This document shows positions 1 through 64,000 of a stretch of DNA of 64,000 nt, piece by piece. Both the position numbers and the translations under genes were made by a program. The notes under the pieces were generated by a model. The model did no database searches, was not told the origin of the DNA, and was given only the letters and a program-made list of their open reading frames with translations. Source of the stretch: Hyphomicrobiales bacterium (GTDB lineage: Bacteria > Pseudomonadota > Alphaproteobacteria > Rhizobiales > Beijerinckiaceae); assembly GCA_930633495.1 (NCBI GenBank), contig CAKNFJ010000001.1:496001-560000 (forward strand), read 5' to 3'. Position 1 is the first letter of the stretch. Each line of letters opens with the position of its first letter.

Positions 1-2129
1 AGGTCGATCGTGACGTCGGTGAAGTCCGGATTGGGGCGGTTCATCGAAACCGAATCGATGTTGCCGTCATGCTCGGCGATGGTCGTGGTGATCTGGGCGA
101 GCGAGCCCGGCTCGTTCAGCGACTTCAGGGCGATGCGGGCCGGGAAGCGCTGCGGCGCCTTGTCGTCGAGATCCCAGCGCACGTCGAGCCAGCGCTCCGG
201 CTCATTGTCGAAGGCCGCGAGCGCCGGCGACTGGATCGGATAGATCGTCACCCCCTCGCCGGGCGTCAGGATGCCGACGATGCGATCGCCCGGCACCGCG
301 CCGCCATGCGGGGCGAAGCGCACCGGCAGGTCGCCGCCAAGGCCGCGGATCGGGATGGCGCTATCGGCCGGCCCCTCGCCCGGGAGCTTGAATTTGAGGT
401 TCTCGCCCTGGCGCAGCTCGAACCAGCCCTTGCCGCTGGCGCCGGCACCGGGCTTGGTCTCGGCTGCGGCACGCTTTTCCGGTTCGAGATCGGGGTAGAC
501 CGCCTTGACGACGTCGCCGGAATACATCTCGCCGCGGCCGACCGCCGCGAGCACGTCATCGACCGTGTTGCGGGCGAGCCGCTTCAGCGCGGCCTTGAGC
601 TTGTCGTCGGAAAAGGCGCGCTCGGCGCGGGAGAAGGCCCGCTCTAGGATCTGGCGGCCGAGCCCGGCATATTGCCGGCGCACCGCGGCGCGGGTGGCGC
701 GCCGGATGGCGGCGCGGGCCTTGCCGGTGACGACGAGCGACTCCCAGGCGGCGGGCGGCGCCTGCCCGTCGGCGCGGGTGATCTCGACCTCGTCACCGTT
801 CTGCAATTCGGTCAGCAGCGGCGCGATGCGGCCGTTGATCTTGGCGCCGACGGCGCTGTTGCCGACATCGGTGTGGACGGCATAGGCGAAGTCGATCGGC
901 GTCGCGCCGCGCGGCAGGGCGATGAGCCGCCCCTTCGGCGTGAAGCAGAAGACCTGATCATGGAAGAGCTCGAGCTTGGTGTGCTCGAGAAATTCCTCGG
1001 GGCTGTCGCCTTCGTTGAGCAGGTCGACGGTCCGGCGCAGCCATTGATAGGCGCGGCTCTCGTCGCCGAGCTGGGTCGGCTCGCCGGGGCGACCGTCCTT
1101 GTAATGGGCATGGGCCGCGATGCCGTATTCGGCGATGCGGTCCATCGCGTCGGTGCGGATCTGCAATTCGACGCGGCTGTGGCCGGGCCCGACGACCGTG
1201 GTGTGGATCGAACGATAGTCGTTCTGCTTCGGCGTCGAGATGTAGTCCTTGTAGCGCCCCGGAACCATCGGCCACGTCATGTGGACGATGCCGAGGACAC
1301 GGTAGCAGTCCTCCGGCTTCTCGACGATGACGCGGAAGCCGAAGATATCCGAGAGCTGCTCGAAGGAGACGGATTTGCGCTCCATCTTCTTCCAGATCGA
1401 ATAGGGCCGCTTGCGGCGACCGGAGACCTGGGCCTGGATGCCGCTGGCGGCAAGCTTCCCCTTCAGGTCCTCCTCGATCTCGCCGATCACCTTGCCCTCG
1501 CGCGCGGTGACCTCCTCGAGCCGCTTGGTGACGGTCGCGTGGGCCTCCGGCTTGATATGCCGGAAGGACAGCTCCTCCAACTCCTCGCGCAGTTCCTGCA
1601 TGCCCATGCGGCCGGCGAGCGGGGCGTAGATCTCGATCGTCTCCTCGGCGATGCGCAGGCGCTTCTCGGGCGGGACGAAATGAAGGGTGCGCATGTTGTG
1701 CAGGCGGTCGGCGAGCTTGACCAACAGCACGCGGACGTCGTCGGAGATCGCGAGCAGGAGCTTGCGGAAATTCTCGCCCTGCGCCGCCTTCTTGGAAACC
1801 AGGTCGAGCTTCTTGATCTTGGTCAGGCCATCGACGAGCCGGCGGATATCCGGCCCGAACATGCTCTCGATCTCTTCCAGCGTCGCGGCCGTATCCTCGA
1901 CCGTATCGTGCAGCACCGCGGCGACGATGGTGGCGTCATCGAGCTTGAGGTCGGTCAGGATCGCCGCGACTTCGAGCGGGTGAGCGAAGAAGGGATCGCC
2001 GGAGGCACGCTTCTGCGTGCCATGCGCGCGCATGGCATAGACATAGGCCCGATTCAGCAGGTCCTCGTCGGTATTCGGATTATAGCTCCTGACCCGGTCA
2101 ACGAGCTCGTACTGCCGCATCATGCCCAT
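1..2129 (-). CDS. rsh: Bifunctional (p)ppGpp synthetase/hydrolase, RelA/SpoT family (3' end outside window)
   Basis: Makes and degrades the alarmone (p)ppGpp in the stringent response. The reverse-strand reading gives an HD hydrolase domain with FFAHPLEVA and AAVLHDTVEDT, then the synthetase domain (RYKDYISTPKQNDYRSIH), then a TGS domain (CFTPKGRLIALPRGATPIDF). The start of an ACT domain follows (SLNEPGSLAQITTTIAEHD), and the frame runs off at base 1. About 709 codons are visible, so only a few tens of residues are missing compared with the usual 730-750. The start (MGMMRQYEL) is chosen for an AGAGG-type ribosome site five bases upstream; homologues often begin at the MM two codons later. It lies directly downstream of rpoZ, a common pairing. 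Both HD and synthetase motifs look intact, so it should be bifunctional, as is usual for the single Rsh of alphaproteobacteria. Confidence 0.95.
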   Translation of the reverse strand, partial: MGMMRQYELVDRVRSYNPNTDEDLLNRAYVYAMRAHGTQKRASGDPFFAHPLEVAAILTDLKLDDATIVAAVLHDTVEDTAATLEEIESMFGPDIRRLVDGLTKIKKLDLVSKKAAQGENFRKLLLAISDDVRVLLVKLADRLHNMRTLHFVPPEKRLRIAEETIEIYAPLAGRMGMQELREELEELSFRHIKPEAHATVTKRLEEVTAREGKVIGEIEEDLKGKLAASGIQAQVSGRRKRPYSIWKKMERKSVSFEQLSDIFGFRVIVEKPEDCYRVLGIVHMTWPMVPGRYKDYISTPKQNDYRSIHTTVVGPGHSRVELQIRTDAMDRIAEYGIAAHAHYKDGRPGEPTQLGDESRAYQWLRRTVDLLNEGDSPEEFLEHTKLELFHDQVFCFTPKGRLIALPRGATPIDFAYAVHTDVGNSAVGAKINGRIAPLLTELQNGDEVEITRADGQAPPAAWESLVVTGKARAAIRRATRAAVRRQYAGLGRQILERAFSRAERAFSDDKLKAALKRLARNTVDDVLAAVGRGEMYSGDVVKAVYPDLEPEKRAAAETKPGAGASGKGWFELRQGENLKFKLPGEGPADSAIPIRGLGGDLPVRFAPHGGAVPGDRIVGILTPGEGVTIYPIQSPALAAFDNEPERWLDVRWDLDDKAPQRFPARIALKSLNEPGSLAQITTTIAEHDGNIDSVSMNRPNPDFTDVTID

Positions 2130-2223
2130 GCGGGCCTCTGCCTCGTTATTCTGTTGTTGCAACTCATGATTATTTGCACAGGCGTTGGCGGCAGCAAGAC
2201 GTTTTCCGGATGGCGGGCATGAA

Positions 2224-2247
2224 AAAGCCCGGCATTGCCGGGCTTTA
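2224..2247 (-). terminator. Rho-independent terminator after rpoZ
   Basis: A perfect hairpin pairs AAAGCCCGGCA with TGCCGGGCTTT. On the minus strand it is followed by a run of five T, giving a classical intrinsic terminator about 40 bases after the rpoZ stop. It also lies upstream of rsh, so rsh is probably expressed by read-through or from its own promoter in the next 100 bases. Confidence 0.75.
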
Positions 2248-2284
2248 ACGTCAAACTATGAACAATCGATTCACAGTACGAGAA

Positions 2285-2674
2285 TCAATCCTCGTCGTCG
2301 GCGCTCTCGGTCGGCGGCACCAGGCCGTCGAGGCCGCGCAGGAGGTCTTCCTCGCTCATCCGGTCGAACTGAACTTCGCTGTCCGGCGTCGCGGCGGCAG
2401 AGGGGCTGGCGAGCAGCGGAACGGTCTCCTGCTCCGGCTCGTCGACCTCGACATGCTTCTGCAGCGAGTGGATCAGGTCTTCCTTGAGATCCTCGGGCTT
2501 CAGCTTCTCGTCGGCGATCTCACGCAGGGCGACGACGGGGTTCTTGTCGTTGTCGCGCGTGACGAGGATCGACGAGCCCGACGCGATCATCCGCGCGCGG
2601 TGGCTGGCCAGCAGCACCAGCTCGAAGCGGTTCTCGACCTTGTCGATGCAGTCTTCAACGGTAACGCGAGCCAT
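2285..2674 (-). CDS. rpoZ: DNA-directed RNA polymerase omega subunit
   Basis: Small subunit that helps fold and assemble the beta' subunit of RNA polymerase. The 129-residue product begins [19 protein letters not shown] and continues with the family segment [15 protein letters not shown] and a typical [11 protein letters not shown] stretch. The C-terminal half is acidic and low in complexity, as is usual in Rhizobiales. It is followed by an intrinsic terminator and then rsh on the same strand. The AUG is preceded by GGAAG. Confidence 0.97.
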
Positions 2675-2775
2675 GGGCGGCTTCTTCCGATCTCAGCGAT
2701 GCAGGGAAACAGGTTGAGCAGGGCCTTACAGCCAAAGCCGGCGCGATGCAAGAATTTCGCGGCGCCCGCCGCCTC

Positions 2776-4485
2776 TCACGCCCGCATGCGCCGCACCATG
2801 TCGTCGAGGGTCGGCTCCGTCCGGCCGCCGCCCTCGCCCGGACGCACGTTCATCGCCGGCAGCTCATGCGGCTTCAGCTCGGCAAAGCGCATCCGCATGG
2901 TGGTCGCCACGCCCTCGCCGAAGGCGATCGCCTCGCGATTGCCGATCGAGGACAAGAAATTGATCGTGCTGGCCGAAGCGTCCGAAATCGCCGAGCGGAT
3001 GATCTGCTGGTCGCGCTCGTTGCCGAGCCGCATCGCGAAAACAGTCGAGCATTGCGAGAGGATGGTCGGGTCGAGCTCGCCCGGCCGCTGGGTCACCACG
3101 CCGAGATAGGCGCCGTATTTACGCCCCTCCTTGGCGATGCGGGCGATCGCGTGGCGCGTGGGCGCGAAACCGAGCGCCTGATCGGACGGCACATAGCGAT
3201 GCGCCTCCTCGCAGAGCACGAGCACCTCGCAGGCGCCCTGACTGGCCATGGCGAGATCGAAGGCGAGACGCGACAGCACCGAGGCGACGGCATTGACCAC
3301 CTCCGCCGGCAGGCCGCCGAGCTGGAAGGCCGTGATCGGCCGGCCATGCATCGGGATGCGGAAGATCTGGCCCAGGATCGGCGCTACCGTCTCGTACATG
3401 TTGGCGCGCCCGAACATGAAGCGGTAGCGCGGGTCGGCGTGGAGCGATTCCAGCCGGACCTTGAGCGAACGCAGCGCCGCCCGGGGCCAGCGCAACTCAT
3501 GCAGGCCGATCATTTCATCGATGACGGCAAAAGCATCCTTCAGGCGGTAAGGCGTCGAGGCGTCGACGCCGCCGGTCGGCGGCGCGGATTCGGTGTTGTT
3601 GCGCCCGATTCCGAGATCGAGCGGGCGCTTGAGCAGGCTCGACCCGAGATCGCGCGCCAATTCCTGGGCGTTCGGGACACGATAACGCGTGCGGGCGGCC
3701 GCAATCACCTCGCGCAGAATATCGGGCTCGTCGTCCAGCGCCGGCCTGCCACGGAAGACGACATCCGCGAATTCTTCCTGTTTGAACATCCAGAAAGGCA
3801 GGTCGAGCGCCTCGCCGTCGATGGTGAGGGCAAGATCGGGAAAAGCGACCGAATATTCGTTGTGCGGGTCGAGAATGAGAACGCGCAGGCGCGGACGCGC
3901 CATGACAGCCCGGCGCAACAGCAGCGAGACGGCGCTGGACTTGCCGACGCCAGTAGTCCCGACGAGGGCGAAGTGACGCGACAGCATATCCTGAATGCTG
4001 ACCGTGGCCGGGATCGAGGAATCCTGCGTGACATGGCCGATCTCGACCCCGGCCCGATCGCCGAGATCATGGACGAGGGCGAGGTCGCCGGACCGGATCC
4101 GATGGGCGACCGCGCCGATCGGCGGGTAGCCGGTGATGCCGCTCTGGAAGCGCGTCGAGCCGTCCGGATTTTCCAGCACCTCGCCGAGAAACTCGACCTC
4201 GATCTGGATCGGATTTTCGCCGTCGTTCCAGGCCGGCTCCACCGCGTGCAGCTTGTAGACCAGCGCCACGATGCGGCTCTGGCCGAGGTTGATGGAGATC
4301 ATCCGACCGATGGCCCAGGCATCGCTCGCCAGCCAGTTTCCGGTGGAGACCGAGCTCAGAATGGTGGCGCGCGAGCCGTCGCAGGCGATCAGCCGCCCGA
4401 GCGCACGCTCCGGCGGCTGGCCGGCGTCACGTCGGTCGGGAGTGATGTCGGTGTGGAAGGTCGCATTCTTCAAGGGGAGTTGCAT
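2776..4485 (-). CDS. HerA-like ATP-binding protein (DUF87/HAS-barrel helicase family)
   Basis: A 569-residue protein with an N-terminal HAS-barrel-like beta region (about 1-150), then a FtsK/HerA-type ATPase domain. Walker A is GTTGVGKSS near residue 175, with a hexameric-ATPase-like VLILDPHNEYSV about 25 residues later. A conserved C-terminal segment reads CEEAHRYVP, then GRKYGAYLGVVTQRP. HerA proteins are DNA translocases that pair with the nuclease NurA in archaea; bacterial homologues often stand alone or belong to defence systems. No NurA-like gene is adjacent here. The frame is open to 4761, but MQLPLKNATF at 4485 has a GGGA site directly upstream and the extra N-terminus looks non-conserved, so 4485 is preferred. 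The physiological role is unknown. Confidence 0.85.
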   Translation of the reverse strand: MQLPLKNATFHTDITPDRRDAGQPPERALGRLIACDGSRATILSSVSTGNWLASDAWAIGRMISINLGQSRIVALVYKLHAVEPAWNDGENPIQIEVEFLGEVLENPDGSTRFQSGITGYPPIGAVAHRIRSGDLALVHDLGDRAGVEIGHVTQDSSIPATVSIQDMLSRHFALVGTTGVGKSSAVSLLLRRAVMARPRLRVLILDPHNEYSVAFPDLALTIDGEALDLPFWMFKQEEFADVVFRGRPALDDEPDILREVIAAARTRYRVPNAQELARDLGSSLLKRPLDLGIGRNNTESAPPTGGVDASTPYRLKDAFAVIDEMIGLHELRWPRAALRSLKVRLESLHADPRYRFMFGRANMYETVAPILGQIFRIPMHGRPITAFQLGGLPAEVVNAVASVLSRLAFDLAMASQGACEVLVLCEEAHRYVPSDQALGFAPTRHAIARIAKEGRKYGAYLGVVTQRPGELDPTILSQCSTVFAMRLGNERDQQIIRSAISDASASTINFLSSIGNREAIAFGEGVATTMRMRFAELKPHELPAMNVRPGEGGGRTEPTLDDMVRRMRA

Positions 4486-4814
4486 AAGTCCCGCTCGTCC
4501 GATCCCAAGTTCAGCGAAGTCATGTCTTGACGTTACAGGACGCGGGTTACGATTACCTTCACGGGAAACGAACAACCATTTGCGGTTATCAAACTGCAAA
4601 TCGCGGCAGGCAGCGCATCGATCACAAATCGTGAGCCCGGTATCACAATCCCTGCATTGAGCAGGCGGGGCGCTTTCGTCTATAGCATCGGACGGAAAAG
4701 CGGCGCCGCTTTTCAGAAAAATACGATGCGATAACAAATGCATAGATCGCCGCCGCGGCATCCGGCCGAAAACCAGGCGATCTGAGCGAGGAATGGCTAC
4801 GAGGGGCTTGCACC
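4486..4814. other. 329-bp divergent intergenic region between herA and pdxJ
   Basis: No gene is supported here. The half nearer herA is lower in GC than the surroundings. The half nearer pdxJ holds the promoter-like boxes listed separately. The herA reading frame stays open through most of it, which is common in high-GC DNA and is not evidence of coding. Confidence 0.6.
4657..4686 (+). promoter_or_regulatory. Putative sigma-70-type promoter for pdxJ
   Basis: TTGAGC at 4657-4662 and TATAGC at 4681-4686 are 18 bases apart, about 130 bases upstream of the pdxJ start. The call rests on consensus similarity only; no transcription start is known. Confidence 0.35.
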
Positions 4815-5567
4815 ATGGCTGAACGGCTGCGCCTGGGCGTCAATATCGACCATGTCGCCACGGTCCGGAACGCGCGAGGCGGCGCCCTGCCCGATCCGGT
4901 CCGGGCCGCCCATCTCGCCGTCGCAGCTGGTGCCGACGGCATCACCGCCCATCTCCGCGAGGATCGCCGCCATATCCGCGATGCCGATATCGAGCGCCTC
5001 GTCGCCGAACTCACCCGGCCGCTCAACTTCGAGATGGCCACGACCGATGAAATGCTCGCACTGGCCGAACGGCTGAAGCCGCACGCGGCCTGTCTCGTCC
5101 CGGAGAAGCGCGAAGAACGCACGACCGAAGGCGGGCTCGACGTCGTCGGACAGGAAGCCCAGCTCGCGCCACGCATTGCCCGGCTGAAGGCGGCCGGCTG
5201 CCGCGTCTCGCTCTTCATCGAGCCGGACGAGGCGCCGATCGCAATGGCCGCCAAGCTCGGCGCGCCCGTCGTCGAGCTCCACACCGGCAGTTGGTGCCAT
5301 GCCGTCGCCGATGGCGAGACCGAGAAAGCCGAGGCCGAGTTCAGGCGGCTCGCGAACGGCGCCGCCTATGGGGCAACGCTCGGGCTCGAAGTCCATGCCG
5401 GACATGGGCTCGACTACGACACCGCGCGCAAGCTCGCCGGCGTCCCGGCCTTCGTCGAGTTCAACATCGGCCACTTCCTGATCGGCGAAGCGATCTTCAT
5501 CGGCCTGGAGGCCGCGATCCGCCGGATGCGCCAGGCGATGGATGAAGGGCGCGGTGCCGGGCGCTGA
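4815..5567 (+). CDS. pdxJ: Pyridoxine 5'-phosphate synthase
   Basis: Condenses 3-amino-1-hydroxyacetone phosphate with 1-deoxyxylulose 5-phosphate to give pyridoxine 5'-phosphate in the DXP-dependent vitamin B6 pathway. The 250-residue TIM-barrel protein starts [19 protein letters not shown] and has the family segments [27 protein letters not shown] and [13 protein letters not shown]. Length and motifs match the family throughout. It lies upstream of acpS on the same strand, an arrangement also known from enterobacteria. A short palindromic repeat sits in the 148-base gap to acpS. Confidence 0.97.
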
Positions 5568-5592
5568 CCCTCTGGGGAAAAGATGGGCCAGC

Positions 5593-5641
5593 CCTCATCC
5601 TGAGGAGCCGTTCCGTTGGGAATGCGTCTCGAAGGATGAGG
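5593..5641. repeat. Short palindromic repeat, family D copy 1
   Basis: CCTCATCCTGAGGAGC at the left end is answered by GGATGAGG at the right end, with a variable centre and the segment GTCTCGAAGGATGAG. The same pattern occurs at 27592-27632, at the start of tamB. It is a REP-like intergenic element located between pdxJ and acpS. Confidence 0.75.
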
Positions 5642-5715
5642 ACTGAGTTTCAAAATGCGCCCCTCCCTTTCTGAAGCGGTTCCTGCCGGATGAAAAGCGC
5701 GCTACATCGCGAAGC

Positions 5716-6120
5716 ATGATCCTCGGCATCGGCTCCGATCTCTGCGACATCCGCCGCATCGAACGCTCGCTCGAACGCTTCGGCGAGCGCTTCACCCATC
5801 GTATCTTCACCGAGCGCGAGCGCGCGAAATCCGATCGCCGTGCGACGCGCGCGGCGTCCTATGCCCGTCGTTTCGCTGCCAAGGAGGCTTGCTCGAAAGC
5901 GCTGGGAACCGGCATCCGGGCCGGCGTGTTCTGGCGCGACATGGAGGTGGTCAACCTGCCGAGCGGCCGCCCGACGATGCGGCTGACCGGCGGTGCGCTG
6001 GAGCAGGTGAAAGCCATGACTCCGCCCGGCTTCGAGGCGATCGTCCATGTTTCACTGACGGACGACCCGCCGCTCGCGCAGGCCTTCGTCGTGATCGAGG
6101 CCCGGCCGCTCGCCGGTTGA
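5716..6120 (+). CDS. acpS: Holo-[acyl-carrier-protein] synthase
   Basis: Transfers the 4'-phosphopantetheine group of coenzyme A to acyl carrier protein, activating it for fatty acid synthesis. The 134-residue product has both magnesium-binding signatures of the family: [12 protein letters not shown] near the N-terminus and [13 protein letters not shown] near residue 58. The C-terminus [18 protein letters not shown] is typical. Length is normal. It belongs to the pdxJ-acpS-lepB-rnc-era order, though a reverse-strand aquaporin gene separates it from lepB. Confidence 0.96.
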
Positions 6121-6145
6121 GGATCCTCAGAGGTTTCATCGCATG

Positions 6146-6174
6146 AAAAAAGCCGGCGCTGGTGGCGCCGGCTT
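6146..6174 (-). terminator. Rho-independent terminator after aqpZ
   Basis: The stem AGCCGGCGC / GCGCCGGCT with a five-base loop is followed on the minus strand by six T, about 30 bases beyond the aqpZ stop. The same hairpin lies just after acpS on the plus strand, where the T-run is weak. Confidence 0.75.
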
Positions 6175-6204
6175 CCGGATTGCCTTCGAAGAAGGGCAGG
6201 CCGA

Positions 6205-6918
6205 TCAGCGGCCGGTGACGGCGCTCTCGGGCTCGTCGCTCAGCCAGCGATAGATGACGCCGCCCAGCACGCCGCCGATCAGCGGGGCGACCCAGAACAG
6301 CCAGAGCTGGCCGAGCGCCCAGCCGCCCACGAACAAGGCCGGGCCGGTGCTTCGCGCCGGGTTCACCGAGGTGTTGGTGACGGGGATGCTGACGAGATGG
6401 ATCAGGCACAGACCGAGGCCGATGGCGAGCGGAGCGAAGCCCGCCGGAGCCTTGCCGTGGGTCGCCCCCATGATGATGAACAGGAACATCATGGTCATGA
6501 CGACCTCCATGAGGAAAGCCGAGACCAGATTGTACTTGCCGGGCGAATGATCGCCGTAGCCGTTCGAGGCGAAGCCGCCGGCAAGATCGAAGCCCGGCGC
6601 GCCGCGCGCGATGAGGTAGAGGACACCCGCCGCCACGACCGCGCCGATCACCTGCGCGATGATATAGGGAAGAATCTGTCCCGTCGGAAACCGGCCGCCC
6701 GCCGCCAGCCCCACCGTCACCGCCGGGTTGAGGTGGCAGCCTGAAATATGGCCGATCGCATAAGCCATCGTGACCACGGTCAGGCCGAATGCGAGCGAAA
6801 CGCCGAGCAAGCCGATACCAACATTCGGAAAACCCGCAGCGATGACCGCGCTGCCGCAACCCGCAAACGTCAACCAGAACGTGCCGATGGCCTCGGCGAC
6901 ATACTTCTTGCTGCTCAT
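6205..6918 (-). CDS. aqpZ: Aquaporin Z
   Basis: Inner-membrane water channel of the MIP family. The product of about 237 residues has the two hallmark NPA boxes (HLNPAVT and NTSVNPARS) and six predicted membrane spans. The segment [18 protein letters not shown] contains the His and Arg of a water-selective filter, which favours aquaporin over glyceroporin. The start [14 protein letters not shown] at 6918 is chosen because a GGGGGA ribosome site lies just upstream; a longer frame to 6966 adds a non-conserved leader. The gene runs opposite to acpS and lepB and has its own terminator, so it is a separate unit inserted in an otherwise co-directional housekeeping block. Confidence 0.95.
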
Positions 6919-7161
6919 GGTGATTCCCCCGGATTCGGAAACCGTGGAATGCTGTTCGGGAAACACGATGTCGTCAACGCAACGTAACGCGTATTCGACC
7001 TGCGAATTTGGCCCTCCTCCCGCCGTTTTCCCGCATTGGAATAGTTCTCGTCATGTCTTCGCCATCCGGCGGCGCCGTTCCATCCCACTGCTCTTGCGCG
7101 TTGTCGCAGACGCGATAGTCGGCTAGACCGCGCGCTGGATCGCAGTTCCAGGAGCGCCCGC

Positions 7162-7929
7162 GTGGCCAACGAAGTCGAAAGCAAGAGCAAGGCGGCCAAG
7201 GAAGAAGGCGGCATCTTCGAGACGATCAAGGTGGTCGTCCAGGCGCTTCTCATCGCGCTCGTCATCCGCACCTTGCTGTTCCAGCCCTTCAACATCCCCT
7301 CGGGCTCGCTGATTCCGACGCTGCTGATCGGCGACTATCTCTTCGTGTCGAAATACACCTACGGCTATTCCAAGCACTCGATCCCGTTCAGCCCGCCGCT
7401 GTTCTCAGGGCGCGTCTGGGCGGCCGAGCCCAAGCGCGGCGACATCGCCGTCTTCAAGCTGCCGACCGACAATTCGACCGATTACATCAAGCGCGTCATC
7501 GGCCTGCCCGGCGACCGCATCCAGATGATCGACGGCGTGCTGCACATCAACAACCAGCCGGTGAAGCGCGAGCGCATCGCCGACTACACGACCAGCGACA
7601 ACTGGGGCCGCAGCGTCCCGGTGATCCGCTATCGCGAGACGCTGCCCAACGGCGTCAGCCACGAGATCATCGAGCGCGAGGGCGATACCGGAACCTTCGA
7701 CAACACGCAGGTCTTCACCGTCCCGCCCGGCCATTTCTTCATGATGGGCGACAACCGCGACAACTCGCTCGATTCGCGCGACCGCAGCGTCGGCTATGTG
7801 CCGTTCGAGAACTTCGTCGGCCGGGCCGAAATCATCTTCTTCTCGATCGAGGAAGGCGCTTCGGCCTGGAAGATCTGGGAATGGCCCTATACGGTTCGCT
7901 GGAACCGTCTGTTCAGCACCATCAAGTGA
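7162..7929 (+). CDS. lepB: Signal peptidase I
   Basis: Inner-membrane serine protease that cleaves signal peptides from exported proteins. The 255-residue product has one membrane span at about residues 22-40. The catalytic Ser lies in PSGSLIPTL (Ser49) and the catalytic Lys in YIKRVIGLPGDRI (Lys110). The conserved MGDNRDNSLDSR box follows near residue 195. The residue after the catalytic Ser is Leu where Met is common. Translation starts at a GTG preceded by AGGAGC. The stop overlaps the GTG of rnc by four bases, indicating translational coupling in a lepB-rnc-era operon. Confidence 0.96.
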   Translation: MANEVESKSKAAKEEGGIFETIKVVVQALLIALVIRTLLFQPFNIPSGSLIPTLLIGDYLFVSKYTYGYSKHSIPFSPPLFSGRVWAAEPKRGDIAVFKLPTDNSTDYIKRVIGLPGDRIQMIDGVLHINNQPVKRERIADYTTSDNWGRSVPVIRYRETLPNGVSHEIIEREGDTGTFDNTQVFTVPPGHFFMMGDNRDNSLDSRDRSVGYVPFENFVGRAEIIFFSIEEGASAWKIWEWPYTVRWNRLFSTIK

Positions 7930-8657
7930 GCAAAGCCAGCGACACTGCGCGCAAGGCGCCCGACACCGCGCGGCTCGAAGCCGCGCTCGGGCACCTCTTC
8001 GCCGACAAGTCCCTGCTGACCACGGCGCTCACCCATATGAGCGCCGAGGAATCGCGGCTGGCGAGCTATCAGCGCCTGGAGTTTCTCGGCGACCGCGTGC
8101 TCGGCCTCTCGATCGCCGATCTGCTGTTCCGGCATTATCCGCAATCCGAGGAAGGCAACCTCTCCCGCCGCCTGGCCGATCTGGTGCGCAAGGAGACCTG
8201 CGCCGAGGTGGCGCAGGGCTGGAATCTCGGCCATTACATGCGCCTCGGCGACGGCGAGATCCTCGGCGGTGCCCGCAAGAACAAGGCGATCCTCGCCGAT
8301 GCCTGCGAAGCGATCATCGGAGCAGTCTTCATCGACGGCGGATACGAGGCGGCGCGTGCGCTGGTCGAACGCGCCTTCGGCGAAAGGCTGCTGAAGCCGG
8401 TTCGCCCCCTGCGCGACGCCAAGACCGCCCTGCAGGAATGGGCGCAGGGCAAGGGCTATGCGACGCCGACCTACAGCGAGCGCGGCCGCTCGGGGCCCGA
8501 CCACGCGCCGGTCTTCGTCGTGGCGGCCCGGATCAACGGGCTCGCCGACTCAGAGGCGCGCGGCCCCTCCAAGCGGCTGGCCGAGCAGGCGGCGGCCGAG
8601 GCTTTCCTGCGGCGCGAAGGCCTGTGGAACGACAACCCGGAAGGCGACAATGTCTGA
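7926..8657 (+). CDS. rnc: Ribonuclease III
   Basis: Double-strand-specific endoribonuclease that processes rRNA precursors and structured mRNAs. The 243-residue product has the signature QRLEFLGDRVLGLSIAD near residues 50-67, the second acidic site in ILADACEAIIGAVFIDGG, and a C-terminal dsRNA-binding domain (DAKTALQEWAQGKGY to KRLAEQAAAEAFL). The GTG start overlapping the lepB stop (GTGA) is preferred over the longer frame from 7881, which lies inside lepB and is not conserved. The 3' end overlaps era by eight bases. Confidence 0.96.
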   Translation: MSKASDTARKAPDTARLEAALGHLFADKSLLTTALTHMSAEESRLASYQRLEFLGDRVLGLSIADLLFRHYPQSEEGNLSRRLADLVRKETCAEVAQGWNLGHYMRLGDGEILGGARKNKAILADACEAIIGAVFIDGGYEAARALVERAFGERLLKPVRPLRDAKTALQEWAQGKGYATPTYSERGRSGPDHAPVFVVAARINGLADSEARGPSKRLAEQAAAEAFLRREGLWNDNPEGDNV

Positions 8658-9567
8658 AACCGATCACACCACGCGCTGCGGCTTCGTCGCGCTGATCGGC
8701 GCGCCCAATGCCGGCAAATCGACGCTGCTCAACCAGCTCGTCGGCGCCAAGGTCTCGATCGTCTCGCGCAAGGTGCAGACGACGCGCACGCAGGTGCGCG
8801 GCATCGCCATGTCCGGCGCGGCCCAGATCATCTTCGTCGACACGCCCGGCATCTTCGCGCCCAAGCGCCGGCTCGACCGCGCCATGGTAACGAGCGCCTG
8901 GGGCGGCGCGACCGATGCCGATCTGATCGGCGTCCTGATCGACGTCGCGCGCTTCGAGCACGAGGAAAACACGGTGCTGCTGGAGAAGCTCGCCGAGCTG
9001 AAGCAGCCGAAATTCCTGATCCTCAACAAGATCGACACGGTGGCGAAGGAGAAGCTGCTCGAGATCACCGCCAAGGTGAACGAGCGGGGATCGTTCGAGG
9101 CGACCTTCATGGTCGCGGCGCTCACCGGCTACGGCGTCAAGGACATCCTGGCCTGGCTGGAGAAGCGCTTGCCGCTCGGCCCCTGGCTCTACCCGGAAGA
9201 CCAGATCTCGGATGCGCCCCTGCGCTTCCTCGCCGCCGAGATCACGCGCGAGAAGATCTTCGAGCGGCTGCATGACGAACTCCCCTACCGCTCCACGGTC
9301 GAGACCGAGAGCTGGCAGCAGAAGCCGGACGGCTCGGTGCGCATCGAGCAGACGATCTATGTCGAGCGCGAGGGCCAGCGGAAGATCGTGCTCGGCGAAG
9401 GCGGCCAGACGATCAAGGCGATCGGCCAGAAGGCCCGCGCCGAGATCGCCGAGGCGGCGGAAGCCAAGGTGCATCTCTTCCTGTTCGTGAAGGTACGCGA
9501 GAACTGGAGCGACGATCCGGAGCGCTATCGCGAGATGGGGCTGGAGTTCCCGAAGGGCAAAGGCTGA
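8650..9567 (+). CDS. era: GTPase Era
   Basis: Essential GTPase for 16S rRNA maturation and 30S assembly. The 305-residue product shows G1 GAPNAGKS, G3 DTPG and G4 NKID motifs, then a C-terminal KH domain with GEGGQTIKAIGQKAR. The start MSETDHTTRCGFVALIG inside the rnc 3' end is chosen over the open upstream frame because the family begins just before the P-loop. The rnc-era overlap is typical of the operon. recO, which often follows era, is not present here; an acetyltransferase gene follows instead. Confidence 0.97.
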   Translation: MSETDHTTRCGFVALIGAPNAGKSTLLNQLVGAKVSIVSRKVQTTRTQVRGIAMSGAAQIIFVDTPGIFAPKRRLDRAMVTSAWGGATDADLIGVLIDVARFEHEENTVLLEKLAELKQPKFLILNKIDTVAKEKLLEITAKVNERGSFEATFMVAALTGYGVKDILAWLEKRLPLGPWLYPEDQISDAPLRFLAAEITREKIFERLHDELPYRSTVETESWQQKPDGSVRIEQTIYVEREGQRKIVLGEGGQTIKAIGQKARAEIAEAAEAKVHLFLFVKVRENWSDDPERYREMGLEFPKGKG

Positions 9568-9585
9568 GCGACGCGGAAGGCGGCG

Positions 9586-10131
9586 ATGCGCAGCGAAAAG
9601 GAGAAGATGCTGGCCGGCGAGCTCTATCGCGCCGACGACGCCGAGCTCATCGCCGATAATCGCCGCATCAGTTCCTGGATGGACCGCTTCAATGCCACCA
9701 CGGCCGCGCCCGAGAGCAGGCGCGCGCTGATGACGGCGGCGTTCGGCCATGTGGGACGAGACGTCACGATCCGCCCGCCCTTCCATTGCGACTACGGCTA
9801 CAACATCAGCCTCGGCGACGGCGTCTTCCTCAACTTCAACTGCATCATCCTCGACGTGGTCGCGGTCACCATCGGCGACGGCACGCAGATCGGGCCCGGC
9901 GTTCAGATCCTCACGGCCGACCATCCGCGCGATCCGGCCCAACGCCGGCAGATGCTCGAATTCGGCCGGCCGGTGAGCATCGGCCGCAACGTCTGGATCG
10001 GCGGCGGCGCGATCATTCTGCCTGGCGTTACCATCGGCGACGACGCGATCGTCGGGGCGGGCAGCGTCGTCACGCGTGATGTGCCCTCAGGTTGCACGAC
10101 GGTCGGAAACCCGGCACGGTTGAGGCCATAG
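9586..10131 (+). CDS. Sugar O-acetyltransferase (maltose acetyltransferase/NodL type)
   Basis: Acetyl-CoA-dependent O-acetyltransferase with a left-handed beta-helix fold. The 181-residue product begins MRSEKEKMLAGELYRADD, matching the N-terminal Maa domain. Hexapeptide repeats follow (VTIGDGTQIGPGVQILTADH, IGRNVWIGGGAIILPGVTIGD, AIVGAGSVVTRDVPSG). The catalytic His lies in TADHPRD. The substrate cannot be told from sequence; maltose, glucose or a Nod-factor-like sugar are possibilities within the family. It starts 18 bases after era and may be co-transcribed. Confidence 0.9.
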   Translation: MRSEKEKMLAGELYRADDAELIADNRRISSWMDRFNATTAAPESRRALMTAAFGHVGRDVTIRPPFHCDYGYNISLGDGVFLNFNCIILDVVAVTIGDGTQIGPGVQILTADHPRDPAQRRQMLEFGRPVSIGRNVWIGGGAIILPGVTIGDDAIVGAGSVVTRDVPSGCTTVGNPARLRP

Positions 10132-10212
10132 CCGCAAAACCCTCCCGACGATCCCGCGCTGCGATCAGGCTGCGTCCGGATGCCGCGTTTGCGCCTTGAA
10201 CTTCGTCAAATT

Positions 10213-10226
10213 TCGTTCATGAACGA
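10213..10226. promoter_or_regulatory. 14-bp perfect palindrome upstream of the NYN gene
   Basis: TCGTTCATGAACGA reads the same on both strands and lies 65 bases upstream of the NYN-domain gene start. A TTGAAC box is found 11 bases before it. It may be an operator, but no regulator is assigned. Confidence 0.3.
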
Positions 10227-10290
10227 CATCGTTCGACCGCGTTTTGCAGCCATCCTTTTTACTTGAAGCATTTCAGCAGGAGTCATCGCC

Positions 10291-10926
10291 ATGAACGGCG
10301 CACCGCGCATCGCGCTCTTCATCGACGGCGCCAATCTTTACGCGACCTCGAAGCAGCTCGGCTTCGACATGGATTATCGCCGCCTGCTGCGCGAATTCCA
10401 GAGCCGCGGAAATCTGATCCGCGCCTTCTATTTCACGACACTGGTCGAGAGCGAGGAGTATTCGTCCATCCGCCCGCTGGTCGATTGGCTCGACTATAAC
10501 GGCTACCGCGTCGTCACCAAGGCCGCGAAGGAATTCACCGACGCCACCGGCCGCCGCCGGGTCAAGGGCAACATGGATATCGAGCTCGCCATCGAGATGC
10601 TCGAACTCGCCCCCCATCTCGACCAGATCTACCTGTTCTCCGGCGACGGTGATTTCCGCCCGCTGGTCGAGGCGGTGCAGCGCAAGGGCGTCAAGCTCTC
10701 GGTCGTCTCGACGATCTCGACCAATCCGCCGATGGTTTCGGACGAGCTGCGCCGGCAATGCGACGAGTTCGTCGACCTCGCCCAGCTGATGCAGAAGATC
10801 GGACGCGATCCGTCGGAGCGCACAAGCCGCGCAGGCAGCGCGCCCGCCGCTCCGGCAACGCCGGGCAACCCGGCGCTGGAGCGCCGCTACGGCATCCGCC
10901 AGGGCGACGAGCCGGTGGAGGGATGA
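10291..10926 (+). CDS. NYN domain-containing protein (LabA/DUF88-like)
   Basis: A 211-residue protein whose first 170 residues form a NYN (PIN-like) domain, the fold of single-strand ribonucleases. Acidic motifs expected of the catalytic site are present: LFIDGANLYA near residue 9, GNMDIELAIEM near 93 and LFSGDGDFRPLVE near 113. The C-terminal 35 residues are Ala/Pro-rich and probably disordered. NYN/LabA proteins are widespread in alphaproteobacteria and their RNA targets are mostly unknown. The gene has its own upstream region and ends next to the family A repeat element. Confidence 0.88.
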   Translation: MNGAPRIALFIDGANLYATSKQLGFDMDYRRLLREFQSRGNLIRAFYFTTLVESEEYSSIRPLVDWLDYNGYRVVTKAAKEFTDATGRRRVKGNMDIELAIEMLELAPHLDQIYLFSGDGDFRPLVEAVQRKGVKLSVVSTISTNPPMVSDELRRQCDEFVDLAQLMQKIGRDPSERTSRAGSAPAAPATPGNPALERRYGIRQGDEPVEG

Positions 10927-10948
10927 GCTCCACGGTAGGGCGTAGAGC

Positions 10949-10998
10949 GCGAGGAACCCCTCTCCTGTAAGGAGAGGGGCAGGTGTGAGGTGTAGGCC
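10949..10998. repeat. Left terminal inverted repeat of the DUF559 element (family A copy 1)
   Basis: A 50-bp end containing an internal hairpin (ACCCCTCTCC / GGAGAGGGG, loop TGTAA) followed by CAGGTGTGAGGTGTAGGCC. It matches the reverse complement of 11405-11454 at 47 of 50 positions. It also matches the left ends of copies at 37865 and 55857. Confidence 0.9.
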
Positions 10999-11046
10999 GC
11001 CGGACCAGCGGAACTGTGCCTTCGCCGAGCCGAACTTCCCAGCCAA

Positions 11047-11388
11047 TCAAATAGCTTCGGCAGCAGCACGAATTTTCGCGACGACCGCGTCGCGATCATT
11101 CAGCACCTCTTCATTGCGGAACCGGATCAGCACGAAGCCATGGCTTTCGATCTCAACGGATCTAGCGGCATCGTAATCGCGATCTGCGAGGTGCTGGTTC
11201 CCATCGATCTCGATGGCAAGCTTCCGCTCGAAGCAGAGGAAATCAACGGTATAGGCTAGAAGCGGCGCCTGCCGGCGGAATTTGAGACCATTAATCCGAC
11301 GATTTCTGACGAGCTCCCAGAGAATGTCCTCGGGCTTCGTCGCCTGGCGCCGCAGCTTTCGAGCGAAGTCCTGCGGCTCCGACACCAT
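11047..11388 (-). CDS. DUF559 domain protein, PD-(D/E)XK nuclease-like (Vsr-related)
   Basis: A compact protein of about 113 residues of the DUF559 family, related to very-short-patch-repair endonucleases. Family hallmarks are KPEDILWELVRNRRING, KFRRQAPLLAYTVDFLCF and the putative catalytic DFLCFERKLAIEIDGNQH, giving a D...E-x-D arrangement. RFRNEEVLNDRDAVV follows near the C-terminus. The ATG at 11388 has an AGGA site six bases upstream; an ATG two codons earlier and a GTG at 11418 inside the terminal repeat are alternatives. The whole gene lies between inverted repeats and is the only gene in the element. Biochemical activity is unproven for most of the family. Confidence 0.85.
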   Translation of the reverse strand: MVSEPQDFARKLRRQATKPEDILWELVRNRRINGLKFRRQAPLLAYTVDFLCFERKLAIEIDGNQHLADRDYDAARSVEIESHGFVLIRFRNEEVLNDRDAVVAKIRAAAEAI

Positions 11389-11404
11389 CGCCATTCCTGC
11401 TGAG

Positions 11405-11454
11405 GGCCGACACCTCACCCCTGCCCCTCTCCTTACAGGAGAGGGGTTCCCCGC
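11405..11454. repeat. Right terminal inverted repeat of the DUF559 element
   Basis: Reverse complement of the left end with three mismatches in 50 bases. It contains the same hairpin. The DUF559 frame could begin inside it at a GTG (11418), so the repeat may also supply part of the gene's 5' region. Confidence 0.9.
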
Positions 11455-11478
11455 ACTCTTTCTTTCAACCTCGTGAAT

Positions 11479-11952
11479 TCAACCGCCCGTCTTCAGAATC
11501 CGCTGCTTGTCGCGGTTCCAGTCGCGGGTCTTCTCGGTCTCGCGCTTGTCGTGGAGCTTCTTGCCCTTGCCGAGGCCGAGCTCGACCTTCGCGCGGCCCC
11601 TGTCGTTGAAATAGACCTTGAGCGGGATCAGAGCCATGCCCTCGCGCTGGACCGCGCCCATCAGCTTGTTGATCTCGCGTCGATGGAGCAGGAGCTTGCG
11701 CGGCCGGCGAACCTCGTGATTGAAGCGGTTCGCCTCCAGGTACTCCGGGATATAGGCGTTGAACAGGAAGAGCTCCTCACCCATCGGGCCGGCATAGCTC
11801 TCGCCGATCGTCGCCTTGCCGCCGCGCAACGATTTGATCTCGGTGCCCTGCAAGGCGATGCCCGCCTCCAGTGTCTCCTTGATCTCGTAATTGAAGCGCG
11901 CCTTGCGGTTGTCCGCCGCGAGACGATAGCGCTCGGGATCGGGTTTCTTCAT
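11479..11952 (-). CDS. smpB: SsrA-binding protein SmpB
   Basis: Binds tmRNA and delivers it to stalled ribosomes for trans-translation. The 157-residue product has the core [22 protein letters not shown] with [14 protein letters not shown], and a basic C-terminal tail [20 protein letters not shown] of the type that enters the mRNA channel. Its start codon overlaps the stop of the upstream PaiB-like gene by four bases (ATGA), so the two are probably translationally coupled. dapA lies further upstream on the same strand, a common alphaproteobacterial neighbour. Confidence 0.97.
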
Positions 11953-12596
11953 GCGCTTCCGCCGAATCCGTGCTCTTTCACCAGCGCCGCCATCGCCTGC
12001 GATTCCGATTCCGGATCTGCGCTCAAGCCGTTGAGAACGCCGAGCTTGTCGTCCTCGCGCCGGTTCTGGCTGAGCTTGAACTTGCCGATGATCGACGCGA
12101 TCTCGATCTCGATGCCGACGATGCCGCGCGCCTGCGCCGCGATGAAAGGTTCGGGCGCATCGCTCACCGCCCAGGGCTCAGAGCGCGGCTGCTCCTGCTG
12201 CTGCGTCAGCGATTCGAGCTGGGCGCGCAGCCAGGCCGGATCCTCGATCGACCGGGCGGGTCCACGGGCCTGCACGGTGACGTAGTTCCAGGTCGGCACG
12301 ACCTTGCCGGTCTCGCGCTTGGTCGCATACCAGGCGGGTGTGACATAGCGCTCGACGCCGGTGAAGATCACCAGCGTCTCGGCCCCTGCCGCGATGGCTT
12401 TCCACTGCGGATTGGGGCGCGCGAGATGCGCGCGCAGCACGCCGTTCTCACCCTCGTCGGCATGCAGGACGAAGGGGACGAGATTGGCGATGAGCCCGCC
12501 CTCGCCCACCGTGACCAGCGAGGCGAGCGGATGGCGGCGGATGACCGCGTGCAACTGCGCGCGGTCATCGACCTTGAAGTGACTGGGTTCGTACAT
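11949..12596 (-). CDS. FMN-binding negative transcriptional regulator (PaiB family)
   Basis: A 215-residue split-barrel protein of the PaiB/FMN-binding family. It starts [19 protein letters not shown] and contains [33 protein letters not shown] and [22 protein letters not shown], all characteristic segments. In Bacillus, PaiB is linked to repression of sporulation and protease genes; in proteobacteria the role is poorly defined and an enzymatic or redox function is possible. It lies between dapA and smpB with an ATGA overlap to smpB. Confidence 0.88.
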
Positions 12597-12649
12597 CCCG
12601 GAGTTCCCTGGCGTACCGGCCGGGGCGACCGGACGAACGCGATCCCTAT

Positions 12650-13543
12650 TTAGGCATTCAACAGCCCGGCGAAAACCATCGCCTCGCGAATGACCTTGCC
12701 CGTCGCCGGCGTCACCGGCAGGAGCGGCAGGCGAACCTCCTCCTCGATGCGGCCGAGGAGCGCGAGGCCGTGCTTGGCACCGGCGAGACCGGGCTCCCTG
12801 AAGGTCGCGTCGTGGAGCGGCACCAGCCGGTCCTGCACCTTCAGCGCCGTGGCGAAATCGCCCTTGAGCGTCGCATCCATCAGATCGGCACAGAGCCGCG
12901 GCGCGACGTTGGCGACGACCGAGATGCAGCCATGGCCGCCGGCCGCCATATAGGCGAGCGCGGTCATGTCCTCGCCCGAGAGCTGGATGAAATCCGGCCC
13001 CATGGCATGGCGCTGCTGCGAGACGCGGGCGAGATTGGCGGTCGCATCCTTTACGCCGGCGATGTTCCTGAGCTCATAGAGCCGCGTCATCGTCTCGACC
13101 GACATGTCCACCACCGAGCGCGGCGGGATGTTGTAGATGATGATCGGGATGCCGATCGCATCGTTCACCGCCTTGAAGTGCTGGTACATGCCCTCCTGGG
13201 TCGGCTTGTTGTAGTAGGGCGTCACCACGAGGACGGCATCGGCGCCGGCCTTCTCGGCATGGACGGCAAGGTCGATCGCCTCGATCGTGTTGTTGGAGCC
13301 GGCGCCGGCGATCACCGGAACGCGGCCCTTGTTCTGGTCGACGACGATCTCGACGACGCGCTTGTGCTCGTCATGGGAGAGCGTCGGGCTCTCGCCGGTG
13401 GTGCCGACCGGGACGAGACCCGTCGAACCGCTCGCGATCTGCCATTCGACCAGAGCGCGCAGCGCGTCCTCGTCGATCTTGCCGGCTTTGAAGGGCGTGA
13501 CCAGAGCGGGCATCGAGCCGGTGAGGGCAATGTGCTTGGTCAT
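12650..13543 (-). CDS. dapA: 4-hydroxy-tetrahydrodipicolinate synthase
   Basis: First committed step of lysine and diaminopimelate synthesis: condenses pyruvate with aspartate semialdehyde. The 297-residue TIM-barrel protein has [17 protein letters not shown] near residue 41 and [18 protein letters not shown] near 104. [15 protein letters not shown] near 134 carries the catalytic Tyr, and NIAGVKDAT near 160 carries the Schiff-base Lys. Length is normal. It is upstream of the PaiB-like gene and smpB, and divergent from the transglycosylase gene across a 167-base promoter region. Aspartokinase (lysC), earlier in the same pathway, is at 54.5 kb. Confidence 0.96.
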
Positions 13544-13710
13544 GTCAGCGTCCTGAGGCGATCATTCGGGTCATGGGCCGCCACACATAAACCGTCGTTT
13601 GGTCAAGGCAAAGCCGGCAATGCATGAAAATGCGTGGCCTCATAGTTAAGCCTCCATAAACTTCCTTCCCCGACCATCGACCGATGCCTGCTACAGGATG
13701 GAGACCCGCC

Positions 13711-15789
13711 ATGGCCTCGCCTGCTGCCGCGAGGAGACTGATCGGCCTGCTGCTGCCTGCCCTGCTCACCGCCTCGACGACGCAGGCGGGGGACGACGGC
13801 ATGCTCGCAAGCCAGCGCAAGCTCGCCATGATCGGCGACGTCGACACGACGGGCGCGCTGGCGCCCTATCCGCCCTCTGCCCTGCGCGGCGAGGATGCGG
13901 TCAATCTCGACGCCGTGAAGGCCGCCGTCGCCGCCTATCGTCGCGGCGCGCTCGGAGAAGGCGACGACCTCGCCGGGCGGATCGACGACCGTGCCGCGCG
14001 CGCCCTGCTCGAATGGGTGGCGATCCATGCCAATGCCGGCGCCGTGACCTTCGTGCGGATCGACGCCTTCCTGCGCGAGCATCCGAACTATCCGGCGACG
14101 ACCCGCTTTCGACGCCGCGCCGAAGAGGCGCTCATCGCCGAGAAGAAGAGCGCCGTGATCGTGCGCGCCTTCTTCCACGGCCAGCAGCCTGTTTCGCCGG
14201 CCGGCCGGATCGCGTTGGCGCTGGCGCTCAAGGACCAGGGGCGCACCGAGGAGGCGATCGCTCTCGTGCGCCAGAGCTGGCGCAAGGACCCGTTCGGGCA
14301 GGCGCTGGAGAAGATCGTCCTCAAGGATTTCGAGACGACGCTTACCAAGGACGACCACCGTCTGCGTGCTGAGCGCTTCCTGTTCAAGGAGAGCGGCGAG
14401 GCGGCCCTGCGCAATGCCGCCCGCGTCTCGGCCGACTATGTCGTGCTGGCCAGGGCAAGACTCGCCAGCGCGGGCGCACGCCGGCCGATCCCGGACAAGC
14501 AGATCGCGGCCGTGCCGGCCTCCGTCCGCAGCGACGTCTCCTTCGCCTTCCTGCAAGCGCAGCAGGCGCGCCGCGGCGACAAGCTGGACGACGCGGTGAA
14601 GGCGCTCGCCAATGTCCCGCGCGATCCCAGCCTTCTCGGCGATGGCGACGGCTGGTGGGAGGAGCGGCGCATCATCGCGCGCAAGCTCGTCGACGCCGGC
14701 CAGCCGGCCAAGGCCTACGAGGTCGCGGCCGGCCATGGCGCCGAGGACAATGCCGAGCGCATCGAGGCCGAATGGCACGCCGGCTTCATCGCGCTGCGCT
14801 TCCTCAAGAAGCCGGATGTCGCACTGAAGCACTTCGAGGCGGCGGCCGGCATCGCCGAAACGCCGATCTCCGTGGCCCGCGCGGCCTATTGGCAGGGCCG
14901 CAGCTATGAGGAACTGGGCCGGGCCGAGGAGGCAAAGGCCGCCTTCGGCAAGGCCGCCGACCAGCCGATCGCCTATTACGGGCAACTGGCACGGGCCAAG
15001 CTCGGCCTCGATCGCCTGCCGCTCAGGAGCACGCCGGCCGCCGGCCTCGAAGCGCTGCCGGGACATCGCGGCGTCAGGCTGCTCTATCGCATCGGCGAGC
15101 GCGACCTCGCCACGCTGATGCTGAGCGATCTGGCTCAACGCCTGCACAGCACCGAGGCGCTGGAAGCGATCGCCGCCATCGCCCAGCGCGAGGCCGATGC
15201 GCGCGCGCTGGTCAGCATCGGCAAGGCCGCGCTGCAGCGTGGATTTCCGCTCGACATGGCCGCCTATCCGATCAACGGAATTCCGCAGTTCGACGTGCTG
15301 GGCGACCCGATGGAACGGGCCATCGTCCACGCCATCGCCCGGCAGGAGAGCGCCTTCGATCCGACCGCGATGTCGCATGCCGGCGCCCGCGGCCTGATGC
15401 AGATGATGCCGGCGACCGCGCGCGAGACGGCGCGGCGCGCCAGCCTGCCCTTCGACTGGCAGAAGCTCGGGCAGGACCCGCTCTACGCGGCCCGGATGGG
15501 CGCGGCCCATCTCAACGACCTGCTGAAGGAATGGCGCGGGTCCTACATCCTGACCTTCGCGGCCTATAATGCCGGCTCGCCGAATGTGAAGAAATGGATC
15601 GCCGCCTATGGCGATCCGCGCGATCCGGAGGTCGATGCGGTCGACTGGGTCGAGCGCATCCCCTTCTCCGAGACGCGCAACTACGTCCAGCGCGTGATGG
15701 AGAACCTGCAGGTCTATCGCGAGCGGCTGAACCAGCGCACCGCCTATCTAATCGACTACGATCTGAAGCGCGGCGGCAAGCGGGACTGA
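13711..15789 (+). CDS. slt: Soluble lytic murein transglycosylase
   Basis: Periplasmic enzyme that cleaves peptidoglycan glycan strands to 1,6-anhydro-muropeptides. About 692 residues: signal peptide (1-27, hydrophobic LIGLLLPALLTA), a long helical superhelix of Slt70 type (about 60-500), then the catalytic SLT domain. The catalytic Glu is in ARQESAFDP near residue 545, followed by GARGLMQMMPATA and FAAYNAGSPNV. The start at 13711 is chosen because GGAG precedes it and it begins at the signal peptide; an ATG at 13684 adds nine residues. Divergent from dapA, as in many alphaproteobacteria. A palindromic repeat follows the stop. Confidence 0.93.
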   Translation: MASPAAARRLIGLLLPALLTASTTQAGDDGMLASQRKLAMIGDVDTTGALAPYPPSALRGEDAVNLDAVKAAVAAYRRGALGEGDDLAGRIDDRAARALLEWVAIHANAGAVTFVRIDAFLREHPNYPATTRFRRRAEEALIAEKKSAVIVRAFFHGQQPVSPAGRIALALALKDQGRTEEAIALVRQSWRKDPFGQALEKIVLKDFETTLTKDDHRLRAERFLFKESGEAALRNAARVSADYVVLARARLASAGARRPIPDKQIAAVPASVRSDVSFAFLQAQQARRGDKLDDAVKALANVPRDPSLLGDGDGWWEERRIIARKLVDAGQPAKAYEVAAGHGAEDNAERIEAEWHAGFIALRFLKKPDVALKHFEAAAGIAETPISVARAAYWQGRSYEELGRAEEAKAAFGKAADQPIAYYGQLARAKLGLDRLPLRSTPAAGLEALPGHRGVRLLYRIGERDLATLMLSDLAQRLHSTEALEAIAAIAQREADARALVSIGKAALQRGFPLDMAAYPINGIPQFDVLGDPMERAIVHAIARQESAFDPTAMSHAGARGLMQMMPATARETARRASLPFDWQKLGQDPLYAARMGAAHLNDLLKEWRGSYILTFAAYNAGSPNVKKWIAAYGDPRDPEVDAVDWVERIPFSETRNYVQRVMENLQVYRERLNQRTAYLIDYDLKRGGKRD

Positions 15790-15806
15790 AGGTTCCCAAA
15801 TCCTCC

Positions 15807-15939
15807 TTGTCATTCCGGGGCTTCGCATAGCGAAGAACCCGGAACCCACGACTGGGCGAGCCTTCGACAACTCAACATAGGATGGTTCACCCAGTCGTGG
15901 GTTCCGGGTTCGCGCCTGCGGCACGCCCCGGAATGACAA
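15807..15939. repeat. 133-bp palindromic element, family C copy 1
   Basis: Ends TTGTCATTCCGGGGC and GCCCCGGAATGACAA are exact reverse complements. Inside them, GAACCCGGAACCCACGACTG is answered by the complementary CAGTCGTGGGTTCCGGGTTC, so nearly the whole element folds into one long hairpin. It lies between slt and the M20 gene. A related copy is at 36524-36628. Confidence 0.85.
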
Positions 15940-15990
15940 TCGTTGCTGCCCAACCGTCCGCGCAACGATCTTAGCTGCCGATTGCAATAT

Positions 15991-16003
15991 TTGAAATTTT
16001 CAA
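15991..16003. promoter_or_regulatory. AT-rich palindrome, candidate MarR operator upstream of the M20 gene
   Basis: TTGAAATTTTCAA is a 13-bp perfect inverted repeat in an AT-rich patch that stands out from the GC-rich surroundings, 30 bases upstream of the M20 start codon. A MarR-family gene follows the M20 gene directly, so this is its most likely operator, though the link is inferred. Confidence 0.45.
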
Positions 16004-16033
16004 TTACCTCTGACCGGCAGCGGAGGAACTTCA

Positions 16034-17188
16034 ATGCTGCAGGACATTGCCGATTTCGCGCCGACGCTTCAGGCTTGGCGCCGCGACCTTCACGCCCATC
16101 CCGAAATCGCCTTCCAGGAGTTCCGAACCTCGGATTTCGTGGCGAAGACGCTCGCCTCCTTCGGCATCGAGGTGCATCGCGGCCTTGGCGGCACCGGCCT
16201 CGTCGGCGTCATCAAGGGCGGTGCGGAGGGGCCGACCATCGGGCTGCGCGCCGATATGGACGCACTGCCGATGGAGGAGCAGACCGGCCTCGCCTATCGC
16301 TCGACCACCGAAGGCCAGTTCCATGGCTGCGGCCATGACGGGCATACGGTCATGCTGCTTGCCGCCGCGCGCCATCTCGCCGCCAACCCGCCGAAGCGCG
16401 GCAAGGTCCATCTGATCTTCCAGCCGGCCGAAGAGGTTGGGCAGGGCGCCGAGCGCATGATCGCCGACGGGCTGTTCGAGCGCTTCCCCTGCTCGGAAGT
16501 CTATGCGCTGCATACGATCCCGCTCTACGAGGACGGCACCGCCGCAGTCCGCTCCGGGCCAACGCTGAGCGGAACGACGGTCTTCGAGATCCGGATCGAC
16601 GGCGTCGGCGGCCATGGCGCAGCACCGCATACGACCGTCGATCCGCTCCAGGTCGCGGCGCGGCTTGCGAACGAGATCTCCTCGATCGTCGGGCGCCATG
16701 TCGACCCGCTGGAGCCCGCCGTCATCAGCCTGGGGCGCCTCTGCGCGGGCACGGCCGCCAATATCATCCCGGCCTCGGCCGAATTGAGCGGCACGATCCG
16801 CACCTACGACCCGGCGACGGAGGCACTGATCGTCGCCAAGCTCGACGCCATCTGCCGCGGCTTCGCGGAAATGTCGGGCTGCACGATCACCTGTACGAAG
16901 AAGGCAAGCTGTCCGCCCTGCGTCAACGACGCGCGCGCTGCGGCAGCCGCGGCGGCAGCCGCCAGCACCGTGCTCGGCGAGGCGAAGGTCAGGACCGACC
17001 TCAAGCCCCTGCCCTTCTCCGACGATTTCGCGCTGATGCTGCAGCAATGGCCCGGCGCCTATGTCTTCCTCGGCCAGCCCGGCGCGATGTGCCACCACCC
17101 GACCTTCGACTTCGACGATCGCCTGCTCCCCGTCGGCGCCAGCCTCCTGTGCCGCCTCGTCGAGCGCCAGACGGGAGCGCATGAATAG
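16034..17188 (+). CDS. M20 family amidohydrolase (hippurate hydrolase-like)
   Basis: Zinc metallo-amidohydrolase of the M20D subfamily; likely releases an acyl or aromatic group from an N-acyl amino acid. The 384-residue product has the metal-binding segments LRADMDALPMEE near residue 72, HGCGHDGHTVML near 97 and FQPAEEVGQGAERMI near 128, plus a C-terminal CHHPTFDFDDR. A dimerisation domain (about 180-295) includes GGHGAAPHTTVDP. The exact substrate is not evident. GGAGGA precedes the start. It is followed six bases later by a MarR gene, and an AT-rich palindrome sits in its promoter region, suggesting control by that regulator. Confidence 0.9.
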   Translation: MLQDIADFAPTLQAWRRDLHAHPEIAFQEFRTSDFVAKTLASFGIEVHRGLGGTGLVGVIKGGAEGPTIGLRADMDALPMEEQTGLAYRSTTEGQFHGCGHDGHTVMLLAAARHLAANPPKRGKVHLIFQPAEEVGQGAERMIADGLFERFPCSEVYALHTIPLYEDGTAAVRSGPTLSGTTVFEIRIDGVGGHGAAPHTTVDPLQVAARLANEISSIVGRHVDPLEPAVISLGRLCAGTAANIIPASAELSGTIRTYDPATEALIVAKLDAICRGFAEMSGCTITCTKKASCPPCVNDARAAAAAAAAASTVLGEAKVRTDLKPLPFSDDFALMLQQWPGAYVFLGQPGAMCHHPTFDFDDRLLPVGASLLCRLVERQTGAHE

Positions 17189-17194
17189 CCGCCG

Positions 17195-17620
17195 ATGCCG
17201 CGTGAAGCCTTCCTCACCTTCCGGCTCGACCAGTTGAGCCATACCGCGATGGCAAAGGCCTCTCAGGTCTACAAGGAGAGGCTCGGGCTCAACATTCGCG
17301 AGCTCAGGGTCATGCGCGCCATCGGCGATGCGCCGGGGCTGTCGTCCCGCGCGCTCGCGGACGCAACCTTCATCGAGCAGACGCTGGTCTCGAAGCATCT
17401 GCGGAAACTGGTCGACGAAGGCCATGTCCGGCGCGGCATCGAGGACGCGGATGCCCGCAAGGTCGCCCTGAACCTCACCCCGAAGGGCGAAGCCGTGCGG
17501 CGGGAGGCCGACCGGCTGGGCGAGGAGATGGAGCGCGATTTCCTCTCCGTTCTCTCGCCGGAAGAGCTCGACAGCTTCAACCGCTGCCTCGCCAAGCTGC
17601 GCGGCTGGGGCGCAGCCTGA
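17195..17620 (+). CDS. MarR family transcriptional regulator
   Basis: A 141-residue winged-helix regulator. The DNA-binding region includes NIRELRVMRAIGDAPGLSSR, then LADATFIEQTLVSKHLRKLV, then the wing GHVRRGIEDADARKVALNLT with the conserved D-x-R pattern. N- and C-terminal helices would form the dimer interface. It starts six bases after the M20 amidohydrolase stop, so the two are almost certainly co-transcribed and the regulator probably senses that enzyme's substrate or product. Confidence 0.9.
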   Translation: MPREAFLTFRLDQLSHTAMAKASQVYKERLGLNIRELRVMRAIGDAPGLSSRALADATFIEQTLVSKHLRKLVDEGHVRRGIEDADARKVALNLTPKGEAVRREADRLGEEMERDFLSVLSPEELDSFNRCLAKLRGWGAA

Positions 17621-17730
17621 CAGCGCCATCGCCGAGACATCGGAATGCGCCGGAGTCATGGAAACCCCGGCTTCCGCAACCTGTCCGGGCGTGATTAGCT
17701 GCGCCCCCGCCTCTTCCGCCCGAGTCCCGC

Positions 17731-18624
17731 ATGACCGCAGAATCCGATTTCGTTTCCCGCTTCGTCAGCGCTCGCGACGGGTTGAAGCTGCATCTGCGCG
17801 ATTACGGCCGGCTCGAGGCAACGACTCTTCCGGTCGTCTGCCTGCCCGGCCTCGCCCGCACGGCCGCCGACTTCCATGAGCTGGCGCTGGCGCTCGCTCA
17901 GGACGAGGCCCGGCCGCGCCGCGTGCTCGCGCTCGACTATCGCGGGCGCGGGCTCTCGGAATACGACCGCGACTGGAAGAACTACGATATCCGGATCGAG
18001 CTCGACGATCTGATGCAGGTCCTGGTTGCGACCGGGATCGAACAGGCCGTCTTCGTCGGCACCTCGCGCGGCGGGCTTCTGACCATGGCGCTGGCCGCGG
18101 CACGCCCCGCCGTGATCCGCGGCGCCGTCTTCAACGATGTCGGCCCGGTCATCGATGCGCGCGGGCTGCTGCGCATCCGCGGCTATGTCGGCAAGCTGCC
18201 GACGCCGCGCAGCTTCTCCGAAGGTGCCGAGATCCTGAAACGACTCTCGGACCAGCACTTCACCGCGCTGAGCGAGGCTGAATGGGACGTCATGGCGCGC
18301 CGGACATGGACGGACCGCGACGGTACGCTCCGGCCCGACTATGACGACCGCCTGATGAAAGTGCTTGAGGAGCTCGATCTGGAGGCGCCCCTGCCGGTGC
18401 TGTGGACCTATTTCGACGCGCTCAAGGATGTTCCGCTGCTGGCGATCCGTGGCGCCAACTCGGACCTTCTGGCTGAAGCCACCTTGCATGAGATGGGCGA
18501 ACGACACCCTGATTGCGAAACCGTCACGGTCGCCGGACAGGGCCATGCGCCGTTGTTGGGTTCCAAGGATATCATCCGCCGGATCGGTAAGCTGATCGCC
18601 CGCGCCGAGCGCCGAACCGCCTGA
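17731..18624 (+). CDS. Alpha/beta hydrolase
   Basis: A 297-residue alpha/beta-hydrolase-fold protein. It has the oxyanion-hole region VVCLPGLARTAADFHEL, the LDYRGRGLSEYD segment, the nucleophile elbow VFVGTSRGGLLTM (Ser near residue 112) and a C-terminal His in AGQGHAPLL. The specific substrate cannot be inferred; homologues are annotated as esterases or lactone hydrolases. It follows the M20-MarR pair on the same strand after 110 bases, probably as a separate unit, and is convergent with the small membrane-protein gene. Confidence 0.87.
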   Translation: MTAESDFVSRFVSARDGLKLHLRDYGRLEATTLPVVCLPGLARTAADFHELALALAQDEARPRRVLALDYRGRGLSEYDRDWKNYDIRIELDDLMQVLVATGIEQAVFVGTSRGGLLTMALAAARPAVIRGAVFNDVGPVIDARGLLRIRGYVGKLPTPRSFSEGAEILKRLSDQHFTALSEAEWDVMARRTWTDRDGTLRPDYDDRLMKVLEELDLEAPLPVLWTYFDALKDVPLLAIRGANSDLLAEATLHEMGERHPDCETVTVAGQGHAPLLGSKDIIRRIGKLIARAERRTA

Positions 18625-18699
18625 ACACACCCCGCCTGAACACTCCGGCTCGCGGCAAGCTCAGCCGCGGCCGCGAGCACCGCTGCCACCGTCGCTGCC

Positions 18700-18978
18700 T
18701 TACGTCTTCGCCACGCCGAATCGCAGGCTGGCGCAGACGCAGCCCACCCAATAAGCCGCGACGAAAAGCAGGGCGGTTTCGACCCAGGTCGCGGACTGCC
18801 CGTTGAGCGTCTGGAACCATGTGAGGGCAGCACCTGCGACCCAGAACGCGGCGACGACGCTCCAGCTGCCGCTCCAGATGCGCGCTCTCCCGCCTTCACA
18901 ACTGATCCAGCCCATGGCCAGGCCGAGGCCAAATGCGACGAGCAGGAACCATACGAACTGACTGGCGAGATAGAGCAT
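18700..18978 (-). CDS. Small membrane protein downstream of the OmpA-family gene
   Basis: A 92-residue protein beginning MLYLASQFVWFLLVAFGLGL, with about three hydrophobic segments: residues 3-24, 36-55 and 62-83. I do not recognise a named family. The start at 18978 has GGAGG just upstream; the longer frame to 19047 overlaps the OmpA-family gene and is not favoured. The gene begins 10 bases after the stop of the OmpA-family gene, so the two form a likely operon and may work together in the envelope. Confidence 0.75.
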   Translation of the reverse strand: MLYLASQFVWFLLVAFGLGLAMGWISCEGGRARIWSGSWSVVAAFWVAGAALTWFQTLNGQSATWVETALLFVAAYWVGCVCASLRFGVAKT

Positions 18979-18988
18979 GTCCGCCTCC

Positions 18989-21265
18989 CTACTTCGCGAC
19001 CGTAAACTGCACGCGGCGGTTCGCGGCGCGAGCCTCCGGTCCATCATAGGGTCTCACAGGGCGCGCACTGCCATAGGCCTTGACCGTGAGCCGGACGGGA
19101 TCGACGCCACGGCGCGCCAACTCCTCACGCACGCGCATGGCTCGCTGTAGCGACAGCCTCATATTGTCGAAACCGCGCCAGTCGCCGTCCCGATTCGTGT
19201 GTCCTTCGATGGTGATCACAGAGCCAGGGCATTTGCCCAGAATGCCCACGGCCTCGGCCAGCGCCTGCTCCGTCGTCGGATCGAGCTCGATATCCGTCAC
19301 GCCCTGGCGGAACAGGATGGTATTGCGGGTGGTCAAACCGTCGAGGTCGCTCTGGCAACTGGCCGGCGGATCGGCGACACAACCGATCTGGCGCAGATCG
19401 ATGACGGCGTCGACCTTGAAGCCTCGCGGCAGTCCGGAAGCGGCGTGTGTTTCGACCTCGCTCTTGACGAGTTCGCGACAGGTCAGGCCGCGCAGGACGA
19501 TGCGATTGTCCTCGATCGAAGCGGACCCCAGGTCGAGGCGCAGCAGATCGGACAGGACGGCACGGGCCGCATCCGCAAAGCCAACCGGGGCTCCGGGAGC
19601 GATCTGGGTGCGATCATCGACCTGGCCCTTATGCGGTGTGTCGGCGACCTGCGCCGCCAGCGCCTCGCGCGTGCGTTCATCCGGGAGGAAGCCCGAGAAC
19701 TCAAGCCCGGCGCGGTCCAGCGACAATCCGAGTCCGTAAGGGCGCACGCCGATATTGCCCGCAAGCGCCTCCGGCAGCCTGAGTCCCGCCGGCCCGCCCT
19801 TCGCCAGCAAGGCGCGCAAGGCCTTCCATGCCGCGGCGTCGACCGCTTCGCCGGCGATGGCCAGCGCGGTCTCGCGGAGCGTGACCGAACCGTTCCTCAG
19901 ATTCGACAATGCCTCCAGCGCAAAGGTCGTCGAGGCCGGAAGGTCGAGCGCAGAGGGGGCGATCGGCGCCACCGTCATTCGATCCTCGACCGGAACTGCT
20001 CCGAAACGCTGCCGGGCAGCCGCAGCGATGCCTGTCCGCATTTCGCCGTCTGGCACGGCGCCACTAAGAACGACCCCTTGTGCGTCCCGCTTGGCCTCCC
20101 AGTCCAGCGGCTGCGGCGGTGTCGCGGCGATGGTGCTCGCTGCTGACGAAGATTGAGGGGCCGGCGCAGGCTGAACGTCTTGCAAGATCAGGCCCGGGAT
20201 ATCGGGGAGCGGCACCTCCACCTGAACGGGCGCCGCAGGGCATTCGATCGTGACCCGTGCCACCGAATCCGGACCGTCCCCCTGCGCGATCTGAAGGCGC
20301 AGCGTCTGGCAGGCCTCGTAGCCCTCCGGTCCCTTCCCCGAGAGGGCGTAAACATCGCCCTCGATCTCGGCCTTGCCGGGCCGCAACCTCGCGAGATCGC
20401 CGAGCGCCCGCGAAACCTTGTCGATAAAGGCGGAGGGCGCGCCGAGGCCAGGCTTCATCTCGTCCCGGATCGAGACGCCCGCTGGGAAAGCCCGGCGCGC
20501 AGCGGCCAGGATCTGCCTGCGATCCCCGTCGCGCGGGAAGGAGCCGCTCAAGGTGATCGTATCCGCCTCGCTGCGTTCGGCGCTCCAGCGATAAGGCGAG
20601 ATCATCGGCGGGTCGAGATCGCAGCTCACGCTCTGAAAGCCCGGCCGAGCCAATTGGGCCGCCGCAGCCTCGAGCGCGACGAAAGAATCGGCGCTTTCGG
20701 CCGTCCCTTCGACACAGAAACGGCCATCGTCGAGGGCGACGCGGCCGGATGCCAGCTTTGGCAATTGCGCGAGCATGGCCGCCGTCATGGCCGCGAAGCC
20801 CTCGGGCGCGCCGAAGGCGATCGTCTGCCGATCGTCGATCCGAAGGTCCGGAAGCAAATTGCCCGCGGCGGCCGCATTGGCCTGAGCCGTTTCAAGATCC
20901 GGCGCGAAACCGCCAAGCGTCACACTTCCCCCGGTCCGCGCCGCAAACCAGGAATAGGGCTTCTGCACGACGACCTGCGACAATCCCCCCAGCGCGCGCC
21001 GGACACCGAATTCGCTGCGCAGGGCGGCCATCGCCTTTCCGGCACCATCGGCGGAAAGAACCTCGCCCGTGATGGTGACGTCCCGGCCGTCGACCTGCGC
21101 CACGATCGGGCGCGCACCCGGCACCACTCCTGCGGTTCCGGCGACCGCCCGCACGGCGCGCTCGCCGACATCGCCTTCGATGGCCGGTCCATGCGCAAGG
21201 TTGGCCGCGCCCCACAGCAAGGCCAGCGGAATCAGACCCCAAAGCCAGCGCGCCGGCTGAGACAT
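18989..21265 (-). CDS. OmpA-family protein with four BON-like repeats
   Basis: About 758 residues. One N-terminal membrane span or uncleaved signal (7-22), then four repeats of roughly 115-120 residues starting near 103, 224, 387 and 510. Each repeat carries a P-Y/L-x-W/G opening, an SG-F/A-x-P-D/R turn (GGFAPD, SGSFPRD, SGAVPDG, SGFLPDE) and an acidic I/V-x-D-R/E-M/Q segment followed by AP. A linker rich in Ala/Pro/Ser lies at 366-385. The C-terminal OmpA peptidoglycan-binding domain (645-757) has IEGHTNRDGDW and RANRRVQFTVAK-type features. The start at 21265 follows AGGGGGC. It probably anchors an inner-membrane or periplasmic assembly to the cell wall. The architecture recalls mycobacterial ArfA-type BON-OmpA proteins but is larger. 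Confidence 0.85.
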   Translation of the reverse strand: MSQPARWLWGLIPLALLWGAANLAHGPAIEGDVGERAVRAVAGTAGVVPGARPIVAQVDGRDVTITGEVLSADGAGKAMAALRSEFGVRRALGGLSQVVVQKPYSWFAARTGGSVTLGGFAPDLETAQANAAAAGNLLPDLRIDDRQTIAFGAPEGFAAMTAAMLAQLPKLASGRVALDDGRFCVEGTAESADSFVALEAAAAQLARPGFQSVSCDLDPPMISPYRWSAERSEADTITLSGSFPRDGDRRQILAAARRAFPAGVSIRDEMKPGLGAPSAFIDKVSRALGDLARLRPGKAEIEGDVYALSGKGPEGYEACQTLRLQIAQGDGPDSVARVTIECPAAPVQVEVPLPDIPGLILQDVQPAPAPQSSSAASTIAATPPQPLDWEAKRDAQGVVLSGAVPDGEMRTGIAAAARQRFGAVPVEDRMTVAPIAPSALDLPASTTFALEALSNLRNGSVTLRETALAIAGEAVDAAAWKALRALLAKGGPAGLRLPEALAGNIGVRPYGLGLSLDRAGLEFSGFLPDERTREALAAQVADTPHKGQVDDRTQIAPGAPVGFADAARAVLSDLLRLDLGSASIEDNRIVLRGLTCRELVKSEVETHAASGLPRGFKVDAVIDLRQIGCVADPPASCQSDLDGLTTRNTILFRQGVTDIELDPTTEQALAEAVGILGKCPGSVITIEGHTNRDGDWRGFDNMRLSLQRAMRVREELARRGVDPVRLTVKAYGSARPVRPYDGPEARAANRRVQFTVAK

Positions 21266-21339
21266 GTCGTGCCCCCTGCCCCGCGCCATCCTGCGCGCGG
21301 TTCCCCACTCATGCCGACCACCCCATTTTTTTCAAGCGC

Positions 21340-21369
21340 TTATCTGGCGATCTGCAAACATCGTCTCAA
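21340..21369 (-). promoter_or_regulatory. Putative promoter of the OmpA-family gene
   Basis: On the minus strand TTGAGA (21364-21369) and AGATAA (21340-21345) are 18 bases apart, about 75 bases upstream of the start codon. Consensus similarity only. Confidence 0.35.
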
Positions 21370-21477
21370 GCGTGGCGGAGGGTCGCTCGACCCGCCGTCA
21401 CTCCGCGAAGATTGCGACATGATCAGGCCGGCCAGATCCCCTGCGTCAACAGCCCAGCCACGATAGCCCACAGACAA

Positions 21478-21508
21478 TAAAAAAAAGCCCCGGGTTTCCC
21501 CGGGGCTT
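21478..21508 (-). terminator. Rho-independent terminator after the porin gene
   Basis: The stem AAGCCCCGGG / CCCGGGGCTT with a four-base loop is followed on the minus strand by a run of eight T, 22 bases after the porin stop. This is the strongest intrinsic terminator in the window, fitting a highly expressed porin. Confidence 0.85.
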
Positions 21509-21530
21509 CCGACTGAGATCGGTAGACCGA

Positions 21531-22898
21531 TCAGAAGTCGCGCTGGATGCGCAGACGGCCAGCGAAGGTGTCTTCGCTCTTGATCAGGCGCGTAGCGATC
21601 GAACGGTTGCCGAAGTTGTCGACAGCCACGACAGGCTGACGCATGTCGAGGTGCGAGTAGAGAACCTCGACGCCGATGTCGAGACCGGAAACCGGCGTCC
21701 AGATCAGGTTGGCGAGGCCGATGAACTCCTTCGGGTCCATCGAGCGCTGCAGGCCGATCGTGCCCGGCGTGACGTAGCCGAGCTTCACCTCGGAGTACGA
21801 AGCCGAGAACTCCGAACGCAGGGTCGGGGTCCAGAAGTGCTTGAAGGCCGCGACGAGCGAGAAGCCGGTCGAGGTATCGACGGCACCCGTGACCGTGTTC
21901 AGCGACATGTCGGCGAGGACCAGGTTGCCGATGCGGCCGAGGCCGAACGCGCCAATGCCCGAACCGGTGTAGCCGAGGTAGCCGAGAGCGCCGTCAGCGT
22001 AAGCAGCCTGCAGCCAGAGAGCGTCGCCAGCGGCGAGCATCGGCAGGTTGAACTTCACGCCGCCCTGGATGGCCCAGACGACTTCGTCGCCGTCAACCGC
22101 AGTGACGCCGAGAACCGAAGCAGCCCGACGCGAGCCGACAGCACCCGACAGCTGAGCGGAGCCCCAGCCCTGATCGACGCGCAGCGACGCGACGAGATCC
22201 GGGAAGTCCTGGCCCTGACGGACAACGCCAGCGCCGTTGAGGGCAACAGCGCCGAGGTCGCGACCGCCGCCGGTGCCGGCGCCCGAAACGCGATCTTCCA
22301 GCGAGACCGTGGCCGAGAAGCCCGAACCGAAGGTGGCGGTGTAGGCCAACAGGTTCAGACGGGTATCAGCCGTACGGATCGAGAAGTAGTTCAGGTCCGA
22401 AGCGTAGAAGTCGAAGAACGACTGAGCGCGACCAGCGGTGATCGGGCCGAACTGAACGAAGGCCAGGTCGAGGTTGGTCGCAACGGTCGAAGCATTGCTC
22501 GTGTTGAAGCCAGCGACGGTGCCGCCGGCGTTGAAGCCACCCGAACCGTTGTTGTACATGCCCGAGTTGTTGGTCAGCTCGTAGCGGATGAACGTGCGCA
22601 GGGTGCCGTAGGCGGTCTGCGTGCGAGCATCGATGTTCAGACGACCGCGAGCGCGGGTGCCGTAGGCATCCGACTCACCGTAGCGCTCACCGACAAGGTA
22701 CTCGGCGCGGACACGGCCCGAGATACGCAGGCAGGTGTCGGTGCCCGGGATGTAGAAGAAGCCAGCGCCATAGGCGGTGCAGACGCGAACGTATTCGACC
22801 GGAGCGGCCTTCCGCGAGGGAAGGTCGGCGGCCTGAGCCCCGGCGACCGCGGCGATGCCGGCGGCGGAACCGAGGAGGAGGCTCTTAACGAGCTTCAT
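21531..22898 (-). CDS. Outer-membrane porin (Omp2b/porin_2 family)
   Basis: A 455-residue trimeric-type general porin of alphaproteobacteria. The signal peptide MKLVKSLLLGSAAGIAAVAG ends in AQA-A, then comes the family N-terminus ADLPSRKAAPVEYVRVC. Two Cys (CTAYGAGFFYIPGTDTC) flank the first strand as in this family. ISGRVRAEYLVGER and many alternating aromatic/polar beta strands follow, ending in Phe (RLRIQRDF), the usual outer-membrane insertion signal. Strong GGAGG ribosome site and strong terminator suggest abundant expression. Codon use is narrower than in neighbours, also typical of a highly expressed gene. Confidence 0.95.
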   Translation of the reverse strand: MKLVKSLLLGSAAGIAAVAGAQAADLPSRKAAPVEYVRVCTAYGAGFFYIPGTDTCLRISGRVRAEYLVGERYGESDAYGTRARGRLNIDARTQTAYGTLRTFIRYELTNNSGMYNNGSGGFNAGGTVAGFNTSNASTVATNLDLAFVQFGPITAGRAQSFFDFYASDLNYFSIRTADTRLNLLAYTATFGSGFSATVSLEDRVSGAGTGGGRDLGAVALNGAGVVRQGQDFPDLVASLRVDQGWGSAQLSGAVGSRRAASVLGVTAVDGDEVVWAIQGGVKFNLPMLAAGDALWLQAAYADGALGYLGYTGSGIGAFGLGRIGNLVLADMSLNTVTGAVDTSTGFSLVAAFKHFWTPTLRSEFSASYSEVKLGYVTPGTIGLQRSMDPKEFIGLANLIWTPVSGLDIGVEVLYSHLDMRQPVVAVDNFGNRSIATRLIKSEDTFAGRLRIQRDF

Positions 22899-23295
22899 TT
22901 GGTAACCTCCAAAAGAGTTTCGAGACCCTCGGGCTTCGGCCTGCCCCCCGCCCCAGACTTTCAGCCTGATCGCAGAACCTGCCTATTCCCGGTCTTTCGC
23001 CTGCGTCACCGACCTATTCGGAGGCGAAGACGAAAAACAGCGACCGGGAACGTCCCGACGCATCTCCACCATACGAAAGCCGCCTTCCCGATCAACCACG
23101 ATCCGTCCGCCAAGACCGTATCCAGGGTGCTTTGAACCCCGGTGTTGCAGACGAGACACGCTTTGACGCACGAAATTTACGGAGCATTAACCGCACCGGC
23201 CCGCCTGGGCCTGTTTTGAGGCTCTCCAGACGGGAATCGGGCGGCTCGCCCGGCTTCGCTTCGGCAGCGAATCTCCCGATGGCGAATCCGCCGCG
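22899..23295. other. 397-bp intergenic region upstream of the porin, downstream of tamB
   Basis: No coding gene is supported. It should carry the porin promoter and a long 5' leader. Apart from the candidate promoter listed separately I see no repeat and no terminator after tamB. Confidence 0.6.
23068..23095 (-). promoter_or_regulatory. Putative promoter of the porin gene
   Basis: TTGATC (23090-23095) and TATGGT (23068-23073) on the minus strand are 16 bases apart. If used, the mRNA would have a 5' leader of about 160 bases, room for small-RNA control as known for porins in other bacteria. Weak evidence. Confidence 0.3.
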
Positions 23296-26200
23296 TCAGT
23301 ATTCCCACTCGGCGCCGACTCCGACGGCGGCGCTGCCGTCGGCGCCGGCCTCCGCCTGCAACTTCAGCCGCTTCGTCACGTCGACGCCGACCGAGACACC
23401 GCTGTCTTCCGGCTTCGAGCCGACCTTCACGCCGACGGAGATATTGTCGTTGATGTAGCGCGACGCCCCGACGGTCGGGCCGCCCGCGCCCATCTGGATG
23501 TCGAGATTGTCGACGCCGAGCGACTTGCGCAGCCGCTCGAAGGTGTCGTCTCCGCCACCGCCGGCAAACTGTGCCGCCGCCTGCGCGAGCTGAAGCGCCT
23601 GGAAGGGCGAGAGCGAGCCGGAGGCCCGGGCGAAGAGCAGCCGGGACAGCACCTCGTCCTGCGGCAGCTCGGGCTGGGAGGTGAAGGCGAAGTTCGGCTG
23701 GTCGGCCGGGCCGGTGACGATGATCTTGGCGGTCACGTCGCCGGCGCTGGTCTGGGCGACGAAGTCGAGTTCGGGCATCAGCCCGCCGCCGAAGGTCAGG
23801 CGGCCGCGGCTGAAATCAAGGCGTTGCGTCAGGACGTTGAGGCGACCGCGACGCAGTTCGAAGCCGCCGTTCAGCACAGGCGCGGAAGAGGTCCCGGAGA
23901 CGCGAATCTCGCCGCCGAGTTCGGCATCGATGCCGCGTCCGCGGATGAAGACCCGGTTGGGCGCGGAAACGGTCAGCGCGAGCGCCGCATCGAAGGCGGG
24001 CGCGGCGCGGCGGCCGCGTGCCTGCTGGGCCTTGCGGGCGGCGGCGAGCCGGGCGGCGGCTGTCCCGCGGGCATTGAGGTGCTTGATGCCGTCGACCGGC
24101 CGCAGCGATGCCGGCAGGCGATCGGGCACCGACACTTCGAGCGAAGCGATATCGATGCGGCCACCGATGCGCGGACGCTGCGCCAGTGGGCCGCTGAGCT
24201 CCAGATTCATCCCGGCGACGGCCGTGACGAGCCCACTGGAAACGAGTTGCGCGCGCTCGCCCCGAATCCGGAGATTACCCGGGAAGCCGGCGGCGGGATC
24301 GATCCTGACCTGGCCGCTCGCGGAAAGGGTGCCGCCATTCGGCGTGCGGGCCGAGGCGCGCTCGATCGTCAGGTTGTCGCCGTTGGCGGCGATGCGCGCC
24401 TCGACGGCATCGAGCCGGATGCCCTGGAGCGCGTCGGTGAAGCTTCCGTTCGACAGCGTTGCATTTCCGCTGAGATGCGGCGCGGACGCCGTGCCGCTGG
24501 CCCGCATGTCGAGGGCCACGCTGCCGGTGACACGCTGGCCGTTCGCCCCGAGCGTGGTGTTGGCGAGGGCGGCGTCGACGCGGCCTTGCGCGGACAGGTT
24601 GAGGGCCCCCGTCGCATTCAGCGGTGCCGTGCCACGCAAGGTCAGGCTGGCGCCGCGCCCGGCATTCACGCTGGCGGATACGCTGGTGGCATCGCCCTGG
24701 AGAGCGCCCTCGCCCGCGATCTCGACCGGAGGCAGGCCGGCCTGACGGGTCTCCGGCGTGACGAGTTGTGCGATCCGCAGTTTCCACGGGCCGGAGAGTT
24801 CACCCGGCCGGCCCTTGATCTGCGCCTCGGCATTCAAGGTGCCGGAGAGATTCAGATTCGGCGAGGCGATGCGTGCCGCCGAAAGCGGCACGTCGCGGGC
24901 GGCGAAGCGCAGGTCGAGCGCGCTGCCGGCACGGCCATCGAGCGTGACGCGGCCCTTGTCGATCATCAGCGCGAGATTGGCGATCTCGACCCCCGAAGCC
25001 GGGAAGCTGAACGAAGCGGGGTTGGCGAGGGTAATGGCGCGCCCGTCGCGGCGGGCATCGAAAGAGGCGAGTTCGAGCTTCAGCGGCTCGCCCGGCACGA
25101 GCCGGCCGGCGCTCTTCAGCGCGAAGCCGCGCGCATTGGCGCTCAGCGTGAAGGCGCTGGCGTCGGGCGCGCCCTTCGAATCGAAGCGGATCGCGCTGAT
25201 GACCTCGCCCGCCGCCACGGCACGATCGACGGCGATGGCGGCATCGAGCATCGGGCGGCCATAGATGTCGCGCGCGCCGATCGTCGCATCGAGCTTGTCG
25301 ATCGACATAGATGGCCCCGCCAGGCGCGAGCCGCGCGCGGTGAGATCGAGATCCTGACGCCCGCCGGGCGCCGCGAGCACGATATCGGCGTCGAGCTGGC
25401 CGCCGAGCTTGGTCAGCGCCAGCGCCGAAAGGTCGTCGAGATTGCGCGCGGCGAGCTTCAGCCGGCCGGCGGCGCGGCTTGCGGGATCGAGTGTGAGCGC
25501 GCCGTTCAGCTTGACCGAGCCGACGGCGAGATCGAGCGTCGAGAGATTCCAGCCATCATCCGCCTGTCTGGCGAGTTCGATCGTCCCGGTCGCGGGCCTC
25601 GAATCCACCTCGCCGCTCAGGCCGACGCGAGCGCTCAGCGCACCCTGCAGATCCTTCGCCACCGCGTCGATCGCGAGGCGCGGTACCGGCCGGCCGAGCG
25701 CGGTCGCGTTGGCGAGCGCGATGCGCGCCGTGGCATCGAGCCTGTTCTGCGGGCCGGTGATCTCGGCCGTCACATCGCCGCGACCGGAGAGGCGCGGATC
25801 GGCACGCTTCAGATCGGGCAGTCCAAGCGCAAGCTTCAGGCTGGATTGCTGCCGGCCGAGCGAACCGTCGGCGGTGAAGGCGGCGTGCTGGCCGGCGACG
25901 CGCAGCCCGTTCACCGTATAGTCGCCGGCCAGCGCGTTGACCCGCCCGGCAAGGGTCAGATTCCCTGCCAGAAGCCGGTCCAAGGTGGCCGCGCCGGTGG
26001 CGAGACGCTCGGCCTTGCCGTCCAGCGTCGCCGTGTAGTTGTTGAGGCGCGGCGTCGCATCCAGGTCGGCCGTGACCTCTGCCCTGCCCCCGAGCGGACG
26101 CTCGGCAAGCCCGCTCAGCCGGGCGAGATCCGGCAGCACCGCCTTGAGCTGGCCGAGCACCCGCGCCTGGCCGAGCTTGCCCTTGTAATCGAGCTCGACC

Positions 26201-27738
26201 CCGGACAGGACCAGCTTGAGCGCCTCGAAATCGGCCGTGCCGTCATCCTGCCCGGTGCCGCGCAGGGTGAAGGTGACCTTGTCGCCCACCGCCCGCGCCA
26301 GCGCCTTGTCGGCCAGCGCGATGCCGCTGGCCTCGCCGTCGGAGGTCAGTGCGATCCGGGTCCCCGGCTGGCCGATCGTGCCCGTCGGGGTGGCATTGAA
26401 GCTGAGCCCGACCTTGCCGAAACGGCCGACGGGCATTTTGGCGTCGCGCGCGTCGAGCGTCGCCACCACGGTCGGCCCAGCCACCGGGCCGCGGATCGTG
26501 GCGTCGAAGGCGAGCTTGCCGATCTCGGTGCCCGAGGCGACGGTGCGCCCGTCGGCATTCGGGCGCGATGCCGCACCGACGCGGATGTCGAGCGTCCTGT
26601 CGGCATTGTAGCGGCCGAGCACGTCGAGACGCGCCAGCGCCGAGACCAGGGCCAGATTGCGGATATCGACGCCGCCATCGTCGCGAAGCCCGACCGCGCC
26701 GTCGAGCCGCGTCGAGCCGGCGAAGACCGGCGCTACCGGCGGCGGCATCAGCCCTTCGATGCGCGCGTCGAGTGCCAGGGCAAGCTGGCGCTCGACGCCT
26801 GCGCGAGTAAGCGTCGCGGAGCCGTCGGCGCCGATCGTCGGCCCCGCAGTGAAGGTCAGGTTCGAGCGGAAGGAATCGAGCGGACCGTCGCCGTTGAGAT
26901 CGAGCTTCACCGGCGGCTCGCCGGGCAGCCCGGCGACCTTCGAGATCAGCCCGCCGGCCGGCTCGTCGAGCTTGGCGGCAAGCTGCAGGCGCGTCGATTG
27001 CGGCACGAAGGCGAGATTGACGTTGAAGGTGCCGCCCATGTCGAGGCGGCGTGCGTCGAGCTTCAGATCGAGCCCCTCGCTCGGCGGTCCGAGGGTGGCC
27101 GAGCCAGTGGCCCCGAAACGCGCCGCCACGCCGATAACCGGCGCGCCCAAGGCCAGTTCGTTGAGCTGCAAGGCGCGCAGGATCACCTTGAGCGGCAGCT
27201 CGGGCAGGATCGGCTCGTTGCTCGGCGGCGCCGTGCCGGCCGGCTGGGGAGCGGGCCTGCGCAGGATCTCCAGCTTGCCGATTTCGAGCCGGTCGACATC
27301 GAGACGGCGCAACAGGAGCGCGCTGCGGGTCCAGATCAGCCGGACGCGGTCGAGGCGCAGCCAGGCGCCATCGCGATCCGACAGGACGACGTCGCGGATC
27401 TCGACGTCGGAGGACAGCGCGCCGTTGACGGCGCCGATCGAGACCTGGCTGGTATCGCTGGACAAGGCCTTGGAGATCAGGTCGGCGACGATGCCGCGAT
27501 CGGTCTGGGCATTCTGGGCGAAACCACCGAAATGGGCGGAAGCGAGGAAGCCCGCCACGAGCAGGGCGACAAGCCCCGCCACCTTGCGAACCCTCATCCT
27601 GAGGAGCCGTAAAGCGGCATCTCGAAGGATGGTCCAAGAGGTTCTGGAGCCCGCTTGAGCGCCCTTCGACACGCGCCTTTCGGCACTCCCCAGGACGAGG
27701 GCTTTCAGATCAGCGAGGCGGTTCAGGACGCGGCGCAT
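23296..27738 (-). CDS. tamB: Translocation and assembly module protein TamB (DUF490)
   Basis: Large inner-membrane-anchored periplasm-spanning protein that works with TamA in outer-membrane protein or lipid transport. 1480 residues: an N-terminal hydrophobic anchor (about 50-68, VAGLVALLVAGFLASAHFGG), a long beta-rich AsmA-like middle, and the C-terminal DUF490 domain ending in AEAGADGSAAVGVGAEWEY. GRLTFGGGLMPELDF and PDQPNFAFTSQPELPQDEVL are diagnostic. The ATG overlaps the tamA stop by one base (TGATG), indicating coupling. A family D repeat encodes roughly residues 36-48, just before the anchor, so an internal ATG at 27597 is an alternative start. The first 47 residues are therefore uncertain. 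Confidence 0.92.
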   Translation of the reverse strand: MRRVLNRLADLKALVLGSAERRVSKGAQAGSRTSWTILRDAALRLLRMRVRKVAGLVALLVAGFLASAHFGGFAQNAQTDRGIVADLISKALSSDTSQVSIGAVNGALSSDVEIRDVVLSDRDGAWLRLDRVRLIWTRSALLLRRLDVDRLEIGKLEILRRPAPQPAGTAPPSNEPILPELPLKVILRALQLNELALGAPVIGVAARFGATGSATLGPPSEGLDLKLDARRLDMGGTFNVNLAFVPQSTRLQLAAKLDEPAGGLISKVAGLPGEPPVKLDLNGDGPLDSFRSNLTFTAGPTIGADGSATLTRAGVERQLALALDARIEGLMPPPVAPVFAGSTRLDGAVGLRDDGGVDIRNLALVSALARLDVLGRYNADRTLDIRVGAASRPNADGRTVASGTEIGKLAFDATIRGPVAGPTVVATLDARDAKMPVGRFGKVGLSFNATPTGTIGQPGTRIALTSDGEASGIALADKALARAVGDKVTFTLRGTGQDDGTADFEALKLVLSGVELDYKGKLGQARVLGQLKAVLPDLARLSGLAERPLGGRAEVTADLDATPRLNNYTATLDGKAERLATGAATLDRLLAGNLTLAGRVNALAGDYTVNGLRVAGQHAAFTADGSLGRQQSSLKLALGLPDLKRADPRLSGRGDVTAEITGPQNRLDATARIALANATALGRPVPRLAIDAVAKDLQGALSARVGLSGEVDSRPATGTIELARQADDGWNLSTLDLAVGSVKLNGALTLDPASRAAGRLKLAARNLDDLSALALTKLGGQLDADIVLAAPGGRQDLDLTARGSRLAGPSMSIDKLDATIGARDIYGRPMLDAAIAVDRAVAAGEVISAIRFDSKGAPDASAFTLSANARGFALKSAGRLVPGEPLKLELASFDARRDGRAITLANPASFSFPASGVEIANLALMIDKGRVTLDGRAGSALDLRFAARDVPLSAARIASPNLNLSGTLNAEAQIKGRPGELSGPWKLRIAQLVTPETRQAGLPPVEIAGEGALQGDATSVSASVNAGRGASLTLRGTAPLNATGALNLSAQGRVDAALANTTLGANGQRVTGSVALDMRASGTASAPHLSGNATLSNGSFTDALQGIRLDAVEARIAANGDNLTIERASARTPNGGTLSASGQVRIDPAAGFPGNLRIRGERAQLVSSGLVTAVAGMNLELSGPLAQRPRIGGRIDIASLEVSVPDRLPASLRPVDGIKHLNARGTAAARLAAARKAQQARGRRAAPAFDAALALTVSAPNRVFIRGRGIDAELGGEIRVSGTSSAPVLNGGFELRRGRLNVLTQRLDFSRGRLTFGGGLMPELDFVAQTSAGDVTAKIIVTGPADQPNFAFTSQPELPQDEVLSRLLFARASGSLSPFQALQLAQAAAQFAGGGGDDTFERLRKSLGVDNLDIQMGAGGPTVGASRYINDNISVGVKVGSKPEDSGVSVGVDVTKRLKLQAEAGADGSAAVGVGAEWEY
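27592..27632. repeat. Family D repeat copy 2, inside the tamB 5' coding region
   Basis: CCTCATCCTGAGGAGCCG at the left and CTCGAAGGATGG at the right match the element at 5593-5641. It lies in frame within the presumed N-terminus of TamB and its GGATGAGG end supplies an in-frame ATG. Confidence 0.75.
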
Positions 27739-29750
27739 CAGAAGGCCTGCCCAACGCTGACATAGAGCGCGACCGGCTTGTCGCCCTTGCGCGGATTGAG
27801 CGGGGCCGCGACATCGACGCGGATCGGCCCGATGCCGGTATAGTAGCGCAAGCCCAGGCCCGCGGCCATCTGCAGCTTCTGCTTGCCATCCGGGAAGCTC
27901 GATTCGAAGGCCGTTCCGGCATCGAAGAAGGGCACGATACCGATGGTGTCGGTGACCCTGATGCGAGCCTCGGCCGACAGTTCCAGCAGACTGCGCCCGC
28001 CGACGACCTGATGGAACGGCCCCAGCGGCGCGATACTGCGATAGGCATAGCCGCGCACGGAGCCGCCGCCGCCGGCATAGAAGAGCCGTGTGGGCGGGAT
28101 CTCGTTCAAGCTCGCGCCCGCGACCGAGCCGAAGCCGATGCGGCCGGCGAGGATGTAGCGCGCGTCCTCGTCGAGGGCATAATAGGCGGAAACCGCCGCC
28201 TTCGTCTGGTAGATGCCGACCGTCGACCCCAGGAAGGTCGGATAGGGCGCGAAGGAGGCGTTGACGCGAAGCCCGCGCGTCGGGTCGAGCAGGCTGTCGG
28301 TCGAGTCGTATTTCACCGAGAGCGGGATGCCGACCAATGTGTAGGTGATCTGGCCGAGCACGTCGCTGGTCTGGCCGCGTTCGACTTCGAGGCCAGCCTG
28401 GATCGAGAAGGTATCGCTGAAACGGCGCATGATCGCCGTGGTGGCGTTGGCATAGCGCGCCGTGTAGCCGCCGTAACGGTTCGTGCCGACGCGCTCGCGC
28501 GTCGCGACGCCGTCGACCAGCCAGTCGTAGCGGCTGCCGCCGAGCGCCGGCTTGATGAAGCTGAAGCCGAAGCGGCCGCCGAGATCCGACTCCTTGAAAT
28601 CACCGAAGTTCTGAATCTTGGTGCCGTCGATCCGCGGCGTCAGGAAGATGCTGCCTTCGAGCCGCAATCGCTCGGCGCCGCCGAAGAGGTTGCGATGCTC
28701 CCAATAGGTCTTCACCGCCGGGCCATCGATCGTCGAATAGCGCGCCGAGAAGCCGAGCAGGCGCTTCGGCCGTTCGGTGACGTCGACGAAGATCGGCAGG
28801 TTGCCGGCGCGGTCGAGCCTGTCGCCTTCGCGAATGCGTACGGAGCCGACCGCGGGAATTCGCCCGATCGAGCGGCGCATATCGGCGAGCGCCTTCGGCG
28901 AGTAGGGATCGCCCGGCTCCAGATAGATGAAGGAGCGCACGACCTCGGGCGGAATATCGTCGGTCTGGCCAAGCGTGATGTCGCCGAAGCCGGCAAGCGG
29001 GCCGGGATCGAGAACGTAGGTCACGTCCATGATGCCGGTGGCATGGTCGACCACCGGCCTGAGTTCGACCATCTTGGCGAGCGGGCGCGACTGGGCACGC
29101 ATATAGTCGACCAGCGCCGCCTGCGCACCCCGCAGCGCCGCCGAGGTGGCGGGTTCGCCCTCCTTCAGCCGCGAGACCTTGAGCGGGTTGGCGATCGCCG
29201 GCGGGCCGGACTCGTCGCGCTCCACGACTTCGATCTTGCGCAGGCCGAAGACCTTGCCGGGCCGGACCTTCACCGTGATCGGCACCGCATCGCGGTTGCG
29301 GTGCGCTTCCAGCGCCCGAACCAGCACGGCGTTCGGCTCCACGCCGAGGGTCAGCGTCACGCCGTCGACGATCATCGCGACATCGGCGTTGAAATAGCCT
29401 TGCGACCAGAGCGCATCGACCAGCGGCTTGAAATCGGTGGCCATGCGACGCGCCAGGCTCTCGCCATCGGGCGGCGCGTCCTGGCGCAGCCGATAGAGCA
29501 GCGAGGCATCCTGCAGGGTGCGGGTGAGCGCCTTGGCGCCTTCGGCGTCGCCGAGATCGAAATCGAGCCTGTAGGGCAGAGTCGAAGGGCTCGGCGCCGG
29601 CGGCTCGTCCTTCTTGGTGAAGAGGCCGAAGACATCGAGCGACGAGAGATCGAAAGCCCGGGCAGTATCAGCCTGCAGGCCCAGCAGTGTGGCAAGCGCA
29701 CAGCCGCCGCTCAGTGCGACAGCATGCCCCGCCCTACGCCAAAACCGCAT
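27738..29750 (-). CDS. tamA: Outer-membrane assembly protein TamA (BamA/Omp85 family)
   Basis: Omp85-type outer-membrane barrel that partners TamB. About 670 residues: signal peptide (MRFWRRAGHAVALSGGCALA), POTRA domains (about 55-320), then a C-terminal 16-strand barrel with GGGGSVRGYAYRSI (the lid-lock loop region), DAGTAF and GIGPIRVDVAAPLNP, ending in an aromatic residue (YVSVGQAF). The start at 29750 is chosen for GGAGG upstream and a proper signal peptide; a longer frame to 29879 is not conserved-looking. It forms a tamA-tamB operon with a one-base overlap. Confidence 0.94.
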   Translation of the reverse strand: MRFWRRAGHAVALSGGCALATLLGLQADTARAFDLSSLDVFGLFTKKDEPPAPSPSTLPYRLDFDLGDAEGAKALTRTLQDASLLYRLRQDAPPDGESLARRMATDFKPLVDALWSQGYFNADVAMIVDGVTLTLGVEPNAVLVRALEAHRNRDAVPITVKVRPGKVFGLRKIEVVERDESGPPAIANPLKVSRLKEGEPATSAALRGAQAALVDYMRAQSRPLAKMVELRPVVDHATGIMDVTYVLDPGPLAGFGDITLGQTDDIPPEVVRSFIYLEPGDPYSPKALADMRRSIGRIPAVGSVRIREGDRLDRAGNLPIFVDVTERPKRLLGFSARYSTIDGPAVKTYWEHRNLFGGAERLRLEGSIFLTPRIDGTKIQNFGDFKESDLGGRFGFSFIKPALGGSRYDWLVDGVATRERVGTNRYGGYTARYANATTAIMRRFSDTFSIQAGLEVERGQTSDVLGQITYTLVGIPLSVKYDSTDSLLDPTRGLRVNASFAPYPTFLGSTVGIYQTKAAVSAYYALDEDARYILAGRIGFGSVAGASLNEIPPTRLFYAGGGGSVRGYAYRSIAPLGPFHQVVGGRSLLELSAEARIRVTDTIGIVPFFDAGTAFESSFPDGKQKLQMAAGLGLRYYTGIGPIRVDVAAPLNPRKGDKPVALYVSVGQAF

Positions 29751-29978
29751 CCACCCTCCAAGCCACCCCGCCACACAATCGAAACGGCGTCCAAAACCCA
29801 TCGCCATCATAGGGCGGGAGCGGATACACGCAATGCTCAAGGATCCCGCGGGTTTTCCGGAGGGTCCCAAAACGGGCAAACTCTGTTCCGAAAATGCCTA
29901 ACCATTGGTTCCCAAACGTCATGAACAGCACGGGCGCACGTCGCGGCCCACCGCCCCGCCGTGGATCGCCCCGAGATC

Positions 29979-30734
29979 CTATCGCAGCGTCAGGTTCACC
30001 GTCGCCAGCGGCGCGAGCTTCGTCACCACCTCGCCCTTGCCGGGCGCGAGCACGCCGCCGCAGAGGCTTCCCGTCGTGACGATCTGGCCGGCGCGGAGGC
30101 TGCCGAGATTGTCGTGCTTGCGATTGGCCCAGGCCAGGAACGGCACCATCGGATCGCCATTGCCGTGAACCGCGGGCTGATCATAGATCGTGACGCCGTT
30201 GAGCGAGATGAAGCAGCTCAGGCCGGCAAGATCATCCAGCGTCGCGATCGCGACCTCCGGGCCGAGGATGTAGCCGCCATGGCCCATCGCATCCGCGAGC
30301 CAGAGCGGAAAAGCGACCTTGCCGAACCAGTTGGCGAGGCGGCTCTCGACGATCTCGATGCCGAGATAGGCCTTGTCGCAGCAGGCGAGCAGCTCCTCGC
30401 GTGAATAGGGCCGATCCGGGCGGAACGGCACGTCGCGCGACAGCCTGAGCGCCAGCTCGATCTCGACGCGCAATTCCGCGCCGGCAACCGCTTCATAGAC
30501 GCCGCCCGGAGCGGGATAGGGGCCAGGCATCAGGCCGGCGATCGGCGTGCCGTCCTCGGCTATGCCCACCTTCCAGCCGGCCTCCGGCAGGCCCAGCGCC
30601 TGGCCGATGGCGGCCTGCGCGGCGAGGCCGTCAGCCAGCGTCTCCGGGACCGGCAGGCTCGCCGTCTCGATCAGGGAGCGGTCGCGGCGGGCCCGCACGA
30701 GCGCATCGCGCACGGTCTCGACGGTGGTCGGCAT
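29979..30734 (-). CDS. 2-keto-4-pentenoate hydratase-like protein (MhpD/FAH superfamily)
   Basis: A 251-residue member of the hydratase/decarboxylase group of the fumarylacetoacetase superfamily, enzymes of aromatic meta-cleavage pathways. Visible motifs are GWKVGIAEDGTPIAGLMPG, AELRVEIELALRLSRDVPF with metal-binding acidic residues, and EIVESRLANW. The C-terminus has GSLCGGVLAPGKGEVV. The start at 30734 follows AGAGGGA. No other meta-cleavage gene is adjacent, so the substrate is uncertain. Divergent from the DUF4142 gene. Confidence 0.85.
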   Translation of the reverse strand: MPTTVETVRDALVRARRDRSLIETASLPVPETLADGLAAQAAIGQALGLPEAGWKVGIAEDGTPIAGLMPGPYPAPGGVYEAVAGAELRVEIELALRLSRDVPFRPDRPYSREELLACCDKAYLGIEIVESRLANWFGKVAFPLWLADAMGHGGYILGPEVAIATLDDLAGLSCFISLNGVTIYDQPAVHGNGDPMVPFLAWANRKHDNLGSLRAGQIVTTGSLCGGVLAPGKGEVVTKLAPLATVNLTLR

Positions 30735-30865
30735 GGAATTCCCTCTGCATCGGCAAGGCGGAGCGCCTCCCTCCGTGCTAGCGCAGCGCCCCCGGAGCGA
30801 CAAGGCGCCCTTGCGGCACCCATCCATGCGACGGAACCTGTGGCTCGCTTGCCGGTTGCCAGACC

Positions 30866-31390
30866 ATGATCGGCGCTCGCCCCCTTTTCCCGCGAATCCT
30901 GGCCTCCGGCCTTGCAGCTGCAGCCCTTTTCGGTGCCGTGGCAGCCTGGGCGCAAGACGTGATCTCCGCGCAGGATTTCGTCAGCCGGACTGCCGTCGCC
31001 GCCATGTTCGGCGTGGAATCGGCAACGCTTGCCCTGCACAAGAGCAATACGCCCGCCATCAAGGACTTCGCCCATGGCCTCGCGGACGAGAACGCCGCGG
31101 CGACGAGCGGTCTGCGCCGCATCATCGCCAAGCGCTCGGACATCGCCTTGCCCGAACGCCCCGACGGCAAGCATCTCGCCCTGTTGCGGAACCTCGCCGA
31201 CAAGCAAGGAAGCGAATTCGACAGCGCCTATGTCGAAGCCCAGCGCGGAACGCACCGCGAAGCCGCAGCGCTGATGGAGCGCTACGCGCAGCGCGGCGAG
31301 GATCCGGAATTGAAGCGTTTCGCAGAGCAGTCGTTGCCGGCGTTCAGAGCGCTCGATCAGAAGGCAAGGGAATTGCCGAACGGACCCTAG
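30866..31390 (+). CDS. DUF4142 domain-containing exported protein
   Basis: A 174-residue predicted periplasmic protein with a signal peptide (about 1-29, ending VAAWAQD) and a four-helix DUF4142 domain (ferritin-like fold) covering the rest. Segments such as SAQDFVSRTAVAAMFGVESA, DFAHGLADENAAATSGLR and YVEAQRGTHREAAALMERYA are typical. Function of the family is unknown; many members are stress-induced envelope proteins. It is a single gene between a divergent hydratase and the ABC operon. Confidence 0.85.
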   Translation: MIGARPLFPRILASGLAAAALFGAVAAWAQDVISAQDFVSRTAVAAMFGVESATLALHKSNTPAIKDFAHGLADENAAATSGLRRIIAKRSDIALPERPDGKHLALLRNLADKQGSEFDSAYVEAQRGTHREAAALMERYAQRGEDPELKRFAEQSLPAFRALDQKARELPNGP

Positions 31391-31580
31391 CCCGAAAGCC
31401 GACCCGGCCCGACCTTTGACGGGCGAACGCTGCCCACCTCGTCGCCTCTGGACATCACGCCCCAAAGCCGCGCAAGAAGCACTTGGCTAGGCTGCCGCGC
31501 GAGTGTGCAAGCCTGCAACGCCATGTGCGCCCGCAGCGGCGCGAGCGGCGAATCAAGAAACGGTCTGGGAGGATTCGGGA

Positions 31581-32717
31581 ATGAAATCGCTTTGGGTCAT
31601 GGCGGCCGCGCTCGGTGCCGCCCTCAGCCTGCCCGCGCAGGCGCAGGACAAGGTCAAGCTGGTCGACGTCATCGAATTGTCGGGTGCAGGCGCCGCCGCC
31701 GGCACCAACTGGAAGAACGGCGCCGACATGGCCGCCGCCGACATCAACGCCAAGGGCGGCATCCTCGGCAAGCAGGTCGAGATCGTCCATTACGATACGC
31801 AGACCAATCCGGGGAACACCCGCGCCGCCGTGCAGCGCGGCATCGACGAGGGCGCCTATGCCATCCTCGGCCCGATCTTCTCGGGCCCGATCGGCGCCTC
31901 GATGCAGATCTCGCAGCGCGCCGAAGTCGCGCAGATCGTCGGCGGCGAGGCGGCCGGCTTCACCAAGCAGGGCAACCCCTTCATCTTCCGCACCTCGCTC
32001 AGCCAGACGGCGGCGATGCCGAAGATCGCCCAATATCTGAAGGACACCGTCAAGGCCGGCTCGATCGCCGTGGTCTGGGTCAATAACGACTTCGGCAAGG
32101 GCGGGCGCGACGCCATCCTGCCCGAGCTCGAGAAGGCCGGCATCAAGGTCGCCGTCGACGTCTCGACCGAACAGGGCCAGGCCGATTTCACCGCCGACGC
32201 GATCAAGGTGAAGAACGCCAATGCCGATGCCGTCTTCGTCTATCTGAACGAGGAGGAAAGCGCCCGCTTCCTGCGCGCCGCCAAGCAGCAGGGCATCACC
32301 AAGCCGCTGATCGGCGAGACGACGCTGCTTGGCGCCAAGGTGCTGGAGCTCGCCGGCGACGCCGCCAATGGTGCCCGGGGTCATGTCGGCCTCTCGACCG
32401 ACGCGCCGATTCCCACCCTGCAGGAGTTCGGCAAGCGCTATCGCGAGAAATACGGCTTCGCCTCCGACCATAACGGCATCAAGGGCTACATGGCCGTCTT
32501 CATGGTGAAATGGGCGACCGAGAAGCAGAAGAAGCTCGACAGGAAGGGTCTCGCCGACACGCTGCGCGGCGCCACCATCAAGGCAAGCGAGGAGCCGGGC
32601 ATCCTGATGGATACGGTGATCGAGCAGAACGGCGATCTCGACCGCGAAAGCTTCCTCGCCGAGGTCGTCAACGGCAGGCAGGTGATCAACACCACCCTGC
32701 CCCGGATCAAGCCGTAA
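31581..32717 (+). CDS. ABC transporter substrate-binding protein, branched-chain amino acid type
   Basis: Periplasmic binding protein of the LivK/HAAT family, about 378 residues. Signal peptide 1-23 (MAAALGAALSLPAQAQ), then ligand-binding lobes with VIELSGAGAAAGTNWKNGAD, INAKGGILGKQVEIVHYDTQ and IGPIFSGPIGASMQI-type features. The start at 31581 follows GGGAGG and leads directly into the signal peptide; the longer frame from 31503 does not. It is the first gene of an SBP-permease-permease-ATPase-ATPase operon. A family B repeat (32742-32894) lies between it and the permease gene. Ligand could be an amino acid, amide or urea. Confidence 0.92.
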   Translation: MKSLWVMAAALGAALSLPAQAQDKVKLVDVIELSGAGAAAGTNWKNGADMAAADINAKGGILGKQVEIVHYDTQTNPGNTRAAVQRGIDEGAYAILGPIFSGPIGASMQISQRAEVAQIVGGEAAGFTKQGNPFIFRTSLSQTAAMPKIAQYLKDTVKAGSIAVVWVNNDFGKGGRDAILPELEKAGIKVAVDVSTEQGQADFTADAIKVKNANADAVFVYLNEEESARFLRAAKQQGITKPLIGETTLLGAKVLELAGDAANGARGHVGLSTDAPIPTLQEFGKRYREKYGFASDHNGIKGYMAVFMVKWATEKQKKLDRKGLADTLRGATIKASEEPGILMDTVIEQNGDLDRESFLAEVVNGRQVINTTLPRIKP

Positions 32718-32741
32718 GGCTGAACCCCACCACGACGCCAA

Positions 32742-32894
32742 CCCCTCCCCCTTGTGGGGAGGGGAAGGGGTGGGGGTCGTAAAGGCAGGCACTGCGTCCA
32801 GGCGATAGACGCGGCGCCGGATCCAGCATGCCCTTTCCAACGATCGCCAAGCGGCACCACCCCCACCCCATCCCCTCCCCGCAAGGGGGAGGGG
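32742..32894. repeat. 153-bp hairpin-ended element, family B copy 1
   Basis: The left end (CCCCTCCCCCTTGTGGGGAG..., then GGGGTGGGGGTCG) and right end (CACCCCCACCCCATCCCCTC..., GCAAGGGGGAGGGG) are inverted repeats of about 40 bp, each with its own internal hairpin. It sits between the substrate-binding-protein gene and the LivH-type permease gene, inside the operon. Confidence 0.85.
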
Positions 32895-32925
32895 TGAGGC
32901 CGAGCCAACCGAACCCAGATCAGTC

Positions 32926-33804
32926 ATGGCCGAATTCATCGCCTATCTCATCGCCGGCATCGCCACGGGTGCGATCTACGCGCTCGCCGCGATCGGCTTC
33001 ACGCTGGTCTGGCAGACCTCGCAGACGATCAACTTCGCCCAGGGCGAGTTCGTCATGCTGCCGGCCGTGCTGATCCTGCTCGCGGTCAAGCTGTTCGGCA
33101 TGCCGCTCTGGGCCGGCGGAGTGCTCGGCATCGCGGTTTTCCTGCTGGTCTTCGGTGCCGGCTTCAAGCTCGTCGTCGTCGATCCAATGATCAAGCATGG
33201 CGTGCTGCCGCTCGCCATCGCGACCATGGCGCTGTCGATCATCATGAAGGAAGGCGCCAAGGACGGGTTCTCGGCCGAGGCGCAAAGCTTTCCCTCGCTG
33301 GTGCCGACCGACATGGTCAATCTGCTGGGCGCGTCGATCTCGCTGCAGCATCTCGCCATCATCGTCGTCGCCTTCGCGGCGATCGGCCTGCTGCAATGGT
33401 TCGTCGGCGGCACGCGGCTCGGCCGGCAGATGCAGGCGACGGCGCAGAACCCAACCGTCGCGCGCATCCTCGGCATCCCGGTCGAGCGGATGGTGCTGCT
33501 GACCTTCCTGCTCAATGCCGCGCTCGCGGTCGTCGCCTCGCTGCTGATCTCGCCGATCTATCTGGCGAAATTCTCGAATGGCGAGACCATCGGCCTTTTC
33601 GCCTTCATCGCCGCCATCGTCGGCGGCTTCAACCAGGTGCGCGGCGCGCTCGTCGGCGGCATCCTGATCGGCGTCGCGGATTCGCTGGCCGCCGCCTATA
33701 TCTCGACCCAATACCGGCTCGCCGTGCCGCTGGTCCTGCTCGTCGCCATCATCCTGGTCAAGCCGGAGGGGCTGATGGGTCGCAAGGAGGAGCGCCGCGT
33801 ATGA
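32926..33804 (+). CDS. ABC transporter permease, LivH type
   Basis: A 292-residue inner-membrane permease of the branched-chain amino acid transporter family, with about eight hydrophobic spans. LivH signatures include IATGAIYALAAIGFTLVWQT near the N-terminus, TINFAQGEFVML, and GRQMQATAQNPTVARILGI, the coupling helix for the ATPase. It follows the binding-protein gene after a family B repeat and overlaps the next permease gene by four bases (ATGA). Confidence 0.94.
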   Translation: MAEFIAYLIAGIATGAIYALAAIGFTLVWQTSQTINFAQGEFVMLPAVLILLAVKLFGMPLWAGGVLGIAVFLLVFGAGFKLVVVDPMIKHGVLPLAIATMALSIIMKEGAKDGFSAEAQSFPSLVPTDMVNLLGASISLQHLAIIVVAFAAIGLLQWFVGGTRLGRQMQATAQNPTVARILGIPVERMVLLTFLLNAALAVVASLLISPIYLAKFSNGETIGLFAFIAAIVGGFNQVRGALVGGILIGVADSLAAAYISTQYRLAVPLVLLVAIILVKPEGLMGRKEERRV

Positions 33805-34805
33805 GCGCCCCTGCCGTCCAGACTTCCGCGCCCCCACGCCGCCCGGCCCGCCGGATCGATGCTGCGCTGATCGCGCTCATTCTCGGCGCCGTCATTCTCT
33901 GGTTCGCGCCGGTCGGGATGGGTCGCTACGGCACCTATGTGCTCTCGCTCTGGCTCGTCATGAGCATCGGCGTGATGGGGCTCAACCTCACCCTCGGCTA
34001 TGCCGGCCAGACCTCGCTGGCGCAGGCCGCCTTCATGGGCCTCGGAGCCTACGCCACAGCGATCCTGACCACGAAATACGGGGTGAGCTGGTACGTCGCC
34101 TTCGCCCTTTCAGGGCTGCTGACCTTCACCGTGGGACTGCTGCTCGGCTTCCCGGCGCTGCGCGTCCGCACCCATTACCTTGCCTTCGTCACCCTCGCCT
34201 TCTCGACGCTGATCTGGCTCGTGCTGCGCAACGAGCAATGGCTGACCGGCGGCGTCTTCGGGATCTCGAACATCAACCGCCCGGACTTCTTCGGCATCAA
34301 GCTGTTCGGCGCGCTCGAATTCCATCGCTTCGTCGTCATCGTCACGCTGATTCTCTCGCTCAAGCTGTGGTGGCTGATCCGCTCGCCCTGGGGCCGCGCC
34401 TTCACGGCTTTGCGGGAGAACCCGGTAAGGGCCGCGAGCCTCGGCGTCGACACCCGCGCCTACACGCTGCTGGCCTTCGCGATCGGCTCGGCCTATGGCG
34501 GCTTCTCTGGCTCGCTCTACGCGCCATTGGTCGAGTTCATCGACCCCTCTCCCTTCTCGCTGTCGCAGAGCCTGTTCCTGCTGCTGATGGTCGTCGCAGG
34601 CGGGGCCGGCTATCTCTTCGGCCCCTTCGTCGGCGCGCTGCTCGGCGTCGTGCTGCCGGAATGGCTGCGCTTCGCCGGCTCGCTCTACCTCATCATCTTC
34701 GCGACGATCGTGCTCGCCCTGCTCGTCATCTGCCCGCAGGGCGTCAGCGGCCTCGTCGAGCGCGGCTGGAATGCCATACGGCGCAAGACCGGAGGCGCGC
34801 GATGA
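33801..34805 (+). CDS. ABC transporter permease, LivM type
   Basis: A 334-residue permease with around ten hydrophobic segments. LivM hallmarks are GLNLTLGYAGQTSLAQAAFM, PALRVRTHYLAFVTLAFST and GRAFTALRENPVRAASLGVD. The start MSAPAVQTSAP overlaps the stop of the LivH gene (ATGA), and its own stop overlaps the LivG start in the same way, so the three are translationally coupled. The first 18 residues are Pro/Arg-rich and cytoplasmic. Confidence 0.94.
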   Translation: MSAPAVQTSAPPRRPARRIDAALIALILGAVILWFAPVGMGRYGTYVLSLWLVMSIGVMGLNLTLGYAGQTSLAQAAFMGLGAYATAILTTKYGVSWYVAFALSGLLTFTVGLLLGFPALRVRTHYLAFVTLAFSTLIWLVLRNEQWLTGGVFGISNINRPDFFGIKLFGALEFHRFVVIVTLILSLKLWWLIRSPWGRAFTALRENPVRAASLGVDTRAYTLLAFAIGSAYGGFSGSLYAPLVEFIDPSPFSLSQSLFLLLMVVAGGAGYLFGPFVGALLGVVLPEWLRFAGSLYLIIFATIVLALLVICPQGVSGLVERGWNAIRRKTGGAR

Positions 34806-35545
34806 GCCCGGTTCTCGAAGTCCACGACCTGCACAAGGCCTTCGGCGGCATCAAGGCCGTGAACGGCGTCTCCTTCTCGGTGAAGGAGGGTGAGATCCTC
34901 GGCATCATCGGGCCGAACGGTTGCGGCAAGTCGACCCTGTTCAACTGCATCCTCGGCCAGCTCGAACCGACGCAAGGCGCGGTGAAGCTCGACGGCCGCG
35001 ATGTCACCAATATGCGCCCGTCCGCGCTCAACCGGCTCGGCGTCAGTCGCACCTTCCAGCTGCTGCAGGTCTTCCCGGAACTCTCGGTGCGCGAAAACCT
35101 GATCCTCGCGGGCCAGGAGCATCAGGGCTCGATGCTCGGGCGGCTATTCGGGGCGCGCGATGCCGGGCTGTCGGAGAAGGCCGAGCAGATGATCGGCTTC
35201 TTCAAGCTCGGCCATCTCGCCGAGGCCAAGGCCGGCGGCCTGTCCTATGGCCAGCAGAAGCTGCTCGACGCGGCCATGGCCTTCATGGCCGGCCCGCGCC
35301 TCGTGCTGCTCGACGAGCCGGCCGGCGGCGTGAACCTCACCATGCTGGGCGATCTCAAGGAGCGGCTGCGCGCGATCAATACCGAACAGGGCGCGACCTT
35401 CGTCGTGATCGAGCACAACATGGATTTCGTGATGTCGCTCTGCACGCGCGTGATCGTGCTCGCCGAGGGCAAGGTTCTGGCCGAAGGCACGCCGGCCGAG
35501 GTCCGCGCCAACCCGGCCGTGATCGAAGCTTATCTGGGGCATTGA
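34802..35545 (+). CDS. ABC transporter ATP-binding protein, LivG type
   Basis: A 247-residue cytoplasmic ATPase. Walker A is GPNGCGKST (near residue 37), the signature is LSYGQQK, Walker B is LVLLDEPAGGVN, and the C-terminal segment VIEHNMDFVMSLCTRVIVLA is of the LivG type. It overlaps the LivM stop by four bases. A family B repeat (35572-35729) separates it from the LivF partner gene. Confidence 0.95.
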   Translation: MSPVLEVHDLHKAFGGIKAVNGVSFSVKEGEILGIIGPNGCGKSTLFNCILGQLEPTQGAVKLDGRDVTNMRPSALNRLGVSRTFQLLQVFPELSVRENLILAGQEHQGSMLGRLFGARDAGLSEKAEQMIGFFKLGHLAEAKAGGLSYGQQKLLDAAMAFMAGPRLVLLDEPAGGVNLTMLGDLKERLRAINTEQGATFVVIEHNMDFVMSLCTRVIVLAEGKVLAEGTPAEVRANPAVIEAYLGH

Positions 35546-35571
35546 GCGCAATGGGAACCGCAGCTCGCACT

Positions 35572-35729
35572 CCCCTCCCCCTTGTGGGGAGGGGTCGGGG
35601 ATGGGGGTCGACGTGGAGCGCGCGCCGTATCCGGACAGAGCCCGCCCGCAAGTCCAGCGCCGCATTTTCCAGCCGCGTACCAAGCCAGACCACCCCCACC
35701 CCTATCCCCTCCCCACAAGGGGGAGGGGG
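35572..35729. repeat. 158-bp hairpin-ended element, family B copy 2
   Basis: Same ends as the copy at 32742: CCCCTCCCCCTTGTGGGG... at the left and CCCCACAAGGGGGAGGGG at the right, with an unrelated middle. It lies between the LivG- and LivF-type genes, making this the second interruption of the same operon. Confidence 0.85.
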
Positions 35730-35771
35730 AGCGCCTCGTCGACCATCGTCCCCGCACATTCGAAGGGCTGC

Positions 35772-36512
35772 ATGATGACGACCCCCATCCTCGAACTCGA
35801 CGGCGTGGTCGGCGGCTATGGCGCCATGACCATCCTGAACGGCACCAGCTTCGCGGTGAAGCGCGGCGCGATCACCACCGTCATCGGGCCGAACGGCGCC
35901 GGCAAGTCGACCGTGTTCAAGGCGATCTTCGGCCTGCTCAAGCTGCGCGAAGGCCGCATCCGCTTCGACGGGCGCGACATCACCGGCTGGAACCAGCGCA
36001 AGCTGCTCGAAGCCGGCATCTGCTATGTCCCGCAGGGGCGCAACATCTTCGCGGAGCTCTCGGTGCGCCACAATATCGAGCTCGGCACGGTCGCCGCCGG
36101 TTCCGGTATCACCGACATGCCCCGGCGGCTTGAAGCGGCACTCGACCGCTTCCCGGCGCTTCGGCGGAAAGCCGACCAGCAAGCCTCGACCCTGTCCGGC
36201 GGCGAGCAGAAGCAGCTCGAAATCGTGCGTGGCCTGCTGCTCGACCCCAAGCTCGTATTGATCGACGAACCCTCGATCGGCCTCTCGCCGCTCATGGTGC
36301 AGGAGACCTTCGGCATCCTGAAGGAGCTGCGCGCCAGGGGCGTCTCGATCCTGATGGTCGAGCAGAACGCGCGCTCGGCGCTGGAGATTTCGGACGAAGG
36401 GCTGGTGCTCGAACTCGGCCGCACGCGCATGCAGGGGCCGGCGGCGGAGATCCTGGCCGATCCGCGGATCGGCCAGCTCTTCCTCGGCGGTACGCTGACC
36501 GACGCGGCCTGA
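35772..36512 (+). CDS. ABC transporter ATP-binding protein, LivF type
   Basis: A 246-residue ATPase with Walker A GPNGAGKST, signature LSGGEQKQLEIVRGLL and Walker B LVLIDEPSIGLSP. The motif CYVPQGRNIFAELSV is typical of LivF. It begins MMTTPILELDGVVGGYGAM at the first of two adjacent ATG codons with GAAGGG upstream, just beyond the family B repeat; the frame stays open through the repeat, but that part is not conserved. Last gene of the transporter operon. Confidence 0.94.
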   Translation: MMTTPILELDGVVGGYGAMTILNGTSFAVKRGAITTVIGPNGAGKSTVFKAIFGLLKLREGRIRFDGRDITGWNQRKLLEAGICYVPQGRNIFAELSVRHNIELGTVAAGSGITDMPRRLEAALDRFPALRRKADQQASTLSGGEQKQLEIVRGLLLDPKLVLIDEPSIGLSPLMVQETFGILKELRARGVSILMVEQNARSALEISDEGLVLELGRTRMQGPAAEILADPRIGQLFLGGTLTDAA

Positions 36513-36523
36513 GAATCCTCCAT

Positions 36524-36628
36524 CGTCATTCCGGACAAGCCGCAAAGCGGCGCCGATCCGGAATCCATCGAAGGGCGTTGTGCTCTACGATGGATTCCGG
36601 GTCTGCGCTTCGCTTGCCCGGAATGACG
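36524..36628. repeat. 105-bp palindromic element, family C copy 2
   Basis: CGTCATTCCGG at the left and CCGGAATGACG at the right are exact reverse complements. Inside, GATCCGGAATCCATCG is mirrored by CGATGGATTCCGGGTC. It follows the LivF gene on the plus strand and precedes the alcohol dehydrogenase gene. Related to 15807-15939. Confidence 0.85.
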
Positions 36629-36712
36629 GCGAGGGGTTGCACCATTCCGCTTTGACAGCGGCGCCCTCTCCTGTCGGGATGGCGCCTGATCCCGAGACCG
36701 GAGCCTGCGTCC

Positions 36713-37837
36713 ATGAAGATTCGCGCCGCCGTCCTAAACGAAAGCCCGGTTGCGGCTCCCTATGCGCAGAGCCGCCCGCTGCGGATCGAGGAACTCGATC
36801 TCGCCCCGCCCGGCCGCGACGAGGTTCTGGTCAGGGTCCGCGCCGCCGGACTGTGCCATTCCGACCTCTCGGTCATCGACGGCAACCGCCCGCGCCCGGT
36901 GCCGATGGTGCTCGGCCATGAGGCGGCCGGCGAGGTCGTCGAGACCGGCGAGGGCGTCGATGATCTCAAGCCCGGCGACCGCGTCGTGATGGTGTTCGTG
37001 CCGTCCTGCGGGCATTGCGCGCCCTGCGCCGAGGGGCGCCCGGCCCTCTGCGAGCCCGGCAATGCCGCCAATGGGCGCGGCGAGATGCTCGGCGGCGGAC
37101 GCAGGCTCTCGACGCATGGCCAGCCGGTGCATCACCATATCGGCGTCTCGGCCTTCGCCGAACACGCGGTGATCTCGCGCCGCTCGCTGGTCAAGGTCGA
37201 GGCGGATATCCCGCATGAGATCGCGGCTTTGTTCGGCTGCGCCGTGCTAACCGGCGTCGGCGCGGCGGTGAACACCGCACGGATCAAGGCCGGCGAGACG
37301 GTCGCGGTGGTTGGGCTCGGCGGCGTCGGGCTTTCGGCCCTGCTGGGCGCCATCGCCTGCGGTGCCTCGCGGGTCATTGCCGTCGATCTCGCCGACGACA
37401 AGCTCGAACTGGCCCAGGCTTTGGGCGCTACCGATGCCTTCAACGCGGCCGCCCCGGATGTCGTCGAGGCGATCAAGCTGGCGACGAAGGGCGGCGTCGA
37501 TCACGGGCTGGAGATGGCGGGCTCGGTCAAGGCGCTCGACCTCGCCTACCAGATCACGCGGCGCGGCGGCACGACGACGACGGCAGGCCTCGCCAACCCT
37601 GCCCATACGCTGTCGCTCTCGCCGGTGCGGCTGGTCGCGGAGGAGCGGACGCTGAAGGGCTCCTATGTCGGCTCCTGCGTGCCCTCGCGCGACATTCCGC
37701 GCTTCATCGAACTCTATCAGCGCGGGCGGCTGGCCGTAGACAAGCTCTGGACCAGTTCGGGCAGCCTCGACGAGATCAACGAGGGCTTCGATGCGCTGAA
37801 CGAAGGCCGGACGATCCGGCACATCGTCAGGATGTGA
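36713..37837 (+). CDS. Zinc-dependent alcohol dehydrogenase
   Basis: Medium-chain NAD(P)-dependent alcohol dehydrogenase of 374 residues. Catalytic zinc ligands lie in GLCHSDLSV (Cys near 44) and MVLGHEAAGEV (His near 66). The structural zinc loop CGHCAPCAEGRPALC has all four Cys. The Rossmann motif is VAVVGLGGVGLSALLGA near residue 195. Substrate is not predictable: the class includes aliphatic, aromatic and glutathione-adduct alcohols. It is convergent with an aldehyde dehydrogenase gene across a family A repeat; the two enzymes could act in succession. Confidence 0.9.
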   Translation: MKIRAAVLNESPVAAPYAQSRPLRIEELDLAPPGRDEVLVRVRAAGLCHSDLSVIDGNRPRPVPMVLGHEAAGEVVETGEGVDDLKPGDRVVMVFVPSCGHCAPCAEGRPALCEPGNAANGRGEMLGGGRRLSTHGQPVHHHIGVSAFAEHAVISRRSLVKVEADIPHEIAALFGCAVLTGVGAAVNTARIKAGETVAVVGLGGVGLSALLGAIACGASRVIAVDLADDKLELAQALGATDAFNAAAPDVVEAIKLATKGGVDHGLEMAGSVKALDLAYQITRRGGTTTTAGLANPAHTLSLSPVRLVAEERTLKGSYVGSCVPSRDIPRFIELYQRGRLAVDKLWTSSGSLDEINEGFDALNEGRTIRHIVRM

Positions 37838-37864
37838 ATGGCAGCCATCATTCCAAGAAAAAGC

Positions 37865-38024
37865 GCGGGGAACCCCTCTCCTGTAAGGAGAGGGGCAGGG
37901 GCGAGGTGTCGGCCGTTGGATCAGTAGAGCACTGGCTTCACCGCAGCCGCGGTCAGGCCACAGCCTAAGCGTCCAACGGCCTACCCCTCACCCTGCCCTC
38001 TCCCTCCGGGAGAGGGTTCCCCGC
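37865..38024. mobile_element. 160-bp family A element without a gene (MITE-like)
   Basis: The left 50 bp (37865-37914) match the reverse complement of the right end of the DUF559 element at 49 of 50 positions. The right end (37978-38024) is a related inverted repeat with its own hairpin (CCCTCTCCC / GGGAGAGGG). The centre has an inner inverted repeat GGCCGTTGGA / TCCAACGGCC and a CACCGCAGCCGCGGT core. It lies between convergent adh and aldh genes. It looks like an internally deleted derivative of the DUF559 element. Confidence 0.75.
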
Positions 38025-38051
38025 GGTTCCGGCACCTCCCTCGTCGACCGC

Positions 38052-39485
38052 TCACCCGTGCTTGTGCACGATGGTCTTGGTCACCGCGAACTCTTCGAGC
38101 GCGATGAAGCCCTTCTCGCGGCCATGGCCGCTCTTGCCGGTGCCGCCGAAGGGCAGTTCGATGCCGCCGCCAGCGCCATAGCCGTTGATGAAGACCTGGC
38201 CGGCGCGGACGCGCTTCGAGACACGCTGCTGGCGCCCGCCATCCTTCGTCCAGACCGCAGCGACGAGGCCATAATCCGTGCCGTTGGCGGCCTTGATCGC
38301 GTCCTCCTCGTCGTCGAAGGGGAAGGCCGCGAGGACCGGGCCAAAGACCTCGTCCTGTTCCAGCCGGTTGCCGCGCGGCACCGGGCCGAACAGCGTCGGC
38401 TGGACGAAGAAGCCGCCATTCGGCACGCCCTGCGCGATCTGGCCCTGCGCGATCACCGGAATGCCGGCCTCGCGGCTCTGGTCGATGAAGCTCTGGACGC
38501 GGCCGCGCTGCTTGGCGTTGATCACCGGACCGCAATCGAGGTCCATCTCCGGCGTGCCGGCCTGCAGCTTGGAGAATTCCTTGGCGACGGCGGAGACAAC
38601 GTCGTCGTAGATCGACTTCTGCACGAGCAGGCGGCTGCCGGCCGAGCAGGTCTGCCCGGTGTTCTGGACGATGGCCTTGCAGGCGATCGGCACCAGCGCG
38701 TCGAGATCGGCATCCTCGAAGACGATCTGGGGCGACTTGCCGCCGAGCTCCAGCGTGCAGGGGATGAGATGCTCGGCGCAGGCGTGCTGCACCATCTTGC
38801 CGACTTCGGGCGAGCCGGTGAAAGACATGAAGCCGATGCCCTGATGGGCCGAGAGCGCCGCGCCGGCCTCATGACCGCGGCCGGCGACGATGTTGATCGC
38901 ACCGTCCGGGAAGCCGACCTCGCTGGCAAGCTCGGCAAGGCGGAAGGCGGTGGCACAGGCATCCTCCGCCGGCTTCAGCACCACCGCGTTGCCCATGGCG
39001 AGCGAGGCGGTGAGTGAGCGCCCGATCATTTGCGCCGGATAGTTCCAGGGCAGAATATGGCCGGTGACGCCGTGCGGCTCATGAATGACGCTGACGCTGT
39101 AGCCGTTGAGGAAGGGAATGACATGGCCGTGCACCTTGTCGGCCGCGCCGCCATAGAACTCGAAATAGCGGATGGTGGCGTCGATATCGGCGCGGGCCTG
39201 GGTCATCGGCTTGCCAGTGTCGCGGGCTTCGAGCTTGGCCAGCTCGTCGAAATGGTCCTGCACCTTGAGCGCCAGTTTCGAGATCAGGCGCCCGCGCTCG
39301 GCCGCCGTCAGCCTGCCCCAGGCGCCGTCGAAGGCGGCCCGCGCAGCCATCACCGCTGCGTCGATATCGGCGGCGTTGCCGCAGGCGATGCGGGCGAATT
39401 CCTCGCCGGTAGCCGGGTTCAGCTTGGCGATGGTTTCGCCAGTCTGGCCAGGGACATAGCGGCCATTGATGAAATGTTGATTCAT
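38052..39485 (-). CDS. Aldehyde dehydrogenase family protein
   Basis: NAD(P)-dependent aldehyde dehydrogenase, 477 residues. The catalytic Glu is in LELGGKSPQIVF near residue 246, and the catalytic Cys in QNTGQTCSAGSRLLV near residue 280. Also visible are the NAD-binding FTGSPEVGKMV and the C-terminal LPFGGTGKSGHGREKG. Closest in feel to betaine-aldehyde or 4-hydroxybutyraldehyde-type enzymes, but the substrate is not settled. GGGAG precedes the start. It lies 139 bases downstream of a glutathione S-transferase gene on the same strand and converges with the alcohol dehydrogenase. Confidence 0.92.
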   Translation of the reverse strand: MNQHFINGRYVPGQTGETIAKLNPATGEEFARIACGNAADIDAAVMAARAAFDGAWGRLTAAERGRLISKLALKVQDHFDELAKLEARDTGKPMTQARADIDATIRYFEFYGGAADKVHGHVIPFLNGYSVSVIHEPHGVTGHILPWNYPAQMIGRSLTASLAMGNAVVLKPAEDACATAFRLAELASEVGFPDGAINIVAGRGHEAGAALSAHQGIGFMSFTGSPEVGKMVQHACAEHLIPCTLELGGKSPQIVFEDADLDALVPIACKAIVQNTGQTCSAGSRLLVQKSIYDDVVSAVAKEFSKLQAGTPEMDLDCGPVINAKQRGRVQSFIDQSREAGIPVIAQGQIAQGVPNGGFFVQPTLFGPVPRGNRLEQDEVFGPVLAAFPFDDEEDAIKAANGTDYGLVAAVWTKDGGRQQRVSKRVRAGQVFINGYGAGGGIELPFGGTGKSGHGREKGFIALEEFAVTKTIVHKHG

Positions 39486-39624
39486 GTTCGCTCCCGATCA
39501 CTCAGGCCAGAGGCGCCGCCCCGGCGAAATCGGGCGCAAGCTGCCGGCTGACGGCTTCCGGCGCAAGCCGGCAACAGGCCGGGGCGCCCCGCAGCGGGCG
39601 CAGGGCCGGACGGACGGCACGGCC

Positions 39625-40251
39625 TCAGGCCGGCGCGGCAAAAGGTTGCGCGATGTCGCGGAAGACGGGCAGCGCCTCCAGCCCGGCGGCACAGGCAGCC
39701 AGCGACGGGATCGTGCGATCGCCGACCAGGCCCGGATGGGCTTCCCGGATGAAACGCAGCGCCACGGCCACGGCGATGTCGGCATGGGTCATCGCATCGC
39801 CGAACCAGAAGGGGCCGGCCCGGCCAGCCCTGTCGCCTTCGAGGGCGGCGAGCGCCGACAGGATCTGGCTGCGGCAGCGCTCGGCCCACACGGCCGAAAT
39901 CTCCTTGTGGAGCCGCAACTCGTAGAACAGGCTGACCGCCTTCTCGGCCGCCCCAATGGCAAGCGCCGCGATGCCCAGGACATGCCGGCGCGCCGGACCG
40001 GCAGGCGGACAGAGCGCCCGCTCGGGGCCCGCGAGTTCGTCGAGGCAGTCGATCATGCTGAAGCTGTCGAACAGCACCTCGCCGTCATCGAGCACCAGGG
40101 TCGGGACACGCATCAGCGGATTGAAGGAGCGGACCTGCTCGCCATCCGCGAAGACCGACCATGGCCGATGCTCCCAGGCCATGCCGTAAAGCGCCAGGGT
40201 GATGCCGACCCGCCGCACGAAAGGCGAGTCGTACTGGCCGATCAGGATCAT
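39625..40251 (-). CDS. Glutathione S-transferase family protein
   Basis: A 208-residue GST with a thioredoxin-like N-terminal domain (MILIGQYDSPFVRRVGITLA). The region includes FNPLMRVPTLVLDDGEVLFD with the cis-Pro, followed by SFSMIDCLDE. The helical C-terminal domain includes FWFGDAMTHADIAVAVALRF with the N-capping Asp. The active residue is probably Ser9 in YDSPF. Possible roles are detoxification or thiol-dependent catabolism. Same strand as the aldehyde dehydrogenase; divergent from the CpdB-like gene. Confidence 0.9.
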   Translation of the reverse strand: MILIGQYDSPFVRRVGITLALYGMAWEHRPWSVFADGEQVRSFNPLMRVPTLVLDDGEVLFDSFSMIDCLDELAGPERALCPPAGPARRHVLGIAALAIGAAEKAVSLFYELRLHKEISAVWAERCRSQILSALAALEGDRAGRAGPFWFGDAMTHADIAVAVALRFIREAHPGLVGDRTIPSLAACAAGLEALPVFRDIAQPFAAPA

Positions 40252-40363
40252 CGCAAACCTCGTTCATCATGTTTCGACACCGCAGCGGGCGACGCATCTT
40301 TCCCCTGTCACGGACTCGCCGCAATGCTACCGTCCTGCTCCGCGCGGAAAGCAGGAGCTGCAC

Positions 40364-42319
40364 ATGGCGCATGAACATCGTCTCGACCGTCGCCAGACAT
40401 TGAAGGCGGGAGCCGCGATGGTCGCCAGCGCCGCCCTGCCCGCCGTCGCCCAGGCCCCGGCGCGGCTGAAGCTGAGGGTGCTGGAAACCACCGACCTGCA
40501 CGTCAATATCGTGCCCTACGACTATTTCCGCGACGGCCCGGACGATACGGTTGGCCTCGCCAAGACCGCGAGCCTGATCAAGGCAGCGCAGGGCGAGGCG
40601 AAGAACAGCCTGCTCTTCGACAATGGCGACTTCCTGCAGGGCTCGGCGCTCGGCGACTATGTCGTCTACAAGAAGCGGCTCAAGGCCGGCGAAACGCACC
40701 CGATGATCGCGGCCATGAACACCCTGCCCTATCTCTGCGGGACGCTCGGCAATCACGAGTTCAACTACGGGCTGGAGTTCCTGGAGAACGGCCTCGGCAA
40801 AGCGGAATTTCCGCTGGTCTGCGCCAATGTCGAGCGCGTCGGCGGCGGGGCGCTGGTCGATGCCTGGCGACTGTTCGAGCAGAGCTTCGAGGATGACGCC
40901 GGCAACCGGCATGTGCTGCAGATCGGCGTGATCGGCTTCGTTCCGCCGCAGATCATGCAGTGGGACAAGGGGAACATCGAGGGCAAGCTCGTCGCCACCG
41001 ACATCGTCGACGCGGCCGAGAAGCACCTGCCCGACCTCCTCGACGCGCAGCCCGATCTCGTCATCGCGCTCTGCCATTCCGGCATCGCAGGGGGCCAGCG
41101 GCGCGGCATGGAGGAGAACGCCGCGCTGCATCTGTCGAAGGTCGACGGCATCGACGTCATCCTCACCGGCCATCAGCATCTGGTCTTCCCGGGCGGCAAG
41201 TCCTTCGACGGCATTCCCGGCGTCGACAACGTCAAGGGCGCGCTCAACGGCAAGCCGGCCTGCCAGCCCGGTTTCTGGGGCTCACATCTCGGGATCGTCG
41301 ATCTCGAGCTGGAGAAGCGCGGCGAACGCTGGAGGGTCGCGGACTTCAAGGTCGAGGCGCGGCCGATCTACGAGCGCACGCCCGAGCGCAAGATCGTGCC
41401 GAAGGCCGGGGCGGAGCCGGCCGTCCTCGCCGCGGTCAAGACCGATCACGAGGCCACGCTCGCCTATATGCGCGAGCCCGTCGGCAGCACCGCCTCGCCG
41501 ATCGATTCCTATTTCGCGCTGGTGGCGGACGATGCCTCGGTCCAGATCGTCGCCGAGGCCCAGATCGCCTATGCCAGGGAGCTGATGGCGCAGACGCGCT
41601 GGAAGAACCTGCCGGTTCTCTCGGCCGCCGCGCCGTTCAAGTCGGGCGGACGTGCCGGCCCCTCCTTCTACACCGACATCCCGGCAGGGCCGCTGGCGCT
41701 GAAGAACATCGCCGACATCTACCTCTACCCGAACACGGTACAGATCGTGAAAGTCACCGGCGCCGAAATCCGGGAATGGCTGGAGCGTTCGGCCGGGATC
41801 TTCAACCGCATCGATCCGGCGAAAACGGGCGAACAGCCGCTGATCAATCCGGGCTTCCCCGCCTTCAATTTCGACGTCATCGACGGCGTGACCTACCGGA
41901 TCGATGTCACGCAAGCCTCGCGCTACGACGGCGACGGCAAGCTCGTCGCGCCGGATGCGCACCGGATCCTCGACCTCTCCTTCCAAGGACAGCCGATCGA
42001 CGAACAGGCAAACTTCCTCGTCGCCACCAACAATTACCGCGCTTCCGGCGGCGGCAATTTTCCGGGGACGAAGACGACCGTCGTACTCGAGGCTCCCGAT
42101 CTCAACCGCGACGTCGTCGTCCGCCACATCATCGGCCACAAGACGATCGAGCCGAAGGCCGACGGCAACTGGTCGCTGGCACCGCTGCCGGCCGGCAGCA
42201 ACGTGACCTTCCTGACGGCGCCGGCCGCGGCCGGCAAGCTGCCGAACGGCCTCAAGGCGGTGCCAGTCGGGGAAACGGCGGAGGGCTTTGCCAAGTATCG
42301 GCTGGAATCCCCCACCTGA
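40364..42319 (+). CDS. cpdB: Bifunctional 2',3'-cyclic-nucleotide 2'-phosphodiesterase/3'-nucleotidase
   Basis: Periplasmic metallophosphoesterase that lets cells use nucleotides as phosphate or nucleoside source. About 651 residues: a Tat-type signal (DRRQTLKAGAAMVASAALPA), then a calcineurin-like domain with LETTDLHVN, FDNGDFLQGS, GTLGNHEFNYG, ALCHSGIAGG and ILTGHQH. A C-terminal 5'-nucleotidase domain (about 370-620) with VSAAAPFKSGG-like and NYRASGGGNFPG segments follows. The start at 40364 follows AGGAG and leads into the signal; the longer frame has no support. Twin-Arg export implies folding in the cytoplasm with its metals before transport. Confidence 0.92.
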   Translation: MAHEHRLDRRQTLKAGAAMVASAALPAVAQAPARLKLRVLETTDLHVNIVPYDYFRDGPDDTVGLAKTASLIKAAQGEAKNSLLFDNGDFLQGSALGDYVVYKKRLKAGETHPMIAAMNTLPYLCGTLGNHEFNYGLEFLENGLGKAEFPLVCANVERVGGGALVDAWRLFEQSFEDDAGNRHVLQIGVIGFVPPQIMQWDKGNIEGKLVATDIVDAAEKHLPDLLDAQPDLVIALCHSGIAGGQRRGMEENAALHLSKVDGIDVILTGHQHLVFPGGKSFDGIPGVDNVKGALNGKPACQPGFWGSHLGIVDLELEKRGERWRVADFKVEARPIYERTPERKIVPKAGAEPAVLAAVKTDHEATLAYMREPVGSTASPIDSYFALVADDASVQIVAEAQIAYARELMAQTRWKNLPVLSAAAPFKSGGRAGPSFYTDIPAGPLALKNIADIYLYPNTVQIVKVTGAEIREWLERSAGIFNRIDPAKTGEQPLINPGFPAFNFDVIDGVTYRIDVTQASRYDGDGKLVAPDAHRILDLSFQGQPIDEQANFLVATNNYRASGGGNFPGTKTTVVLEAPDLNRDVVVRHIIGHKTIEPKADGNWSLAPLPAGSNVTFLTAPAAAGKLPNGLKAVPVGETAEGFAKYRLESPT

Positions 42320-42430
42320 TCCTTGCGGAGCGTTGCGCCGAATACGCACACGCCCCGGGGAAAGCCTCACACCGTTCCTTAAGGATTTTTTACCGACACT
42401 CGTTCCGGAGACTGCGACGAGGCGTTCCCA

Positions 42431-44374
42431 ATGGTCGCTGAGAGTCCCGAAGACGAAATCATGATGAAGTCGGAGCTGGTGGCTGGGCTTTATGCGACGC
42501 CCGGCGCCATCGTCGTCGGCGCGGTCACGGTCACGGCGGTCATGCTGGCGGCCGGGCTCCTGACCGGCGGCGACCCGGTCTTCTACGCCATGGCCGTCGC
42601 CATGATCGCGATCGGCACCTTCCGCTCCCTCTCGCACCGGCACTACGCGTCCATCGACTTCGCCTCCGTCGGAGATCATGCGATCGACCGGCTGGAAGCC
42701 CGGGCGATGGTCGGCGCCTGGTCGACCGCCGCGCTGATCGCCGCCTTCGGCTCCTATACGATCCTGCGTTACGATCATCAGCCGGTCGCCGTTCTCGCGG
42801 TCGCGCAAACGATCGGCTATCTCGCCGGAATATCGGGGCGCAACAGCTCCCGCCCGCTCGTTGCCCGGGTCCAGGTGCTGCTGGCCTCGGTGCCTTTCGC
42901 GCTGGCCCTGATCTGGACACGCGATCCCGCCTATGTCGTGATCGCGCTGTCGGTGGCGCTGACCACCGTGCTGGCCTTTTCCAGCGCGCGCGTGATTCAC
43001 CAGATCTTCGTGTCCCAGCTGCGCTCGATGCGGGAGCTGGAGAACCTCGCCGTCAACGACACGATCACCAGCCTCTACAACAGGCGCGGCTTCATGCGCT
43101 CCATCCGTGCGATGTCCGAAGACAATCGGCCGGTGACCCTGATCTCGATCGACATCGACCGCTTCAAGGGCATCAACGACAGCCTCGGCCATGATGTCGG
43201 CGACGCGCTGCTGAGGGCCGTGAGCAAGACTCTGATCGGCGAGCTCGACAGCCGGGACGTCGCCGCGCGCACCGGCGGCGACGAGTTCATGATCGCGACC
43301 ACCCGCAATGCCGAGGAGGCGGAAGCCCTGGCCGCCCGGCTGGTGATGATGCTCGCAAGCCAGCGCATCGTCGGCGGGCGCCATATCACAGCGACCGCCA
43401 GCCTGGGAATCGCGCCGGCCGGTTGCGCGCCTTCGATCGACGAGGCGCTGAAATGCGTCGACATCGCGCTCTATCGCGCCAAACTCGACGGAAGGAACCG
43501 CTTCGTCATGTACAACGCCGCCCTGCGCGACGAGCACGAGGGCAGCCTGGCGCTCGAAACCGAATTGCGCGAGGGACTGCGCCGCGGCGAGTTCGAACTC
43601 CACTACCAGCCGATCTGCGACCCGCGCTCGGGCAATGTGATGCTCGCCGAGGCGCTTCTGCGCTGGCGGCATCCGCAGCGCGGGATGGTGAGCCCGGCGC
43701 TCTTCATTCCCCTGGCCGAGCGGACCGGGCTGATCACCGTCCTGGGCTCGTGGGTTGTCGGGGAAGCCATCAAGACGGCCCTGTCGTGGCCGCGCGACGT
43801 CGGCGTCAGCGTCAACGTCTCGGCCCGTCAGTTCGACCGCGGGCACGATCTCGTCGGCGCCGTCGAGGCCCTGATCCGGATGAGCGGCATCGCGCCCGAG
43901 CGCCTGACCATCGAGATCACCGAGAGCTCGCTGATCGACGACCCCGATCTCGTCGTGTCGCGGCTCGTCGCGCTACGCGGCCTTGGCGTACGGATCGCCC
44001 TCGACGACTTCGGCACCGGCTATTCCTCGCTGAGCTATCTGGCGCGCCTGCCGATCGACACGATCAAGATCGACCAGGCCTTCGCCCGCGAGCTGGGCGT
44101 CTCGCGCAAGGCCGATTCGCTGATGAACGCGATCGCCCAGCTCGCCCGCGACCTGGAATTGCGCCTGATCGTGGAGGGCGTGGAAACCGAAGAGCAGCTC
44201 AAGATCATCAAGAAGCACGCCGTCCACGGCATTCAGGGTTTTGTTTACGCTCGGCCGATGACAGCGGACGAATTGCTGCCCATGATCGAGTCTCGTGTGG
44301 CGACGGGACGGACGGGGGCAGCACGCTCACGCTCCGGCTGGCGCAAGTCGGATCGCTTCAGCCAGGTCGTCTGA
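42431..44374 (+). CDS. Membrane GGDEF/EAL bifunctional diguanylate cyclase/phosphodiesterase
   Basis: Cyclic-di-GMP turnover protein of 647 residues. About five hydrophobic segments span residues 18-190. The GGDEF domain (about 205-360) has an intact RTGGDEFM active site and DIDRFKGINDSLGHDVGD. The EAL domain (about 375-620) has AEALLRWRHP, VSVNVSARQF, ITESSLIDD, ALDDFGTGYSS, TIKIDQAF and VEGVETEEQL, so the catalytic residues of both halves appear present. No PAS or other sensor is visible apart from the membrane region. A carbamoyltransferase homologue starts 40 bases downstream on the same strand. Confidence 0.94.
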   Translation: MVAESPEDEIMMKSELVAGLYATPGAIVVGAVTVTAVMLAAGLLTGGDPVFYAMAVAMIAIGTFRSLSHRHYASIDFASVGDHAIDRLEARAMVGAWSTAALIAAFGSYTILRYDHQPVAVLAVAQTIGYLAGISGRNSSRPLVARVQVLLASVPFALALIWTRDPAYVVIALSVALTTVLAFSSARVIHQIFVSQLRSMRELENLAVNDTITSLYNRRGFMRSIRAMSEDNRPVTLISIDIDRFKGINDSLGHDVGDALLRAVSKTLIGELDSRDVAARTGGDEFMIATTRNAEEAEALAARLVMMLASQRIVGGRHITATASLGIAPAGCAPSIDEALKCVDIALYRAKLDGRNRFVMYNAALRDEHEGSLALETELREGLRRGEFELHYQPICDPRSGNVMLAEALLRWRHPQRGMVSPALFIPLAERTGLITVLGSWVVGEAIKTALSWPRDVGVSVNVSARQFDRGHDLVGAVEALIRMSGIAPERLTIEITESSLIDDPDLVVSRLVALRGLGVRIALDDFGTGYSSLSYLARLPIDTIKIDQAFARELGVSRKADSLMNAIAQLARDLELRLIVEGVETEEQLKIIKKHAVHGIQGFVYARPMTADELLPMIESRVATGRTGAARSRSGWRKSDRFSQVV

Positions 44375-44414
44375 AACGCTCCGGCCGCGACGCCCGCGCG
44401 AGCCGGAGACCTTG

Positions 44415-45455
44415 ATGCAGCGCCCGAACTACCCGAGCGGGAAGGATCTGCTGAGCGCCGACGCCGTTTCGCGCTTCGACCTGGACGACATCATCGCGCG
44501 CGCCGAAAGGCATCTGCGCGCGGAGGAGATGGAGAAGGCCGGGCTTCCCGCGCCCGAGGAGCCGCCCTCGCCCCGCCGGCGGCCGAAAGTCATCGCCACC
44601 CTATTCGACCAGCGCAGCACGCGCACGCGGCTCGGCTTCCAGTCTGCGGCGGCGCGGCTCGGCCACCAGTCGATCGACGCCTACGACACCGATCGCAGCC
44701 GCATGGGCAGCAGCACGGGCGAATCGATCGAGGACCATATCCATACCGTCGAGCTCTACAGCGACCTGCTCGTGGTCCGCTCGCACCGGGAGGACATGCC
44801 GTACCGCGTCGGGCGGCTGAGCTATCTGCCAGTCATCAATGCCGGCAACGGCGCCGACGAGCATCCGACCCAGGCCCTGATCGACATCTTCGCCATCCGG
44901 CAGATGCGCGGCGAGCTCGAAACGCTCAGCATCGCGCTTTCGAGCGATACGCGCGCCCGCTTCGCCGTCTCCTTCGTGAAGATGCTGAGCCTGAGCCCGC
45001 CGAAGCGCTTCACCCTGTGCTGCCTCCCGGGCGTGCCGATCAATCCGCCGATGCGGGAGGCGATGACGATCCTCGCCAATTCGGGCAGCACCGTCGGCGT
45101 GGTCCATGACGTTCGCCAGACGCTGGACCACGACGTGCTGAGCATCCAGATGCAGGATATGAGCCGGTTCGCGCATGCGTCGCTCGGCAGCGAGGCCATC
45201 GACAAGGAGAGGGAAAGCGAGCCCTTCACCCTGACCGCCCGCAAGATCCTCGATGCCCGGTCGGACACCCTGATCCTGAATCCGCTGCCGCGCTTCTCCG
45301 AGCTCGACACCTCCTGCGACGACCTGCCGAATGCCGGCTATTTCCGGCAGGTCCAGCTCTCGGTGCCGATGCGGATGGCCATTCTCGAACGCATGCTGTC
45401 GGGCATCCCATGGACGGGACAGACCGATGCCTTCCGCGTTCCTTCGGGCGCGTGA
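44415..45455 (+). CDS. Atypical aspartate carbamoyltransferase-like protein
   Basis: A 346-residue protein of the aspartate/ornithine carbamoyltransferase family. Carbamoyl-phosphate motif FDQRSTRTRLGFQSAAARLG and the ATCase-like INAGNGADEHPTQALIDIFAI are intact. Differences from canonical PyrB are clear: the 80s loop has RMGSSTGES where PyrB has two Lys (KKGE), and the aspartate-binding RVQKER stretch is not recognisable. The loop HPLPR is changed to NPLPRFSEL. The N-terminus has a 40-residue extension rich in charged residues. It is probably not the housekeeping pyrB; a different second substrate or a regulatory role is possible. It may be co-transcribed with the GGDEF/EAL gene. Confidence 0.75.
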   Translation: MQRPNYPSGKDLLSADAVSRFDLDDIIARAERHLRAEEMEKAGLPAPEEPPSPRRRPKVIATLFDQRSTRTRLGFQSAAARLGHQSIDAYDTDRSRMGSSTGESIEDHIHTVELYSDLLVVRSHREDMPYRVGRLSYLPVINAGNGADEHPTQALIDIFAIRQMRGELETLSIALSSDTRARFAVSFVKMLSLSPPKRFTLCCLPGVPINPPMREAMTILANSGSTVGVVHDVRQTLDHDVLSIQMQDMSRFAHASLGSEAIDKERESEPFTLTARKILDARSDTLILNPLPRFSELDTSCDDLPNAGYFRQVQLSVPMRMAILERMLSGIPWTGQTDAFRVPSGA

Positions 45456-45548
45456 GCACGCATCCGGCTCGAAGGAGCGTTCACGACGGGACCGCGGCGT
45501 CGGCTTTCCCAAAAGCCGCGCCCCACTATCCGGGCCGTTTCCCTGAAA

Positions 45549-46286
45549 TCAGGGAGCGATCTCGAAAACCACGTTGACCTGGGTGCGATAGCTGTTCTCG
45601 CCGCTCGCCATCGGAACCGAAGCGTCGCTCGCCGCCATCCGCATCGGCGCGCCATAGGGCATCGGGCGCGACAGGCCCGACTGCTCCTCGATCTCGAGAA
45701 TCCTGCCGAGCCTGATATCGGCGGCCTCGGCCAGGGTCTTGGCCCGGGCAATGGCATCGGCGACGGCCAGCTTGCGCGCCTCGGTCAGCGTCGGCTTGAG
45801 ATCGTCCTTCGCGAAGACGATGCCGCCGCCCTGGTTGACGCCGAGGCTCACCGCCTTGTCGAGAATCGCGCCGGCCTCGGCCAGCTTGCGGACGCGGACC
45901 GTCAGGGCGTTGCTGACGGTGTAGCCGGTGATCTTCGGCTCGTTATTGCGATCCTTGCCGGGCTGCGCGAAGCGCGGCTGGATGCTCAAGCCCGAGGTCT
46001 GCAGGTCGCGCTCGGCGATGCCGGCCTCCTTGAGCGCGGTGAGCACCTGCTTCATCGCGTCGTTGGCGGCGGTCAGCGCCGCGCGTGCCGTTTCGCCCTC
46101 GCGCAGCACGCTGAGGTTGAGGATCGCCATGTCGGGCGCAACCGAAACCTCCCCCTCGCCGGTCACGCTGATGCGCGGCGGCTGCTGTGCGGGCGAGTTC
46201 TGCTGGGCCATCGCGGGGGCCGCGAGCAGAGCGGCAGCGCCGAAGAGCACGGTTCCGGCCAGAGCGACGGCAAGGCGGTTCGACAT
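45549..46286 (-). CDS. SIMPL domain-containing exported protein (DUF541)
   Basis: About 245 residues: signal peptide (MSNRLAVALAGTVLFGAAAL, ending APAMAQ), then a SIMPL/DUF541 domain with RISVTGEGEVSVAPDMAIL near residue 40. NDAMKQVLTALKEAGIAERD and ITGYTVSNALTVRVRKL follow, then KLAVADAIARAKTLAEAADI. The family (E. coli YggE, Brucella BP26) forms ring-shaped periplasmic oligomers linked to oxidative-stress defence; the precise function is unknown. Start chosen for AGGAGA upstream and the signal peptide. Confidence 0.92.
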   Translation of the reverse strand: MSNRLAVALAGTVLFGAAALLAAPAMAQQNSPAQQPPRISVTGEGEVSVAPDMAILNLSVLREGETARAALTAANDAMKQVLTALKEAGIAERDLQTSGLSIQPRFAQPGKDRNNEPKITGYTVSNALTVRVRKLAEAGAILDKAVSLGVNQGGGIVFAKDDLKPTLTEARKLAVADAIARAKTLAEAADIRLGRILEIEEQSGLSRPMPYGAPMRMAASDASVPMASGENSYRTQVNVVFEIAP

Positions 46287-46398
46287 GATGTCTCCTGATT
46301 CAGCCCGGCCTTGATCGGCCGGCGCATCATCCGAGCAGGGACATCTTGTCGAAATTATCACGGCGCGGCCGGATGCCCGGCCGCTGTCGCGATGCCGC

Positions 46399-48087
46399 CT
46401 ATTCCTCTACGAGGCGGCGGGCGATGACCTGCGCCTGGATCTCGGCGGCGCCCTCGAAGATGTTGAGGATGCGGGCGTCGCAGAGCACGCGGCTCACCGG
46501 ATATTCCAGCGCGAAACCGTTGCCGCCATGGATCTGCAGGGCGTTGTCGGCCGCCGCCCAGGCGACGCGGGCGCCCAGCAGCTTGGCCATGCCGGCTTCG
46601 AGATCGCAGCGGCGCTCGGCATCCTTCTCGCGGGCGGCGAAATAGGTGAGCTGACGCGCGATCAGGATCTCGGCCGCCATCATCGCGAGCTTGTCGGCGA
46701 CGCGCGGGAAGGCGATCAGCGGCTTGCCGAACTGGATGCGCTCCTGCGCATAGCGCAAGCCGAGATCGAAGGCCGACTGCGCCACGCCGATGGCGCGGGC
46801 AGCCGTCTGGATGCGCGCGGCCTCGAAGGTCTGCATGAGCTGCTTGAAGCCCTGCCCCGGCACGCCGCCGAGCAGGTTCTCACCCTTGACCTCGAACCCG
46901 TCGAAGGCGAGCTCGTATTCCTTCATGCCGCGATAGCCGAGCACCTCGATCTCGCCACCGGTCAAGCCCTCGACCGGGAAAGGCTCCGCATCGGTGCCGC
47001 GCGGCTTTTCCGCGATCAGCATGGAGAGCCCCTTGTAGCCGGGCTCCGACGCATCCGTCCGCACGAGCAACGTCATGATGTCCGCACGCACCGGATGGGT
47101 GATCCAGGTCTTGTTGCCATAGACCTTCCAGACGGCCCCGGGCCCCTCGCCTTCCTGCACCGCCTTGGTGCGCAGCGAGGCAAGGTCGGAGCCGGTATTC
47201 GGCTCGGTGAAGACGGCGGTGGGCAGAACCTCGCCGGAGGCGATCTTCGGCAGCCAATGCTGCTTCTGTGCGTCGGTGCCGCCGCAGAGGATGAGTTCGG
47301 CCGCGATCTCCGAGCGGGTGCCGAGCGAGCCGACGCCGATATAGCCGCGCGACAGCTCCTCCGAGACGACGCACATCGAGACCTTCGACAGCCCCATGCC
47401 GCCGAACTCCTCGGGAATGGTGAGGCCGAAGACGCCGAGCTCGGCCATCTTCTCGACGACCGGCAAGGGGATGTACTCGTTCGCCAGGTGCCATTCATGC
47501 GCGTGAGGCGTCACCTCGGCCGAGCAGAAGCGGCGCATCTCGGAACGGATCGCCTCCAGCGTCTCGTCGAGGCCAGGATCGCCGACGCTGTGCGAACCAT
47601 CGCTCTGGCTGAACAGGGCGACGAAGCGGGCGCGGTTCTCGGGCGTATTGCCCTCCGCGATCAGCGCCTCGGCCGCCTCGGTGCAGGCGGCGGCTACAGC
47701 CTTCTGCGAGAGGCCGAGCGCCGGCAGGCGCAGAATCTCGCCCTGGCTCATCGGGATGCCGCCGAAGATCTGGGCGGCGTATTCGCCGGCGCCGATCCGC
47801 AGCGCGTAATCCTCGACCGCGCCGTAGCGCCCCTCGCCCTGGAGACGCTCGCCATACGCCTTGAGCTCGCGCAGCGCCGTGACATAGGTCGCGAGCCAGG
47901 ACAGGCCATGGGCGGCGTGCTGCTCCGCCTCGAGCCGCGAGGACGAAATCCGGCCGTCGACGAGGACCTTCTGCCGCACTGCGGCAACCGCTTCCTGAAA
48001 CAGCGTCTCGAAACCCGGCAATGCGGCTGCGATCAGCTCGACCGCGCTGGCCCGATGCTCCTGTTTGACGGCGGTATTGGCGCCCAT
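46399..48087 (-). CDS. mcd: (2S)-Methylsuccinyl-CoA dehydrogenase
   Basis: FAD-dependent acyl-CoA dehydrogenase of 562 residues that oxidises (2S)-methylsuccinyl-CoA to mesaconyl-CoA in the ethylmalonyl-CoA pathway. It carries the roughly 150-residue N-terminal helical extension that distinguishes Mcd from ordinary 380-residue acyl-CoA dehydrogenases. The core follows with IPEEFGGMGLSKVSMCVVSE, AVFTEPNTGSDLASL, GNKTWITHPVRADIM and the C-terminal QIHGGNGFALEYPVSRVLCD. The assignment is strengthened by ccr only 2.3 kb away on the same strand. Start preceded by GGAGG. Confidence 0.9.
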   Translation of the reverse strand: MGANTAVKQEHRASAVELIAAALPGFETLFQEAVAAVRQKVLVDGRISSSRLEAEQHAAHGLSWLATYVTALRELKAYGERLQGEGRYGAVEDYALRIGAGEYAAQIFGGIPMSQGEILRLPALGLSQKAVAAACTEAAEALIAEGNTPENRARFVALFSQSDGSHSVGDPGLDETLEAIRSEMRRFCSAEVTPHAHEWHLANEYIPLPVVEKMAELGVFGLTIPEEFGGMGLSKVSMCVVSEELSRGYIGVGSLGTRSEIAAELILCGGTDAQKQHWLPKIASGEVLPTAVFTEPNTGSDLASLRTKAVQEGEGPGAVWKVYGNKTWITHPVRADIMTLLVRTDASEPGYKGLSMLIAEKPRGTDAEPFPVEGLTGGEIEVLGYRGMKEYELAFDGFEVKGENLLGGVPGQGFKQLMQTFEAARIQTAARAIGVAQSAFDLGLRYAQERIQFGKPLIAFPRVADKLAMMAAEILIARQLTYFAAREKDAERRCDLEAGMAKLLGARVAWAAADNALQIHGGNGFALEYPVSRVLCDARILNIFEGAAEIQAQVIARRLVEE

Positions 48088-48201
48088 GCTCTCGACCTCC
48101 CTTTGTTGCGACGCAGCATAAGGGGAGTTCCGCCGAAACCGAAACCCTTCTTTTTGAGAAGATGCGGGATTGTACCCCGTTCGCCGGCCAGGAGAGCGGG
48201 C

Positions 48202-49080
48202 CTATTTCCGGCTGGCGAGAGCCACGCCGACAATGGTGACAGCCATGCCTGCGATCTGGAGTGGCGTCAGCGTCTCGCCGAAGAGCAGCCAGGCTTCGAC
48301 GGCCACCAGCGCCGGCACGAGGTAGAGGAAGGTGACGATGCGCGAAACCTCGCCCCGCCGCAGCATGAAGAAGTAAAGCCCGATGCCGCCGAGAGAGAGG
48401 ACGACGGACGACCATGCCAGCACGAGCCACATGGTCAGGTTCCACTCGATCCGCATCGGCTCCAGCACGAAGGCGAAAGGCAGCAGGACGAGAGACGCGG
48501 CGACATACTGGATCGCCGTCACCGTGCGCAGATCGCCCGAAACATGCGCCTTCTGGTAGAAGGAGCCGAAGGTCACGGAGAACATGCCGGCCACATTGAT
48601 CAGGATCGGCCCCAGTATGCCCCAGAGCGCCGCCGCCTCCAGACCGGCGAGTTGCGGCTGCAGCACCAGCGCGATGCCCGCGAAGCCACAGAGGATGCCG
48701 GCCCAGCGAATCCCGGAGATACGCTCCCCCACCATGAGCGGAGCGAAAAGTGCCGTCAGAACCGGCTGAAGCCCCGCGATCAGCCCGGATATGCCCGCCG
48801 GCAGACCGTGGCGGACCGCCCACCAGACGCCGCCGAGATAGATGCCGTGCAGGAGAATGCCGGAGACCGCCGCATCGCGGAGTCCGCGCCGGTCGCGCGG
48901 CCACGGTGCGCCCGTCACGAGCGCGAGCAGCGTCACGATGACGGCGGCGCTGCCGAAGCGGACGACCAGAAAGGTGAGCGCATCGGCATAGCGCGCCGAA
49001 TAGCCGGCCACCACCCAGCCCGTCGACCACAGGAAGGTAAAAACCAGCGGTATGGCGCGCAGGACGACAGGCGAGGACAT
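48202..49080 (-). CDS. DMT superfamily transporter (EamA domain)
   Basis: A 292-residue inner-membrane protein with ten predicted spans in two EamA repeats (about 5-135 and 150-290). Typical segments are FLWSTGWVVAGYSARYADAL, GLIAGLQPVLTALFAPLMVG and VPALVAVEAWLLFGETLTPL. Family members export amino acids, nucleotides or other metabolites; the substrate is unknown. Located between a GST gene and mcd on the same strand, with a 114-base gap to mcd. Confidence 0.9.
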   Translation of the reverse strand: MSSPVVLRAIPLVFTFLWSTGWVVAGYSARYADALTFLVVRFGSAAVIVTLLALVTGAPWPRDRRGLRDAAVSGILLHGIYLGGVWWAVRHGLPAGISGLIAGLQPVLTALFAPLMVGERISGIRWAGILCGFAGIALVLQPQLAGLEAAALWGILGPILINVAGMFSVTFGSFYQKAHVSGDLRTVTAIQYVAASLVLLPFAFVLEPMRIEWNLTMWLVLAWSSVVLSLGGIGLYFFMLRRGEVSRIVTFLYLVPALVAVEAWLLFGETLTPLQIAGMAVTIVGVALASRK

Positions 49081-49183
49081 CGGGACATCAAAAAGCGGGT
49101 TCGACAGCCTCTAGCCCCGTTCCGCGCGGCGCAACAGGCCGTGAACGCGCCGGCCTCATGCACCAGCCGGGCGGATGCGGCGT

Positions 49184-49843
49184 TCAGTCCCGATCGGGAG
49201 CGCCCGGCGGAAAGTAACCGCGATAGGGCCGCGCCTCGTCGACGGTGCGGGCGACGGAGGGGCGCTCCAGCAGGCGTGCGCGATAGGCACGGGCATGGCC
49301 GAAGGCGCTATCGATCCGATGAACCCAGTCGGCATAGAACAGCGATGGGGCAGCGGCGCAATCGGCCAGGGTGAAATCGTCGCCGCAGGCCCAGCGGCGC
49401 TCCGCGATCGCTCCGTCGAGCCAGCGATAGGCAATGTCGAGCTGCTCGCGCGCCTGCGCCACGCCATATGGATCGCGCTCGCCTGCCGGCCGCAGATGGT
49501 CGAGCACGATCTTCTGCATCGGCGTCATGACATAGTTGTCGAAGAAGCGATCCATCATCCGGATTTCGAGCGCCGCCTTCGGATCGGCCGGCAGCAGCCG
49601 CACCGGGCCGGGGTGACACAGCCCGAGATACTCGACGATGACGCTCGACTCGAACACCGGCCGCCCGTCATCGACGAGGACGGGCATGCGCTTCAGCGGC
49701 CACAGCACGGCCCATTCGGCCCCGGCGGCTGGGTCTTCAGGGCCGAGCTGGCGATAGGTGAACGCCGTGCCGTTCTCGTAGAGGGCAATCAGCACCTTCT
49801 GGCAGTAGGACGAGAACGGGTGGGCATAGAGCGTCAGCGGCAC
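49184..49843 (-). CDS. Glutathione S-transferase family protein
   Basis: A 219-residue GST. The N-terminal thioredoxin-like domain has PLTLYAHPFSSYCQKVLIAL (active Ser near residue 11 and a nearby Cys) and PLKRMPVLVDDGRPVFESSV. The C-terminal helical domain has RRWACGDDFTLADCAAAPSL. Translation is predicted from a GTG at 49843, because GAGGAGG lies just upstream and the product begins at the first GST strand; the longer ATG frame reads through a hairpin and is unlikely. An 11-bp-stem hairpin directly precedes the ribosome site. Confidence 0.87.
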   Translation of the reverse strand: MPLTLYAHPFSSYCQKVLIALYENGTAFTYRQLGPEDPAAGAEWAVLWPLKRMPVLVDDGRPVFESSVIVEYLGLCHPGPVRLLPADPKAALEIRMMDRFFDNYVMTPMQKIVLDHLRPAGERDPYGVAQAREQLDIAYRWLDGAIAERRWACGDDFTLADCAAAPSLFYADWVHRIDSAFGHARAYRARLLERPSVARTVDEARPYRGYFPPGAPDRD

Positions 49844-49853
49844 GGCTTCCTCC

Positions 49854-49880
49854 TCACCGATTGCACTTCGCAATCGGTGA
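49854..49880 (-). promoter_or_regulatory. Perfect 11-bp-stem hairpin just upstream of the GST ribosome site
   Basis: TCACCGATTGC and GCAATCGGTGA flank a five-base loop. On the minus strand the hairpin ends right at the GAGGAGG ribosome site of the GST gene. It could be a repressor operator or a translation-control stem; the sequence does not decide. Confidence 0.45.
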
Positions 49881-50074
49881 ATAGAAAAACCGATTTTCTT
49901 TTGCAAGCGGTTTATGTCGTCGCTGGGCCGGGACATGAGCCGTCGAGGCATTCCAGCCTCGTCACGCTCGCCCTTGTGGCGCGGCTGTCCAGCTCATTGC
50001 GGACACCGCGTCGAACAACACGCCGGATCGCGGCTTGCCCAGCAGATGATGGCCAACGGGACAGGCGCGGGACC

Positions 50075-50220
50075 CCCCTCCCCCTTGCGGGGAGGGGCAG
50101 GGGTGGGGGTCGTAAAGCCGGACCTCCGCCTCGGTCCTTATGCGTCCCGCTTCTGCAAGCGACCGCGCACCCGGTCGTTCGCCCCCCCATCCCCATGCCC
50201 TTCCCCACAAGGGGGAAGGG
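50075..50220. repeat. 146-bp hairpin-ended element, family B copy 3
   Basis: Left CCCCTCCCCCTTGCGGGGAG then GGGGTGGGGGTCGTAAAG, right ATGCCCTTCCCCACAAGGGG. The left part shares GGGGTGGGGGTCGTAAAG with the copy at 32742. It lies between ccr and the GST gene, both on the minus strand. Confidence 0.85.
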
Positions 50221-50359
50221 AGGAGGTTGTATCGGCAGACACTCGCTCAAACGAACCAGACAGCCGTATCCTTGCGGCGAGCATCCATGACTTGCGCCGC
50301 CTTCGATAGACGAAGACATCGATGGGCGGGGCAAGCCGGGCCGTCGACGGCAGCCCGCT

Positions 50360-51631
50360 TCAGCCGCCCAGCGCCTCGACAACGTCGTCGTAGTTCCGCA
50401 GGCCCGTGCGCGGCGCATAGACCAGCACGGACATGTTGCCCGGCGCATGCTCGTTCTTCCACATCTTGTGATGGGCGAGCGGGATCTTGTCCCAGGGGAA
50501 GACCTCGGACATGCAGGGGTCGATGCGCCGGTCGATGACGAACTGGTTGGCCGCGCTCGCCTGCTTGAGATGGGCGAAATGCGAACCTTGGACGCGCTTC
50601 TGCCGCATCCAGACGTAACGGGCGTCGAAGGTGATATTGAAGCCGGAGGTGCCGGCGCAGAACACCACCATGCCGCCGCGCTTGGCAACGAGGCAGGAGA
50701 CCGGGAAGGTCGCCTCGCCCGGGTGCTCGAAGACGATGTCGACATCCTTCTTGCCGGTGATGTCCCAGATCGCCTTGCCGAACTTGCGGGCCTCCTTGGT
50801 CCACTCGTTGTATTCGGGCGAATTGACCTTGGGCATCTGGCCCCAGCAGTTGAAGTCCTTGCGGTTGATGACGCCCTTGGCGCCCAAACCCAGCACATAG
50901 TCGCGCTTGGTCTCGTCCGAGATCACGCCGATGGCATTGGCCCCCGATGCCGCGCAGAGCTGCACGCCGAAAACGCCGAGCCCGCCCGAGGCGCCCCAGA
51001 CGAGGACGTTGTCGCCGGGCTTGATGGTGTGCGGGGCATGGCCGAAGAGCATGCGGTAGGCCGTCGCCAGCGTCAGCGTGTAGCAGGCGGCCTCCTCCCA
51101 GGCGAGGTGCTTGGGCTTCAGCATGAGCTGACGCGACTGCACCCGGCAGAACTGGGCGAAAGAGCCATCCGGCGTCTCGTAGCCCCAGATGCGCTGGGTC
51201 GACGAGAACATCGGGTCGCCGCCATTGCACTCCTCGTCGTCGCCGTCGTCCTGGTTGCAGTGGACGATGACCTCGTCGCCGACCTTCCAGCGCTTCACCT
51301 TGGAGCCGACGGCCCAGACGATGCCGGCGCAGTCGGAGCCGGCGACATGAAACGGCGCCTTGTGAACGTCGAAGGGCGAGATCGGCTGGCCGAGGCCGGC
51401 CCAGATGCCGTTGTAGTTGACGCCGCCGGCCATCACCAGAAGGAGCACCTCCTCCTCGCCGATCGTCCAGGTCGGCACGACCTCGACTTGGAACGAATCC
51501 TGCGGCGCACCGTGGCGCTCGCGCCGGATCGCCCAAGCGTACATCTTTTCCGGGACATGGCCGAGCGGCGGCAATTCATCCAGCCCGTAGAGATCCTTGA
51601 GCGGCTTCACGGCGGCCTGCGACTGCGACAT
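50360..51631 (-). CDS. ccr: Crotonyl-CoA carboxylase/reductase
   Basis: Key enzyme of the ethylmalonyl-CoA pathway: reductive carboxylation of crotonyl-CoA to ethylmalonyl-CoA with NADPH and CO2. The 423-residue medium-chain reductase has the family N-terminus KDLYGLDELPPLGHVPEKMY. Other family segments are LLVMAGGVNYNGIWAGLGQP, GDEVIVHCNQDDGDDEECNG and the Rossmann stretch VLVWGASGGLGVFGVQL. DIVFEHPGEATFPVSCLVAK and FAHLKQASAANQFV follow in the C-terminal half. These segments are specific to Ccr rather than general quinone reductases. The start at 51631 follows GGGAG. mcd lies downstream on the same strand, separated by GST and DMT genes. Confidence 0.97.
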   Translation of the reverse strand: MSQSQAAVKPLKDLYGLDELPPLGHVPEKMYAWAIRRERHGAPQDSFQVEVVPTWTIGEEEVLLLVMAGGVNYNGIWAGLGQPISPFDVHKAPFHVAGSDCAGIVWAVGSKVKRWKVGDEVIVHCNQDDGDDEECNGGDPMFSSTQRIWGYETPDGSFAQFCRVQSRQLMLKPKHLAWEEAACYTLTLATAYRMLFGHAPHTIKPGDNVLVWGASGGLGVFGVQLCAASGANAIGVISDETKRDYVLGLGAKGVINRKDFNCWGQMPKVNSPEYNEWTKEARKFGKAIWDITGKKDVDIVFEHPGEATFPVSCLVAKRGGMVVFCAGTSGFNITFDARYVWMRQKRVQGSHFAHLKQASAANQFVIDRRIDPCMSEVFPWDKIPLAHHKMWKNEHAPGNMSVLVYAPRTGLRNYDDVVEALGG

Positions 51632-51748
51632 GGTCGTCTCCCTGCTCTCTTTCGTCGTTGCCCAGCCCGGAGCTCGTCGGCGGATTGGGATGCCGATCAT
51701 GCACCATATGCTGCGCTGCGCCATTAATCCAAAGAATCACGCCGCATC

Positions 51749-51764
51749 GCAAAACAAACTTTGC
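51749..51764. promoter_or_regulatory. GCAAA-N6-TTTGC inverted repeat upstream of ccr
   Basis: A five-base inverted repeat with a six-base spacer, about 120 bases upstream of the ccr start. The plus strand reads AACTTTGC across its right half, resembling known RamB-type sites of acetate-metabolism regulators. The assignment is tentative. Confidence 0.35.
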
Positions 51765-51848
51765 CGGGCTTGAAATCCGCCTGAACGCTTGCGGATTCTT
51801 CACCCTTCGGCGCGATCCTCCCGACCGAGGCGAAGAAAGAGGGAAACG

Positions 51849-52151
51849 ATGCGCAGCCTTCTGTCGATGGTCGGCCTGCCGGAACTGCCGCTGGTCTCCC
51901 TTGTTCTGATCGTCACGATGATCGTGCTGGCCGTGCTGCTGTTCGGCTGGATTTCCGACATGCTGCTCGGGGATAACGGCTTCGGCATCCTGTTCAATAC
52001 CGGCATCATCCTCGTCGGCGGCTTCGTCGGCGCGTGGCTGTGGCACCGCTTCGGCTTTCCAACGCGCTTCGACCCCAATGCCTTGCGCGCGGCGATCGCC
52101 GTGGCCTCGGGTTTGGGCTTGCTGGTCTTCACCGCCATCTTCCGAATTTGA
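51849..52151 (+). CDS. Small membrane protein of unknown function
   Basis: A 100-residue protein, MRSLLSMVGLPELPLVSLVL, with three hydrophobic spans (about 14-36, 47-63, 77-97) and few charged residues. The overall pattern resembles small stress-associated membrane proteins such as the GlsB/YeaQ/YmgE group, but the glycine patterns are not clear enough to assign. AGAGGGA precedes the ATG. Divergent from ccr across 217 bases; convergent with the cysteine-synthase-like gene with only three bases between stops. Confidence 0.75.
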   Translation: MRSLLSMVGLPELPLVSLVLIVTMIVLAVLLFGWISDMLLGDNGFGILFNTGIILVGGFVGAWLWHRFGFPTRFDPNALRAAIAVASGLGLLVFTAIFRI

Positions 52152-52154
52152 CGG

Positions 52155-53096
52155 TCAGCCGGGCAGCGCCGCGGCGAAGCTGTTCAGATACTTCATGCCC
52201 GTGTCGCACATCACGCTGACGATCGTCGCGCCGGGCGCGAGCCGTTGTGCCAGCCGCAACGACGCAACCACGTTGGCGCCTGTCGAGGTTCCCGCGAAAA
52301 GCCCCTCCTCGCGCGCGAGCCTCAGGGCCATGGCCCTCGCCTCGTCGGTCGAGACGGGTTCGATCCTGTCGACGAGATCGGCCCGCCACAGCGGCACGAC
52401 ATAGCCCGCGCCGATGCCGTCGATCTTGTGGGCGCCGCTCGGGCCGCCCGATAGCACGGCCGATTCGGCCGGCTCGACCGCGACCAGCGCGAAAGGACGC
52501 CCTCGACGGCGCAACGCCTGCCCGGTCCCCCGCAAGGACGCGGCGGTGCCGACGCTCTGGACGAAACCGTCTATCCGGCCGCCGGTCTGCTCCCAGATCT
52601 CGTCCGCCAGCCGATCATAGGCGGCCAGCTGATCGGTGTTGCGCATCTGGTCGGTCCAGAAGGCCCCGGTCTCGGCCGCGATGACGCGCGCCGCCTCGAT
52701 CATGTCCCGGGTCAGCTTCTCGGTCATGCGTCCGGATTCGCTCGGAATGACCGTCAGTTCGGCGCCGAGCAACCGCATATGGGCGAGCTTCTCGCGCACA
52801 AAGGCGTCCGAGGTCACGATGTGCAGGCGATAGCCCTTCACCGCGCAGACCTGCGCGAGCGAAACACCGGTGCTTCCACCCGTATACTCGACGACGCTAC
52901 CGCCCGGCCGCAGGCGCCCATCCGCTTCCGCCGCCTCGATCATGGCCAGCGCCATGCGGTCCTTCATCGAGCCGGTCGGGTTCTCGCTTTCCAGCTTCAA
53001 CAGGATGCGGACGCCGTTCTCAGGGGCGATCCGGCGCAGCGGCAGCAGGCTGGTTCCGCCGATACGGCTCAGAATGTCGGCAGGCAGGTTCGGCAT
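52155..53096 (-). CDS. PLP-dependent cysteine synthase family protein
   Basis: A 313-residue fold-type II PLP enzyme related to O-acetylserine sulfhydrylase. The PLP Lys is in ENPTGSMKDRMALAMIEAAE; the phosphate loop of the cofactor is EYTGGSTGVSLAQ-type rather than the canonical TSGNTG. The C-terminal part has SVGTAASLRGTGQAL and EGLFAGTSTGANVVASL. Canonical CysK carries a different substrate loop, so this may be a specialised cysteine-synthase-like enzyme. The start at 53096 is preferred; the open frame further upstream crosses the AT-rich regulatory region. Divergent MarR gene next door probably controls it. Confidence 0.85.
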   Translation of the reverse strand: MPNLPADILSRIGGTSLLPLRRIAPENGVRILLKLESENPTGSMKDRMALAMIEAAEADGRLRPGGSVVEYTGGSTGVSLAQVCAVKGYRLHIVTSDAFVREKLAHMRLLGAELTVIPSESGRMTEKLTRDMIEAARVIAAETGAFWTDQMRNTDQLAAYDRLADEIWEQTGGRIDGFVQSVGTAASLRGTGQALRRRGRPFALVAVEPAESAVLSGGPSGAHKIDGIGAGYVVPLWRADLVDRIEPVSTDEARAMALRLAREEGLFAGTSTGANVVASLRLAQRLAPGATIVSVMCDTGMKYLNSFAAALPG

Positions 53097-53118
53097 CGGG
53101 AGCCTCGCGCTCGATCGG

Positions 53119-53160
53119 CAATTAGATGTATATGCAATTATTGTATCTACATGTAAATTG
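53119..53160. promoter_or_regulatory. AT-rich imperfect inverted repeat between the cysteine-synthase-like and MarR genes
   Basis: A 42-bp AT-rich patch begins CAATT and ends AATTG, with imperfectly mirrored AGATGTATAT and ATCTACATGT segments around a central CAATTATTG. It fills most of the 73-bp gap between two divergent start codons, the classical position of a MarR operator and overlapping promoters. Confidence 0.6.
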
Positions 53161-53169
53161 CGAATCACC

Positions 53170-53631
53170 ATGCAGGGACGAAGCGGATTTCGGGACGAGG
53201 TCGACAGGTTGGCGGCAAGCTGTAGCGGGCTGGCCATCCGGCAAGCTGCGCGGCGCGTGACCCAGATCTACGACGATGCGTTGAAAGGCAGCGGGCTGAG
53301 CGTCGCCCAGATCGGGCTCATGGCCGTGATCGCGACGAATGACGACGACCGCATGGCGGCGCTCGCCGAGCAGGCGGGGCTCGATCCCTCGACGCTCTCG
53401 CGGAACCTGCGCGCCCTGGAGCGCGACGGGCTGATCGAGATCGCGACGGTCGAGAAGGATCTGCGCCGCCGGGCCGTCTGGCTGACGGAGGAAGGCGTCA
53501 GGCGGCTGCAGACGGCGCTGCCGGCCTGGAAAACGGCGCAGGCCCGCGTGGCAGAAGCGCTGCCGGACGATCTGCTGCAGCGCCTCGAAGCAGCCAACCT
53601 CGCCTTCGCCCGAGAAGGCAGCGAAAGCTAG
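53170..53631 (+). CDS. MarR family transcriptional regulator
   Basis: A 153-residue winged-helix regulator. Core segments are LSVAQIGLMAVIATNDDDRM, LAEQAGLDPSTLSRNLRALE and the wing IATVEKDLRRRAVWLTEEGV, with the D-x-R-R pattern of MarR wings. The start MQGRSGFRDE at 53170 excludes an AT-rich upstream stretch that belongs to the intergenic operator. Divergent from the cysteine-synthase-like gene and convergent with ubiG: the two TAG stop codons overlap in a CTAG. Confidence 0.9.
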   Translation: MQGRSGFRDEVDRLAASCSGLAIRQAARRVTQIYDDALKGSGLSVAQIGLMAVIATNDDDRMAALAEQAGLDPSTLSRNLRALERDGLIEIATVEKDLRRRAVWLTEEGVRRLQTALPAWKTAQARVAEALPDDLLQRLEAANLAFAREGSES

Positions 53632-54389
53632 GCCGCACCGCTCCGGCTGGCGGCGAGCATGTAGTTCACGTCCATGTCGCGGGCCGCGCTCCAGCGGCCG
53701 GTCAGCGGGTTGAAGACCACGCCGGTCTGCGTCCCAAGCTTGAAGCCGTTGCCTTCGATGGCGCCGCCAAGCTCGGCCGGCGTCACGAACTTCTCCCAGT
53801 CATGCGTGCCCTTCGGCAGCCAGCACAGCACATATTCGGCTCCGACGATGGCGAGCGCGTAGGATTTCAGCGTGCGGTTGATCGTCGCCATGATGAGCAG
53901 GCCGTCGGGTTTCACGGCCGCGCAGCAGGCCGCGATGAAGGCCTCGACATCGGCGACATGCTCCACCACCTCCATGGCCAGAACGATGTCGAAGCGCTTG
54001 CCCGAAGCCACGACCGCCTCGATCGTCTCCTCGCGATAATCGATGGCGAGGCCGGCCTTCTCGGCATGGGCGCGCGCCACCGCGATGTTGGTCGGCGCCG
54101 GATCGAGCCCCGTGACGTCCGCGCCGAGACGGGCGAGCGGCTCGGACAGCACGCCGCCGCCGCAGCCGATATCGACGAGGCTCAGGCCTTCGAGCGTCCG
54201 CATCCGCTTCGGATCGCGGCCGAAATGCACGCAGGCTTCGTCACGGACATAGGCCAGGCGCACCGGATTGAACTTGTGCAGGACGGCCATCGGCCCCTTC
54301 GGATCCCACCAGTCGCGCGCGATCGCGTCGAAGCGCGCGACCTCAGCCGGATCGATCGTCGAGCCTGTCCGCTCAGCCGCTGCCGCCAT
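53628..54389 (-). CDS. ubiG: Ubiquinone biosynthesis O-methyltransferase UbiG
   Basis: SAM-dependent O-methyltransferase that acts twice in ubiquinone synthesis. The 253-residue product has the UbiG N-terminus STIDPAEVARFDAIARDWWD and GPMAVLHKFNPVRLAYV. SAM motif I is SLVDIGCGGGVLSEPLARLG near residue 71, followed by LAMEVVEHVADVEAFI, INRTLKSYALAIVGAEYVL and LPKGTHDWEKFVTPAEL. All family segments are intact. Divergent from lysC across 143 bases, a widespread alphaproteobacterial arrangement. Confidence 0.97.
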   Translation of the reverse strand: MAAAAERTGSTIDPAEVARFDAIARDWWDPKGPMAVLHKFNPVRLAYVRDEACVHFGRDPKRMRTLEGLSLVDIGCGGGVLSEPLARLGADVTGLDPAPTNIAVARAHAEKAGLAIDYREETIEAVVASGKRFDIVLAMEVVEHVADVEAFIAACCAAVKPDGLLIMATINRTLKSYALAIVGAEYVLCWLPKGTHDWEKFVTPAELGGAIEGNGFKLGTQTGVVFNPLTGRWSAARDMDVNYMLAASRSGAA

Positions 54390-54532
54390 GAACCCGTCCT
54401 TCGCTTATGCGATGCCGCATTGACACCGCGCCTGCTGCCCGTCATCTACACCCGCCCCGCCGCCAGTGCGAGGGCGACGTTTCGACCCGGCTTCGTCGGC
54501 CGGGGACAGTTATCGAGAGCCCAAAGATCGTC

Positions 54533-55771
54533 ATGGCCCGTCTGGTGATGAAATTCGGCGGCACCTCTGTCGCCACTGTCGAGCGCATCAAGAACGCGGC
54601 TCGCCACGTCAAACGCGAATACGACGCGGGCAACCAGGTCGCCGTCGTCGTCTCGGCCATGTCGGGCAAGACCAACGAACTTGTCGGCTGGTGCAAGGAG
54701 GCGGCTCCGCTCTACGATCAGGCCGAGTACGATACCGTCGTCGCCTCGGGCGAGCAGGTCACTTCGGGCCTGATGGCGATCGTGCTCAAGGAGATGGGCA
54801 TCCCGGCCCGCTCCTGGCAGGGCTGGCAAATCCCGATCTACGGTTCGGACGCGCATGGCTCGGCTCGCATCGTCGATGTCGACGGCGCCGGCATCATCGC
54901 CGGCTTCGACCGCAGCCGCGAGGTCGCGGTCTGCTCCGGCTTCCAGGGCGTGCATGCCGAGAGCCACCGCATCGTCACGCTCGGCCGCGGCGGCTCGGAT
55001 ACCAGTGCGGTCGCGCTCGCCGCCGGCCTCAAGGCCGATCGCTGCGACATCTACACCGACGTCGACGGCGTCTACACCACCGATCCGCGCATCGTTCCCA
55101 AGGCGAAGCGCATGGACAAGGTCTCCTTCGAGGAAATGCTCGAAATGGCCTCGCTCGGCTCCAAGGTCCTGCAGGTGCGCTCGGTCGAGATCGCCATGAC
55201 GCAGCGCGTGCCGACCTATGTGCGCTCCTCCTTCGACGACCCCGAAAACCCCAATCCTGGCACCCTCATCTGCGACGAGGACGACATCGTGGAACAGCAG
55301 ATCGTCACCGGCATCGCCTTCTCCCGGGACGAAGCCCAGATCACCCTCCGCCGCGTGGCCGACAAGCCCGGCGTCGCCGCGGCGATCTTCGGCCCGCTCG
55401 CCGACGCCAACATCAATGTCGACATGATCATCCAGGTCGTCTCGGACGACCAGGCGACGACCGACATCACCTTCACCGTGCCGACAGCCGATTACGAGCG
55501 CGCCAAGACGCTGCTCGAAAGCAAGCACGACACGATCTCCTACCAGGAGATCCAGGGCGCGACCGACGTGGTGAAGATCTCGGCGATCGGCGTGGGCATG
55601 CGCTCGCATGCCGGCGTCGCGGCCCGCGCCTTCCGCGCTCTGGCCGAGAAGGGCATCAACATCCGCGCCATCACCACCTCCGAGATCAAGTTCTCGGTGC
55701 TGATCGACTCGGCCTACACCGAGCTCGCGGTGCGCACCCTGCACTCGCTCTACGGCCTCGACGCGGCCTGA
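54533..55771 (+). CDS. lysC: Aspartokinase
   Basis: Phosphorylates aspartate, the first step to lysine, threonine and methionine. 412 residues: the amino-acid kinase domain begins MARLVMKFGGTSVATVERIK and includes VVVSAMSGKTNELVGW, FQGVHAESHRIVTLGRGGSD and AAGLKADRCDIYTDVDGVYT. Two C-terminal ACT domains (about 270-405) likely bind allosteric feedback inhibitors. The start at 54533 gives the family N-terminus; the longer frame from 54407 is not conserved. A family A repeat follows the gene. Confidence 0.96.
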   Translation: MARLVMKFGGTSVATVERIKNAARHVKREYDAGNQVAVVVSAMSGKTNELVGWCKEAAPLYDQAEYDTVVASGEQVTSGLMAIVLKEMGIPARSWQGWQIPIYGSDAHGSARIVDVDGAGIIAGFDRSREVAVCSGFQGVHAESHRIVTLGRGGSDTSAVALAAGLKADRCDIYTDVDGVYTTDPRIVPKAKRMDKVSFEEMLEMASLGSKVLQVRSVEIAMTQRVPTYVRSSFDDPENPNPGTLICDEDDIVEQQIVTGIAFSRDEAQITLRRVADKPGVAAAIFGPLADANINVDMIIQVVSDDQATTDITFTVPTADYERAKTLLESKHDTISYQEIQGATDVVKISAIGVGMRSHAGVAARAFRALAEKGINIRAITTSEIKFSVLIDSAYTELAVRTLHSLYGLDAA

Positions 55772-55856
55772 GGCGGCGATAAGCCTCGGCGTCATTTGAG
55801 GCCCCGAGCAGCGAAACGCCTCGGGCCACGAACTGACCCACAGCAGCGCAGACAGC

Positions 55857-56015
55857 GCGGGGAACCCCTCTCTTGTAAGGAGAGGGGCAGGGGTGAGGTG
55901 TAGGCCCCTTTACAAATTCGTTCTGGCCTCACCGCAGCAGCGGTTAGCGTGCGACTGCAACTTCCAGCGACCTACCCCTCACCCTGCCCTCTCCCTTCGG
56001 GAGAGGGTTCCCCGC
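55857..56015. mobile_element. 159-bp family A element without a gene (MITE-like)
   Basis: The left 50 bp differ from the DUF559-element ends at two or three positions (one being CTCTCTTGTAAGG). The right end (55969-56015) matches that of the 160-bp copy at 37865-38024. The cores also align (TGGCCTCACCGCAGCAGCGGTTAG here). It lies between convergent lysC and the RND gene. Confidence 0.75.
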
Positions 56016-56055
56016 GCTATCCGCACTTTTCCGGAACGCGGCCGAGGCAATCCAC

Positions 56056-59000
56056 TCACTCCGCCGGATGCGTGACCTGTTCCGGCTCCTGCTTGCCGAA
56101 GAACAGCCGGGTCAGCCCCTCGGAGAGCCTGTCCATGTAGAGGAACAGGACGGGGGTGATGAACAGCGTCAGAACCTGGGAAATCATCAGGCCGCCGACC
56201 ACGGCGATGCCGAGCGGCTGGCGTAGCTCCGCGCTGGCGCCAGCGCCGAGCGCGATCGGCAGCGTGCCCATCAACGCCGCGAGCGTCGTCATCAGGATCG
56301 GCCGGAAGCGCATGAGGCAGGCGCGGTGGATCGCCTCCTGAGCCGCCTCCCCGTCGCGCTGCAGCACCAGGGCGACGTCGATCATCATGATCGCGTTCTT
56401 CTTGACGATGCCGATCAGCATCAGCAGGCCGATGATGGCGATGACCGAGAGATCCATGTCGAAGAGCCGCAAGGCTCCGAGCGCCCCGATCGCGGCCGAT
56501 GGCAGGCCGGTCAGGATCGTCAGCGGGTGAATGAAGCTCTCGTAGAGGATGCCGAGCACGATGTAGATCGTCAGGATCGCGCCGGCGATCAGCAGACCCT
56601 GGTTCGCCAGCGAATCCTGGAAGGTCTTGGCGGTGCCGGCGAGCGTGGTCGAGAGCGATTTCGGCAGCCCGATCTGCTCCTTCAGCGCGTTGATGCGGTT
56701 GACGCTGTCGCCGAGCGCCACGCCGGGCGGCAGGTTGTAGGAGATCGTCACCGCCGGGAGCTGGCCGAGCTGGTTGACCGTAAGCGGGCCGGCCGTGCGC
56801 TCGACGCGGGCGAAGGCGCCGAGCGGCACCAGCGTCCCGGTCTTGGTGCGCACCCGGATGGCGTTGAGGCGCTCGGGCGTCCAGTGCTCGTTGGGATTGA
56901 ACTCGACGACAACGTTGTAGTTGTCGCCGGTGGTGTAGATCGTCGAGACCTGCCTGACGCCGAAGCCCGAATAGAGTGTCGAGCGCAGGATGTCGGCCCC
57001 GATGCCCATGGCATTGGCCTTGTCGCGGTCGACGGTGAGCGTCGCCTGCAGGGCGTTGTTCTGAAGATCGGTGGTGACGTCGGCGAAAATCGCGCGGTCG
57101 CGGCTCATCGCGTCAGCGAGGCGCAGCGACCAGTCGTTCATCAGCGCCTGGTCGAGCCCCTGCATCACGAGCTGGTACTGGCTCTTCGAGGCGCGCGCGC
57201 CGATGTTCAGATTCTGGACGGGGACCATGTAGGTGTTGATGCCGGCGACCTGTCCGAGGTCGCGGCGCAGCGAGGCGAGCACCTGCGGCAGCTTCGGACG
57301 CTCATCCAGCGGCTTCAGCTCGACGAAGAGGCGCCCGGAATTGAGCGCGCTGCCGCCGCCGCCATTGCCGCCGACCGACGATGCGACATGCGCGACATAG
57401 GGCGATTTGCGGAAGATGTCGGCGACCTCGGACTGCAGCTTCAGCATCGCGTCGAAGGAGATGTCCTGCCGGGCTTCGGTCGAGACCTGAAGCTGGCCGA
57501 TGTCCTCTTGTGGGAAGAAGCCCTTCGGCGTCGTCTGCAGCAGCCAGACGGTGCCCGCCATGGTGAGGAAGAAGGCCAGCAGCATCAGCGGCTGGAAGCG
57601 CAGACAGAATTTCAGCCCGTAATCATATCCCGCCAGCAGCTTGTCGAAGCCCTTTTCGAGCCAGCGGCCGAGCGCGTTCTCCTGATGATGCTCGGAATAG
57701 CCCGAGAGCAGGCGCGAGCACAGCATCGGCGTCAGGGTGAGCGAGACGAAGGCCGAGGCGAGGATCGACACCGTCACCACCACCGCGAACTCGTTGAAGA
57801 TGCGGCCGATGACGCCGCCCATCAGCAGCACGGGGATGAAGACCGCGACCAGCGAGAGCGAGATCGAGATGATGGTGAAGCCGATCTCACCCGCCCCCTT
57901 CAACGAGGCCTCGTAGGCCGACAGCCCGTCCTCCTCCATGTGCCGGACGATGTTCTCCAGCATGACGATGGCGTCGTCGACCACCAGGCCGACCGAAAGC
58001 GTCAGGCCGAGCAGCGAGATGTTGTCGATCGAGAAATCGAGCATGTACATCGCAGCCAGCGTCGCGATGATCGAGATCGGCACCGCCACCGCCGGGATGA
58101 AGGTCGCGGCGATGCGGCGCAGGAAGACGAAGATCACCATGACCACCAGCGCGATGGTGAGCAGCAGCGTGAACTGCACGTCCTCCACCGCCTGGCGGAT
58201 CGAGGTGGAGCGGTCGTTGAGCAGGGAGAGCGCGGCGGCGGCCGGCAGCTGCTCCTCGAAGGCCGGGATCATCGCCTTGACGCGATCGACGACCTCGACG
58301 GTGTTGGCGTCGGGCTGGCGCTGCACCGCGAGCACGATCGCCGGCATGCCGTCATAGGTGCTGCGGGTCTGGGTATTCTCGACCGAATCGATCACCTTGG
58401 CGACGTCGCCGAGCCGGACCGGCTTGCCGCCGCGCGTCGCGATGATGACGTTGGAGAACTGGGCGGCGTTGGCGAGCTGGGTCTGCGCCTGGATGGTGAG
58501 CTGCTGGGCCGTGTTCTGGATGGTGCCGACGGGCGTATTGGCATTGGTGGCGGTGATCGCGAGCTGCAACTCGTCCAGGCCAATGCCGCGCGCGGCGAGC
58601 GCGGTCGGGTCGATCTGGATGCGGACCGCGTATTTCTGGCTGCCCCAGATCAGCACCTGGGCAACGCCCTCGACCGTGGACAGCGCCGGCGAGATCACCT
58701 GCTGGGCGAAGGCGTCAAGCTGCGAGAGCGGCACGACATCGCTCTTCAGCGCCATCAGAATGATCGGCGCATCGGCCGGATTCACCTTGCGGTAGCTCGG
58801 CGGCGTCGTCATCTCGATCGGCAACTGCCGCAGTGTGCGGGTGATCGCGGCCTGCACGTCGGCGGCGGCGGCGTCGATGTCGCGGTGCAGCACGAACTGG
58901 ATCGCGATCGAGGTCGAGCCCTGCGAGTTCGTGGTCGAGATCGAGTCGATGCCGGCGATGGTGCCGAACTGCTTGATCAGCGGCGTCGCGATCGAGGTGG

Positions 59001-59178
59001 CCATGGTATCGGGCGAAGCGCCGGGCAGCTGCGCCGAGACGTTGATGACCGGAAACTCGGCACGCGGCAGCGCCGCGACCGGCAGGAAGCGATAGGCAAA
59101 AAGACCTGCCAGCACCAGCGCAACCGACATCAGGATGGTTGCGACGGGGTGCTTGATGCAGAAGGACGAAACGTTCAT
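56056..59178 (-). CDS. RND efflux transporter permease subunit
   Basis: Proton-driven inner-membrane pump of the AcrB/MdtB HAE1 family, 1040 residues. Twelve membrane spans are expected in the standard 1 + 5 / 1 + 5 pattern. The first starts at residue 12 (ATILMSVALVLAGLFAYRFL). GLVVDDAIVMLENIVRHMEE shows the two adjacent Asp of the proton relay in TM4 near residue 405. GIVKKNAIMMIDVALVLQRD marks TM10. Large periplasmic porter loops lie between. Its start overlaps the adaptor gene stop by four bases. The partner outer-membrane channel is not in the window. Confidence 0.94.
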   Translation of the reverse strand: MNVSSFCIKHPVATILMSVALVLAGLFAYRFLPVAALPRAEFPVINVSAQLPGASPDTMATSIATPLIKQFGTIAGIDSISTTNSQGSTSIAIQFVLHRDIDAAAADVQAAITRTLRQLPIEMTTPPSYRKVNPADAPIILMALKSDVVPLSQLDAFAQQVISPALSTVEGVAQVLIWGSQKYAVRIQIDPTALAARGIGLDELQLAITATNANTPVGTIQNTAQQLTIQAQTQLANAAQFSNVIIATRGGKPVRLGDVAKVIDSVENTQTRSTYDGMPAIVLAVQRQPDANTVEVVDRVKAMIPAFEEQLPAAAALSLLNDRSTSIRQAVEDVQFTLLLTIALVVMVIFVFLRRIAATFIPAVAVPISIIATLAAMYMLDFSIDNISLLGLTLSVGLVVDDAIVMLENIVRHMEEDGLSAYEASLKGAGEIGFTIISISLSLVAVFIPVLLMGGVIGRIFNEFAVVVTVSILASAFVSLTLTPMLCSRLLSGYSEHHQENALGRWLEKGFDKLLAGYDYGLKFCLRFQPLMLLAFFLTMAGTVWLLQTTPKGFFPQEDIGQLQVSTEARQDISFDAMLKLQSEVADIFRKSPYVAHVASSVGGNGGGGSALNSGRLFVELKPLDERPKLPQVLASLRRDLGQVAGINTYMVPVQNLNIGARASKSQYQLVMQGLDQALMNDWSLRLADAMSRDRAIFADVTTDLQNNALQATLTVDRDKANAMGIGADILRSTLYSGFGVRQVSTIYTTGDNYNVVVEFNPNEHWTPERLNAIRVRTKTGTLVPLGAFARVERTAGPLTVNQLGQLPAVTISYNLPPGVALGDSVNRINALKEQIGLPKSLSTTLAGTAKTFQDSLANQGLLIAGAILTIYIVLGILYESFIHPLTILTGLPSAAIGALGALRLFDMDLSVIAIIGLLMLIGIVKKNAIMMIDVALVLQRDGEAAQEAIHRACLMRFRPILMTTLAALMGTLPIALGAGASAELRQPLGIAVVGGLMISQVLTLFITPVLFLYMDRLSEGLTRLFFGKQEPEQVTHPAE

Positions 59179-60371
59179 GAGCGTGCGCCCTCAGCCACCG
59201 GCGTGCTCTGCTGCGGCTTCTCGCCGGTGGCGGCGCGCTCGCGCACCCGCGTCCCCTGCTTCAGCCGCATCTGGCCGTCGACGACGACCCGCTCGCCCGG
59301 CGCGACACCCTCGGTCACCGCGGTCTTGTCGCCGTCGCTGAGCGCGACCTTGAGCTGGCGCAGATCGACGGTGGAATCCGGCTTGATGACATAGGCGTAG
59401 GGCCCCTTCTGCCCGGTCTGGACAGCGACGGTGGGGATCACGGTCACGCCCGTCAGGACCTCCGGAACGATCTCGACATCGACATACTGGCCGGGCCAGA
59501 GGGTGAGATCGTCATTGGCGAAAGCCGCCTTGGCGGTGATGGTTCCCGACGTGATGTCGACGGTGGAATCGACGAAGTTGAGCTTGCCTTGCGCCGGCGG
59601 GCGGCTGGAATTCGGCACGCGCGCGATCACCGGCACCGGCTTCGCGGCAGCGAGCGCCGCCTGCAGGGTGGGCAATTCATGCTCCGGCAAGGCGAAGGAG
59701 ACGCGCAGCGGCTTCATCTGCGTGATCGTGAGCAAGCCCGTGTTGCCGCTGCTGCTGTTGCTGCCGGCGTTGACCAGATTGCCCGGCGTGACCTGGACCG
59801 CGCCGATCCGGCCGTCGATCGGCGCCGTGATCCGCGTGTAGCTCAGCTTCAGCCTGTCGGCGTCGAGGGTTGCGTGATCGGCCTGGATGCTCGCAGCCGA
59901 GCTGCGCTCGTCGGCGGTCGCCTGGTCGACCTGCGCCTGCGTGCCGGCATTGCGGGAGAAAAGCTGCTTGTAGCGGTCGAGGTCGGCAAGGTTGCGGGTA
60001 TGGGTCGCCTCGTCGCGGGCCAGCAGGGCCTCGTCCTTGGCGATCTGGGCCTTGATGTCGCGGTCGTCTAGGGTGAAGAGCAGGTCGCCCGCCTTGACGA
60101 ACTGCCCGTCCGTCACATGCTGCTGCATGATCTGGCTGTCGATGCGCGAGCGCACCACGACGCTCGCCGGCGTCTCGACAAAGCCGATGGCGCGCTTGCG
60201 AACCGGGAAATCGGCCTGGATCGCGGCAGCGGAGACCACCGCCACGGGCGCGTTATCCGGTCGCCCGCGCGCAGCCTGCGTGCCTTCCGCGCCATGCGAA
60301 CGCCAATACCAGACACCCGTGGCCGCAGCCGCGACGAGCCCAAGCCCGACGACGAATCCTGAACGCTTCAT
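59175..60371 (-). CDS. RND efflux periplasmic adaptor subunit (MFP)
   Basis: Membrane-fusion protein linking the RND pump to an outer-membrane channel. 398 residues: N-terminal anchor or signal (1-22), then VVVRSRIDSQIMQQHVTDGQ, the first half of a lipoyl domain. FVKAGDLLFTLDDRDIKAQI follows, then a coiled-coil hairpin (about 110-170), and the second lipoyl half TRITAPIDGRIGAVQVTPGN. Beta-barrel and membrane-proximal domains complete it. No lipobox Cys is evident. It lies 15 bases after the MarR gene and overlaps the RND gene by four, forming one operon. Confidence 0.93.
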   Translation of the reverse strand: MKRSGFVVGLGLVAAAATGVWYWRSHGAEGTQAARGRPDNAPVAVVSAAAIQADFPVRKRAIGFVETPASVVVRSRIDSQIMQQHVTDGQFVKAGDLLFTLDDRDIKAQIAKDEALLARDEATHTRNLADLDRYKQLFSRNAGTQAQVDQATADERSSAASIQADHATLDADRLKLSYTRITAPIDGRIGAVQVTPGNLVNAGSNSSSGNTGLLTITQMKPLRVSFALPEHELPTLQAALAAAKPVPVIARVPNSSRPPAQGKLNFVDSTVDITSGTITAKAAFANDDLTLWPGQYVDVEIVPEVLTGVTVIPTVAVQTGQKGPYAYVIKPDSTVDLRQLKVALSDGDKTAVTEGVAPGERVVVDGQMRLKQGTRVRERAATGEKPQQSTPVAEGARS

Positions 60372-60386
60372 CTTCGCTCCACTCGT

Positions 60387-60863
60387 TCAGATGGTCCGCC
60401 CGGCCGAAGCCGGCACTTGCGTCTTGTCCTCCCGCCGGGCGCGGGTCTGCTCGCGGATCGCGGCCAGCGTCTCCAGCGCCGAGACGATCGACTGCTCCGC
60501 GACGCCGCCGAGCACCTCCTGCGCGATCGCGGTGCGGACCTCGTCGAGATCGTCGACCAGAGCCCGCCCTTCCGGGGTCAAATAGAGCCGATAGGCGCGC
60601 CGGTCGGCCGAGTCCTCGCGGCGCTCGATCAGATTCTGCCCCTGCAGCCGGTCCAGCAGCCTCGCGAGAGAAATCGGCTGCAGATCCATCTGTTCCGCGA
60701 GCGCCGCCTGATTCAGCCCTTCCTGCCGCCGCAGCCGGGACATCACCCCCCACTGCGCACGCGTCGTGCCGTGCTGGCGCGCGCGCTGATCGACATAGGT
60801 CCGCAGCAGGCGGGAGGTTTCGACAAGCTGGAACATGAATTCCCGCCGCAGGGTTCGCTTCAT
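60387..60863 (-). CDS. MarR family transcriptional regulator of the RND efflux operon
   Basis: A 158-residue winged-helix regulator with GTTRAQWGVMSRLRRQEGLN, LAEQMDLQPISLARLLDRLQ and the wing ERREDSADRRAYRLYLTPEG. The start MKRTLRREF at 60863 has GGAGG upstream; the longer frame to 60959 crosses the operator-like palindrome. First gene of a MarR-MFP-RND operon, so autoregulation with release by a pump substrate is likely. Confidence 0.92.
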   Translation of the reverse strand: MKRTLRREFMFQLVETSRLLRTYVDQRARQHGTTRAQWGVMSRLRRQEGLNQAALAEQMDLQPISLARLLDRLQGQNLIERREDSADRRAYRLYLTPEGRALVDDLDEVRTAIAQEVLGGVAEQSIVSALETLAAIREQTRARREDKTQVPASAGRTI

Positions 60864-60880
60864 ACAGAACCTCCAGAATG

Positions 60881-60892
60881 TAAGCCTGCTTA
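60881..60892. promoter_or_regulatory. TAAGC-CT-GCTTA palindrome upstream of the MarR-RND operon
   Basis: A 12-bp inverted repeat 18 bases upstream of the MarR start codon. A TATAAG box on the minus strand (60889-60894) overlaps it, so a regulator bound here would cover the promoter. Probable MarR operator. Confidence 0.5.
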
Positions 60893-61060
60893 TAGTATGT
60901 TGGATTACGGCGTTTTCGCGGTCGTATAATCGCAAGCGCGAAATCGTGACGAGAGCCATCGCCGGGCGGGCATCCGAATTGCGGCAACCTCTCTGGCCTT
61001 GCGGGCGAAAGCGCTTCTAGACTGGCCGCCGAACCTCCCTCATCGAGAAGCCTCCCCGAC

Positions 61061-62152
61061 ATGAGCCAACTCTTCAGCCCCTATCAGCTCGGCAGCCTGA
61101 CGCTCGCCAACCGCATCGTCATCGCGCCGATGTGCCAGTATTCCGCGAAGGAAGGTTGCGCGACCGACTGGCACACCATCCATCTCGGCCATCTCGCCCT
61201 GTCCGGCGCCGCGCTGCTCATCATCGAAGCGACTGCGGTCGAGCCGGACGGGCGCATCAGCCCCTTCGATGTCGGCCTGTGGTCCGACGAGACGGAAACC
61301 GCGCTCGGCAAGGCCCTGGAAGCCGCGCGCTCCTGGTCCGACATGCCGATCGCGATCCAACTCGCCCATGCCGGCCGCAAGGCCTCGGTCGCGGAACCCT
61401 GGAAGGGCGGCGGCCAGCTCGGCCTCGACGAGGGCGGCTGGACCGTGCACGCACCCTCGGCCGTCGGCTTCGAAAGCTATCCGCGCCCGCCGCGCGCCCT
61501 GACCCGCGACGACATCGCCCGGCTGGTCGAAGCCTTCGCGGATTCGGCGCGGCGGAGCGTTCGGCTCGGGCTGGCGGCGATCGAGCTGCACGGCGCCCAT
61601 GGCTATCTGATGCACCAGTTCCTCTCGCCGCTCTCGAACCGGCGCGAGGACAAGTATGGCGGCTCGCTGGAGAACCGCATGCGCTTCCCGCTGGAGGTGC
61701 TGGACGCCGTTCGCTCGGTGGTGCCGGCGGGCTTCCCGGTCGGCTTCCGCATCTCGGGCACGGACTGGGTCGAGGGTGGCTGGGATGTCGAGCAGAGTAT
61801 CGTCTTCTCCGAGGCGGCGAAGGCGCATGGCGCCGACTTCATCCATGTCTCCAGCGGCGGCCTCTCGGCGGCGCAGAAGATCCCGCTCGGGCCGAGCTAT
61901 CAGGTGCCGTTCGCGCGAGCGGTGAAGCAGGCGACCGGCATCCCCACGATCGCGGTCGGCCTGATTACCGAGCCGGAGCAGGCCGAGGCGATCATCGGCA
62001 CCGGCGAGGCCGACCTGATCGGGCTGGCGCGCGGCATCCTCTACGATCCGCGCTGGCCCTGGCATGCCGCGGCGCAGCTCGGCGCCAGCGTCAAGGCGCC
62101 GAACCAGTATCTGCGCTCGCAGCCGCGGCAGTATTCCAAGCTGTTCGCCTGA
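61061..62152 (+). CDS. NADH:flavin oxidoreductase, old yellow enzyme family (YqjM type)
   Basis: FMN-dependent ene-reductase of 363 residues that reduces activated C=C bonds. It carries the thermophilic-like/YqjM group marks: RIVIAPMCQYSAKEG with Cys and Tyr near residues 25 and 27, and the substrate-binding ELHGAHGYLMHQFLSPLSNR with His-x-x-His. The C-terminal Arg-rich AEADLIGLARGILYDPRWPW-like segment completes the barrel. A likely role is detoxifying electrophiles such as enones. Divergent from the MarR-RND operon and transcribed toward the carboxypeptidase. Confidence 0.93.
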   Translation: MSQLFSPYQLGSLTLANRIVIAPMCQYSAKEGCATDWHTIHLGHLALSGAALLIIEATAVEPDGRISPFDVGLWSDETETALGKALEAARSWSDMPIAIQLAHAGRKASVAEPWKGGGQLGLDEGGWTVHAPSAVGFESYPRPPRALTRDDIARLVEAFADSARRSVRLGLAAIELHGAHGYLMHQFLSPLSNRREDKYGGSLENRMRFPLEVLDAVRSVVPAGFPVGFRISGTDWVEGGWDVEQSIVFSEAAKAHGADFIHVSSGGLSAAQKIPLGPSYQVPFARAVKQATGIPTIAVGLITEPEQAEAIIGTGEADLIGLARGILYDPRWPWHAAAQLGASVKAPNQYLRSQPRQYSKLFA

Positions 62153-62180
62153 GTTCAGCCAGACCCTGATTTGACGCTTC

Positions 62181-62282
62181 GCCGTCATTGCGAGGAGCAC
62201 AGCGACGAAGCAACCCAGGAGGGCTGAGTGGAATCCTTCAGCCCAGCCCCCTGGATTGCTTCGCTTCGCTCGCAATGACGGC
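62181..62282. repeat. 102-bp palindromic element, family C variant
   Basis: CCGTCATTGCGAG at the left mirrors CTCGCAATGACGG at the right, with an inner pair (GAAGCAACCCAGG / CCTGGATTGCTTCG, imperfect). Same design as family C but with GCGAG instead of CCGG at the ends. It lies between the old-yellow-enzyme and carboxypeptidase genes, both plus strand. Confidence 0.85.
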
Positions 62283-62368
62283 CGGGATCGACCAGCCCCG
62301 CAAAACGGGTTGCCCGCCGTGCCGGAAGCGGCTCCTTTTAGACCGAAACGTCCTCGCCGAGAGCATTC

Positions 62369-63862
62369 ATGACCGCCTATTCCGACCTCACCGCCCATTT
62401 CGGCCGCATTGCCGCTCTGTCGAACGCCATCGGCATCCTGCAATGGGACAACGACACGATGATGCCGAGGGGCGCCGCCGAGACGCGGGCCGAGAGCATG
62501 GCGCTCCTGCACGTCATGCGCCACGGCCTGGCGACCGATGACCGGATCGGCGGCTGGCTCGCCGATGCCGAGAACGACGGCGGTCTCGGAGACTGGGAAA
62601 AGGCCAATCTGCGCGAGATCCGGCGGGTCTGGACGGTCGACACCGCGCTCCCCTCCGATCTCGTCGAGGCGTCGAGCAAGGCGATCTCCGCCTGCGAGAT
62701 GCGCTGGCGTCAGGCGCGCGCCGATTCCGACTTCGCCGGCCTGCTGCCTTATCTTGCCGAGGTGCTGAACCTGCAGCGCCAGATCGGCAGGGCCAAGGGC
62801 GAGAAGCTCGGGCTCTCGCCCTATGACGCGCTGCTCAACGATTACGAGCCCGGCGGCAGTTCCGCCAAGATCGACGCGCTGTTCGACGATCTCGCCGCCT
62901 TCCTGCCCGGCTTCACGCAGGAGGCGATGGCGGTGCAGGCACGCCGGCCGAACCTGCCGACGCTGCAAGGCCCCTTCCCGACCGAGACACAGCGGGCGCT
63001 CGGCCTGAGGCTAATGGCGGCTCTCGGCTATGATTTCGAGCGCGGGCGGCTCGACATCTCGACTCACCCCTTTTGCGGCGGCGCCGACAACGACGTGCGC
63101 ATCACGACGCGTTACGACGAGGCCGATTTCACCAAGGCGCTGATGGGCGTGCTGCACGAGACCGGCCATGCGCTCTACGAACAGGGGCGGCCGGCCGGCT
63201 ACATGAGCCAGCCCGTCGGCGCGGCGCGCGGCATGAGCCTGCACGAGAGCCAGTCGCTGCTGATGGAAATGCAGGCCTGCCGCTCGCGCGAGTTCCTCGC
63301 CTTCGCCGCGCCGCTGATGCGCGAGAGTTTTGGCGGTTCCGGCCCGGCCTGGGACAGCGAGGCGATGTGGCGCCGCTATACCCGCGTCGAGCCGGGCTTC
63401 ATCCGCGTCGATGCCGACGAGGTGACATACCCCGCCCACGTCATCCTGCGCTACCGGCTGGAGAAGGCGCTGATCGCCGACGAGATGGCGCTCGCCGAAC
63501 TGCCCGCCGCCTGGAACGCCGGGATGAAGTCCCTGCTCGGCGTCGCGGTCCGGGACGACCGCGTCGGCTGCCTGCAGGACATCCATTGGCCGTCGGGCGG
63601 CTGGGGCTATTTCCCGACCTATACGCTGGGTGCGATGACGGCTGCCCAAATCTTCGACGCCGCCTGCCGGGCCGAGCCCGGCATCCTGCCCGGCATCGGC
63701 AAGGGCGATTTCAGCCCACTGGTCGGCTGGCTGCGCGCCAACATCCACGGCAAGGGCTCGCTGCTGCAGACCGACGACCTGCTGACGCAGGCGACCGGCC
63801 GGCCGCTCGACGCCTCGGTGTTCAAGGCGCATCTGCGCCGCCGCTATATCGAGGAGGTGTGA
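62369..63862 (+). CDS. Carboxypeptidase M32 (thermostable carboxypeptidase 1 family)
   Basis: Zinc metallocarboxypeptidase of 497 residues. The zinc motif HETGHALYEQG near residue 262 gives HExxH, and RGMSLHESQSLLMEMQACRS supplies the third ligand Glu. DIDI-like core segments FTKALMGVLHETGH and VTYPAHVILRYRLEKALI are characteristic, and LGAMTAAQIFDAACRAEPGI is near the C-terminus. All-helical family that removes C-terminal residues from peptides with broad specificity. Complete in the window. Confidence 0.95.
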   Translation: MTAYSDLTAHFGRIAALSNAIGILQWDNDTMMPRGAAETRAESMALLHVMRHGLATDDRIGGWLADAENDGGLGDWEKANLREIRRVWTVDTALPSDLVEASSKAISACEMRWRQARADSDFAGLLPYLAEVLNLQRQIGRAKGEKLGLSPYDALLNDYEPGGSSAKIDALFDDLAAFLPGFTQEAMAVQARRPNLPTLQGPFPTETQRALGLRLMAALGYDFERGRLDISTHPFCGGADNDVRITTRYDEADFTKALMGVLHETGHALYEQGRPAGYMSQPVGAARGMSLHESQSLLMEMQACRSREFLAFAAPLMRESFGGSGPAWDSEAMWRRYTRVEPGFIRVDADEVTYPAHVILRYRLEKALIADEMALAELPAAWNAGMKSLLGVAVRDDRVGCLQDIHWPSGGWGYFPTYTLGAMTAAQIFDAACRAEPGILPGIGKGDFSPLVGWLRANIHGKGSLLQTDDLLTQATGRPLDASVFKAHLRRRYIEEV

Positions 63863-63913
63863 GCGGGCGGCTTTCTCCCCGACATAAACATCAGGCGAAA
63901 GACGCGGGTTTCT

Positions 63914-63966
63914 CCTTCTCCCCTCGGGGGAGAAGGTGGCGCGGCGAAGCCGTGACGGATGAGGGC
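63914..63966. repeat. Hairpin repeat, family E
   Basis: CCTTCTCCCC / GGGGAGAAGG with loop TCG, followed by GTGGCGCGGCGAAGCCGTGA and CGGATGAGGG. Only one copy is in the window. The overall plan (G/C-rich hairpin followed by a conserved G-rich tail) parallels one end of families A and B. Confidence 0.7.
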
Positions 63967-64000
63967 CGAGCCTCGTCCGAAAACAAGAAAAGGGCCTCTC

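What the first reader, a model, noticed from the sequence alone, without database searches (positions are those of the whole stretch)
10949..11454. A DUF559 nuclease-like gene enclosed by 50-bp inverted repeats: a possible minimal mobile element
The ends 10949-10998 and 11405-11454 match as inverted repeats at 47 of 50 positions and each contains its own hairpin. Only one gene lies between them, a PD-(D/E)XK-like DUF559 protein of about 113 residues related to Vsr endonucleases. Two further copies in the window (37865-38024 and 55857-56015) keep the same left end but lack the gene. This is the autonomous/non-autonomous pattern seen with transposons and MITEs, and with REP elements and RAYT enzymes, but here the only candidate enzyme is a DUF559 protein. 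A DUF559 nuclease that spreads or maintains hairpin-ended repeats would be a new kind of element. Movement itself is inferred.
Basis: partly seen in the sequence, partly recalled or inferred. Interest (0 to 1): 0.8.

Follow-up and report, generated by a model that had tools for sequence, protein, structure and literature searches.

The report
Nuclease partner of triplex-hairpin DNA repeats
A small repair-like nuclease gene (DUF559) sits between hairpin repeats that could fold into a DNA triplex, and this pairing recurs in many bacterial groups, which suggests that the nuclease is the missing partner of a widespread but unexplained class of bacterial repeats.

Summary
In detail: 47 of 50 positions match, the enclosed gene is DUF559, and the two other window copies lack it. 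It is not a local oddity. In the genus, 67 of 79 testable DUF559 loci lie between matching repeats (control windows 7 of 2025), and 78 of 79 have a hairpin-plus-mirror motif within 350 nt (controls 24 of 790; ParE genes 0 of 29). The motif is the published intrastrand-triplex repeat BoxC/PIT/TM, around which a 2015 survey found no mobility function. E. coli ycjD and the solved structure NGO0050 are DUF559 genes beside such repeats. Repeat type follows nuclease clade, and A- and C-type repeats are commoner where the same nuclease type is present. Gene-less copies are mostly ~160-bp inverted pairs; empty, filled and swapped orthologous sites exist. No RAYT-family transposase was detected in 61 of 67 genomes. 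After NGO0050 the closest solved structure is homing endonuclease I-Bth0305I. Best reading: DUF559 is the cognate nuclease of a REPIN/RAYT-like system with unrelated parts. The partnership is well supported; that the nuclease cuts and moves the repeats is inferred, loci share ancestry, and target duplications were not resolved.

The parts
10944..10998 (+). Left end, type A triplex motif: Y-arm/R-arm hairpin 10957-10979, linker 10980-10981, mirror (third-strand) segment 10982-10990 (one base off the type consensus), inner tail
   Evidence: hairpin folded
11405..11459 (-). Right end, inverted copy of the left end, also type A: hairpin 11424-11446, mirror segment 11413-11421
11047..11388 (-). DUF559 (PF04480) PD-(D/E)XK / Vsr-like nuclease gene, 113 aa from ATG; an upstream in-frame GTG at 11418 would give 123 aa and start inside the right repeat
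   Evidence: residues invariant in the 33-row alignment (numbered from the GTG) include E30, D59, E70, D72, H76; dN/dS median 0.15 over 14 family pairs
37865..38024 (+). Gene-less type A unit: left hairpin plus inverted, slightly different right hairpin
   Evidence: folds as single strand with z -7.6 over 37869-38018
55857..56015 (+). Gene-less type A unit; present at the orthologous site in G060; no motif in the 15 other orthologous spacers that could be spanned, one of which (G007) holds a degenerate remnant by eye
10291..10926 (+). NYN-domain gene, left neighbour of the insertion site
11479..11952 (-). smpB, right neighbour; by eye, many relatives with NYN next to smpB have a short spacer without the element

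Best explanation
DUF559 is the cognate nuclease of the BoxC/PIT intrastrand-triplex repeats. One or a few nuclease genes per genome, each enclosed by its own repeat type, recognise the folded end (hairpin plus mirror-image purine strand) and cut or nick DNA there. This spreads and maintains both the gene-bearing element and a population of ~160-bp gene-less inverted pairs. It works like REPIN/RAYT, with a Vsr/homing-endonuclease fold in place of the HUH transposase. Shown: the enclosure, its breadth, the match of repeat type to nuclease clade, type-specific repeat abundance, insertion polymorphism, fold and purifying selection. Inferred: recognition of the folded end, the cleavage, and the route of re-insertion (processing of single-stranded DNA at forks, or breaks repaired from another copy).
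For: Genus: repeat pair on both sides of 67 of 79 DUF559 loci vs 7 of 2025 local windows; triplex motif within 350 nt 78 of 79, both sides 54 of 79, controls 24 and 0 of 790. Gene-centred controls: SmpB 3 of 30, two of these being the DUF559 sites themselves; ParE toxin 0 of 29. Pseudomonadota, 30 best loci: motif 29, both sides 13, controls 10 and 2 of 120. About ten phyla (labels from record titles): repeat pair 39 of 75 vs 17 of 1337 windows. Repeat type on the nuclease tree: 8 changes, least possible 6, shuffled mean 49.8. A repeats: median 17.5 with A-type nuclease (14 genomes) vs 3 without (53), p 2.5e-6; C repeats 16.5 (16) vs 1 (51), p 4e-7; other types not associated except D with C repeats, p 0.04. 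396 Pseudomonadota genomes: motif with strong DUF559 (E < 1e-10) 75, motif without 21, DUF559 only 54, neither 246; counting weak matches too, 80, 16, 85, 215. Mobility: related B elements at three sites of one contig; one site without motif in 20 of 25 loci, B+gene, gene-less A or gene-less C in the rest. Of 28 fetched places other than the window element's ends, 23 have the right partner, unit 138-166 nt. Fold: 3hrl, then homing endonuclease I-Bth0305I. E. coli ycjD has the motif beside it.
Against: No cleavage, binding or movement was observed. No target-site duplication could be established. The genus loci are not independent: they fall into 18 site groups, the three largest holding 52 of 81 loci, so part of the clade-type match is joint inheritance. 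Phylogeny-corrected tests go the same way (A 4.0 vs 0.2 pairs, C 5.1 vs 0.0) but their median p is 0.125 and 0.0625. Of 22 genomes with 10 or more A repeats, 10 have no A-type nuclease; of 17 with as many C repeats, 6 have no C-type; G056 has 28 A repeats and no DUF559, G224 69 motifs and none. 24 of 79 genus loci have the motif on one side only. In the Pseudomonadota set the stricter repeat-pair test gives only 14 of 30 (controls 4 inverted and 9 direct of 240), and 36 of 75 cross-phylum loci have no pair; candidate-phylum loci 1 of 6. The plasmid DUF559 genes of Thermoactinomyces and P. aeruginosa had neither. The mirror segment is perfect in 25 of 75 hairpins, above controls but not universal. 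Published in vivo footprinting did not support stable triplex (PMC4666352, Discussion).
Confidence: 0.62

Rival explanations
1. Homing into repeats: the DUF559 gene is a selfish homing gene that cuts its own repeat type and is copied into gene-less pairs by gene conversion; the repeats themselves spread by other means.
For: The second-closest solved structure is the homing endonuclease I-Bth0305I. Gene-bearing B and gene-less A elements occupy the same position between the same outer GCGCGGGGAA ends, by eye, in different genomes. Type-specific abundance is also expected if the gene settles where its repeats are many.
Against: No other mover was found: no Y1_Tnp match in 61 of 67 genomes. The window element has two ends of the first type while gene-less units have two different ends, so insertion of a gene into a standard unit does not explain the anatomy directly. 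The 113-aa protein has no room for the DNA-binding extension described for EDxHD enzymes (PMC3943268, passages).
Confidence: 0.2
2. Host repair enzyme: DUF559 is a Vsr-like mismatch or structure-specific nuclease whose gene lies among repeats by self-regulation or because it was once carried by them; it does not move them.
For: Caulobacter VsrA is a DUF559 protein on which an SOS response depends when methylation is lost, and is proposed to be a mismatch-repair enzyme (PMC12907096, passages). Purifying selection. Several sites are conserved across the genus.
Against: Patchy presence (49 of 67 genomes, 0-5 matches each), several repeat types that follow nuclease clades, and type-specific repeat abundance are not expected of a general repair enzyme.
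Confidence: 0.1
3. The repeats are moved by an ordinary transposase (RAYT or other) and DUF559 is a passenger.
For: The pairs resemble REPINs.
Against: No Y1_Tnp match in the own genome and in 61 of 67 genus genomes; the six Y1_Tnp loci fetched (of nine matches) have no triplex motif beside them. Other transposase families were not searched.
Confidence: 0.05
4. Independent hairpin insertions or terminators that happen to flank small genes.
For: Intergenic hot spots exist: one spacer holds three different repeat types in different genomes.
Against: Controls: ParE 0 of 29, SmpB 3 of 30, windows 0 of 790 both sides. PIT elements showed no terminator activity (as cited in PMC4666352).
Confidence: 0.03

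Closest known systems
BoxC / PIT / TM_ECO intrastrand-triplex repeats (PMC4666352: abstract, Introduction part 1, two results sections, Discussion part 1 read)
   Same: Y-arm, loop, R-arm, short linker, mirror third strand; intergenic; two motif types, in some cases in inverted pairs; in more than 260 genomes
   Different: That paper reports no associated mobility function; here a specific nuclease gene is enclosed by or next to them
REPIN / RAYT (PMC8049555 passages; PMC8266576 abstract and outline)
   Same: Paired inverted palindromes as gene-less population; few cognate enzyme genes; repeats commoner in genomes with the enzyme; enzyme-repeat co-evolution
   Different: Enzyme is PD-(D/E)XK Vsr/homing-like, not HUH Y1; ends are purine-mirror hairpins
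EDxHD homing endonuclease I-Bth0305I (3r3p; PMC3943268 passages)
   Same: Catalytic-domain fold; selfish nuclease
   Different: No intron or intein seen and no DNA-binding extension; flanked by hairpin repeats
Vsr, and the Vsr-like VsrA of Caulobacter (PMC12907096 passages)
   Same: DUF559 domain (VsrA); Vsr-like fold, though E. coli Vsr ranks only tenth in the fold search
   Different: Proposed role is mismatch repair; repeats as partners not mentioned in the passages seen
NGO0050 (3hrl)
   Same: Solved DUF559 structure; 101 of 102 aligned residues identical to the protein of L208, whose locus is flanked by this kind of repeat
   Different: Deposited as endonuclease-like; no function given in the listing

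Membership tests
BoxC/PIT/TM repeats | Hairpin with purine arm followed by its mirror image (class II triplex) | tested here: met
   Genus types by inspection. Wider sets: 75 of 110 loci had a perfect 8-bp hairpin with room; mirror perfect in 25 vs 5% with swapped arms, 0.6% shuffled, 5 of 75 on the 5' side
BoxC/PIT/TM repeats | Inverted pairs of two slightly different motif types | tested here: met
   23 of 28 places (30 fetched, 2 of them the window element's own ends; L022 and L030 are two ends of one unit) have the second-type end in inverted orientation
BoxC/PIT/TM repeats | Folds as triplex in vitro | not testable with these tools
   Only hairpin folding computed
REPIN/RAYT | Cognate enzyme is a Y1 HUH transposase (PF01797) | tested here: not met
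   Own genome no match; 6 of 67 genus genomes with a match
REPIN/RAYT | Enzyme gene enclosed by its cognate repeats | tested here: met
   67 of 79; clade-type match
REPIN/RAYT | Repeats commoner where the cognate enzyme is present | tested here: met
   phylogeny-corrected trend only
REPIN/RAYT | GTAG tag beside the palindrome | not tested
   not scored
IS/MITE with DDE transposase | Target-site duplication | tested here: inconclusive
   Filled/empty pairs give at most 3-4 ambiguous bases by eye
IS/MITE with DDE transposase | Transposase gene between the inverted repeats | tested here: not met
   DUF559 is the only recognisable gene between the ends; the other ORFs listed there are mechanical and were not searched
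EDxHD homing endonucleases | Catalytic fold | tested here: met
   3r3p Foldseek E 1.8e-5; profile E 8.8e-4
EDxHD homing endonucleases | Extended DNA-binding region | tested here: not met
   113 aa; Pfam finds only DUF559 above its cut-off
EDxHD homing endonucleases | Cuts the uninterrupted site | not testable with these tools
   needs biochemistry
PD-(D/E)XK / Vsr-like nucleases | Fold and conserved acidic residues | tested here: met
   1vsr at rank 10, Foldseek probability 1.00, E 0.044; E30, D59, E70, D72, H76 invariant in 33 rows; published YcjD-Vsr profile match (PMC1189080 passages)

The most novel reading that the evidence does not exclude
A class of bacterial mobile element in which a stand-alone Vsr/homing-type PD-(D/E)XK nuclease recognises purine-mirror (triplex-capable) hairpins and copies itself and a population of gene-less repeat pairs. 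It would be the enzyme behind BoxC/PIT/TM repeats across about ten phyla, converging on the REPIN/RAYT design with no part in common.
Probability: 0.55. Interest if true: 0.93.

Novelty: categorically new. Interest (0 to 1): 0.88.

Why it matters
Intrastrand-triplex repeats were noted in E. coli in the 1990s and found in more than 260 genomes by 2015, when a survey reported no mobility function around them and no settled role (PMC4666352). A specific nuclease partner makes their origin testable at once, starting with E. coli ycjD. It would give a second persistent repeat population in bacteria beside REPINs, which PMC8049555 calls the only one known to its authors, assign a biology to DUF559, and supply a solved structure (3hrl) whose substrate can now be guessed.

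Tried and rejected
Chance or local composition: rejected by shuffles and window controls. RAYT as mover: not supported in this genus. Target duplication: looked for in 52 filled/empty gaps among the fetched loci and at three orthologous sites; junctions differ too much, so none is claimed. Motif finder with 7-nt arms: background too high in Bacteroidota (189 of 537 control windows), so only the repeat-pair score is used across phyla. In the recount one locus fell below the threshold once masked bases were left out, and another left the count because a flank was under 150 nt, so 40 of 76 became 39 of 75; the control windows were not rescored. Four of 80 cross-phylum loci and one of 30 ParE loci lay too near a contig end. 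In the genus, 81 of the 89 matches were analysed; 8 partial or weak matches were left out, among them G063:C1:3415756, and 2 more lacked flank. The 30 phylum loci and 80 cross-phylum loci are the best-scoring ones, not random draws. 15 of the 43 plasmid-collection records with a match were opened. Site grouping (18 groups) may chain neighbouring sites. Coordinates and counts were typed from earlier outputs. The tree-corrected test with 30 genomes was repeated with all 67. The repeat-pair test was set after seeing only the two loci of the own genome; repeat types; the motif finder, so only the cross-phylum, plasmid, SmpB and ParE sets are blind to it.

Full report
OBSERVATION. The window lies in an unnamed 5.94-Mb genome (G000, contig C1:496001-560000). 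Between an NYN-domain gene and smpB sits a 516-bp element, 10944-11459. The only recognisable gene between them is DUF559, PF04480, E 1.9e-37, 113 residues from its ATG (11047-11388). The hairpin core is not expected by chance. The genome has at least 45 places matching the left end but only two DUF559 matches.

SECOND GENE, SECOND REPEAT. The other DUF559 gene of the genome lies between genes that look by eye like murC and murB (not tested) and is enclosed by a different hairpin repeat, CCTTCTCCCC-TCG-GGGGAGAAGG. That led to the general question.

ENCLOSURE IS THE RULE IN THE GENUS. DUF559 occurs in 49 of 67 genomes, with 0-5 matches each. I fetched regions around 81 of 89 matches (plus the window). 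Of the 79 with enough flank, 67 have a matching repeat on both sides (local alignment score 20 or more; 55 inverted, 29 direct, some both), against 7 of 2025 windows of equal shape in the same regions. A finder for the shared architecture gives 78 of 79 with a motif within 350 nt and 54 of 79 on both sides; controls 24 and 0 of 790. Gene-centred controls are SmpB 3 of 30, two of which are the DUF559 sites themselves, and ParE toxin, a small accessory gene, 0 of 29. These loci are not independent: they fall into 18 site groups, the three largest holding 52 of 81.

WHAT THE REPEAT IS. The types seen in the genus share one plan: pyrimidine arm, loop, purine arm, short linker, then the mirror image of the purine arm, often with one A replaced by T (inspection). 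Type A is CCCCTCTCC-TGTAA-GGAGAGGGG-CA-GGGGTGAGG; type C has a second hairpin in the linker. That is the arrangement of an intrastrand purine-motif triplex. In 75 hairpins taken one per locus from 110 loci of wider sets (35 had no perfect 8-bp hairpin with room), the mirror is perfect in 25, against 5% with arms swapped between loci, 0.6% with shuffled tails and 5 of 75 on the other side. The literature knows such repeats as BoxC, PIT and TM_ECO (PMC4666352: abstract, Introduction part 1, two results sections and Discussion part 1 read). That paper reports 23 in MG1655, five inverted pairs that always join two motif types, and occurrence in more than 260 genomes, and says that activities providing genetic mobility were never found around them. 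Words beginning with nuclease or DUF, and Vsr and YcjD, do not occur in its main text.

BREADTH. Among the 30 best-scoring loci of a Pseudomonadota sample, 29 have the motif within 350 nt and 13 on both sides (controls 10 and 2 of 120); the stricter repeat-pair test gives 14 of 30 (controls 4 inverted and 9 direct of 240). In 80 named loci from other groups the repeat-pair test gives 39 of 75 against 17 of 1337 windows. Groups, named from record titles, counts: Cyanobacteriota 4 of 5, Chloroflexota 5 of 9, Bacteroidota 10 of 30 (controls 5 of 537), Alphaproteobacteria 8 of 11, Planctomycetota 2 of 2, Nitrospirota 1 of 1, Myxococcota 1 of 1; candidate-phylum loci only 1 of 6. Sequences are shown. 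In 15 loci opened from the plasmid collection, 13 have a motif or a repeat pair; Thermoactinomyces and P. aeruginosa do not. Three Deinococcus species carry the gene inside an hpa catabolic cluster between inverted ends, cleanest in L209. E. coli MG1655 ycjD is annotated DUF559 and has a BoxC-type motif on its 3' side. The gonococcal locus L208 is flanked too, and its protein is identical to the solved structure 3hrl at 101 of 102 aligned residues.

COGNATE PAIRING. On a tree of 81 nucleases the repeat type changes 8 times (least possible 6; shuffled mean 49.8), partly by joint inheritance at conserved sites. A-type and C-type repeats were counted in all 67 genomes. A repeats are more numerous where an A-type nuclease exists (median 17.5 in 14 genomes, 3 in 53 others, p 2.5e-6), not where B, C, D or E types exist. 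C repeats follow C-type nuclease (16.5 in 16, 1 in 51, p 4e-7), with a weak link to D (p 0.04) and none to A, B or E. Ten of 22 genomes with 10 or more A repeats, and 6 of 17 with as many C repeats, lack the cognate type. Correcting for relatedness, independent pairs go the cognate way 4.0 to 0.2 (A) and 5.1 to 0.0 (C), while other pairings are mixed; median p is 0.125 and 0.0625. Across 396 Pseudomonadota genomes one common motif pattern co-occurs with strong DUF559 matches (E below 1e-10): 75 both, 21 motif only, 54 DUF559 only, 246 neither (80, 16, 85, 215 with weak matches counted); the reversed control pattern shows no hit in the table. The direction of cause is not settled by these counts.

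MOBILITY. Of 30 fetched A-type places in the genome, 2 are the ends of the window element; 23 of the other 28 (L022 and L030 are two ends of one unit) have the second-type right end, unit length 138-166 nt, all but one 155-166. The window element has two first-type ends. At the window site many relatives have a short NYN-smpB spacer without the element; one (G028) has the element with the gene reversed, another (G001) a single-hairpin remnant (by eye). Genome G063 has related B elements at three sites of one contig (dS 0.22 and 0.49 in two pairs). At one of these sites 20 of 25 loci have no motif, G063 and G049 hold B plus gene, G052 and G006 a gene-less A pair, G032 a gene-less C pair; in G049 the right flank lies about 1.35 kb further on. 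The window copy at 55857 is shared with G060; the 15 other orthologous spacers that could be spanned have no motif, though G007 has a degenerate remnant by eye. Target duplications could not be resolved.

ENZYME. The model (mean pLDDT 83) matches 3hrl, then the catalytic domain of homing endonuclease I-Bth0305I; PvuRts1I-type restriction enzymes and mitochondrial-ribosome chains follow, and E. coli Vsr stands at rank 10, E 0.044. A profile search gives 3hrl, I-Bth0305I and PvuRts1I; the profile match of YcjD to Vsr is published (PMC1189080, passages). Invariant residues in 33 family members include E30, D59, E70, D72 and H76. dN/dS is 0.07-0.35, median 0.15, over 14 pairs. A Caulobacter DUF559 protein, VsrA, is needed for the DNA-damage response seen when a cytosine methylase is missing (PMC12907096, passages only), consistent with DNA cutting in vivo. 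No Y1 transposase was detected in 61 of 67 genomes.

MECHANISM. Most likely the nuclease binds the folded end and cuts at its foot when it is exposed as single strand or cruciform. In 35 of 48 A-D loci with motifs on both sides the nearest hairpins lie outermost with mirror segments inward, but only 6 of 12 for type A, and 0 of 5 for type E. Re-insertion or copying by host repair then spreads pairs bounded by such ends. In its minimum-energy fold the gene-less pair forms one structure with its two tails paired, which could release it as a unit. Homing-like exchange between pairs that share outer ends can explain the swap at one orthologous site. Recognition, cutting and re-insertion are inference.

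NOVELTY. Searches of the open-access library gave 14 papers for DUF559, 8 for YcjD, 4 for COG2852, 19 for intrastrand triplex, 3 for BoxC with palindromes and BIME and none joining repetitive extragenic palindromic, Vsr and endonuclease. In these listings and in the parts of papers opened I saw no link between DUF559 and the repeats; most listed papers were not read and most subscription journals are not held. The system works like REPIN/RAYT but fails its defining enzyme test, has no recognisable DDE transposase, and lacks the DNA-binding part of EDxHD homing enzymes, so I file it under none of them.

Noticed in passing
L025 (G000:C1:965767) and L073, L080, L106, L129: A different palindromic repeat sits inside the loop of the triplex hairpin, splitting it (by eye); the loops may be insertion targets.
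   Followed up: no
G010:C1:816298-817909 (L063): A dense array of type A hairpins, mostly in alternating orientation, around a DUF559 gene, like a BIME cluster.
   Followed up: no
L120, L127, L130 and similar type C/D loci: The 3' end of the DUF559 reading frame runs into the right repeat, so the repeat supplies the C-terminal residues.
   Followed up: no
L142 6758-6802: A perfect 17-bp inverted repeat containing TGAGGTGA lies just upstream of E. coli ycjD; it is not a BoxC motif.
   Followed up: no
L102 right end: One B-type copy of G063 lacks its right repeat; the adjoining sequence looks by eye like a mutator-type transposase gene, not tested.
   Followed up: no
several of L248-L262 at the site orthologous to window 55857: Relatives that lack the triplex pair often carry another palindromic repeat family in the same spacer (by eye).
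   Followed up: no
L209, L210, L217: Three Deinococcus species carry DUF559 in opposite orientation within the hpa catabolic cluster; the genes next to it differ between them.
   Followed up: partly
L203, L204, L205, L207: Cyanobacterial plasmid DUF559 genes near DUF1156, PglX or BREX-type genes; in L207 the domain is part of a very long protein.
   Followed up: no
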